Assembly (NCBI GenBank): GCA_902570155.1 | Contig: CACFXU010000011.1 | Coordinates: 1 to 34,642 of the forward strand | Reading direction: 5' to 3' | Length of the DNA: 34,642 nucleotides | From: an uncultured Alphaproteobacteria bacterium | Lineage (GTDB): Bacteria > Pseudomonadota > Alphaproteobacteria > HIMB59 > GCA-002718135 | Shown here: positions 1 to 34,642 of the stretch, piece after piece | Numbering within the stretch: position 1 is the first letter of the stretch | Layout: each line of letters starts with the position of its first letter | The notes under the pieces: model-generated | Told to the model about the DNA's origin: nothing | The model's input: only the letters and a program-made list of their open reading frames with translations | Databases searched by the model: none | Program-made: the position numbers and the translations under genes

Positions 1-15
1 AAATAATATCTATAA

Positions 16-798
16 ATGAAAATAAATCTGAGTAAAAAAAATTATGTAATTTCTGCTGGTGCAGATGGTTTAGGTTTTGCAATAGCAAATAAAATAATCA
101 ATTCAGGTGGTAAAGTATATTTATCTGATATAAATAAATCAAAAATTGATAAAATAAATTCAAATAAAAAATATTATAATAAAATATTTGCTCAACATTT
201 AGACTGCACTAATCCAAAAGATATTAAGGCATATTTTAATTCCCTAAAAAACTTAAAAAAAATTGATGGACTAATAAATAATATAGGAATTGCAGGACCT
301 ACAAAGTATCTCCAGAATATTTCTATTGATGAATGGGATAACACAATTAAAACTAATCTAAGTTCACATTTTTATTATACTAAATTTGCTATTCCTTTTT
401 TAAAAAAAACTAAAAGGGCATCAATAATTAATTTATCTTCAACTGCTGGTTTATTTGGTTATGCACAACGTTCACCATATACATCAAGTAAATGGGCAAT
501 AATTGGATTAACTAAAACACTAGCCGTTGAGCTTGGAAAATTTAAAATACGAGTAAATGCAATTTGTCCAGGTGCAGTGAATGGTGATAGAATGGACAGA
601 GTAATAAATGCAAAAGCTAAATTAATTAAATCAACAAGCAAAAAAGTGAGAAAAGAATTAGAGTCAATGGTTTCATTGAATACATTTGTAGAAAAGGAAG
701 ATATTGCATCAATGGCTTTATTTTTATTGAGCGATGCCTCAGAAAATGTATCTGGTCAAATCATGACTGTTGATGGAAATACTGAAAGAATGAATTAG
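16..798 (+). CDS. Short-chain dehydrogenase/reductase (SDR), substrate unknown
   Basis: A 260-residue classical SDR, expected to be a cytosolic NAD(P)-dependent alcohol/ketone oxidoreductase. The sequence shows a Rossmann start with the glycine pattern AGADGLG at residues 14-20, the NNIG motif at 88-91, a catalytic Ser at 141-142 and the YTSSK active site with Tyr155 and Lys159, followed by an NAICPGAV segment as in many SDRs. The length is typical of the family. The ATG at 16 fits the family N-terminus closely. The stop codon overlaps the GTG start of the following GMC oxidoreductase (TAGTG), so the two are probably translationally coupled and act on the same or successive substrates. The substrate cannot be read from sequence. 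The nearby carnitine genes make a hydroxylated amine or hydroxy acid plausible, but that is inference. Confidence 0.9.
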   Translation: MKINLSKKNYVISAGADGLGFAIANKIINSGGKVYLSDINKSKIDKINSNKKYYNKIFAQHLDCTNPKDIKAYFNSLKNLKKIDGLINNIGIAGPTKYLQNISIDEWDNTIKTNLSSHFYYTKFAIPFLKKTKRASIINLSSTAGLFGYAQRSPYTSSKWAIIGLTKTLAVELGKFKIRVNAICPGAVNGDRMDRVINAKAKLIKSTSKKVRKELESMVSLNTFVEKEDIASMALFLLSDASENVSGQIMTVDGNTERMN

Positions 799-2399
799 TG
801 GATAACAACGCTGATTACATCATTGTTGGTGCAGGATCAGCAGGTTGTGTTTTAGCTAACAGATTGTCTTCACAATCAAAGAATTCCGTAATTTTATTAG
901 AAGCTGGTCCATCCAGTAAAACTTGGAAAGTTGATATGCCAAGCGCACTTCTATATGCAATGCATGATCCAAAGTATAATTGGAAATATTATACAGAGCC
1001 TGAACCATTTCTAAATAATAGATCTTTATATTGTCCAAGAGGTAAAATGATTGGAGGATGTTCATCACATAACGGCATGGTTTTTGCTAGAGGTCATAAA
1101 GAGGATTTTGATAGATGGTCTTCAAGTGGTTTAACTGATTGGTCATATGAAAAAGTTGTACCTTTTTTTAAAAGATTAGAAACTTGGTCTCATGATAGTA
1201 ATGAAAGAGGTAAAGAGGGGCCATTAAAAGTAAATAAATCAAACATAGATAAAAAATATCCTTTATTTAAAAAAGTTTTAGATGCTGCACAAGAAGCTGG
1301 ATATAAAATATTTAATGACTCTAATAATACTGATAATGAAGGTTTTGGAACTTTTGATGTAACAATACACAACGGTGTCAGACAAAGTGTTGCTAAGGCA
1401 TATTTAGAACCAATACAAAATAGAAAAAATCTTACAATAATAAATAATATTGATGTGAAAAAAATTCTTTTTAAAAATAAAACTGCAATTGGTGTTGAAA
1501 CAATTAAAAAAAACATAACAAATAAATATTTAGCAAATAAAGAAGTTATACTTTGTGCAGGTTCAATTAATTCTCCCAAAATTCTTCAATTATCTGGAAT
1601 AGGTAATGAAAAACATCTTAAAAACTTGGGAATAGAAGTAATTAATAATTTAGTTGGTGTAGGAGAAAATTTACAAGATCATTTAGAGATGTATATTCAA
1701 TATAAATCTAAAAAAAATGAAACTTTACATACTTTAGCAACAAATTTTCTCTATCAAGCAATTGAAGGATCAAAATGGTTTTTATTTAAAAAAGGTAGGT
1801 TGGCAAACTCACATTTAGAGTTAGGAGGTTTTGTTAAGTCTGATAAATCATATAATCATCCAAACTTACAATTTCATTTTTTTCCATACTTAGTTATTAA
1901 TCATGGTTTAGAAAATCCTAATTTTGAAGCTTTTCAATTTCATGTTTGTCCAAATAGACCAAAAAGTAGGGGGTTTGTCAAAATTAAAACAAATAACTAT
2001 AAAGATGATCCTAAAATACAATTTAATTATCTTAAGCATGAAGACGATTTAAAACAAATGAGAGAAGGTGTAGTAATTGCTAAAAAAATTTTGTCTCAAA
2101 AAGCACTAAAAGAATATGTTGGCACAGAAATTAGGCCTGGAAAATATATATCTAATCAAAATGAGTTAGATGAAGTTATTAAAAATACATCTGAATCTGC
2201 GTATCATCCGTCATGCACAAATAAAATGGGTGAGGATAAAACTTCAGTTGTAGACCAAAACCTAAGGGTTCATGGAATTCAAAATTTAAGAGTTATTGAT
2301 GCTTCTGTAATGCCAGACATTGTTAGTGCTAATTTAAATGCAACAACTATTATGATTGCTGAAAAGGCTTACGACCAAATAAAGAGTACCGTTAGTTAG
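798..2399 (+). CDS. GMC-family FAD-dependent oxidoreductase, choline-dehydrogenase-like
   Basis: A 533-residue glucose-methanol-choline flavoprotein that oxidises an alcohol to an aldehyde. Visible are the FAD-binding GAGSAG at residues 11-16, a PRGKMIGGCSSHNGM segment typical of GMC signature 1, the signature-2-like CAGSINSPKILQLSGIG, the catalytic His in AYHPSC (about 470) and the partner Asn in SANLNAT (about 514). The 44-residue His-Asn spacing equals that recalled for choline oxidase (466/510). It starts at GTG 798, overlapping the SDR stop by one base; no ATG near the start gives the expected N-terminus. BetA-like choline dehydrogenases are the best-known relatives, and a betaine-producing role would suit the carnitine-to-betaine genes nearby. 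The family is broad, so the substrate remains open. Confidence 0.9.
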   Translation: MDNNADYIIVGAGSAGCVLANRLSSQSKNSVILLEAGPSSKTWKVDMPSALLYAMHDPKYNWKYYTEPEPFLNNRSLYCPRGKMIGGCSSHNGMVFARGHKEDFDRWSSSGLTDWSYEKVVPFFKRLETWSHDSNERGKEGPLKVNKSNIDKKYPLFKKVLDAAQEAGYKIFNDSNNTDNEGFGTFDVTIHNGVRQSVAKAYLEPIQNRKNLTIINNIDVKKILFKNKTAIGVETIKKNITNKYLANKEVILCAGSINSPKILQLSGIGNEKHLKNLGIEVINNLVGVGENLQDHLEMYIQYKSKKNETLHTLATNFLYQAIEGSKWFLFKKGRLANSHLELGGFVKSDKSYNHPNLQFHFFPYLVINHGLENPNFEAFQFHVCPNRPKSRGFVKIKTNNYKDDPKIQFNYLKHEDDLKQMREGVVIAKKILSQKALKEYVGTEIRPGKYISNQNELDEVIKNTSESAYHPSCTNKMGEDKTSVVDQNLRVHGIQNLRVIDASVMPDIVSANLNATTIMIAEKAYDQIKSTVS

Positions 2400-2419
2400 A
2401 GAACTAAAATCTAATATAA

Positions 2420-2599
2420 TTAGATAGTTTTTCTTCTAAGAGTCCAACCGTATCTTTCGCTGTAGTATGCTTCGATACCATCAGCAAGATTAAGGTCGTA
2501 ATTTGAGTCTATAGATCCTTCAAGAACCTTCTTCTCAATAGAGCTCTGCTCTAGGCTTTCTTTTTGGTTATTAATATTTTCTGTTAATTTACTGTTCAT
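2420..2599 (-). CDS. Small 59-residue protein of unknown function
   Basis: A 60-codon reading frame on the minus strand fills the apparent gap between the GMC oxidoreductase and the ScfR-like regulator. It runs from ATG at 2599 to TAA at 2420. The protein is hydrophilic with no signal peptide or membrane segment. The first 28 residues are Asn/Glu/Lys-rich, and the second half contains NLADGIEAYYSERYGWTLRR, which looks like a folded, conserved helix. I do not recognise the family. Support for it being real comes from its ordinary start, codon use like the neighbours, and above all the promoter side: the tandem TTTGTAAA/TCTGTAAA sequence right before its ATG mirrors the one before the diverging regulator gene. 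It is probably a target of that regulator. Confidence 0.65.
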   Translation of the reverse strand: MNSKLTENINNQKESLEQSSIEKKVLEGSIDSNYDLNLADGIEAYYSERYGWTLRRKTI

Positions 2600-2600
2600 A

Positions 2601-2617
2601 TTTACAGATTTTACAAA
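2601..2617 (-). promoter_or_regulatory. Tandem TTTGTAAA-like operator before the small ORF
   Basis: Read on the minus strand this is TTTGTAAAATCTGTAAA, ending two bases before the ATG at 2599. It consists of two 8-mers (TTTGTAAA and TCTGTAAA) with 9-base periodicity. It matches the pair at 2692-2708 in front of the diverging regulator gene. ScfR/RamB-type regulators are remembered to bind TTTGCAAA-like sites, so this is a likely operator for the neighbouring regulator; that assignment is inference. Confidence 0.5.
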
Positions 2618-2691
2618 TACATAATAATATAAAAAAAAACTAGAGTTTTTCTTAGTTTTAATGTAAATAAAATTACTTTGAATTTATTATT

Positions 2692-2708
2692 TTTGTAAAT
2701 TTTGTAAA
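2692..2708 (+). promoter_or_regulatory. Tandem TTTGTAAA operator overlapping the regulator start codon
   Basis: Two exact TTTGTAAA 8-mers at 2692-2699 and 2701-2708, 9 bases apart, the second sharing its last A with the ATG of the XRE/ScfR-like gene. The arrangement is the same as the site in front of the small ORF at 2599. It is probably an autoregulatory operator that blocks initiation when bound. A leaderless or very short-leader transcript would be needed for expression, since there is no room for a Shine-Dalgarno sequence. Confidence 0.5.
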
Positions 2709-4147
2709 TGAATATTGAATCTGATATAAATTTTGGCCCAAGGTTAAAAAAACAAAGGATAAGTAAAGGTTTTTCACAAGCTGAATTATCAAAAACTATT
2801 GGAATATCTGCTAGTTATTTAAATTTAATTGAAAGTGGAAAAAGAAAAATACCGCTTTCTCTACTAATTAAAGCAGCTGAAAGATTAGATATATCAATCA
2901 AAGACTTCTCAACAGAATCTAGCAAACGACTTCTTTCAGACGTAATGGATGTTTTAAGTAATGAAATTTTTGATGATTTAAAGATAACCAATCATGACAC
3001 AAGTGACTTCATTGGTTCAAATCCTAACATAGCTAAAGCATTACTGACAATTAATGATTCTTTTAAAAGCTTTAAAGAAGATATGCAAAATCGACTTGAA
3101 ACGATGGATGTGAATGCAAATCAAATAGAAAAACCAACAAGACTACCTGTAGAAATTGTTTCAGATATTCTTCAAGAAAATAAAAATTACTTTCATGATT
3201 TAGAAATTAGTTCTGAAAATCTAAGAAAAGAAATAGGTCTTGAAACTGGACCTAACATTGGTTCTGGATCTAAATTATCACTTTATCTCAAAGAAAAACA
3301 TGGAATTGAAGTTAAAATAGTAACAATAAACGAAGATGAAAAAATAGTTAAAAGATTTGATGAAAAATCCAAGATTTTTTATCTCTCTGAAATGTTAACT
3401 TACACATCAAGAAATTTTCATTTAGCATCACAAGTTGCTTATTTAGAGGCTAATGATGTTATTAATAAAGTTATTAAAGATAATAATGTTGAGTCAGAAG
3501 AAGTAGAACCTTTGCTTAAACTATCTTTACTAAATTATTATGCTGCTGCTTTTATGATGCCTTATAGTGATTTTTTAAAGAGTGCTAAGTTACATAAATA
3601 TGATGTGGAAATCTTGATGCATCATTATGCTTGTAGTTTTGAACAAGTTACACATAGATTAACAAATCTTCAAAGACCTGGAAACGAAGGAGTGCCATTT
3701 CATTTTTTAAAAACAGATATTGCTGGAAATGTGTCAAAGCGATTTTCTTTATCTGGTATTCATATACCAAGACATGGAGGTTCTTGTCCTAGATGGAATG
3801 TGTATACTGCATTTTTAAATCCTGGAAAAATTCATCCTCAAATATCTAAAATGCCTGATGGAAGAGTATATTTTTGTATCGCAAGAGCTTTCGAGAAAGG
3901 AATTGAAAAACATGGAATGCCTAAAAGTTTTGTTTCGATTGGTTTAGGTTGTGATATGAAATATGCTAAAGATCTAATTTATTCTGAAGGAATTGATTTA
4001 AATAATAAAAAATTACAAATGCCAATTGGAGTTTCGTGTAGGATATGCCCTAGAGTGGAATGTCAGCAAAGAGCTTTTCCTCCAATTGATAAAGAACTTA
4101 AATTAGATATAAAATATCGAGGGACGTCTCCCTACGTTACAATTTAG
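2708..4147 (+). CDS. XRE-family regulator with C-terminal Cys-rich domain (ScfR/RamB/MccR type)
   Basis: A 479-residue cytosolic transcription regulator. Residues about 10-65 form an XRE helix-turn-helix (FSQAELSKTIGISASYLNLIESGKR). The middle, about 150-300, resembles the IrrE/DUF955-derived segment, but the HExxH protease motif is absent, as is usual in this subfamily. The C-terminal part (about 340-479) fits DUF2083, with conserved cysteines including CRICPRVECQQRAFPP near the end. Known relatives control short-chain acyl-CoA, propionate, acetate or glyoxylate genes and sense acyl-CoAs. The gene diverges from a 59-residue ORF with matching operators at both starts. Its stop directly abuts the convergent MDR reductase stop. 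Which pathway it controls here (acetyl/acetoacetyl-CoA made by carnitine breakdown is one option) is inference. Confidence 0.88.
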   Translation: MNIESDINFGPRLKKQRISKGFSQAELSKTIGISASYLNLIESGKRKIPLSLLIKAAERLDISIKDFSTESSKRLLSDVMDVLSNEIFDDLKITNHDTSDFIGSNPNIAKALLTINDSFKSFKEDMQNRLETMDVNANQIEKPTRLPVEIVSDILQENKNYFHDLEISSENLRKEIGLETGPNIGSGSKLSLYLKEKHGIEVKIVTINEDEKIVKRFDEKSKIFYLSEMLTYTSRNFHLASQVAYLEANDVINKVIKDNNVESEEVEPLLKLSLLNYYAAAFMMPYSDFLKSAKLHKYDVEILMHHYACSFEQVTHRLTNLQRPGNEGVPFHFLKTDIAGNVSKRFSLSGIHIPRHGGSCPRWNVYTAFLNPGKIHPQISKMPDGRVYFCIARAFEKGIEKHGMPKSFVSIGLGCDMKYAKDLIYSEGIDLNNKKLQMPIGVSCRICPRVECQQRAFPPIDKELKLDIKYRGTSPYVTI

Positions 4148-5155
4148 TTAAATTTTAACCAACATTTTACCTAAATTTTTACCATTTAGTAGATCTATAA
4201 ATGCTTTAGGAGCATTTTCTATATTTTCATAAATTGTTTCTTTAAATTTTATTTTTCCTTCTGAAATCCAATTTCGCATATCAGTTTCAAAAGGCTCATT
4301 ATCATTTTCATGATCAAAAATTAAAAAACCTTTTATTGTTAATCTTTTTACTAATACGTGAGCCATATTTTTTAGTCCAGCAGGAGCAGAGGTTGAATTC
4401 ATCTGAGATATTCTTCCACAAATAATAATTCTTCCAAAATTTTTCATTCGAAAAATTGCAGACTCTAAAAAATCACCTCCAACATTGTCGAAGTATAAGT
4501 CGAATCCTTCAGGACAAATTTCTTTTAAGTGAAGAACAAGGTTATCAATTTTTTTATAATTAAATGCTACATTAACATTTAATTCATTTTTTAACCAATC
4601 AACTTTTTCATCTGATCCTGTACTAGCATATACTTTGCATCCTAAATTTTTTGCAATTTGACAAACTGTTGAACCAACACTTCCACCTGCTGAAGATACA
4701 AGAATACTTTGTCCTTTTTGTATATTCCCATGATTAAAAAGACCAATATATGCAGTTTGCCCTGTCATTCCTAAAGGCCCTAGATAAGTTTGCAATGGAA
4801 GATTGGAATTTTTTATTTTTTTTAAATTACCACCTTTGCAAACGAAGTTATCTCTCATTCCAAAATTACTGAAAACAACATCTCCTTCTTTAAATTGTGA
4901 ATCTTTTGATTTTTGGACTGACCCAATTGCATAACCTTCCATTTCCTCGCCTAGTAAAAAAGGTGGTTTATAATTTTTACGTTCTGTCATCCTTGCTCTC
5001 ATATACGGATCAACAGATATCCATGAATTAAGAACATGAATATTATTTGTTTCATCTAATTCTAAAGTTTTAGATTTAATTTCAAAATCTTCTTCTTTAG
5101 GTAGCCCCGTTGGTATATAATTTTTTAAAGCTACATATTTTGAGATTATTGTCAT
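4148..5155 (-). CDS. NADP-dependent medium-chain oxidoreductase (CurA/PTGR-like)
   Basis: A 335-residue member of the zinc-free MDR branch that contains leukotriene B4 12-hydroxydehydrogenase, 15-oxoprostaglandin reductase and curcumin reductase CurA; these reduce activated C=C bonds using NADPH. The sequence shows the N-terminal WISVDPYMRARMTE motif of this branch, GMTGQTAYIGL before the nucleotide fold, the VSSAGGSVGSTVCQIAKNLG Rossmann loop and the YFDNVGGDFLE segment. It is the last gene of a tight minus-strand run, 2 bp after the L-carnitine dehydrogenase gene, so it is co-transcribed with the carnitine genes. No carnitine-pathway step is known to need such an enzyme; it may detoxify or process an unsaturated side product such as crotonobetaine-like compounds. 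That suggestion is speculative. Confidence 0.9.
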   Translation of the reverse strand: MTIISKYVALKNYIPTGLPKEEDFEIKSKTLELDETNNIHVLNSWISVDPYMRARMTERKNYKPPFLLGEEMEGYAIGSVQKSKDSQFKEGDVVFSNFGMRDNFVCKGGNLKKIKNSNLPLQTYLGPLGMTGQTAYIGLFNHGNIQKGQSILVSSAGGSVGSTVCQIAKNLGCKVYASTGSDEKVDWLKNELNVNVAFNYKKIDNLVLHLKEICPEGFDLYFDNVGGDFLESAIFRMKNFGRIIICGRISQMNSTSAPAGLKNMAHVLVKRLTIKGFLIFDHENDNEPFETDMRNWISEGKIKFKETIYENIENAPKAFIDLLNGKNLGKMLVKI

Positions 5156-5157
5156 AA

Positions 5158-6078
5158 TTATAATTTATATTTTTTCTTTAATTCTAGCAAATCTATTAAG
5201 AAATTATCTCTTATGTTACTTAAATCTTTTATAGAATGATTCTTTGATTGTTTTTTTGTGCCATCAATGATTTTTTCTTTAAGTTTTTTTGTTAGTTTTG
5301 GAGATTTGAGTTTAGTCCATGGAAGTTTCAATGCTGGTCCAAACTGATCTAGCATATGTTTCATACCCATTTCTCCTCCCGCTAAGTGAAATGTCAAAAA
5401 AGTTCCCATTAGAGCCCATCTCATACCAGGACCATAAGTTATTGCTTCATCTAAATCTTTTGTTGAAGCATATCCATCATTTATAATATGTAAACCCTCT
5501 CTCCACAAAGCTTCTTGCAATCTATCAGATAAAAAGCCTGGTAATTCTTTTTCTACCAATAATGTTTTCATTTTAATTTTTTGATAAAATTTTTTTGCTT
5601 TATTAAGATATAAATTTGTAGTTTTTTTACCTTTTACAATTTCAACCAAAGGGAGAATATATACAGGGTTAAAGGGATGAGCTATTATTAATCTTTTTGG
5701 GTTAATACATTTTGATTGTAAATCTGATGGAAGTAAACCAGATGAACTTGAAGCAATTATTGAATTTGAGGGAGAATATTTACTTATATTTTTTATAACA
5801 TCTTTTTTTAAAGAAAGTCGTTCAGGTACATTTTCCTGAATTAAATCTGCATTCTTCACTGCTTCCTCAATATTGTACACGATTTCCAAATTTTTGAAAT
5901 TGATTTTTGTATTATATAATTTCTTTATAATTAAGTTTGTTCTTGTTATTTCATCTTTTAGAAAATTTAATTGCTGAGAATTTTTATCAAATGCTTTGAC
6001 TTTTATACCATTAGCGAGAAATCTAAGTATCCAGCCAGTACCAATTACACCAGTTCCAATGACAGTAATATTTTTCAA
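5158..6078 (-). CDS. lcdH: L-carnitine 3-dehydrogenase
   Basis: A 306-residue NAD-dependent enzyme of the 3-hydroxyacyl-CoA dehydrogenase fold that oxidises L-carnitine to 3-dehydrocarnitine in the cytosol. Residues 8-16 (GTGVIGTGW) form the NAD-binding loop. The catalytic His-Glu pair fits His134 (AHPFNPVY) and Glu146. The C-terminal half carries the carnitine-dehydrogenase-like stretch GPGMRWALMGTFLTF followed by HLAGGEMGMKHM and the FGPALKLPWTKL segment, which separates it from ordinary fatty-acid enzymes. Some homologues carry a fused C-terminal hotdog thioesterase; here that domain is missing and a free-standing one lies at 7013-7480. The gene sits 1 bp downstream of the BKACE gene, in pathway order with it. 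Confidence in the substrate is good because of this pairing. Confidence 0.9.
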   Translation of the reverse strand: MKNITVIGTGVIGTGWILRFLANGIKVKAFDKNSQQLNFLKDEITRTNLIIKKLYNTKINFKNLEIVYNIEEAVKNADLIQENVPERLSLKKDVIKNISKYSPSNSIIASSSSGLLPSDLQSKCINPKRLIIAHPFNPVYILPLVEIVKGKKTTNLYLNKAKKFYQKIKMKTLLVEKELPGFLSDRLQEALWREGLHIINDGYASTKDLDEAITYGPGMRWALMGTFLTFHLAGGEMGMKHMLDQFGPALKLPWTKLKSPKLTKKLKEKIIDGTKKQSKNHSIKDLSNIRDNFLIDLLELKKKYKL

Positions 6079-6079
6079 A

Positions 6080-6970
6080 TTAAAAATGTTTTTTTAGTTT
6101 TAATTTCTCTCTTGTTTGTTGCGGGGATAAAATAGACGCTCCCATATCTTCAACAATACATCTTGCCTTTTCAACCAACTGTGCATTTGATGCAAAAACT
6201 CCTTTCTTTAAATAAAGATTGTCTTCCAGTCCTACTCGAACATTGCCTCCTAAAATAACTGCTTGTGCAGCCATAGGCATTTGAGATCTTCCAATTCCAA
6301 ATCCAGACCAAATACCTTCAGCAGGTACCATTTCTGCCATTGCTTTCATTGCGCTCGTTGTTGCAGGTGAACCCCAAGGTATACCAAGGCATATTTGATA
6401 AAAAGGAGGGCCATCAATCAAACCTTCTTTATAAAGTTGGTTAGCAAACCATAAATGACCCATTTCAAAAGCTTCCATTTCTGGTTTCACTCCAAGCTCC
6501 TGCATTTTTTTTGCTGCAGTTCTTAGTTGTATCGGTGTATGAATAAATGTCATGTTTGAGTCACCAAAATTTAGTGATCCGCAGTCTAAAGTACAAATTT
6601 CAGGCAATAACTCTTCAACATGTTCTAATCTGCTTAATGCATCGATCATATCTGTATTTGCTCCCACGGGATTTAAAGGATCTTTACCTGTCCCAACTTC
6701 AAAATCACCACCCATACCTGTTGTAAAATTTAAAACTACATCAGTATCAGAAGAGCGAATTCTATCTGCCACCTCTTTATAATAACTTAAATTTCTAGAA
6801 GGTTTACCATCAGGTTCCCTTACATGTACATGAGCTATTGCTGCACCCGCTTTGGCAGCTTCAATTGAAGCATCAGCAATTTGTTTTGGTGTTATAGGTA
6901 ATTCAGGATGTTTGCCTGCCGTATCTCCTGATCCAGTTACAGCACACGAAATTATTACTTCATTATTCAT
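6080..6970 (-). CDS. BKACE enzyme (DUF849), probable 3-dehydrocarnitine cleavage enzyme
   Basis: A 296-residue beta-keto acid cleavage enzyme. The family uses a divalent zinc and acetyl-CoA to convert a beta-keto acid into acetoacetate plus a new CoA ester; with 3-dehydrocarnitine the products are acetoacetate and betainyl-CoA. The sequence begins with [24 protein letters not shown], typical of the family, and has the zinc-binding HVHVR at residues 47-51, FTTGMGG, and the [14 protein letters not shown] and [14 protein letters not shown] segments. It is the first gene of the minus-strand run ending at the MDR reductase and is followed by L-carnitine dehydrogenase, the characteristic carnitine pairing. 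The diverging thioesterase would complete the route to glycine betaine. The family is certain; the substrate rests on context. Confidence 0.92.
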
Positions 6971-7012
6971 TATTTTAAACTACTATATTTTATGAATTAA
7001 TAAAGAAAAACA

Positions 7013-7480
7013 ATGAAGATATATTTAAATTCAGGAAGAGTTAAAAAAGAATGGACTGATTACAATGGTCATATGAATTTGGCATTTTATATTCATCTTT
7101 TTGATGCTGGATGGGAAGTTCTTTTACAAAAATTTAATATGGGTGAAACTTCTGCAAAAACAGATAAGAAAACTACTTTTGCCGTAGAGTCACACACAAC
7201 TTATGACAAAGAAGTGAAAGAGGGTGATGAAGTAGATATTAATTTGTTATTTCTTGATAGGGATAAAAAAAGATTAATTTATAAATTAGAAATGACACAT
7301 AAGCTTGAAGGATACAGAGCAGCAACAACAGAAGTTTGTTCTTTGTATGTTGATTTAAATATTAGAAAAGTTTTTGAATTAGAATTAGAAAAGCAAAAAG
7401 ATATAGACAAATTTATTCAAGAAAATAAAAATAACTTTGATCCAGGTAACCTTACACTAATCAACAAGTTAAAAAAATAA
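7013..7480 (+). CDS. Hotdog-fold acyl-CoA thioesterase, probable betainyl-CoA thioesterase
   Basis: A 155-residue 4-hydroxybenzoyl-CoA thioesterase-type protein. The family motif D-x-NGHMN is at residues 16-22, followed by YIHLFDAGWE with an acidic residue at 31; the rest matches a single hotdog domain of usual length. In carnitine catabolism a thioesterase releases glycine betaine from the betainyl-CoA made by BKACE, and in some species this domain is fused to carnitine dehydrogenase. Here it is a separate gene diverging from the BKACE gene, with 42 bp between the starts that must hold both promoters. Its stop lies immediately before the convergent HD-domain gene. The function is inferred from context and is likely but not proven. 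Confidence 0.85.
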   Translation: MKIYLNSGRVKKEWTDYNGHMNLAFYIHLFDAGWEVLLQKFNMGETSAKTDKKTTFAVESHTTYDKEVKEGDEVDINLLFLDRDKKRLIYKLEMTHKLEGYRAATTEVCSLYVDLNIRKVFELELEKQKDIDKFIQENKNNFDPGNLTLINKLKK

Positions 7481-8059
7481 TTATAAATTTCTATAAGGTG
7501 TTCTATTAAATATTCTTTGAACCATTGGAACAAATTCTTTTAAAGGAATTGTATCATAATTTGGATCAAATGATGCTTGATCCCATCTTTCACAAAAATC
7601 TATAGTGTCTTTAAAGAATTCATGACCTTTGAATTTATCTCTTAGATTTCTATCTTTTCCATAATAATGATTATAGTAGTAGGCTTGAAACAAACCGTGT
7701 TGTTCTACTATCCATCTTGTTTTTTCAGAAACAAAAGGTTTTAATACCGCAGCTGCAAGTTCAGAATGATTAAGAGGTGCAATTTCATCACCTATATCAT
7801 GCAATAAGGAAGCTACCACCATTTCTTCAGAAGCTTGTTCACGTAACGCTCTTGATGCAGTTTGAAGAGAGTGCTCTAATCTAGATACCTTATAGCCACC
7901 TAGAGAGTTGTCTAAACTTTCTAGTACTCTTACTATTCTATCAGCTGTACCTTCAATAAATTTATCTTCAAAGTTAGCAAGAAGTTCATAATCCTCTTTA
8001 TCACCATGTTTCATTTCAGTGAATTTTACTTCATCTTTAGACATGAAATAATTATACAT
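7481..8059 (-). CDS. HD-domain protein, PhnZ/TmpB/MIOX-like mixed-valent diiron oxygenase candidate
   Basis: A 192-residue single HD domain. The metal ligands expected of the diiron oxygenase branch are all present: His63 (LEHSLQTA), His87-Asp88 (LLHDIGD), His98 (LNHSE), His121 (VEQHGLF) and Asp160 (ERWDQASFDP). A plain phosphohydrolase often has fewer. The 24-residue spacing from the first His to the HD pair equals that recalled for PhnZ. In the PhnZ/TmpB pair, the HD enzyme oxygenates a substrate hydroxylated by a gamma-butyrobetaine-hydroxylase-like partner; no such partner lies in this window. It stands between carnitine and agmatine genes, so a quaternary-amine or related substrate is plausible. 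The start may instead be Met6 (8044), giving 187 residues, because the first residues MYNYF look unlike the rest. Confidence 0.82.
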   Translation of the reverse strand: MYNYFMSKDEVKFTEMKHGDKEDYELLANFEDKFIEGTADRIVRVLESLDNSLGGYKVSRLEHSLQTASRALREQASEEMVVASLLHDIGDEIAPLNHSELAAAVLKPFVSEKTRWIVEQHGLFQAYYYNHYYGKDRNLRDKFKGHEFFKDTIDFCERWDQASFDPNYDTIPLKEFVPMVQRIFNRTPYRNL

Positions 8060-8072
8060 ATTTTTAAATTTT

Positions 8073-9056
8073 ATGAAACTAATTCCTGAATGGTATGAAC
8101 ACCAATATTGTTTGATTGCTTGGCCGTGTAATAAAGATCTTTATGGTAAATTTATAAATAAGGCCAGAGATGAAGTTGCAAATGTAATTAATGAAATTGC
8201 AAAAACTGAGCATGTTATTGTTTTGTCAAATAAAGAAGACATAAATGAAATTCAAAATAAAACTGATCATAAAAATATAGATATCATAGAATGTAAATTA
8301 GATGATTCTTGGATGCGAGATATTGCACCAATTTTTTATAACGAGGATGAAAAATTAAAATCAATTAGTTTTGAATTTAATGGTTATGGAAAGTATCCAG
8401 ATTATTTAAATGATAATAAAATATCAAAATTTATTTCAAGCTATTTAAATATCCCAACAATAACTTCTGACTTAGTCATTGAAGGAGGAGCAATAACTTA
8501 TGATGATAAAAAAAATTTATTTAGCACTAAAAATGTAATATTTAATAAAAATAGAAAACAAAAACATAATAGTGAGTATATTATTAAAGAATTAAAGCTC
8601 TTGTTTGACTTAAATTATATTTTTTTATTTGAAAATGGACTAATGGAGGATGACACAGATGGTCATGTAGATAATTTATTATGCCCGATAGGAAAAAATA
8701 AATATTTAATTGCTTCTACTCACAAATTAGATCCTAACTATGAAATATTAGAAAAAAACAAAGCAGATCTTATTAAATTTTTTAAAGATACCAATCAGAG
8801 ATTTGATTTAATTGAAGTTCCTTTACCTACAAGAAAAAAGATTAATAATAAGAATATTATTAGCTCATATATAAATTTCTATTTTAGTAAAAATAAAATT
8901 ATCTTACCTAAATTCAATGTTAAGGAAGACAATGAGGTAAAATTAATTTTTGAAAAGTTATTCTCAAATCGAGAAATTATGATGTTGGAAACAGAAAATA
9001 TAAATTATGGTGGAGGAAATATTCATTGTATAACAATGAATGTACCAAAAATATGA
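8073..9056 (+). CDS. aguA: Agmatine deiminase
   Basis: A 327-residue guanidine-modifying enzyme of the peptidyl-arginine deiminase family that hydrolyses agmatine to N-carbamoylputrescine and ammonia. The start fits the family (MKLIPEWYEHQYCLIAWP). Visible are DSWMRD at 78-83, EGG at 137-139, DGHVD at 196-200 and the catalytic cysteine in GGGNIHCIT (Cys319). The protein is a little shorter than the usual 340-370 residues. Its stop overlaps the start of aguB (ATGA at 9053-9056), and the two enzymes act in sequence. It diverges from the HD-domain gene with 13 bp between the starts. Together with aguB and the Pot transporter it supplies putrescine and releases ammonia, likely a nitrogen-scavenging function. 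Confidence 0.93.
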   Translation: MKLIPEWYEHQYCLIAWPCNKDLYGKFINKARDEVANVINEIAKTEHVIVLSNKEDINEIQNKTDHKNIDIIECKLDDSWMRDIAPIFYNEDEKLKSISFEFNGYGKYPDYLNDNKISKFISSYLNIPTITSDLVIEGGAITYDDKKNLFSTKNVIFNKNRKQKHNSEYIIKELKLLFDLNYIFLFENGLMEDDTDGHVDNLLCPIGKNKYLIASTHKLDPNYEILEKNKADLIKFFKDTNQRFDLIEVPLPTRKKINNKNIISSYINFYFSKNKIILPKFNVKEDNEVKLIFEKLFSNREIMMLETENINYGGGNIHCITMNVPKI

Positions 9057-9910
9057 AATTAAAAGTAGCAACATCACAATTTAAGGCTCTTAAAGGAGAC
9101 TTTGACGCTAATTTAAATAAAGCAATTAGTTTAGTTGAAAAAGCTTCAAATGAAAATGTTGATATTTTACTTCTGCAAGAATTATTTCAAGATTATTATT
9201 TTTGTTCAACAAAAAATGATCAATTTTTTGATCTTGCAATTGATTTTCCTTCTCATCCAATGTTCGAAAAATTATCTAATATTTGTAAAGATAAAAAGAT
9301 TTCATTACCAATTAGTTTTTTTCAAAAAAAAGAAAATAAGTTTTTTAACTCTCTAGTTATGATTGATTCTTTTGGTAAATTAAGTGAAGTTTACAATAAA
9401 TCTCACATCCCTGAAGGTCCTGGATATAATGAGAAGTATTATTTTGAAAAAGGCAACACAGGTTTTATGGTTTTTGACACCCCTCTGGCAAAAGTTGGCT
9501 GTGCAATTTGTTGGGATCAGTGGTTTCCTGAATGTGCAAGAATACTAACGTTGAAAGGTGCAGATTTAATTTTATACCCATCAGCAATTGGCTCTGAGCC
9601 GCACATGCCTGAATTAAATTCAAAGGATCATTGGATTAATACAATGGTAGGACATGCTGCTGCAAATCAAATCCCTATAATAACCTCGAATAGAATAGGG
9701 AAGGAGGTCGAAGCTGATATTGAATTAAATTTTTATGGTAATTCTTTTATACTGGATCATCTTGGAAATATAATAAATCGTATGAATGATAAGGATGAGG
9801 GAATAATAACTGCGACTTTAGATTTGTTAATTTCAAGAGAATATAGAAAATTATGGGGTAACTTTAGAGATAGAAGGCCAGATCTATATAAAAAAATTCT
9901 CGATTTTTAA
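9053..9910 (+). CDS. aguB: N-carbamoylputrescine amidase
   Basis: A 285-residue nitrilase-superfamily amidohydrolase that converts N-carbamoylputrescine to putrescine, carbon dioxide and ammonia. The catalytic triad is visible as Glu43 (LQELF), Lys116 (YNKSHIP) and Cys153 (CAICWDQWFPE), and SNRIGKE lies where expected. I place the start at the ATG 9053, which overlaps the aguA stop. An in-frame ATG at 9026 would add nine residues lying wholly inside aguA and would spoil the family N-terminus KVATSQF. The overlap indicates translational coupling with aguA. Forty bases separate it from potF, which has its own strong ribosome binding site. Confidence 0.94.
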   Translation: MKLKVATSQFKALKGDFDANLNKAISLVEKASNENVDILLLQELFQDYYFCSTKNDQFFDLAIDFPSHPMFEKLSNICKDKKISLPISFFQKKENKFFNSLVMIDSFGKLSEVYNKSHIPEGPGYNEKYYFEKGNTGFMVFDTPLAKVGCAICWDQWFPECARILTLKGADLILYPSAIGSEPHMPELNSKDHWINTMVGHAAANQIPIITSNRIGKEVEADIELNFYGNSFILDHLGNIINRMNDKDEGIITATLDLLISREYRKLWGNFRDRRPDLYKKILDF

Positions 9911-9938
9911 TTTATTTTATTTAATGTAATTTTTATTT

Positions 9939-9950
9939 AGGAGGGGAATA
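9939..9950 (+). promoter_or_regulatory. Strong Shine-Dalgarno sequence before potF
   Basis: The stretch TAGGAGGGGAATA directly precedes the potF ATG at 9951, an almost perfect anti-16S complement at good spacing. Most other starts in this window have weak or no Shine-Dalgarno, so this one stands out and suits a binding protein needed in molar excess over the transporter's membrane parts. Confidence 0.75.
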
Positions 9951-10997
9951 ATGCTTAAGTATTTTATATCTCTATTAGTTTTAATTTCTTTTTCAGCTCA
10001 GGCTAAAGAAGAACTATTTATTTACAATTGGTCTGACTATATTGCCGAAGATACAATTGAAAATTTTGAAAATGAATTTGGCATTGATGTAACTTATGAC
10101 GTTTTTGATTCAAATGAGGTTCTTGAAGCTAAACTTTTAGCTGGTGGGTCTGGCTATGATATTGTCGTGCCTTCTGGTTCTTTTTTAGAAAACCAAATCA
10201 AGGCTGGAGTTTTTCAAAAACTTGATAAATCTGAATTATCGAACTTAGGAAATTTAGATCCAGAAGTTTTATCAAAGATAGATGCACATGATCCAGGTGG
10301 TCAGTATTCAGTAAACTATATGTATGGCACAACTGGCATTGGTTACAATACTGATAAGGTTGATGAAGATGAGGTTACTAGTTGGAGTGTTTTATTTGAC
10401 CCAGCTATAGCTTCTAAATATGAAGATTGTGGTATAGCAATGTTAGATGCACCATCTGAAGTAATGGAAATTGCCTTAAAATATGTAGGTAAAGATCCAA
10501 ACACTGAAGACGAAAATGATTATAAGGCTGCTCTTTCAATGTTGCAGGAAATTAGACCTTTCATTAGGTATTTTGATTCTTCTCAATATATAGATGATCT
10601 TGCTAATGGTGAAATTTGTCTAGCTATGGGATGGTCAGGTGATGTTTTTATTGCAGCTTACGAAGAAATAGAACCAGTTTGGTATTCTATTCCTTCAGAG
10701 GGAACTGTAATTTGGTTTGATATGATGGCAATTCCAGCTGATGCAAAAAATGTTCTAAATGCACATAAGTTTATAAATTATATTTTGCGTCCTGAAGTTG
10801 CTGCAGATATTACAAACTATGTTTGGTATTCTAATCCAAACAAGGCAGCTAATGAGCTAGTTGATCCAGAAATTTTAGGAGATCCAGCTATTTATCCAGA
10901 CGAAGCAACTTTAAGTATGCTATTTGCTGATACTGCTGACTCACCTAAAAAAGCACAATTATCAACTAAATATTTTAATAAATTTAAATCAAATTAA
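9951..10997 (+). CDS. potF: Putrescine-binding periplasmic protein
   Basis: A 348-residue solute-binding protein of the PotD/PotF family, exported to the periplasm to deliver putrescine to the ABC importer. Residues 1-18 form a signal peptide ending in AQA, with mature KEELFIYNWSDYI beginning at 19. Stretches such as YDVFDSNEVLEAKL, HDPGG, YMYGTTGIGYN, IRYFDSSQYIDDLANGEICLAMGWSGD and the PADAKN...FINYILRPEVAA segment resemble E. coli PotF closely, more than PotD, which points to putrescine preference. It follows aguA-aguB, so agmatine breakdown and putrescine uptake are grouped. The gene ends 16 bases before a perfect inverted repeat that separates it from the ATPase gene. Confidence 0.93.
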   Translation: MLKYFISLLVLISFSAQAKEELFIYNWSDYIAEDTIENFENEFGIDVTYDVFDSNEVLEAKLLAGGSGYDIVVPSGSFLENQIKAGVFQKLDKSELSNLGNLDPEVLSKIDAHDPGGQYSVNYMYGTTGIGYNTDKVDEDEVTSWSVLFDPAIASKYEDCGIAMLDAPSEVMEIALKYVGKDPNTEDENDYKAALSMLQEIRPFIRYFDSSQYIDDLANGEICLAMGWSGDVFIAAYEEIEPVWYSIPSEGTVIWFDMMAIPADAKNVLNAHKFINYILRPEVAADITNYVWYSNPNKAANELVDPEILGDPAIYPDEATLSMLFADTADSPKKAQLSTKYFNKFKSN

Positions 10998-11013
10998 AAA
11001 ATATACTTCATTT

Positions 11014-11041
11014 CAGCACTAATATATTAATATTAGTGCTG
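11014..11041 (+). terminator. Perfect 12-bp inverted repeat between potF and potG
   Basis: Arms CAGCACTAATAT (11014-11025) and ATATTAGTGCTG (11030-11041) flank a 4-base loop, making a stable hairpin in an AT-rich region. It lacks a downstream U-run, so it is probably not a full terminator. Hairpins at this position in ABC operons usually protect the binding-protein mRNA or cause partial termination so that the binding protein exceeds the membrane parts. It ends 7 bases before the potG start and could also hamper potG translation. Confidence 0.6.
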
Positions 11042-11048
11042 ATTTAAG

Positions 11049-12116
11049 ATGGATAATAATTTTCTTGTAATTGAAAATATTTCTAAATCCTTTGGAGATA
11101 ACAAAGTTTTAGAAAATATTAATTTAAATATTTCAAAATCTGAATTTTTTGGCCTCCTAGGATCTTCGGGTTCAGGCAAAACTACCTTACTAAGAATACT
11201 AGGTGGATTTGAGAAGCCAGATACAGGACGTGTAATACTCAACGGAACGGACATAACAAACCTTGAACCTTTTGAAAGACCATTAAATTACATGTTTCAA
11301 TCGTATGCTCTATTTCCTCACTTAAACGTCTTTAATAATTTAGCTTTTGGAATAAAAGAAAATTTTACCCAAAAAGAAATTGAAATAAACGTAAGAAATA
11401 TTGCCGAACTTTTATCTATTGAACATTTATTAAATAGAAGAATTAAACAATTATCAGGGGGAGAGCAGCAACGAGTTGCCCTTGGAAGGTGCTTAATAAA
11501 AAAACCGAAGTTATTATTATTAGATGAGCCTCTTGCAGCACTAGATAAAAAACTAAGATCAAAAACACAATTAGAGTTAACAACACTCCAAAAGAAACTA
11601 AAAATTACATTTGTTTTTGTCACCCATGATCAGGAAGAAGCAATGTCCTTATCTGATAGAATGGCAATAATGAAGAATGGTCTTATTTTGGAATGTTCTA
11701 GCCCTGAAGAGATTTATGAAAATCCTAAAAGTCTTTATACTGCCAATTTTATAGGAATTGCAAATATAATTGAGATTTATAAGAAAGATGAAAATTTTTA
11801 TTCTGATGATTTAGGTATAAATTTAAAATTAAACAAAGAATTAAAAAATACAAAAACTAATATTTTACTAAGACCAGAGAAAATAAAAATACAATCAATA
11901 AATAATTTGAAAACAAGTTCATTTAATTCCTTTAGTGGAGAAATTTTAGAAAAATCTTATTTGGGAAGTTTTACACGTTATGAAATTAAAATTAAAAATA
12001 TGATAATTTCAGTTTTAGATCAGAATTTTAACTCCAACTCAAATTATAATTTCCCAAAAGGGGAGAAAGTCATTTGTAGTTGGGAAAGTGAATCAATCAA
12101 GGTTTTAGAGGATTAA
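11049..12116 (+). CDS. potG: Putrescine ABC transporter ATP-binding protein
   Basis: A 355-residue ATPase that drives the putrescine importer at the inner membrane. It has Walker A GSSGSGKTT (38-46), Q-loop Gln84 (FQSYALFPH), signature LSGGEQQ (135-141), Walker B LLLLDE (155-160), D-loop ALD and the switch His193 (THDQEEA), followed by a C-terminal TOBE-type domain (about 240-355) with LLRPEKIKI. Its stop is directly followed by the TTG start of the first permease gene, so the transporter genes are tightly coupled. PotA and PotG cannot be separated by motifs alone; I use potG because the binding protein and order fit PotFGHI. Confidence 0.92.
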   Translation: MDNNFLVIENISKSFGDNKVLENINLNISKSEFFGLLGSSGSGKTTLLRILGGFEKPDTGRVILNGTDITNLEPFERPLNYMFQSYALFPHLNVFNNLAFGIKENFTQKEIEINVRNIAELLSIEHLLNRRIKQLSGGEQQRVALGRCLIKKPKLLLLDEPLAALDKKLRSKTQLELTTLQKKLKITFVFVTHDQEEAMSLSDRMAIMKNGLILECSSPEEIYENPKSLYTANFIGIANIIEIYKKDENFYSDDLGINLKLNKELKNTKTNILLRPEKIKIQSINNLKTSSFNSFSGEILEKSYLGSFTRYEIKIKNMIISVLDQNFNSNSNYNFPKGEKVICSWESESIKVLED

Positions 12117-13004
12117 TTGAAAAATAAATTATTTGAAAAATATTTTGTTTTTAGTCCTTATTTTTGGCTTGTTCTATTTTTTTTTATACCATTAGCTATA
12201 ATTTTTAAAATATCAATTTCGGTATCAGAATGGGGGATGCCTCCTTATCAAGATATTTTTCTTTTTGATAATGGATTTAAGATCAATACTACATTTGAAA
12301 ATTATGTTTATATATTTACTGATTATTACTACATTGGATCTTTTGTAAACTCTTTGATACTAGCTCTAATATCTACTTTTTTTTGTTTACTTATTGGGTT
12401 CCCATTAGCTTTTTATATTGCGACTTCAAATATCAGATTAAGAAATATCCTACTAGTTTTAGTAGTTGTTCCATTTTGGTCATCATTTTTATTAAGAGTT
12501 TATGCATGGAAAATAATTTTACAGAATAATGGAATTTTAAATGTAATACTTCTAAACCTAGGCATAACATCAGAACCACTTCAATTATTATACAATCAAT
12601 ATGCTGTCATCATGGGAATTGTATACACTTATTTACCTTTGATGATTTTACCACTCTATGGATACTTAAATAAATTTGACTTAAATTTAATTGAAGCATC
12701 AAAAGATTTAGGATTAAATCGTATTAAAACCTTTTTTAAAGTTATTCTTCCTTTGTCTGTTCCTGGAATTGTTGCTGGATCTTTATTAGTTTTTATACCT
12801 GTTGTTGGAGAATTTATTATACCTGAAATGTTAGGTGGTAGTGATAGATTGTATTATGGAAAAATATTATGGGAGGAATTCTTTGTTAATAGAAATTGGC
12901 CAGGTGCTAGTGCTTTAGCTTTTAGTGGCATTATTATTTTGGTTTTGCCAATTGTTATTTTTCAAATACTTTATTCTCGTTGGAGTCAAAAAAATGAAAT
13001 CTAG
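12117..13004 (+). CDS. potH: Putrescine ABC transporter permease 1
   Basis: A 295-residue inner-membrane permease with about six hydrophobic segments. It carries the cytoplasmic EAA loop EASKDLGLNRIKTFFKVILPLSVPGI that docks on the ATPase. The start is TTG at 12117, immediately after the potG stop at 12116, with no intergenic base; the next good start would remove part of the first membrane segment. It overlaps the second permease gene by 11 bases. The order, binding protein then ATPase then two permeases, matches the Pot family. Confidence 0.92.
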   Translation: MKNKLFEKYFVFSPYFWLVLFFFIPLAIIFKISISVSEWGMPPYQDIFLFDNGFKINTTFENYVYIFTDYYYIGSFVNSLILALISTFFCLLIGFPLAFYIATSNIRLRNILLVLVVVPFWSSFLLRVYAWKIILQNNGILNVILLNLGITSEPLQLLYNQYAVIMGIVYTYLPLMILPLYGYLNKFDLNLIEASKDLGLNRIKTFFKVILPLSVPGIVAGSLLVFIPVVGEFIIPEMLGGSDRLYYGKILWEEFFVNRNWPGASALAFSGIIILVLPIVIFQILYSRWSQKNEI

Positions 13005-13788
13005 TTTAATCAAAAGTACAGTTATTTTTTTAGGTTTATTTTTTTTATATTTCCCAATTTTAGTTTTAATTTTTTACTCATTTAATGAAAATAAGAGAGT
13101 AATGGTTTGGAAAGGATTTTCTTTAAGATGGTACAATGAATTATTTAATAATGAACAAATAATTGAGGCATTTATTATTAGTATTAAAATTGCAGCTTTG
13201 TCTGCAACTTTTGCTACAATTTTAGGAGTTATGATTGGATATTCACTTGTAAGAATAAGAAAAATTCCTTTTAAATCATTTTATATTTTTCTTTCATCAA
13301 CACCTTTGGTTTTGCCAGAATTAATTTTAGGTCTTTCAATGTTACTTTTTTTTATAAGCTTAAATAATGTAATTGGATTTCCATCATCTAGAGGGCAATT
13401 AACTATTTTTATATCACACGTTACTTTTTGTATTGCATTTGTTGCAATTATTATTCAAGCAAGATTAACTGACTTTAACAAAAATATTGAGGAAGCTGCG
13501 ATGGATCTAGGCTATAATTATACCAAGGTACTCTATAAGATAACTTTACCAATAATTTTACCTTCAATTATTGCTGGTTGGTTATTAGCTTTTACAATTT
13601 CTTTAGATGATCTAGTTGTTGCGAGTTTTACCACTGGGCCTGGAGCTAATACATTGCCAATTGTAGTTTTTTCAAAAGTTAGATTAGGATTGAGTCCTGA
13701 AGTAAACGCATTATCCGCAATTTTAATGTTTGCTTTAATAATAATTGGTTTATTTTATTTTTATTTTAATAAAAAATTTAAACATTAA
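12994..13788 (+). CDS. potI: Putrescine ABC transporter permease 2
   Basis: A 264-residue second permease of the putrescine importer, with about six membrane segments and the EAA loop EAAMDLGYNYTKVLYKITLPIILPSII. I place the start at ATG 12994 (MKSSLIKSTVIFLG), which puts a basic N-terminus before the first membrane helix and overlaps the potH stop by 11 bases. A longer frame from 12925 would run 80 bases inside potH and is unlikely. Its 3' end overlaps the convergent glutamine-synthetase-type gene by 11 bases, which leaves no room for terminators between them. Confidence 0.91.
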   Translation: MKSSLIKSTVIFLGLFFLYFPILVLIFYSFNENKRVMVWKGFSLRWYNELFNNEQIIEAFIISIKIAALSATFATILGVMIGYSLVRIRKIPFKSFYIFLSSTPLVLPELILGLSMLLFFISLNNVIGFPSSRGQLTIFISHVTFCIAFVAIIIQARLTDFNKNIEEAAMDLGYNYTKVLYKITLPIILPSIIAGWLLAFTISLDDLVVASFTTGPGANTLPIVVFSKVRLGLSPEVNALSAILMFALIIIGLFYFYFNKKFKH

Positions 13789-15146
13789 GTAATAAATATT
13801 CTCGCTCCCAAGAACTTATTACTGATAAATAAGCTTGATACTCAACTCTTCTTATCGCAGCAATCGACCTTACAAATTTTTCATTAAATATGGATTTTAT
13901 ATCTTCATCATTTTCAAAAAGAGATAATGATTCATCCATATTTTTAGGTAGATTAGAATTTTTATCTTTAAATGCACTATCTTTGGTTTCTGGATTTGGT
14001 TTTAAATTGTTTTTCATTCCTAAATATCCTGAAGCTAAATTAGCTGCAAAAACTAGATATGGATTTGTATCAGATCCAGGAATTCTATTTTCAATACGTA
14101 TATTCCTTTCCTCAATTGATGGAATTCTGAAACCACAACTTCTATTACCTATTCCCCATTTAACATTTTTAGGGGCTCCCCAAGTTGCAAACAATCTTCT
14201 AAATGAATTTATATTTGGAGCGTATATTGGCATTAATAATGGAGTATATTTTTCCAAACCACCTAAATAGTTTTTCATTTTTTTTTGAAATTTTAGTTGA
14301 TTGATTAAAAAAAATATTCTTATTTTTATCATTATATATCGATTGATGTATGTGCATTGCGCTACCAGGTTGATTCTCCATAGGTTTTGCCATAAATGTT
14401 GCATGAAGTTTATGTTTCAAAGCTGACTGTCTTAGAGTTCGTTTAAATAAAAAAACCTGGTCTGCTAGATCTAAAGGATCACCATGTTGAAAATTAATTT
14501 CCATCTGAGCTGAACCAGATTCATGATTAATAGTATCAATTTCAATATTTTGTGCTTCACAATAATTATATACATCCTCAAAAAGATGATCAAATTCGTT
14601 AACAGCATCTATACCTAAGGCTTGCTTACCTGTTTCTTGTCTACCTGATTGACCCACTGGTACTTCAAGGGGGTAATCTGAGTCAGCATTAGGTTTCACT
14701 AAATAAAATTCTAACTCTGGTGAAACAATTGGAGTTAATTTATCTTTTTTATAGAGTTTAAGAATATTTTTTAGAGCATTCCTACTAGAATTTATAACAT
14801 CATCTCCGTTAAGATTTATTGCATCGCAGATAATTTGTGCAGTAGGGTCGTCGTACCATGGCACTACTCTCATTGTATCAAAATCTGGTTTTAAAATTAC
14901 ATCAATGTCAGTTGGATTGTAAACACTTCTTGGTAAAGCACCGGCAGAGTCCTCAGTTGCATAATCTCCTGATATCGTTTGAATAAAAGTTGACTGAGGC
15001 AATCTGTGACTTTCATCTTCCAGTCCTTTTAAAAATTTATTAGTTGGTAAAATTTTTCCCCTTGCTATACCTCCAAGATCTGGAACTAAACATTCAACTT
15101 CTGTAATAGAGTTTTCATGAAACCAGTTTTGAAATTTTTCAATCAT
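13778..15146 (-). pseudogene. puuA: Gamma-glutamylputrescine synthetase, single-base frameshift in an A9 run
   Basis: A glutamine-synthetase-family ligase that joins glutamate to putrescine using ATP, first step of the Puu pathway. The N-terminal part, from ATG 15146, reads through SPELEFYLVKP, INHESGSAQMEINF and AKPMENQPGSAMHIHQS, then leaves frame. The C-terminal part continues in another frame with LGGLEKYTPLLMPIYAPNINSFRR, NRSCGFRIPS and ENRIPGSDTNPYLVFAA. The junction is a run of nine A on the coding strand (plus-strand T run 14278-14286); eight A would restore one 455-residue protein with no missing parts. All other motifs are intact, so this is either a recent mutation, polymerase slippage that still yields some product, or a sequencing error. 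It diverges from puuB. Identification as PuuA rests on family and context. Confidence 0.85.
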
Positions 15147-15196
15147 ATTGAGAGTGTTTGTTTACTAATTATTATTAAACCATTAAAGATAAGATA

Positions 15197-16519
15197 ATGT
15201 TTACTACAAAAAAAAGGACCTTTAATCAACATGATAATGAAAAAGAGAGTTTTTATAAATTTTCAGCACCTAATTTTCCTAATCAAATTAAATTAAATGA
15301 GAATATTTCAACTGATGTATGTATTATTGGAGGTGGTTTAACAGGTATTTCTTCAGCATTAAATTTATCTAATCAGGGTTTATCAATAACGATTTTGGAA
15401 GCAAATAAAGTTGGATCTGGTGCTTCTGGTAGGAATGGCGGTCAACTAGGAATTGGAATGAGAAAAGATCAATTCTACTTAGAAAAAAAATTTGGTATTG
15501 AAAAAGCAAAATTTTTTTGGAAAGTTGGATTAGATGCTGTTTCAAATGTAGTTAATTTAATTGAAAAATACAAAATTGACTGTGCGATTAGACAAGGTGT
15601 TCTTCATGTAGGCAACACAAAAAAAGATTATAAATATTTTCAAGATGAAATTGAGCATATGCAGAAGAATTATAATTATAATAATTATGAATACTTTGAC
15701 CATAATTCAATAAGAGATGAAGTTAATAGTGACAGATATTTTTCTGGAATGCTTTTAAAGGATTCTTATCATTTAAACCCATTAAAACTGACATATGGTT
15801 TAGCAGAACAGTGTTTAGCAAATGGTATAAATATATATGAAAATTCTCCGGCTGATAAAATTGTTGATAATCAAAAAGAAGTTATAATTCTCTCTGGAAA
15901 AAATATTATTAAAGCAAAGAAAGTAATTATTGGTTGCAATGGTTATCTTGACAATCTTTTAGGATCAAAGAGAAATTATTTTATGCCTATAAATAATTAT
16001 ATTATTGCAACAGAACCTCTTGGAAAAGATCTCGCAAGTAAATTAATCAAAAGAAATTGTGGCGTAATAGATTCTAGATTTATGATTGATTATTATAGAT
16101 TTTCAGAAGACTACAGACTTCTTTTTGGAGGACCTGAAACAATTACATCTCATTTTGTAAAAGACGCAAAGAGTTTTGTCTCTAAACGAATGTATAAAGT
16201 TTTTCCTGAATTAAAAAAATTTAAAATTGAATTTTCTTGGGGAGGTACCTTGGCAATATCGATTAATAGATTGCCTATTTTTGGAACTATAATGAATCAA
16301 AAGTTATATTATGCTCATGCTTATTCTGGGCATGGGTTAGCTATGAGTATTATGGGAGGAAAAATGGTAGCTGAAAAAATTTTAAATAAATCAAATAATT
16401 TTGATATGTTTGAGCAAATTAATCATTTTAAAATTCCAGGTGGCAACATGTTTAGAAGACCATTGTATTCCTCAGCGATTATTTATTATAGATTAATGGA
16501 TTATTTAAATAGATTGTAA
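15197..16519 (+). CDS. puuB: Gamma-glutamylputrescine oxidase (FAD-dependent amine oxidoreductase)
   Basis: A 440-residue D-amino-acid-oxidase-family flavoenzyme, expected to oxidise gamma-glutamylputrescine to the aldehyde with release of ammonia. Its FAD fold starts with CIIGGGLTGISSALNLS (Gly45-Gly50) and Glu68 ends the second strand. It then has GSGASGRNGGQLG, typical of the PuuB/OrdL group, and near the C-terminus YYAHAYSGHGLAMSIMGGKMVAEKI. It diverges from puuA with 50 bp between starts, so the pair is probably controlled together. The downstream aldehyde dehydrogenase and hydrolase of the Puu route are not in this window and must lie elsewhere if the pathway is complete. Confidence 0.9.
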   Translation: MFTTKKRTFNQHDNEKESFYKFSAPNFPNQIKLNENISTDVCIIGGGLTGISSALNLSNQGLSITILEANKVGSGASGRNGGQLGIGMRKDQFYLEKKFGIEKAKFFWKVGLDAVSNVVNLIEKYKIDCAIRQGVLHVGNTKKDYKYFQDEIEHMQKNYNYNNYEYFDHNSIRDEVNSDRYFSGMLLKDSYHLNPLKLTYGLAEQCLANGINIYENSPADKIVDNQKEVIILSGKNIIKAKKVIIGCNGYLDNLLGSKRNYFMPINNYIIATEPLGKDLASKLIKRNCGVIDSRFMIDYYRFSEDYRLLFGGPETITSHFVKDAKSFVSKRMYKVFPELKKFKIEFSWGGTLAISINRLPIFGTIMNQKLYYAHAYSGHGLAMSIMGGKMVAEKILNKSNNFDMFEQINHFKIPGGNMFRRPLYSSAIIYYRLMDYLNRL

Positions 16520-17437
16520 TTACTTAATTGCTCTTCTTAATCTGTCATTTATAGTTTTGCCAAGTCCTTTATCGGGTATTTCTACTACAGCAATTTTTTT
16601 GCATCTACTTTGATCTAATTTGTGAAGATAATGATAAAAATTTTTTGCTGCTTCATTTAAATTTTTTTTATTACTTAAATTTAAATTAACTATTTTAGAC
16701 TTTAATTTATTATTTCCAAAATTTAATAAACCTTCATTTTTTAGTATTCTCTTAGCATTCATTCTTATTGGTTTTAAAGTTGAATAGTGTTTTTTTAAAT
16801 TACCAGGAGAAATAGATGATTTCTTTTTAATTTTTACTTTTGCATATTTATTTAGCTCTTCTACAGTTATGCTGCCATATCTTAATACCTCAATTTCATT
16901 ATTGGTATCAATTCTAACAACTGTGGACTCTAATCCATGAGAAGACTGTTTATCTTTTAAAATAAATATTTTTTTTACTAGAATAGGATCGATATCCATA
17001 ATATTGGTTACGGAAGTTCTTTCTGACAGATTAGCACTAGGGGCTGCAATAGGTAGGTCAAATAAAGTAATTAATTTTTTAGCCAATTTATTACCGGGAA
17101 TTCTGCAGCCAACTAAAGTTGAGTTGTTAGAGACTAATTTTGATATTTTAGAATTTTTCTTTTTTTTTAATATTATTGTCAAAGGACCAGGCCAGAATTT
17201 TGAACCTAATTTTTTTTCAAATTTATTTAAAATAAAATATTTTTCTATTTGTTTAATACTTTTAAAGTGACAGATAATTGGATTACTTCGCGGTCTTTTT
17301 TTTACTTTAAAAATAGATTTTACAGCCTCATCATTTGTTGCATCTGCTCCAAGACCAAATACTGTTTCTGTGGGAAATATTACAAGTTCTCCACTGCTTA
17401 ATAAATTTTTTGCAATATCTAACTTATTTTTTTTCAT
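16520..17437 (-). CDS. sua5: L-threonylcarbamoyladenylate synthase, Sua5 type
   Basis: A 305-residue enzyme that makes threonylcarbamoyl-AMP from threonine, bicarbonate and ATP for the t6A modification of ANN-decoding tRNAs. The N-terminal YrdC domain shows PTETVFGLGADA (22-33), the KVKKRPRSNP loop (44-53), GCRIPG (110-115) and APSANLSERTSVTN (132-145). A C-terminal Sua5 domain begins with SPGNLKKHYS near 210. The length is about that of two-domain Sua5, somewhat compact. It is convergent with puuB (stops adjacent) and diverges from the orphan parA gene. Confidence 0.93.
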   Translation of the reverse strand: MKKNKLDIAKNLLSSGELVIFPTETVFGLGADATNDEAVKSIFKVKKRPRSNPIICHFKSIKQIEKYFILNKFEKKLGSKFWPGPLTIILKKKKNSKISKLVSNNSTLVGCRIPGNKLAKKLITLFDLPIAAPSANLSERTSVTNIMDIDPILVKKIFILKDKQSSHGLESTVVRIDTNNEIEVLRYGSITVEELNKYAKVKIKKKSSISPGNLKKHYSTLKPIRMNAKRILKNEGLLNFGNNKLKSKIVNLNLSNKKNLNEAAKNFYHYLHKLDQSRCKKIAVVEIPDKGLGKTINDRLRRAIK

Positions 17438-17488
17438 ATTTTTTTATAAAATGTTTCCATCTATCTTTAAAATAGTTATTATCAATAC

Positions 17489-18127
17489 TTGTATATGGGA
17501 AAAGTTATAGCATTTTCGAATCAAAAAGGTGGTTCAGGTAAATCGACTCTTTCAGCAAATTTATCAGTTTTGTGGAGCAATAGTGGTTACAAAGTAGCTG
17601 TTATAGATGCTGATGCACAAAAAAGTCTATCATATTGGCTTGAAGCAAGAAAATCTTATTATGGTGAAGATGATATTGGAATAACTCAATTAAATTTCGA
17701 TATAAGGAATTTAATAGATGAAATTAAAGCTATAAAAAGAAAGTACGATTTTATAATAATTGATAGCCCTCCATCTATAACTTTTGAAACAATGCAGGTT
17801 GTAAAAGCTTCTGATAGAGTATTTGTTCCAGTACAACCAAGTCCAGTAGACTTAATGGCTACACTGCCTTTTTTAAAAATTGCAAAACAAGAAAGAAAAA
17901 ATCCAATAATTATTCTTAATAGAGTGATGCCAAGAGCAAAATTAACTGACGCAATGATTTTGCGTTTAAGATATGCTGGTGCTAAAATTGCTCGCTCACG
18001 ACTGTCTAGCAAAGTATTATTTGCAGAAACATTCTCAGTTGGAAGAGGTGTAGTTGATATAAGTGTTACATCAGATGCCTCAAAAGAAATAATTAATGTT
18101 GGAAACGAAATTTTAAGAAATTTCTAA
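17489..18127 (+). CDS. Orphan ParA/MinD-like P-loop ATPase
   Basis: A 212-residue ParA-family ATPase. It has the deviant Walker A KGGSGKST (13-20), Walker A' region VIDADAQKSLSYW (Asp40), and Walker B IIIDSPPS. The protein is a bare ATPase without an N-terminal DNA-binding domain, and no parB or centromere-like repeats adjoin it, so it is not the chromosome segregation pair. Similar orphan ParAs position protein cargo or belong to plasmid-type systems. Met3 (17495) is an equally good start and gives MGKVIAFSNQKGG. Four bases separate it from glmU, so the two are co-transcribed; a link to cell-envelope growth is only a guess. Confidence 0.9.
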   Translation: MYMGKVIAFSNQKGGSGKSTLSANLSVLWSNSGYKVAVIDADAQKSLSYWLEARKSYYGEDDIGITQLNFDIRNLIDEIKAIKRKYDFIIIDSPPSITFETMQVVKASDRVFVPVQPSPVDLMATLPFLKIAKQERKNPIIILNRVMPRAKLTDAMILRLRYAGAKIARSRLSSKVLFAETFSVGRGVVDISVTSDASKEIINVGNEILRNF

Positions 18128-18131
18128 CTTA

Positions 18132-19430
18132 ATGTCTGATATCACAACTGTTATACTTGCTGCGGGTAATAGTACGAGATTTAAAGCAAGTAAATCAAAG
18201 CTTGTGTATCCATTATGTGGGTTACCAATTGTTTCACATATTTTTAATATTGCAAAAAAAATATCTGGTAAAAATATATTAGTTGTATCTAATGAAAAAA
18301 ATAAAGAAGAATTAAAGTTAATATTAAATACCTCAAAGTTAGTTGTTCAAAAAAAACAAAAAGGGACTGCTGATGCGATTGAGCAAGTTAAAAAATATGT
18401 TAAATCAAAAAATATTTTAATTTTATTTGGCGATACACCTTTGGTTGAATTTAAAGATATAAAAAAACTAGTAAGTAAATTTAAAAAAAGTAAAGCGAAA
18501 GCGTCATTAATTGCTTTTAATACTTCAGAACCACATGGTTATGGTAGGTTATTATTAAATGATAAATACGTTGAAGAAATAATTGAGCAAATAAATTTAG
18601 AACCTAAACAAAAAAAAATCAATCTATGTAATTCTGGTATTTTACTAGCAAATACTAAATTATTATTTAATAATTTAAAAAATATTAAAGAAAATAAAAT
18701 AAAAAAAGAAAGGTATCTTACAGATATTTGTAAAATTTTTGCAAAAAAAAATATTCCTATCAATTATATTGAGTGTAACAAAGAAACAATGTTGGGCATA
18801 AATACATTTGATGATTTCAATGTTGTGCAAAATATCTTGCAAAAAAAATATGTAAAAAATTTTATAAAAAAAGGAGTCAATTTTTTAAAACCAAATAGTT
18901 GTTATTTAAGCCATGACACCAAAATTGAACCTAACGTTACAATTGAAAGTAATGTTACAATCAAGGAAAAGACAATTATAAAAAAAGGCACAATAGTTAA
19001 AAGTAATTCATACTTAGAAGAAGTTATAATAGATGAAAACTCAATTATTGGTCCAAGTGCTAGATTAAGACCAAAAACAAAAATTGGTAAAAAATCAAAG
19101 ATTGGTAATTTTGTTGAAGTTAAAAATTCAAATATTGGAAATAATGTTTCTATTGCTCATCTTTCATATGTTGGAGATTCAGAAATAGGAAATAATGTGA
19201 ATATAGGTGCCGGCACAATAACTTGTAATTATGATGGAAAGAAAAAAAATAAAACAATAATTAAAGATAATGTATTTATCGGTTCTAATACTTCACTCAT
19301 TGCACCAGTCGTAATTGAATCTAAATCTAGAATTGGCGCAGGTAGTGTTATCACTAAAAATATTCCCAAAAATTCACTTGCTATTGAAAGATCAGCCTTA
19401 AAAATTCTAAGAAATAAAAGATCTAAATAA
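18132..19430 (+). CDS. glmU: Bifunctional UDP-N-acetylglucosamine pyrophosphorylase / glucosamine-1-phosphate acetyltransferase
   Basis: A 432-residue cytosolic enzyme that acetylates glucosamine-1-phosphate and then couples it to UTP, giving UDP-GlcNAc for peptidoglycan and lipopolysaccharide. The pyrophosphorylase domain (about 1-220) has LAAGNSTRF (9-17), Lys23 and FGDTPLV. The C-terminal left-handed beta helix (about 240-432) shows hexapeptide repeats, GPSARLRP, and AGTITCNYDGKKK with the downstream FIGSNTSLIAPV and GAGSVITK motifs of the acetyltransferase site. It is slightly shorter than the usual 450-460 residues, a trimming seen in streamlined genomes. It follows parA by 4 bases. Confidence 0.95.
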   Translation: MSDITTVILAAGNSTRFKASKSKLVYPLCGLPIVSHIFNIAKKISGKNILVVSNEKNKEELKLILNTSKLVVQKKQKGTADAIEQVKKYVKSKNILILFGDTPLVEFKDIKKLVSKFKKSKAKASLIAFNTSEPHGYGRLLLNDKYVEEIIEQINLEPKQKKINLCNSGILLANTKLLFNNLKNIKENKIKKERYLTDICKIFAKKNIPINYIECNKETMLGINTFDDFNVVQNILQKKYVKNFIKKGVNFLKPNSCYLSHDTKIEPNVTIESNVTIKEKTIIKKGTIVKSNSYLEEVIIDENSIIGPSARLRPKTKIGKKSKIGNFVEVKNSNIGNNVSIAHLSYVGDSEIGNNVNIGAGTITCNYDGKKKNKTIIKDNVFIGSNTSLIAPVVIESKSRIGAGSVITKNIPKNSLAIERSALKILRNKRSK

Positions 19431-19477
19431 TAACCCTTGTTTCAAGATATATTAGGGTTTATGAGCCTTTTCAAATT

Positions 19478-20851
19478 ATGAGCGATAAATGGTCACCAAA
19501 TAGTTGGAGAAATAAAAATGCTCTTCATATGCCTAACTATCAGAATGAAGATCATCTAAATAAAACTCTAAATGAAATTTCCAAATATCCACCTTTAGTT
19601 TTTGCTGGAGAAGCGAGACTATTAAAAAAGAAACTTGGAGAAGTTTCAAACGGAAATGCTTTTTTATTACAAGGAGGAGATTGTGCAGAAAGTTTTGCAG
19701 ATTTTCATCCAGATAATATTAGAGATACATTTAAAGTTATTTTACAAATGGCTGTTGTATTAACGTTTGGCGCTTCTTGTCCAATTGTTAAAGTAGGAAG
19801 AATTGCTGGCCAGTTTGCAAAGCCAAGATCATCTGCCACAGAAGTTATTAATGATTTAGAACTTGAGTCTTATAAAGGCGATATAATTAATGGGATAGAC
19901 TTCAATCAAAAAGACAGAGATCCTAATCCAGATAGATTAATTCAGGCCTACAATCAATCTGCATCTACACTTAATCTTTTAAGAGCTTTTTCTCAGGGCG
20001 GTTTTGCCAATTTAAATAAAATACATCAATGGAACCTTAATTTTGTTAAAGGTGAGAATGCTGCTAAATTTAGAGAGATATCTTCTAGAATTGACGAATG
20101 CTTATCTTTTATGGAGGCATGTGGAATAAATGGAAACAGTGTAAGACAATTAAATGAAACAGACTTCTTTACAAGTCATGAAGCTTTACTTCTTCAATAT
20201 GAGGAAGCATTAACAAGAATAGATAGTACTTCAGGTAAGTGGTACGATGTTTCAGCTCACATGTTATGGGTAGGTGACAGAACACGACAACTTGATGGAG
20301 CACATATTGAATTTTTAAGAGGTATTGAGAACCCTATAGGTATTAAAGTTGGTCCAAGCACAAAGACAGAAGAACTATTAAAGATATTAGATGTGTTGAA
20401 TCCAAATAATGAAGCTGGAAAAATAACGCTGATATGTAGAATGGGTCATGAAAAAGTTAGTGGAATACTTCCAAAAATAATTAGATCAGTTAATTCAGCT
20501 GGTAAAAATGTTGTTTGGACTTGTGACCCCATGCATGGAAATACTATCAAATCTAACACGGGTTTTAAAACTAGGCCATTAAAAGATATAATTTCTGAAA
20601 TTCAGCAATTTTTTCAAATTCACAGAAGCGAAGGAACATATCCAGGCGGCGTCCATTTAGAAATGACTGGTCAAGATGTTACAGAATGTATGGGAGGTCT
20701 TCAAGAAATAACAGATGAAGATCTCAAAAATAGATATCATACATATTGTGATCCGAGACTAAATGCCTCGCAGTCTCTAGAATTGGCTTTTTTATTATCA
20801 GATTTTTTAAAAGAAGAAAAATTGCTCTCAAAGCAATCTTCAAATTTATAA
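19478..20851 (+). CDS. aroG: Class II 3-deoxy-D-arabino-heptulosonate 7-phosphate synthase
   Basis: A 457-residue plant-type (class II) DAHP synthase, first step of the shikimate pathway: phosphoenolpyruvate plus erythrose 4-phosphate. The start SDKWSPNSWRNKNALHMPNY is characteristic. It has the metal-binding cysteine in LQGGDCAESF (Cys69), KPRSSATE, LRGIENPIGIKVGPST, TCDPMHGNT with the metal-ligand His, and HLEMTGQDVTECMGG near the C-terminus. The class I enzyme of E. coli is unrelated in sequence. Twenty-one bases separate it from nadE on the same strand, and the run parA-glmU-aroG-nadE-gltX-cimA-trmJ is collinear. The gene symbol follows common usage and is not unique. Confidence 0.95.
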   Translation: MSDKWSPNSWRNKNALHMPNYQNEDHLNKTLNEISKYPPLVFAGEARLLKKKLGEVSNGNAFLLQGGDCAESFADFHPDNIRDTFKVILQMAVVLTFGASCPIVKVGRIAGQFAKPRSSATEVINDLELESYKGDIINGIDFNQKDRDPNPDRLIQAYNQSASTLNLLRAFSQGGFANLNKIHQWNLNFVKGENAAKFREISSRIDECLSFMEACGINGNSVRQLNETDFFTSHEALLLQYEEALTRIDSTSGKWYDVSAHMLWVGDRTRQLDGAHIEFLRGIENPIGIKVGPSTKTEELLKILDVLNPNNEAGKITLICRMGHEKVSGILPKIIRSVNSAGKNVVWTCDPMHGNTIKSNTGFKTRPLKDIISEIQQFFQIHRSEGTYPGGVHLEMTGQDVTECMGGLQEITDEDLKNRYHTYCDPRLNASQSLELAFLLSDFLKEEKLLSKQSSNL

Positions 20852-20872
20852 ATTTATATTTATATATTACTT

Positions 20873-21613
20873 ATGAATTCAAAAGATAAAATCGCATACA
20901 TTTCTAATTGGATTAAAGATTATGCTAAATCTATAAATAATAATCCAACTACACTAGTAATAGGAGTGTCAGGAGGAGTTGACTCAGCTCTTACTAGCAC
21001 CTTATGTGCTCAAACTGGTTTAAAAACTATAGCTGTTTCAATGCCTATTAAGCAAAATTCATCACAACATGATTTAAGTTTAAGACATTTAGAATTTTTA
21101 GAGCAAAATTACCCAAATGTAGAAACAAAAATAATCGAGCTAGATAATGTTTTTAAAACATTTCAAAATACGATGCAAAATTTTGATAGTGAGTTAGCTT
21201 TTGCAAATTCAAGATCTAGACTAAGAATGGTAACTCTATACCAAATAGCTCAAAGTAATAACGGTATAGTTGTTGGTACTGGAAATAAAGTTGAAGATTT
21301 TGGTGTTGGATTTTATACAAAATATGGTGATGGAGGCGTAGATATATCGCCAATAGCAGATTGTACTAAAACTGAGGTGTGGGAATTAGCCGAAGAAATT
21401 GGGGTTATAGAAGATATTATTAGCGCAGCACCGACAGATGGTTTATGGGATGATAGTAGAAATGATGAAAGCCAACTTGGTCTTTCATATAAGCAATTAG
21501 AAGAAGCAATGGAAAATAAGTCTAGTGAATACTACAGTAGATACGAAGAAATTAGAAAGCCAAATCTTCATAAGATGAAGCCTATTCCCGTTTGCGAAAT
21601 TCCTAAAGAATAA
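20873..21613 (+). CDS. nadE: Ammonia-dependent NAD synthetase
   Basis: A 246-residue adenylating amidase that makes NAD from deamido-NAD, ATP and ammonia. The ATP loop GVSGGVDSALT sits at 31-41, and GTGNKVEDFGVGFYTKYGDGG with ADCTKTEVWELA follow. It lacks the N-terminal glutaminase domain of the long form and is shorter than the roughly 275 residues of E. coli NadE, so it must use free ammonia. It is followed after one base by gltX. An NAD kinase gene is also present at 33074-33832. Confidence 0.94.
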   Translation: MNSKDKIAYISNWIKDYAKSINNNPTTLVIGVSGGVDSALTSTLCAQTGLKTIAVSMPIKQNSSQHDLSLRHLEFLEQNYPNVETKIIELDNVFKTFQNTMQNFDSELAFANSRSRLRMVTLYQIAQSNNGIVVGTGNKVEDFGVGFYTKYGDGGVDISPIADCTKTEVWELAEEIGVIEDIISAAPTDGLWDDSRNDESQLGLSYKQLEEAMENKSSEYYSRYEEIRKPNLHKMKPIPVCEIPKE

Positions 21614-21614
21614 T

Positions 21615-22949
21615 ATGAAGTGTAGGTTTGCTCCTAGCCCTACAGGAAAAATACATATCGGTAATGCTAGATCAGCAATTTTGAATTGGATTTTCTGTCA
21701 AAAAAATCAAGGTGAGTTTGTATTAAGAATTGATGATACTGATGCCAATAGGAGTTCTAAAGAATTTGAGAAAAGTATCAAAGATGATCTTAAATGGCTT
21801 GGATTAAATTGGAATTACACTTTTAATCAGTCCTCTAGACAACATATTTACAATGAGAAAATCCAAATTCTAAAACAAAAGAAGAGACTTTATCCATGTT
21901 TTGAAACAGAAGAGGAATTAGCTTTAAAGAAAAAATCTTTGTTATCATCTGGAAAACCACCTATTTATGATAGATCATCATTAAATCTAAGTGATAAAGA
22001 AGTAGAAAAAAAAATTGAATCTGGAGTCCAACCCCATTGGAGATTCAAATTAGATAATGAAAATATTGGTTGGAAAGATATTATTAAAGGAGATGTTTCA
22101 TTTGAGGCAAAAAATTTGAGTGATCCTGTTTTAATTAGAGCTGATGGAACATTGTTATACCATTTACCTTCAGTAATTGATGATATTGAAGAAAAAATTA
22201 CGCATATTATTAGAGGGGAAGACCACATAGCTAATACTGCTTATCATATTCAAATTTTCAAGGCTTTTGAAGCATCTATTCCATCTTTTGCTCATCATCC
22301 ATTCTTAGTTGATGAAACTGGTAAGGGTTTTAGCAAGAGACTTGGAAGTCTTTCAATTGAAAATTTTAGAGACGAAGGATACGAAAATATATCTTTACTT
22401 AATTATTTTCTTTTTATTGGTTCGAGCAGTAATATTGATCCAATCAAAGATTTAAATGAAATAGTAAAAAAATTTGATATTCAAAGCTTATCTAGATCTT
22501 CTGCTAAATTTTCGATTGAATCCTTAAGAAATCTTAATGAAAATACCATTAAATTATTTAGTTATGATGAGATTAGTCATAAGTTAAAAAATATAAAATC
22601 AAATTTTCAAAAAGAGAGTTTTTGGCGTTTTATTAAAAATAATATTTCATTTGTTAATCAAGCTAAAGAATGGGAAGAAGTAATTACAAAAATAAATAAT
22701 GCTAAAGATTTAAATATTGATGATAATTTTATTAATACGGCAGTTGATGAATTACCCGAGGATCCTTTTGATGAAACAACATGGGATCATTGGACATCAA
22801 AAATTAACAAAAAAACTGGGCTTAAAGGAAAAGATTTATTTATGCCTTTGAGGTTGATTTTGACAGGAAAATCTCATGGACCCGAATTAAAATATCTACT
22901 ACCATTGTTTGATAGAAACGGAATTTTGCAAAAACTTGGAAAAATCTAG
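21615..22949 (+). CDS. gltX: Glutamyl-tRNA synthetase
   Basis: A 444-residue class I aminoacyl-tRNA synthetase. The HIGH-type motif appears as PSPTGKIHIGNARS (8-20) and the KMSKS counterpart as KGFSKRLGSLS near residue 236, the variant common in alphaproteobacteria. The RIDDTDANRSSKEFE and IRGEDHIANTAYHIQIF segments fit GluRS. Alphaproteobacteria often hold two gltX copies, one specialised for Glu-tRNA(Gln); the shorter length here fits the gltX2 type, but this cannot be settled within the window. It lies one base after nadE and 38 bases before cimA. Confidence 0.93.
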   Translation: MKCRFAPSPTGKIHIGNARSAILNWIFCQKNQGEFVLRIDDTDANRSSKEFEKSIKDDLKWLGLNWNYTFNQSSRQHIYNEKIQILKQKKRLYPCFETEEELALKKKSLLSSGKPPIYDRSSLNLSDKEVEKKIESGVQPHWRFKLDNENIGWKDIIKGDVSFEAKNLSDPVLIRADGTLLYHLPSVIDDIEEKITHIIRGEDHIANTAYHIQIFKAFEASIPSFAHHPFLVDETGKGFSKRLGSLSIENFRDEGYENISLLNYFLFIGSSSNIDPIKDLNEIVKKFDIQSLSRSSAKFSIESLRNLNENTIKLFSYDEISHKLKNIKSNFQKESFWRFIKNNISFVNQAKEWEEVITKINNAKDLNIDDNFINTAVDELPEDPFDETTWDHWTSKINKKTGLKGKDLFMPLRLILTGKSHGPELKYLLPLFDRNGILQKLGKI

Positions 22950-22987
22950 TAAATTTAAATTTATACTCTAATAGCGATCTAGTAATT

Positions 22988-24574
22988 ATGGAAGATAAAG
23001 TATATTTATTCGATACCACACTTAGAGATGGTCAGCAAACAACAGGAGTTAATTTTTCTGTTAGTGATAAAATGAATATATCCCAACATCTTGATGATTT
23101 AGGAATTGATTACATTGAAGGTGGATGGCCGGGAGCAAACCCTACCGATAATGATTTTTTTTCAAGAAATACAAAATTTTCAAAAAGTAAATTAACTGCC
23201 TTTGGTATGACTAGAAGACCAGGTAGAAGTGCAGATAACGATCCAGGATTAAATGCACTTATTAATTCAAGCGCAAGTTGTGTTTGTATTGTAGGTAAGT
23301 CATCATCATTTCATGTAAAAAATGCTTTAGAAATATCTGAAGATGAAAACTTAAAAATGATCAGTGATAGTATTCAATCAATAAAAAATAAAAACAAAGA
23401 GCCAATTTTTGATGCAGAACATTTTTTTGATGGCTTTAAAGAAAATAAAGACTTTGCATTGAATTGTATTAAAGCAGCGTATGAGGCTGGTGCAAGATGG
23501 GTTGTTCTTTGTGATACAAATGGTGGAACTCTTCCAGATGAAATTTACAATATTGTTTCAGAAGTAGTAAAGGTTATACCAGGTCAAAATGTTGGTATAC
23601 ATGCTCACAATGATACTGATAATGCAGTTGCAAATGCATTAGCAGCTATTAATGCTGGAGCAAGACAGATACAGGGAACAATTAACGGTTTAGGAGAAAG
23701 ATGTGGAAATACTAATTTAATTTCCTTAATTCCATCTTTGGTTCTAAAAACAAAATACAAAACAAATATTTCTAAAGATAAATTAAAAAATTTAATTCAT
23801 ATTTCTAGAACATTAAATGATATTCTTAACATGCCTTCAAGAAAAAATGCTCCATATGTTGGAGATCACGCTTTCTCTCATAAAGGTGGGTTGCATGCAT
23901 CTGCAATAGAAAAAAATTCTTCAACTTATGAACATATTAAGCCAGAAATAGTTGGTAATTCTAGAAACGTCGTCATTTCTAATCAGGCAGGAAGATCTAA
24001 TATATTAAATCAATTAAATAAGATTAATATTGATCTGCCTAAAAATGAAATCAACAATATCTTAGAGATTATCAAGGAAAAAGAATCAGAAGGATATTCA
24101 TTTGATACTGCTTTAGCTAGTTTTGAATTATTAGTTAGACGTCATCTTGGTCATTTTGAGGATTTTTATAATTTAGAAAAATTTAGAGTAACAGACGAAA
24201 GAAGATGGAATGCTAAAGGTGAAATTGTTACTGAAGCAGAGGCTACAGTATTTTTAAAAGTTAAAGATTCAAATATGATGACAGTGGGCACTGGAAATGG
24301 TCCAGTGAATGCTATTGATAGTGCATTAAGAAAAGCTTTAATTGATTATTATCCTAATCTCAAAGATTTAAAGTTAACTGATTACAAAGTTATGATTCTT
24401 TCATCAGAAAAAGGCACTGGTGCTATCACAAGAGTTTTAATTGAATCATCTGATTCTACCAATACACATTGGACAACTATTGGCGTATCTCCAAATATTA
24501 TTGATGCATCTTATAGTGCTATTTTTGATAGCATTACTTTTAAGTTGTTTAATGATACAAAGAATAAAAATTGA
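22988..24574 (+). CDS. cimA: (R)-citramalate synthase
   Basis: A 528-residue enzyme that condenses pyruvate and acetyl-CoA to citramalate, starting isoleucine synthesis without threonine. It belongs to the DRE-TIM metallolyase family: DTTLRDGQQT at 9-18 holds the catalytic Arg13 and metal-ligand Asp14, IEGGWPGANPTD is the CimA form (isopropylmalate synthase differs here), and HAHNDTDNAVANAL and INGLGERCGN complete the site. A C-terminal LeuA-type regulatory domain spans about 400-520 and should bind isoleucine. The stop overlaps the TTG start of the trmJ-like gene (TTGA), so the two are coupled. Confidence 0.94.
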   Translation: MEDKVYLFDTTLRDGQQTTGVNFSVSDKMNISQHLDDLGIDYIEGGWPGANPTDNDFFSRNTKFSKSKLTAFGMTRRPGRSADNDPGLNALINSSASCVCIVGKSSSFHVKNALEISEDENLKMISDSIQSIKNKNKEPIFDAEHFFDGFKENKDFALNCIKAAYEAGARWVVLCDTNGGTLPDEIYNIVSEVVKVIPGQNVGIHAHNDTDNAVANALAAINAGARQIQGTINGLGERCGNTNLISLIPSLVLKTKYKTNISKDKLKNLIHISRTLNDILNMPSRKNAPYVGDHAFSHKGGLHASAIEKNSSTYEHIKPEIVGNSRNVVISNQAGRSNILNQLNKINIDLPKNEINNILEIIKEKESEGYSFDTALASFELLVRRHLGHFEDFYNLEKFRVTDERRWNAKGEIVTEAEATVFLKVKDSNMMTVGTGNGPVNAIDSALRKALIDYYPNLKDLKLTDYKVMILSSEKGTGAITRVLIESSDSTNTHWTTIGVSPNIIDASYSAIFDSITFKLFNDTKNKN

Positions 24575-25281
24575 CTTCAAAAAATCCAAGCATAATTTTA
24601 GTTAGACCTCAACTTCCTGAAAATATAGGAATGGTTGCTCGTGTAATGCACAACTTTGGTCTAAAAGATCTAATTGTTGTTTCGCCAAGAAATAATTGGT
24701 TAAACAATAAATCAATAAATGCAGCAAAAAAAGCATCTAAAATTATTAAGAATATTAAAGTTTATGATGATTTAGAAATTGCACTTTCTAACTTTTCTTA
24801 TGTTGTGGCCACGACTAATAGAAAAAGATATTTGGAAAAAAATTCTACTAACGATTTTAAATTTATTAAAAGAAAAATTATTGTTAATAAAAAAACAGCA
24901 ATACTTTTTGGCCCTGAAAATTCAGGACTTTCAAATGAGGATTTGAGATTATCTGATATTATTTTTACTATTGAAACAAGTAGTAAAAATAATTCATTAA
25001 ACCTTTCTCATGCAGTTACTGTTTTAAGTCATAAATTATTTGAATTGAATAATTTTAAAATTACTAATTTAACTTCAATTGAAAAGGATAATATTAGTAA
25101 ATATCAATTATCTAAGTTCTTAAATTATATGATTGAGAAACTTGAAAATAAAAAATTTTTTACTCCAAATGAAAAAAAAGAAAGTATGAAAAATAATATT
25201 TATAGCATTTTCACAAAAATCCCTCTCACAAAGAAAGAATTACATACTTTATGGGGAATTACAAAAAAACTTAATAAATAA
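24571..25281 (+). CDS. trmJ: SPOUT-class tRNA/rRNA 2'-O-methyltransferase, TrmJ-like
   Basis: A 236-residue SpoU-family methyltransferase. TrmJ methylates the ribose of nucleotide 32 in several tRNAs using S-adenosylmethionine. Motif 1 is visible in LVRPQLPENIGMVARVM (Asn18), motif 2 in LFGPENSGLSNEDL and motif 3 in NSLNLSHAVTVLSH. The C-terminal 70 residues are helical and include ELHTLWGI, as in TrmJ. It starts with TTG at 24571 inside the cimA stop. The exact RNA target is inferred from family resemblance. Confidence 0.88.
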   Translation: MTSKNPSIILVRPQLPENIGMVARVMHNFGLKDLIVVSPRNNWLNNKSINAAKKASKIIKNIKVYDDLEIALSNFSYVVATTNRKRYLEKNSTNDFKFIKRKIIVNKKTAILFGPENSGLSNEDLRLSDIIFTIETSSKNNSLNLSHAVTVLSHKLFELNNFKITNLTSIEKDNISKYQLSKFLNYMIEKLENKKFFTPNEKKESMKNNIYSIFTKIPLTKKELHTLWGITKKLNK

Positions 25282-25304
25282 GCCAAAAATTGAGTATATT
25301 AAAT

Positions 25305-25332
25305 TTGACATAGTACTTTAAATCACTATATA
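25305..25332 (+). promoter_or_regulatory. Sigma-70-type promoter before rpsD
   Basis: A consensus -35 TTGACA (25305-25310) is followed after 16 bases by TATATA (25327-25332). The predicted transcript would start close to 25339, only about six bases before the rpsD ATG, so the mRNA would be nearly leaderless. It is the clearest housekeeping promoter in the window. Confidence 0.6.
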
Positions 25333-25344
25333 CCCCTCATAATA

Positions 25345-25965
25345 ATGACAAAAAGACATAACGCTAAATACAAAATTGATAGAAGATTAGGTGTTAACTT
25401 GTGGGGGAGGCCTAAAAGTCCTTTTAATAGAAGAAACTCAAAGCCTGGTCAGCATGGTGTACAGGGACAAAGAAAGAAACTATCAGATTATGGAAATCAG
25501 TTATTTGCTAAGCAAAAACTTAAATTTTATTACGGTGATTTAACTGAAAGACAATTTAGAAATATTTTTAAAAAAGCTTCTAATATTAAAGGTGATACAA
25601 GTCAGATCTTAATTGAACTTTTAGAAAGAAGATTAGATGCTACAGTCTATAGAATGAAATTTGTACCTACAATTTTTTCTGCAAGACAGTTAGTTAATCA
25701 TGGTCATGTAAAGGTCAATGGAAAAAGAGTTAACATTCCATCTTATAGTGTTAACGATGGAGATGAAATCTCAATAAAAGATAAAAGTAAAGAAATTAAT
25801 TTAATTGTAGAATCAGTTAGTTCTCAAGAAAGAGAAATTCCAGAATACTTAGAAGTTGATGTAAAAGAGTTGAAAGGTCGTTTTTTAAGAGCACCTCTAA
25901 TTCATGATGTCCCTTATCCTGTGACTATGGAGCCTAATTTAGTTATTGAGTATTATTCAAGATAA
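25345..25965 (+). CDS. rpsD: 30S ribosomal protein S4
   Basis: A 206-residue primary 16S rRNA-binding protein of the small subunit. The N-terminus ([20 protein letters not shown]) and the S4 RNA-binding domain at about 97-160 ([32 protein letters not shown]) are clear, and NIKGDTSQ fits. The length is normal. It is monocistronic here with its own promoter, not in the alpha operon, as is common in alphaproteobacteria. Its 3' end overlaps the convergent rarD gene by 23 bases. Confidence 0.97.
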
Positions 25966-26842
25966 TTTCTTTTTTATAACTATCATAAATATAAATTATT
26001 ATTCCTATCCAAATAATTATAAATGATATTAACTTAATTTGTAAAATTTCTTCATTAAGAATAAATACTGAAGTTATAAAATGAAATGTTGGTGCTAAAT
26101 AAAATAAAACTCCAGCAAGACCTAATTGAATAAATTTTAAACCCAAATTAAAAAAAAATAATGGAAAAATCGTTACAGCTCCAGTTAGAATTAAAAATAA
26201 TGATGTCTTAAAATCAATACTAAAGATACTATTTTCATTTTGCCAAAATAAATAAACTAAATATGGGATAGATATTAAAGATATTATGAAAGTCTCATAT
26301 AGTAAACCAATTGAAGGATTAACATTAACTTGTTTTCTTAATAATCCATATATCGCCCATGAGGTTCCAATCCAAATTATTAGGAATGGAAATTGATTTA
26401 AATTAATAAATAAGAATAATATACCTGACAACATAAGACATACAGATACAAATTTAGGCTTAGTTATTTTCTCATTTAAAAAAAAATAACCAAGAACAAT
26501 ACTTATCATTGGAGTAATAAAGTAACCCATTGATGCATCCTGAACTCTTTCTTGTCCTACAGAATAAATAAAACCTGCCCAGTTACCTGCAATAAGAAAA
26601 GCTGTAATTGTTAAAATAAAAATTTTTTTTTTCGATTTAAATATTTCAATAAAATCACTTATATTTGAAATTAAAATTAATAATAAAAATAAAAAAATAA
26701 ATGACCAAAAACCTCTATGAGCTACAACTTCAGTAGTCTCAACGTGATTTAACTCATTAAAAAAAAGAGGTTGTGGAAGCCCCCAAAAAATTGCTGCTAT
26801 ACAGGAAAATATTACACCTTTAGAAAATTTATTATTTAACAA
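25943..26842 (-). CDS. rarD: RarD-type EamA-family membrane transporter
   Basis: A 299-residue inner-membrane protein with about ten hydrophobic helices in two EamA repeats. The first helix carries [20 protein letters not shown] and is followed by [11 protein letters not shown], the RarD hallmark; [19 protein letters not shown] and [19 protein letters not shown] end the repeats. RarD proteins are drug/metabolite exporters by family; the true substrate is unknown. It is the last gene of map-purB-bolA-grxD-rarD, one base after grxD, and overlaps the end of rpsD. Confidence 0.9.
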
Positions 26843-26843
26843 A

Positions 26844-27185
26844 CTAAGATGGATTTACGTCTATTCCATTTGTATTGAATAATTCTAATAATTCACCACT
26901 TTCAAACATTTCTGTGATAATATCACACCCACCTATAAATTCTTTCTTAACATAAAGTTGTGGTATGGTTGGCCAATTAGAATATATTTTAATACCTTCT
27001 CTCATTTCGTCACTCTCTAACACATTCACACTTCCAAATTTAACACCTACTTTATTTAATATTTCAACTACTCTTGCAGAAAATCCACACATTGGAAATA
27101 CAGGGGTGCCCTTCATGAAAAGCATTACATCATTTGAGTTAATTTCATTTTCTATATTTTGAGATACATGGTCGTTATTATTCAT
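26844..27185 (-). CDS. grxD: Monothiol glutaredoxin, Grx4 type
   Basis: A 113-residue CGFS glutaredoxin that carries a [2Fe-2S] cluster with glutathione and hands it to iron-sulfur targets. The active site MKGTPVFPMCGFSARVVEIL has Cys33. WPTIPQLYVKKEFIGGCDI provides the cis-Pro and glutathione-binding loop. It lies two bases after bolA; Grx4 and BolA bind one another as an iron-sulfur/iron-sensing complex, so the gene pair is functionally meaningful. Confidence 0.96.
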   Translation of the reverse strand: MNNNDHVSQNIENEINSNDVMLFMKGTPVFPMCGFSARVVEILNKVGVKFGSVNVLESDEMREGIKIYSNWPTIPQLYVKKEFIGGCDIITEMFESGELLELFNTNGIDVNPS

Positions 27186-27187
27186 TA

Positions 27188-27418
27188 TTACTCCGATACA
27201 GTTTTTAGCTTAAGAGCGTGCAAATCACTACCCATTTTACCATTAAAAGCATTATAAACCATTTTATGTTGTTCTACTCTTGTTTTTCCAGAAAAGGATT
27301 TTGAAGTCACTGTAGCACTGTAATGATCTCCGTCTCCTTTAAGATCTTCAATTTCAACAGTTGCATCTGGTATAGCTTCTTTAATAAATTGTTCTATTTG
27401 TTCAACAGTCATTGGCAT
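27188..27418 (-). CDS. bolA: BolA-family protein
   Basis: A 76-residue BolA protein with the class II KH-like fold and the invariant His in VEQHKMVYNAF. It follows the pattern of short alphaproteobacterial BolA/IbaG members (PDATVEIEDLKGDGDHYSATVTS). It partners with the Grx4 gene two bases downstream and helps in Fe-S cluster transfer. Whether it is the BolA or IbaG subtype is not decided. Confidence 0.94.
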   Translation of the reverse strand: MPMTVEQIEQFIKEAIPDATVEIEDLKGDGDHYSATVTSKSFSGKTRVEQHKMVYNAFNGKMGSDLHALKLKTVSE

Positions 27419-27455
27419 TCATATAAGATAGTTCAGATATTAAAAAAAATAAAGA

Positions 27456-28748
27456 CTATTTAATTTTATTTTTAAAAATCCAATCTATTTTCTTTAGATC
27501 GTTATCATCTTTAATGATTTTTACGATTTCTTTTGAATTTAATTTTTTGTTTAATTCTTTATTTTTTTGTAAAACTTGAGAAAAATTCTTATTATTATTC
27601 CACGTTTCCATGGCACTTTCTTGAACAATTTTATAGGCTTCTTGTCTTTTCAATCCTTTTTCAATTAGTTTTAACATAATATTGTGAGTTCTATGTAAAC
27701 CCCCAAGCATATTTAAATTTTTCAACATATTTTTTGGATAGACTTTTAAATTCTTTATAATGCCATTTAAACGACTCAGTGCAAAATCAGTTGCAATTGT
27801 AATATCTGGAGTCGTAATTCTTTCAACACTAGAATGGCTAATATCTCTCTCGTGCCAAAGTACGACATTTTCTAGTGAAGGTATTACACCACTTCTAATA
27901 TAACGTGAGATACCTGTTAAGTTCTCACTTAATACTGGATTACGTTTGTGAGGCATTGCAGAAGAACCCTTTTGCTTAGAAGAAAAACTTTCTTCAACTT
28001 CTAATACCTCTGTTTTTTGTAAATTTCGAATTTCCACTGCAAACCTCTCAATAGAAGATGCTAAAATTCCTAGTACAGAGAAAAAATACGCATGCCTATC
28101 TCTTGGAATTACTTGAGTTGATACATCTTCAGAATTTAGTTTAAGTTTTTTTGCTACATAATCTTGAACTCGTGGGTCTATAGAATTAAATGTTCCAACG
28201 GGTCCAGAAATAGCACAAACAGATATTTCGTTGATTGCCTGGTCAAGTCTTTCTAAATTTCTTTTAAACTCAAAATAAAAGGAAGATAATTTTAATCCAA
28301 AAGTAATAGGTTCAGCATGTATACCATGACTTCTTCCAATCATTAATGTGTCTTTATATTTTTTAGATTTGATTTTTAAACTTTGAATACATTCTACTAA
28401 GCTTTTTCTTATTATTTCAGAGGTTTGCTTTAGTTGTACGGAAAATGAAGTATCAATAATATCACTTGATGTTACACCAAAATGAAAATATTTTGATGAG
28501 TCGCCAATATATTTGCTTACATTATTTATATAAGCAACAACATCATGTTTTGTTTCTTTTTCAATTTTTTCTATTTCTTTAATATTAAATTTTGCTTTAT
28601 TTCTTATTTCTTTTGCTGCTTTTTTTGGAATAACGCCGAGCATTGCTTGTTTTTCTGCAATCAAACACTCAATCTCTGTCCAAATTGTAAATTTATTTTC
28701 TAATGACCAAATCTTTTCAATTTTAGGTCTATTATATCTAGGTATCAT
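27456..28748 (-). CDS. purB: Adenylosuccinate lyase
   Basis: A 430-residue homotetrameric lyase that releases fumarate at two steps of purine synthesis (SAICAR to AICAR and adenylosuccinate to AMP). The family signature GSSAMPHKRNP lies at 261-271, the catalytic histidine in GRSHGIHAEP at 141, and TSSDIIDTS at 93-101. Its length is normal for the PurB form in alphaproteobacteria. It stands 9 bases after map and 37 bases before bolA on the same strand, probably in one transcript. Confidence 0.96.
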   Translation of the reverse strand: MIPRYNRPKIEKIWSLENKFTIWTEIECLIAEKQAMLGVIPKKAAKEIRNKAKFNIKEIEKIEKETKHDVVAYINNVSKYIGDSSKYFHFGVTSSDIIDTSFSVQLKQTSEIIRKSLVECIQSLKIKSKKYKDTLMIGRSHGIHAEPITFGLKLSSFYFEFKRNLERLDQAINEISVCAISGPVGTFNSIDPRVQDYVAKKLKLNSEDVSTQVIPRDRHAYFFSVLGILASSIERFAVEIRNLQKTEVLEVEESFSSKQKGSSAMPHKRNPVLSENLTGISRYIRSGVIPSLENVVLWHERDISHSSVERITTPDITIATDFALSRLNGIIKNLKVYPKNMLKNLNMLGGLHRTHNIMLKLIEKGLKRQEAYKIVQESAMETWNNNKNFSQVLQKNKELNKKLNSKEIVKIIKDDNDLKKIDWIFKNKIK

Positions 28749-28757
28749 TTTTTCTAC

Positions 28758-29552
28758 TTATACATCCTTTATTGGAAAAGCTGTATTATTTTTAGATAAT
28801 GTAAATATTTCATTTCCTTCGTCTGTTATTCCAATTGTATGCTCGAATTGAGCAGATAAAGATTTATCTTTTGTTACAGCCGTCCATCCATCATTTAATA
28901 TTTTTGTTTGCCATCCACCAAAATTAATCATTGGTTCAATTGTTAAAAACATCCCAGGTTCTAACATTGGTCCCTCACCCGGTTCTCCAAAGTGTAAAAC
29001 ACTAGGCGGAGTATGAAATTCTTTTCCAATTCCATGACCACAAAAATCTCTTACTACAGAATAACCATTTCCTTCTGCAAGTTTCTGAATTTTATTTCCT
29101 ATATCGCCTATATGCTTACCAGGTTTAGCTTCACTAATACCAATTAATAAAGATTCATAAGTTATTTTCAAAAATTCATAATTTTTTTTATTTGTTTTGC
29201 CTGCAACAAACATTCTCGAACTATCACCATGCCAACCATTTAGAATAACCGTTACATCTACATTTACTATATCGCCATCAGATAGAATTTTTCTTTCAGA
29301 AGGAATTCCATGGCAAACAACATGATTTACAGATGTACATACTGATTTTGGAAAACCTTTATAATTTAAAGGAGCTGGTATTGCTTTGTTTTGAATTATT
29401 TGATCATGACATATATCATTTATTTCTTGAGTACTTATTCCTGGAACAATCTTTTCATTTAAAGAATCTAAAACATCAGCAGCTAAAGAACCAGCTTCCC
29501 TCATGCCTTCAAAATCTTTTTTCTTATGTATTGGAATATTATTGTTTCTCAT
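28758..29552 (-). CDS. map: Methionine aminopeptidase, type I
   Basis: A 264-residue metalloprotease that removes the initiator methionine from nascent proteins. The five metal ligands fit NVDVTVILNGWHGDSSRMF (two Asp), FCGHGIGKEFH (His), LTIEPMI (Glu) and AQFEHTIGIT (Glu). The substrate-site His lies in VNHVVCHGIPS. The length is typical for type Ia. It heads the minus-strand run that continues with purB. It diverges from the CinA-domain gene at 29610 with 57 bp between starts. Confidence 0.96.
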   Translation of the reverse strand: MRNNNIPIHKKKDFEGMREAGSLAADVLDSLNEKIVPGISTQEINDICHDQIIQNKAIPAPLNYKGFPKSVCTSVNHVVCHGIPSERKILSDGDIVNVDVTVILNGWHGDSSRMFVAGKTNKKNYEFLKITYESLLIGISEAKPGKHIGDIGNKIQKLAEGNGYSVVRDFCGHGIGKEFHTPPSVLHFGEPGEGPMLEPGMFLTIEPMINFGGWQTKILNDGWTAVTKDKSLSAQFEHTIGITDEGNEIFTLSKNNTAFPIKDV

Positions 29553-29609
29553 TTAAAAAATAATTACTTACGATTAATAAATAATATATAGAAAATATCA
29601 ATTAATCAT

Positions 29610-30356
29610 ATGAGTTCTTTTACTGCAGGTGTTATTGTTATTGGCGATGAAATACTTTCTGGCAGAACTCAAGATACAAACTCAAATTATATTGCAAAAA
29701 AATTATTAAAAGCTGGAATTAAGTTAGAGGAGGTTATTGTTATTCAGGATGATAAAAAAACAATAATAGAAAATATTTTAAAATATAGCTTAAAATACTC
29801 TTATGTTTTTACTACTGGAGGAATTGGACCAACTCATGATGATATAACTTCAGAAAGTATATCTGCAGCCTTTAATTTACAATATGAAACAAATAAAATG
29901 GCTTTTGAGATTCTTGAAAATTATTATCCAAAAGGTGAATTTAATGAAAGCAGGCAAAGAATGGCCAAAATGCCATCTGGTTCAGAGCTCATTTTAAATC
30001 CAATGACCGCTGCACCAGGATTTATTATAAAAAATATCTATGTTTTACCCGGTGTGCCAGAAATAATGCAGGTTATGTTTGAGGAATTAATGAAAAAAAT
30101 TAAAAAAGGTAACCCAAAACTTGTTACAACAATTAATACTAATTTATACGAAAGTAAAATTGCAAAAAATTTAAAAAATATTCAAAAAAATTATACAAAT
30201 GCATCAATCGGTAGTTACCCATTTTTTAATCTTGCAGCTAAAACAGGCGGTGTTAACATAGTTGTTTCATCATGGGAGATGAAATCTATTCAACCAATAG
30301 TTGATGATATAACTAAGATGATTGAATTAAATGGTGGAAAAAGTTCTATAGTTTGA
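29610..30356 (+). CDS. CinA-type molybdopterin-binding-domain protein (N-terminal domain only)
   Basis: A 248-residue protein with the MoaB/MogA-like fold found in the N-terminal half of CinA. It shows GVIVIGDEILSGRTQDTNSNYIA at the start, TTGGIGPTHDDITSE in the middle, and NPMTAAPGFII with VLPGVPEIMQVMF after. The C-terminal nicotinamide-nucleotide amidase domain is absent. In CinA this half has been linked to ADP-ribose or NMN pyrophosphatase activity, but free-standing copies have no settled function. Its gene ends only 16 bases before the 5' tRNA half, so the region between it and the tRNA element has little other room. Confidence 0.9.
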   Translation: MSSFTAGVIVIGDEILSGRTQDTNSNYIAKKLLKAGIKLEEVIVIQDDKKTIIENILKYSLKYSYVFTTGGIGPTHDDITSESISAAFNLQYETNKMAFEILENYYPKGEFNESRQRMAKMPSGSELILNPMTAAPGFIIKNIYVLPGVPEIMQVMFEELMKKIKKGNPKLVTTINTNLYESKIAKNLKNIQKNYTNASIGSYPFFNLAAKTGGVNIVVSSWEMKSIQPIVDDITKMIELNGGKSSIV

Positions 30357-30372
30357 TATTAGTTCAGAAAAA

Positions 30373-30410
30373 GGCCTCGTGGTGGAATGGTAGACACAAA
30401 GGACTTAAAA
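30373..30410 (+). pseudogene. Truncated tRNA-Leu(UAA), 5' half
   Basis: The first 38 bases of a tRNA-Leu: acceptor strand GGCCTCG, D arm, anticodon 5' strand AAGGA and the loop CTTAAAA (30404-30410), then unrelated sequence beginning GACTAGCC. The first 37 bases are identical to the intact gene at 30610. The fourth A matches the intronless loop, whereas the intron-containing copy reads CTTAAAG here, so this half comes from an intronless gene. Joined to the 3' half at 32635 it makes a complete, perfectly paired tRNA. A TTGAAT/TATAGT pair at 30322/30347 may be the old promoter. Confidence 0.85.
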
Positions 30411-30428
30411 GACTAGCCGACTAAGTAA

Positions 30429-30507
30429 CCCTCGCATTACTAAATAATTAAAAATTTAACATTCTTCGGGATTCGTTTTTTGGGAAATTAATAGCCCTCG
30501 TATCACT
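30429..30507 (+). repeat. Pair of 13-base direct repeats near the left end of the element
   Basis: CCCTCGCATTACT (30429-30441) and CCCTCGTATCACT (30495-30507) differ at two bases and are 66 bases apart. They lie in the 199-base non-coding stretch between the 5' tRNA half and the intact tRNA. They are GC-richer than their surroundings. They could be protein-binding sites for a recombinase or accessory factor; nothing else in the stretch looks coding. Confidence 0.4.
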
Positions 30508-30518
30508 TTCTTTTTTAA

Positions 30519-30529
30519 TATTGCGACAC
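30519..30529 (-). repeat. Left-end inverted copy of the GTCGCAATA repeat
   Basis: TATTGCGACAC is the exact reverse complement of GTGTCGCAATA at 32554-32564 near the other end of the element. The 11-base match between the two ends, in opposite orientation, fits binding sites for one element-specific protein at both ends. Confidence 0.5.
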
Positions 30530-30567
30530 AGAAAAATATAAATAATCTTAAAAATTAAGGAAACAAT

Positions 30568-30597
30568 TTGTTTTTTATTGATACATTTTTGTATATA
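30568..30597 (+). promoter_or_regulatory. Possible promoter of the replacement tRNA-Leu
   Basis: TTGTTT (30568-30573) and TATATA (30592-30597) are 18 bases apart and end 12 bases before the tRNA. This would give the element's tRNA its own promoter, independent of the disrupted gene. In AT-rich DNA such matches are common, so confidence is limited. Confidence 0.35.
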
Positions 30598-30609
30598 ACG
30601 ACTTTAAGT

Positions 30610-30888
30610 GGCCTCGTGGTGGAATGGTAGACACAAAGGACTTAAAGCAATTTGAGTGCCATAGTCGAAAGACCGTGAGTAGAACTCCTTAAATTCGGTG
30701 GAGGCTTAACTGCTAATACCGAGCCAAGCCTTGAAGAAGGAAGGTGTAGAGACTTAACAGGGAGCACCGTTTAGGTGAAGATAAAGTCCAGACTACAAAC
30801 ACCTTAATAGGGTGGCAGTGAAAACTGTGGTGGTATGAAAATCCTTGCCCTTTTGGGAGTGCCGGTTCAAGTCCGGCCGAGGCTACCA
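30610..30888 (+). tRNA. tRNA-Leu(UAA) interrupted by a group I intron
   Basis: Exons 30610-30643 and 30838-30888 join into an 85-nt tRNA-Leu. The acceptor stem GGCCTCG/CGAGGCT pairs fully (one G-U at the end), the anticodon stem is AAGGA/TCCTT with loop CTTAAAA, the long variable arm has CCC-TTTT-GGG, the T arm is GCCGG-TTCAAGT-CCGGC, and the CCA end is encoded. The intron sits between U34 and A35 of the anticodon. This is the intact copy of the locus; partial copies lie at 30373 and 32635. If it is the only tRNA-Leu(UAA) in the genome, self-splicing is essential for decoding UUA, a very frequent codon in this AT-rich genome. Confidence 0.92.
30644..30837 (+). ncRNA. Group I intron (IC3-like) in the tRNA-Leu anticodon loop
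   Basis: A 194-nt intron starting after exon ACTT and ending in the conserved terminal G (30837). The internal guide GAGT (30654-30657) pairs with exon ACTT, giving the required G-U pair at the 5' splice site. The core resembles the Azoarcus tRNA-Ile intron closely: AAATTCGGT pairing with ACCGAGCCAAGCC (P3/P8 side), then GGTGTAGAGACTTAACAGGG and AAGATAAAGTCCAGACTA for P7. The 3' part GGTGGCAGTGAAAACTGTGG can form P9. No homing endonuclease is encoded. It should self-splice, using guanosine; this was not tested by folding software. Confidence 0.9.
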
Positions 30889-30890
30889 AT
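30838..30890 (+). repeat. 53-base direct repeat, copy A (3' half of tRNA-Leu)
   Basis: Identical base for base to 32635-32687. It begins at the AAAA of the anticodon loop and ends two bases after CCA. It is the 3' exon of the intact intron-bearing tRNA, preceded by the intron's last G. Its counterpart is preceded by CTT, the rest of an uninterrupted loop. Repeats from anticodon loop to tRNA 3' end are typical attachment-site duplications of tRNA-integrating elements. Confidence 0.85.
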
Positions 30891-30901
30891 AAAAAATAAA
30901 A

Positions 30902-31261
30902 TTACTTACAGAGATACTCTTCCCCGTGCCAATCAAGTTTAGACATTAAAGCTATGTTAGCTTTTCCTGCATATTCTGCATTCCTATCGGACAACTCACA
31001 AAACTTTTGAGCTCTGGCATCTAATTGAGATTTATTTAATTTATATTTAGATAAAACAGTATGCTTAATATAAACTACGCCATTATCAGTTGCGCAAGCA
31101 AAAGATGAATTATAACCAGTAGCTATTGTTGGGTCATATACACAATCTGTATCCATTTTAGGATTGAAAGCAGCCTTTTTTTGACCTGGAGGAGTATAAG
31201 TTGTGCTTACACAACTAATTACAAAAATTAATATTAAAAATATAGTCGAAATTTTATACAT
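30902..31261 (-). CDS. Small Cys-containing lipoprotein, unknown function
   Basis: A 119-residue predicted lipoprotein. The N-terminus MYKISTIFLILIFVISC is a lipoprotein signal peptide with the modified Cys at 17, followed by V and S, so outer-membrane sorting is likely. The mature part has four more cysteines (TDCVYD, FACATD, KFCELS and the penultimate residue of the protein), which could form two disulfides in the periplasm. I do not recognise the family. It ends 13 bases after the intact tRNA inside the tRNA-inserted element and diverges from the protease gene with 21 bp between the starts, suggesting shared regulation. Confidence 0.75.
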   Translation of the reverse strand: MYKISTIFLILIFVISCVSTTYTPPGQKKAAFNPKMDTDCVYDPTIATGYNSSFACATDNGVVYIKHTVLSKYKLNKSQLDARAQKFCELSDRNAEYAGKANIALMSKLDWHGEEYLCK

Positions 31262-31282
31262 TTTTTTGTATGATAATAAATT

Positions 31283-32500
31283 GTGATAAAACTATCAAAT
31301 ATTTTTTTAATATTAATCTTACTTATTTGTTCACAAAAAGCATATTCCTTAAAATCCACAGTTCCTGGAGAGGGTGGTTATGGAACTATTGAATATGAGG
31401 GTGTAATAATTACTGGAACTTTTAATAGTAAATATGATTGGTGCAGAGATTGTGTTTACAGAATTCCTAACGAAAGAATAAGAATTGAGGGCAATTTTGC
31501 AAAAAAACAAATAAAGAAAAATGGTTGGGATTTAGTTCCAAAAGATAATGAAGCTATATTTTATGATGAAGAAAGAGATTTAATATTTACTGGAAGATTT
31601 AAAGTTAAATATGGTGAGGGTTGGGATTTTGGCTCTGGTTTAATTGAATATAAAGGAAAAAAATATTCTTCAAATACTTATGGATATTGGGAAGCTGGTG
31701 AAGAGGTTCTTGAAAAATATAATGAAGAAATTATTGCTGAAAATAATAAAGCGCTAGAATTAGAAAAAAAGAAAAAAGAAAAAGAAAGAAGAGAAAATGA
31801 ACCTTTCTATGGTTATGATGATAATGATATAATTCCAGCTGCTACAGGTTCTGGGTTTTTTATTAGTAATGATGGTAAAGTAGTTTCAAATTTTCATGTT
31901 GTAGACTCATGTGATAACCTTAAAATATTCTATGATGGAAAAGAATATAGAGCTGATACCATTGCTCAAGATACATTCAATGATTTAAGCCTTCTAGTAA
32001 CAAGTGCAAAGCCATCAATTTATTATAATATTTCAGAAAATAATGTTGGTTTACTTGAGGATGTTATAGTAGCTGGTTTTCCACTAGGCAAAAAAGTAAG
32101 TTCTTCAATTAAAACATCAAGAGGAAGTGTAACCTCTCTTTCAGGTTATGGTGATAATTTTTCAAATTTTCAAATTGATGCAGCACTTAATCAAGGAAAT
32201 AGTGGAGGTCCAATAATTGATAATTATGGAAATGTTGTTGGTGTTGCAGTATCAAAATATGGAATGGAAGAGGGTGTTGAAAGTTTTAATTTTGGAATTA
32301 AATCTTCTGTGTTAAGAAATTTTTTAGAATCTAATAACATCAAATATTCTAAAGGAAAAAATATTGAATTAGAAAGAACCGAACTTGCCAAACTTATTAC
32401 TAGTTCAACTGTATTTATAGAATGCTGGATGACGGTAGAAAAAATCAAATTAATTCTTTCTTATGAAGATAATATGAAAGCAATGTTACCATTAAACTAA
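31283..32500 (+). CDS. Secreted trypsin-like serine protease with N-terminal MORN-like repeats
   Basis: A 405-residue exported protein. Residues 1-22 are a signal peptide ending in AYS. Residues about 30-135 hold Gly/Tyr-rich MORN-like repeats (GYGTIEYEGVIITGTF, FTGRFKVKYGEGWDFGSG) with a Cys pair at 54/57. A Glu/Lys coiled segment spans 143-172. An S1C/HtrA-type protease domain starts near 185 with His205 (SNFHVVDSC), Asp234 (FNDLSLLV) and Ser307 (QGNSGGPI). A PDZ domain is absent; the C-terminal 50 residues are unassigned. The start is GTG at 31283; the nearby ATG at 31270 is out of frame. It is the main cargo of the tRNA-inserted element. Targets are unknown; similar proteins occur in SAR11-type genomes as I recall. 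Confidence 0.82.
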   Translation: MIKLSNIFLILILLICSQKAYSLKSTVPGEGGYGTIEYEGVIITGTFNSKYDWCRDCVYRIPNERIRIEGNFAKKQIKKNGWDLVPKDNEAIFYDEERDLIFTGRFKVKYGEGWDFGSGLIEYKGKKYSSNTYGYWEAGEEVLEKYNEEIIAENNKALELEKKKKEKERRENEPFYGYDDNDIIPAATGSGFFISNDGKVVSNFHVVDSCDNLKIFYDGKEYRADTIAQDTFNDLSLLVTSAKPSIYYNISENNVGLLEDVIVAGFPLGKKVSSSIKTSRGSVTSLSGYGDNFSNFQIDAALNQGNSGGPIIDNYGNVVGVAVSKYGMEEGVESFNFGIKSSVLRNFLESNNIKYSKGKNIELERTELAKLITSSTVFIECWMTVEKIKLILSYEDNMKAMLPLN

Positions 32501-32544
32501 TATGCAAAGGACTAGATTTTAATTGTATTCATTTTTTAATTATC

Positions 32545-32581
32545 GTCGCAATAGTGTCGCAATAAGTCGGAATAATGCGAC
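32545..32581 (+). repeat. Phased GTCGCAATA repeats near the right end of the element
   Basis: GTCGCAATA at 32545-32553 and 32556-32564, a one-base variant GTCGGAATA at 32566-32574, and an inverted GCGAC at 32577-32581. The units are 11 and 10 bases apart, one DNA helical turn, so a protein would bind them on one face. The sequence is distinctly GC-richer than its surroundings. One inverted copy lies near the left end (30519). They may be arm-type recombinase sites, excision-factor sites or iterons. The rest of 32501-32634 holds no gene that I can see. Confidence 0.6.
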
Positions 32582-32634
32582 TCTGATAAAAATTTTTGTT
32601 GATAATGGGGGTTTATAGTAATTGAGTAGTTCTT

Positions 32635-32685
32635 AAAATCCTTGCCCTTTTGGGAGTGCCGGTTCAAGTCCGGCCGAGGCTACCA
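32635..32685 (+). pseudogene. Truncated tRNA-Leu(UAA), 3' half
   Basis: The last 51 bases of tRNA-Leu: AAAA of the anticodon loop, TCCTT stem strand, variable arm, T arm, acceptor strand and encoded CCA. It is identical to the 3' exon of the intact gene (30838-30888). It is preceded by CTT (32632-32634), giving the full loop CTTAAAA, but no anticodon-stem 5' strand follows upstream. With the 5' half at 30373-30410 it reconstitutes an intronless tRNA. It represents the right-hand attachment site (attR-like) of the element and lies 11 bases before the VOC-protein gene. Confidence 0.88.
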
Positions 32686-32696
32686 ATCGATAAATT

Positions 32697-33071
32697 ATGT
32701 TTGCTTTTATTACAATTGGGACAAATAATTTAAAAAAATCATCTGCATTTTATAATAAAATTTTAAAACCTCTAAAAATTAAAAAAGTTTTATCTCATAA
32801 TCGATATTATGGTTATGCTAAAAAAGAAACTCCTAAAAAAATAGAATTATACTTGATTAAACCTCATAACAAAAAAAAAGCAACCATAGGAAATGGTACA
32901 ATGATTACTTTTAAAGCTAATTCTAAAAAAACTGTTAATGAATTTTATAAAATTGGAATTAGTCTTGGAGCAAAAGATGAAGGAATACCTGGGCCCAGAC
33001 ATGGTAAAGATTATTATGCATATTTAAGGGATTTAGATGGCAACAAGATTTGTATTTTTAAAAAAATTTGA
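32697..33071 (+). CDS. VOC-superfamily (glyoxalase/dioxygenase fold) protein
   Basis: A 124-residue single VOC domain, made of two beta-alpha-beta-beta-beta units. The start FAFITIGTNNLKKSSAFYNKIL and the end GKDYYAYLRDLDGNKICIFKK are typical of the family; the terminal Glu metal ligand (usually near xxEx at the end) is not obvious, so metal binding is uncertain. Members include glyoxalase-like lyases and resistance proteins; no specific activity can be assigned. It directly follows the 3' tRNA half and is convergent with nadK, 2 bases apart. Confidence 0.85.
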   Translation: MFAFITIGTNNLKKSSAFYNKILKPLKIKKVLSHNRYYGYAKKETPKKIELYLIKPHNKKKATIGNGTMITFKANSKKTVNEFYKIGISLGAKDEGIPGPRHGKDYYAYLRDLDGNKICIFKKI

Positions 33072-33073
33072 TC

Positions 33074-33832
33074 TTAAAAATTAAATTGTTCATTCAAAAT
33101 TTTATCTTCAATAGAGTGTTTACTATCGAACAATACAGTGCATTTATTTTCATCTGAAGATACAATATTGACTCTGCTAATATCTCTAAACTCAACATTA
33201 TCTGCAGTTACGCTAGATGAGCGTTCATCATAATTTAACACTTCAAAATCAATTTTACTAATTTCAGATAAAAGAGCACCTCTCCATCTCCTTGGTCTAA
33301 AGGCACTGATTGGAGTTAATGCAAGTATATTTGAGTCTAAAGGTAGAATACTACCATGTGCTGATAGATTGTAAGCTGTACTTCCAGCTGATGTAGATAA
33401 CAAAACGCCATCACATATCAATTCTTCCATTTTTACTTTCTCATTTATTTTGATTTTAATTTTTGATGCCAAATGAGTCTGCCTCATAAGAGAAACTTCA
33501 TTATATGCATATGCCTCAAAGATTTCATTATTAACACTTTGTGCCGTCATTTTTAATGGTTTAAAAGTAGATTTTTTAGCATTGGTAATCATGTCATTTA
33601 AATTTTCATTACTAAGATTATTCATTAAAAAACCAATTGAACCAAAGTTTATTCCAAAAAATGGTTTGTTTAGTTTATTAAAATTATGAAGTGATTTTAA
33701 AAGTAATCCATCTCCTCCAATTGGAATAATGTAATCGGCATCTTCCACAGAATTTTGTCCAAATAATTCTATTAGTTTTTTTTCTGTATTTTTTGCCTCA
33801 GGATTAATTGATGATAAAAAATGAAATTTCAT
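33074..33832 (-). CDS. nadK: NAD kinase
   Basis: A 252-residue enzyme that phosphorylates NAD to NADP with ATP or polyphosphate. The GGDG motif lies at 39-42 (IPIGGDGLLLKSLH), followed by FFGINFGSIGFLMN, and the NAD-binding STSAGSTAYNLSAHGSILP stretch is intact. The length is that of the shorter alphaproteobacterial form. Its ATG shares one base with the stop of the upstream moaA gene (TAATG), so the two are translationally coupled. Confidence 0.95.
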   Translation of the reverse strand: MKFHFLSSINPEAKNTEKKLIELFGQNSVEDADYIIPIGGDGLLLKSLHNFNKLNKPFFGINFGSIGFLMNNLSNENLNDMITNAKKSTFKPLKMTAQSVNNEIFEAYAYNEVSLMRQTHLASKIKIKINEKVKMEELICDGVLLSTSAGSTAYNLSAHGSILPLDSNILALTPISAFRPRRWRGALLSEISKIDFEVLNYDERSSSVTADNVEFRDISRVNIVSSDENKCTVLFDSKHSIEDKILNEQFNF

Positions 33833-34642
33833 TATCCACCTGTTACGTTCATATGTCTTTTCATATATTTGTTAATTTTTTCTCCAATCATAAAATCATG
33901 TTGTTTAGGTTTAATATTAAGAGCAAACTTAATTTTTTCTTTTATAAAATCATCACTATAATCTTTTCTCATTATTTCTCTAAAATCAACAAAGTCATTC
34001 TGACCAAGGCACATGAAAAGTTTACCAGTGCTCGATATTCTTACTCTATTGCAAGAGGCACAAAAATTATTTGTTAAAGGACTTATAAACCCAATTTTAT
34101 TAGAAACTAAATCACTAGTATAAAATCTTGCTGGACCTCCAGTACTATAATCAATTTTAGAAAAATTATATATTTTGTCTAGTTTTGAAAAAGTATCAGA
34201 TAATGAGATAAACTGATATTCTCTTGATATATCTGTTTCTTCCATTGGCATTACTTCGATAAATGTAAGATCAATTTTTTTATTGCTAGTCCAATTTATT
34301 AATTCTTCAATTTCATTTTCATTAAAATCTTTAATTACTACAGTATTAATTTTAATTTTTATGTTGTTATCAAGTGCTTCATTAATTCCATCAAAAACTT
34401 TTTCAATATTTCCAAATCTTGTTATTTTATTATATTTTTCAGGATTAATTGTATCTAGAGAAATATTAATCCTATTAATACCATTTAGTTTCAGTAGTTT
34501 GGCAAATTTTTTTAATAATGTACCATTTGTTGTTAGTGTTATTTCCTTTAGATTTGTTTTTTCTTTTTTGGTATTAAGTTTTTCAATTAATTTTATAATA
34601 TCATTTCTTACCAAAGGCTCACCCCCTGTTAATCTAATTTTT
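33832..34642 (-). CDS. moaA: GTP 3',8-cyclase MoaA, C-terminal part (cut by window edge)
   Basis: A radical-SAM enzyme that starts molybdenum cofactor synthesis by rearranging GTP. The open frame runs past the window end; the visible part begins KIRLTGGEPLVRND, so the N-terminal CxxxCxxC cluster is outside. Visible are TLTTNGTLL, INISLDT, FIEVMPM, and the second 4Fe-4S ligand set CASCNRVRISSTGKLFMC near the C-terminus. It ends in the GG pair typical of MoaA. About 270 of the usual 325-340 residues are present. It overlaps nadK by one base. Confidence 0.95.
   Translation of the reverse strand, partial: KIRLTGGEPLVRNDIIKLIEKLNTKKEKTNLKEITLTTNGTLLKKFAKLLKLNGINRINISLDTINPEKYNKITRFGNIEKVFDGINEALDNNIKIKINTVVIKDFNENEIEELINWTSNKKIDLTFIEVMPMEETDISREYQFISLSDTFSKLDKIYNFSKIDYSTGGPARFYTSDLVSNKIGFISPLTNNFCASCNRVRISSTGKLFMCLGQNDFVDFREIMRKDYSDDFIKEKIKFALNIKPKQHDFMIGEKINKYMKRHMNVTGG

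Follow-up and report, generated by a model that had tools for sequence, protein, structure and literature searches.

The stretch of DNA analysed here (the window, 34,642 nucleotides, belonging to the genome designated G000, with other G numbers denoting its relatives) contains a 2,228-bp segment within the anticodon loop of a tRNA-Leu(UAA) gene, with one copy of the heptamer CTTAAAA at either boundary (Table 1). Repeat searches returned an exact 37-nt repeat (30373-30409 and 30610-30646) and a 3' repeat pair whose final 53 bases, from 32635 onwards, are exact; the initial annotation, which had described a 37-base 5' half and a 53-base 3' repeat flanking an inner copy at 30610-30888, was correct in all its coordinates. 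Exact repeats this long, beginning at the first base of the tRNA, exclude chance. Joining the outer halves at the core, with the 2,228 bp taken out, yielded a perfect intronless 85-nt tRNA-Leu(UAA) according to ARAGORN, identical to the spliced inner tRNA, as had been proposed; likewise, the upstream flanks of the 5' half and of the inner gene were found to differ, the repeat stopping at the first tRNA base. With introns allowed, ARAGORN called a single tRNA-Leu(UAA), at 30610-30888, and without this option it called 0 tRNAs across the window; Rfam searches of the window, at the gathering score and at E <= 1, matched neither the tRNA nor the intron. The inner copy, originally termed intact, is complete, and its exons are identical to the rejoined host gene, but it is interrupted by an intron at U34^A35, and its function therefore requires splicing. 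Used as a query against the G000 genome, which is 88.9% complete, the inner gene matched three places only, all at this locus, and only one tRNA-Leu(UAA) was detected in that assembly.

The segment also carries two cargo genes, and both reading frames are open. Protein database searches gave two relatives for the 119-aa product, at 99% and 68% identity, and for the 405-aa product relatives at 99% and next at 68%. When the cargo was considered as a possible defence system, matches were confined to PDC-M35A and the protease portion of RT-Protease_XI, and this reading was set aside. The initial reading that no recombinase lies in the insert was borne out by ORF and Pfam scans, which revealed no integrase within the 2.2 kb, and no phage gene was recognised there, only a protease family.

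Table 1. Features of the interrupted tRNA-Leu(UAA) gene and of the inserted segment, in window coordinates.
Feature	Position	Strand	Basis
5' half of split host tRNA-Leu(UAA), attL side	30373..30409	+	exact 37-nt repeat of inner gene
Shared 7-bp core CTTAAAA, left copy	30404..30410	+	sequence; same junction in G095 prophage
Element left end	30411..30609	+	first 33 bases as in left end of G095 prophage
Candidate arm-type site GTCGCAAT, inverted	30520..30527	-	motif count
Stretch directly 5' of replacement tRNA	30557..30609	+	column conservation
Replacement tRNA-Leu(UAA), 5' exon, 34 nt	30610..30643	+	ARAGORN
Putative group I-type intron, 194 nt, at U34^A35	30644..30837	+	ARAGORN
Replacement tRNA-Leu(UAA), 3' exon, 51 nt	30838..30888	+	ARAGORN
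Cargo gene, 119-aa protein	30902..31261	-	lipoprotein-like start (by eye), no Pfam family
Cargo gene, 405-aa protein with trypsin-like protease domain	31283..32500	+	PF13365, E 2.2e-23
Element right end	32501..32631	+	matches prophage right ends
Two tandem candidate arm-type sites GTCGCAAT, 11 bp apart	32545..32563	+	motif count
Shared 7-bp core CTTAAAA, right copy	32632..32638	+	sequence
3' half of split host tRNA-Leu(UAA), attR side	32635..32685	+	repeat and genome search

The inner tRNA gene and its intron

Among G000 and the relatives G066 and G003, the 85 exon bases of the inner gene are invariant, and only 4 of the 194 intron positions show any variation. None of the 53 columns directly upstream is variable, versus 28 of 107 next door (Fisher P 3.9e-6); this stretch is probably the promoter of the replacement tRNA, as judged from its conservation, and the motif TTTTTGTATATAA is found at an equal distance from the native tRNA of G020. 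A search for sigma-70-type sites called none in this stretch, and promoter-like sites in the window were not above shuffles (9 vs 12.1).

The intron is preceded by U and ends in G, and displays the conserved core and covarying helices common to known group I members; it shares its insertion site and conserved core with introns of viral tRNA-Leu(UAA) genes. A scan of viral contigs for the intron core yielded at least 120 stretches, and among the 80 listed, 27 were recognised by ARAGORN as tRNA-Leu(UAA) with an intron, the site GACTT^AAAATC being present in 26 of these 27 among the matches listed. Twenty sequences were aligned, comprising 16 of the 27 viral loci, two phage records, G003 and the window; for 24 of the 43 pairs predicted, at least one sequence has both sides changed. 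The window intron gave no match to RF00028 at E <= 1; related sequence from three of seven sources matched (viral loci L165, L124 and L143), and no match at E <= 0.1 was obtained for G066, Atu_ph07, LR756501 and HTVC120P (loci L064, L075, L076 and L077). Based on its ends, core and helices, the intron appears to be of group I type.

The same site in related genomes

Of 27 loci from the same genus, 24 have an empty site, where an intronless tRNA-Leu(UAA), its 5' and 3' halves contiguous, directly follows the cinA-like gene, with the VOC gene matched alongside in 23 of them. The inspection of this junction in relatives lacking the insert, suggested by the initial annotation, therefore gave the intronless gene that had been anticipated. 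The genus genomes are 53-96% complete, hence other tRNA copies could be missed. The host, an alphaproteobacterium taken to be HIMB59/AEGEAN-169-like, is probably marine, judging from phage and protein matches.

In G095, a contig of isolate AG-914-F14, about 36.7 kb of a T7-like prophage lie between the same tRNA halves. Nine of the 10 ORFs scanned match phage families, which include RNA polymerase, primase/helicase, head-tail connector, capsid, terminase and integrase, and this prophage encodes a tyrosine integrase as well as its own complete, intronless tRNA-Leu(UAA) adjoining the right end. The G102 contig holds the right part only of a related prophage; in the far part of this contig (L070), the left end and the cinA-like gene were sought and neither was present. 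A second suggested search, for the same ends enclosing a tyrosine recombinase, thus found both ends in G095 and the right part in G102. The two prophages share with the window element the target site, matching ends and a complete tRNA-Leu(UAA) of their own, whereas that of G095 differs from it in its length, phage genes and integrase, and in the intronless tRNA beside the right end. Among 162 genomes from the order, a search at E <= 1e-30 detected the prophage integrase in two, G095 and G102; it was sought in G000 and not found, and the one tyrosine recombinase detected in G000 is located elsewhere in the genome.

Past the core, the left end of the element is identical to that of the G095 prophage over 33 bases (49 bp at 90% by blastn), and the right end, up to 32634, aligns with the prophage right end in G095 and G102 over 134 columns with 78% identity. 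The motif GTCGCAAT has 4 matches in the window versus 0.20 expected and provides candidate arm-type sites at both element ends; its paired pattern was found in 10 of 288 loci, each of them from G000, G095 or G102, and ATTGCGACAC is also found in the prophage left end. Another 36 genomes of the genus showed weak, AT-rich matches to the right end (<= 41 bits), which were attributed to chance, as were, after inspection, the only two viral contigs showing the attP pattern; scans of the viral contigs for the exact left end and for integrase patterns gave none.

The left part of the element is also present in G066 and in G003, the latter with one substitution in the outer 5' tRNA half. These two genomes probably lost the right side when the two 51-bp 3' parts of the tRNA recombined with each other, so that the gene with the intron probably became fixed in the host. 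The complete 2.2-kb form was seen in one genome only. Empty, prophage, element and reduced states all occur within one genus, and the carriers do not form a clade in the flank tree, which omits G015 and G102; this patchy distribution could alternatively have arisen from precise excision or flank recombination.

Origin of the insert

We propose, with a probability of about 0.85, that a mobile element which replaces the tRNA it splits has integrated here, with the att system of a T7-like prophage. The initial annotation's reading, that the insert entered the anticodon loop and carries a replacement tRNA inside, is supported by the empty intronless sites and by a prophage at the same position with matching ends, integrase and tRNA. 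A tyrosine recombinase would join attP to the anticodon loop of the only tRNA-Leu(UAA) gene detected in the host, and since attP shares only the 7-bp core, the host gene is split rather than rebuilt. The element's tRNA-Leu(UAA), which has an intron and an upstream region of its own, would serve the cell once spliced, and the joining was probably performed by the integrase of the T7-like prophage or a relative of that integrase. Counting against this proposal, the insert encodes no integrase and that of the prophage was not found in G000.

Because a virus with matching ends is integrated at this site in relatives, the element looks like a minimal passenger or a remnant, and both options initially raised, movement in trans and a relic, are retained. 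With nearly even odds, deletions of a G095-like prophage left a now immobile 2.2-kb insert that gained its cargo on the way; such an origin agrees with the lack of an integrase, with the single genome carrying the complete form and with the retention of only the left part in G066 and G003, but it has to accommodate an insert with a protease family and no recognised phage gene, both ends retained together with arm-like sites, open cargo frames each having a 68% relative elsewhere, and a tRNA near the left end instead of beside the right end as in the prophages. Somewhat short of even odds, the insert may be a putative satellite, a non-autonomous element whose phage-type att ends would let the integrase of a T7-like phage insert and excise it in trans; the complete ends with arm-like sites, the replacement tRNA, the open cargo genes and a possible helper prophage in relatives speak for it, whereas the right ends are only 78% identical.

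Two successive ordinary insertions, one giving the 5' half and the other the 3' half, with a deletion afterwards, had been offered as an alternative and would yield the observed order (5' half, B, full tRNA, A, 3' half); we regard this as improbable, since the left end of B and the right end of A are both ends of the single G095 prophage, and hence belong to one element, with matching inverted arm-like sites at both. That the tRNA gene was duplicated in tandem, or that the layout is an artefact of assembly or amplification, as might be suggested by the long direct repeats and by relatives with AG- names, a prefix that presumably denotes amplified single cells (one record title says MAG), is highly implausible, given that the repeat stops at the first tRNA base with differing upstream sequences, G066 and G003 have the left part as well, and the right end is found again in G095 and G102.

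Known systems and the place of the intron

The initial annotation held that a complete internal tRNA departs from known elements; a precedent nevertheless exists in the tRNA-dependent lysogeny of the actinobacteriophages Fionnbharth, LeBron and Gaia, in which, according to the available passages of the source, the tRNA core spans 8-17 bp (Table 2 therein), the host tRNA is not rebuilt and the phage brings the cognate tRNA (Guerrero-Bustamante and Hatfull, 2024; PMC10865867). The window element similarly has a short core (7 bp), outer halves that stay split and a tRNA of the disrupted isotype. However, those passages concern whole, integrase-encoding phages of Actinobacteria and mention neither an intron nor an integrase-less element, in contrast to the 2.2-kb insert of an alphaproteobacterium with an intron in its replacement tRNA; the G095 prophage does encode a tyrosine integrase. 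Ordinary tRNA-gene genomic islands also have a tRNA target and direct repeats and, as far as the available text indicates, rebuild the split gene from island sequence (Islander, PMC4383910); at the window junctions the target is not rebuilt in this way, and the element brings a whole separate gene. In the Autographiviridae pelagiphages HTVC109P and HTVC105P and the uncultured S35-C6 (Pelagivirus records), the integrase lies beside a tRNA-Leu-type 5' part of about 40 bp, and no complete tRNA was found in 8-kb stretches of the three. Group I introns of tRNA-Leu(UAA) genes from phages and other Alphaproteobacteria share insertion site, ends and core with the present intron, which, unlike them, lies within the replacement tRNA of an element targeting the same loop. 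In the literature searched, the element is not described, and AEGEAN-169 and prophage do not occur together in any paper.

The principle is therefore known from tRNA-dependent lysogeny, while the alphaproteobacterial, probably marine setting, the integrase-less 2.2-kb form with two cargo genes and the conserved intron-bearing replacement tRNA are new, as are relatives that apparently lost the right part yet retain the intron-bearing tRNA. Integration with tRNA replacement, known from actinobacteriophages, is thereby extended to an integrase-less 2.2-kb element and, in an alphaproteobacterial genus, to a T7-like prophage; the findings also suggest a concrete path for an intron-bearing tRNA gene to assume the host function.

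A bolder and unlikely reading is that the insert is a minimal parasite of a T7-like phage, exploiting the integrase of that phage, and that the intron armours its replacement tRNA: an intron located exactly in the crossover core leaves the mature tRNA the same and would render the copy immune to the same integrase. If so, loss of the right part would make the replacement permanent, opening a route for introns into chromosomal tRNA genes. Against such armour as a rule, the Chosvirus record KM23-C739 keeps GACTTAAAATC both in the gap between integrase and RNA polymerase and within its own tRNA, and the intron family usually inserts at this site anyway (26 of 27 viral cases among the matches listed). 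Compared by eye, the tRNAs of mycobacteriophages Gaia, LeBron and Wintermute have an anticodon stem unlike that in the 3' tRNA parts of Courthouse and TribleTrouble, a comparison of little weight, as these parts are stand-ins that may differ from the host gene and the phage tRNAs have diverged overall. The tRNA of the G102 prophage differs from the host gene by a single compensatory pair change in the anticodon stem, its sole difference in 85 nt, and may reach a similar protection through it.

The split tRNA gene and its intron

The initial annotation had described the two outer halves of a tRNA-Leu(UAA) gene with a complete copy between them, and all three were located, as was the CTTAAAA core common to both halves; joining the halves there removes 2,228 bp and gives, as proposed, an intronless 85-nt tRNA, the same as that of the complete copy. 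When the complete gene was searched against the source genome (G000; 1.50 Mb, 47 contigs, 88.9% complete, the window being contig C11), only these three sequences were matched. The complete 2.2-kb element is known from one genome, and the genomes compared are incomplete.

Window features of the interrupted tRNA-Leu(UAA) locus and of the end-associated motif
Feature	Position	Strand	Detail
tRNA-Leu(UAA), 5' half	30373-30409		37 nt
CTTAAAA core, left	30404-30410
tRNA-Leu(UAA), complete copy	30610-30888
119-aa cargo gene	30902-31261	-
405-aa cargo gene	31283-32500	+	trypsin-like
Repeat copies in 405-aa gene	31404-31454; 31581-31631		73% identical, 5' of protease domain
CTTAAAA core, right	32632-32638
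tRNA-Leu(UAA), 3' half	from 32635
Fourth GTCGCAAT site	12417-12424		distant from element

ARAGORN identified a 194-nt intron at U34^A35 in the complete copy. The same core occurs in the tRNA-Leu(UAA) introns of a 735-kb phage and of Agrobacterium phage Atu_ph07, in the pelagiphage HTVC120P stretch described below and in many viral contigs; related sequence occurs in 14 of 385 genomes sampled from the class (G000 included), and five of 14 loci from class genomes other than G000 read as intron-bearing tRNA-Leu(UAA) genes. Since phage, viral and class-genome introns share this core, the sequence comparison indicates an intron of a known kind, at the usual insertion site and not phage-specific, whose splicing is predicted. 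Rfam RF00028 was matched by 3 of 7 tested sources of related sequence and not by the window's own intron, and a consensus fold of 20 sequences contained 43 pairs, of which 24 show a change at both bases in at least one sequence. In pelagiphage HTVC120P, two ORFs both annotated as capsid protein flank a sequence (19655-19807; L075:2501-2653) that shares 76% identity with the intron of the window, so that a group I intron probably splits the capsid gene.

The insertion site in relatives

With the cinA-like neighbour protein as query, 52 of 61 genomes matched; of the 30 loci that the search returned, one is that of the window itself. The uninterrupted junction anticipated by the initial annotation, with an intronless tRNA-Leu(UAA) immediately 3' of the cinA-like gene, was found by BLAST and ARAGORN in 24 of the 27 other same-genus loci, 23 of these also matching the VOC gene. 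The exceptions were L016 (G003), a reduced form of the element; L030 (G020), where the tRNA lies ~2 kb farther along; and L031 (G031), where other DNA (L031:1-1550) separates the cinA-like gene from an intronless tRNA-Leu(UAA). Both returned loci of another genus lacked a tRNA-Leu.

A search across 102 genomes of the genus, with six candidates scored in each, gave some match in at least 84 genomes; among the matches listed, the left segment and intron-bearing tRNA were full-length in three: G000, G066 and G003. In the latter two, the VOC flank directly follows the intron-bearing tRNA, a form expected if the 51-bp 3' exon had recombined with the 3' half. Carriers were scattered on a flank tree (22 genomes, 9.8 kb), where G008, with an empty site, is next to join G003 and the prophage-bearing G095; upstream flank identity was 93.6% for G000-G066, 96.4% for G000-G003 and 99.0% for G003-G095. 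Repeated gain, gain followed by precise loss, or flank recombination can each account for this scatter.

A prophage with the same ends

In G095, ~36.7 kb separate the 5' half from the 3' half, beyond which lies the VOC gene. Nine of 10 ORFs scanned in this interval had a PHROGs family and one had none. The nine are RNA polymerase, primase/helicase, DNA polymerase, head-tail adaptor, capsid, two tail proteins, terminase and a 413-aa tyrosine integrase, after which come a complete intronless tRNA-Leu(UAA) and the right end. Over 134 columns, this right end shares 78% identity with that of the window, and at the left end the first 33 bases past the core are the same in both. Ends matching those of the element, for which the initial annotation had proposed a search with a tyrosine recombinase inside, enclose one here. 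A related prophage is represented in G102 by its right part, the left end being absent from the fetched remainder of that contig, and the integrase was detected (E <= 1e-30) in only these two of 162 genomes of the order. In the prophage attP, TAGTC and GACTA would form an inverted repeat around the core; in the host gene, the core lies between AAGGA and TCCTT, which make up the anticodon stem.

Four copies of the motif GTCGCAAT are present in the window, where 0.20 would be expected; three lie at the ends of the element, as for candidate arm-type sites. Because the insert's ends match the left and right ends of one prophage and carry these sites, they constitute the left and the right end of a single att system. 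Two successive insertions, the alternative previously raised, would not be expected to produce such a pair of ends. The sole PF00589 tyrosine recombinase found in G000 is a 376-aa ORF on contig C3 (L290:1465-2595); each of the four remaining focus genomes likewise has a PF00589 match away from the insertion site.

Cargo, constraint and related systems

The protein database contains two relatives of the 119-aa cargo protein (99% and 68%), and the 405-aa protein has relatives at 99% and next at 68%. The latter matched 85 of 102 genus genomes at E <= 1e-10 (G000 included), mostly, among the matches listed, longer ORFs at ~29% identity, presumably an ordinary protease; its PHROGs matches were weak, a protease family among them. 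A defence role is only hinted at.

Among G000, G066 and G003, a small sample of three sequences, no variation is seen in the 85 exon bases of the inner tRNA or in the 53 bp preceding it, and 4 of 194 intron positions vary, compared with 28 in the adjacent 107 bp (Fisher P = 3.9e-6 upstream, 1.9e-10 intron). This pattern points to constraint on the replacement gene. Upstream of the native tRNA-Leu(UAA) of G020, TTTTTGTATATAA lies at the same distance as upstream of the inner tRNA, which fits a candidate promoter; a consensus promoter scan called no site upstream of the inner tRNA. The outer 5' half of G003 has a substitution. This picture fits an inner gene that functions and an outer half that has been abandoned.

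The arrangement follows the same logic as tRNA-dependent lysogeny, which its authors considered plausible beyond actinobacteriophages (PMC10865867). The window is regarded as working like such a system and is not counted as a member, because integrase and phage genes are missing from the insert. KM23-C739, an uncultured Chosvirus (L289, KT997847.1), may be a second tRNA-dependent integration system, because it carries GACTTAAAATC and GTCGCAATA in its integrase-RNA polymerase gap and encodes its own tRNA-Leu(UAA); the gap includes an 11-bp match to the tRNA-Leu(UAA) loop. The features are at record positions ~6376-6640 and 14652-14738.
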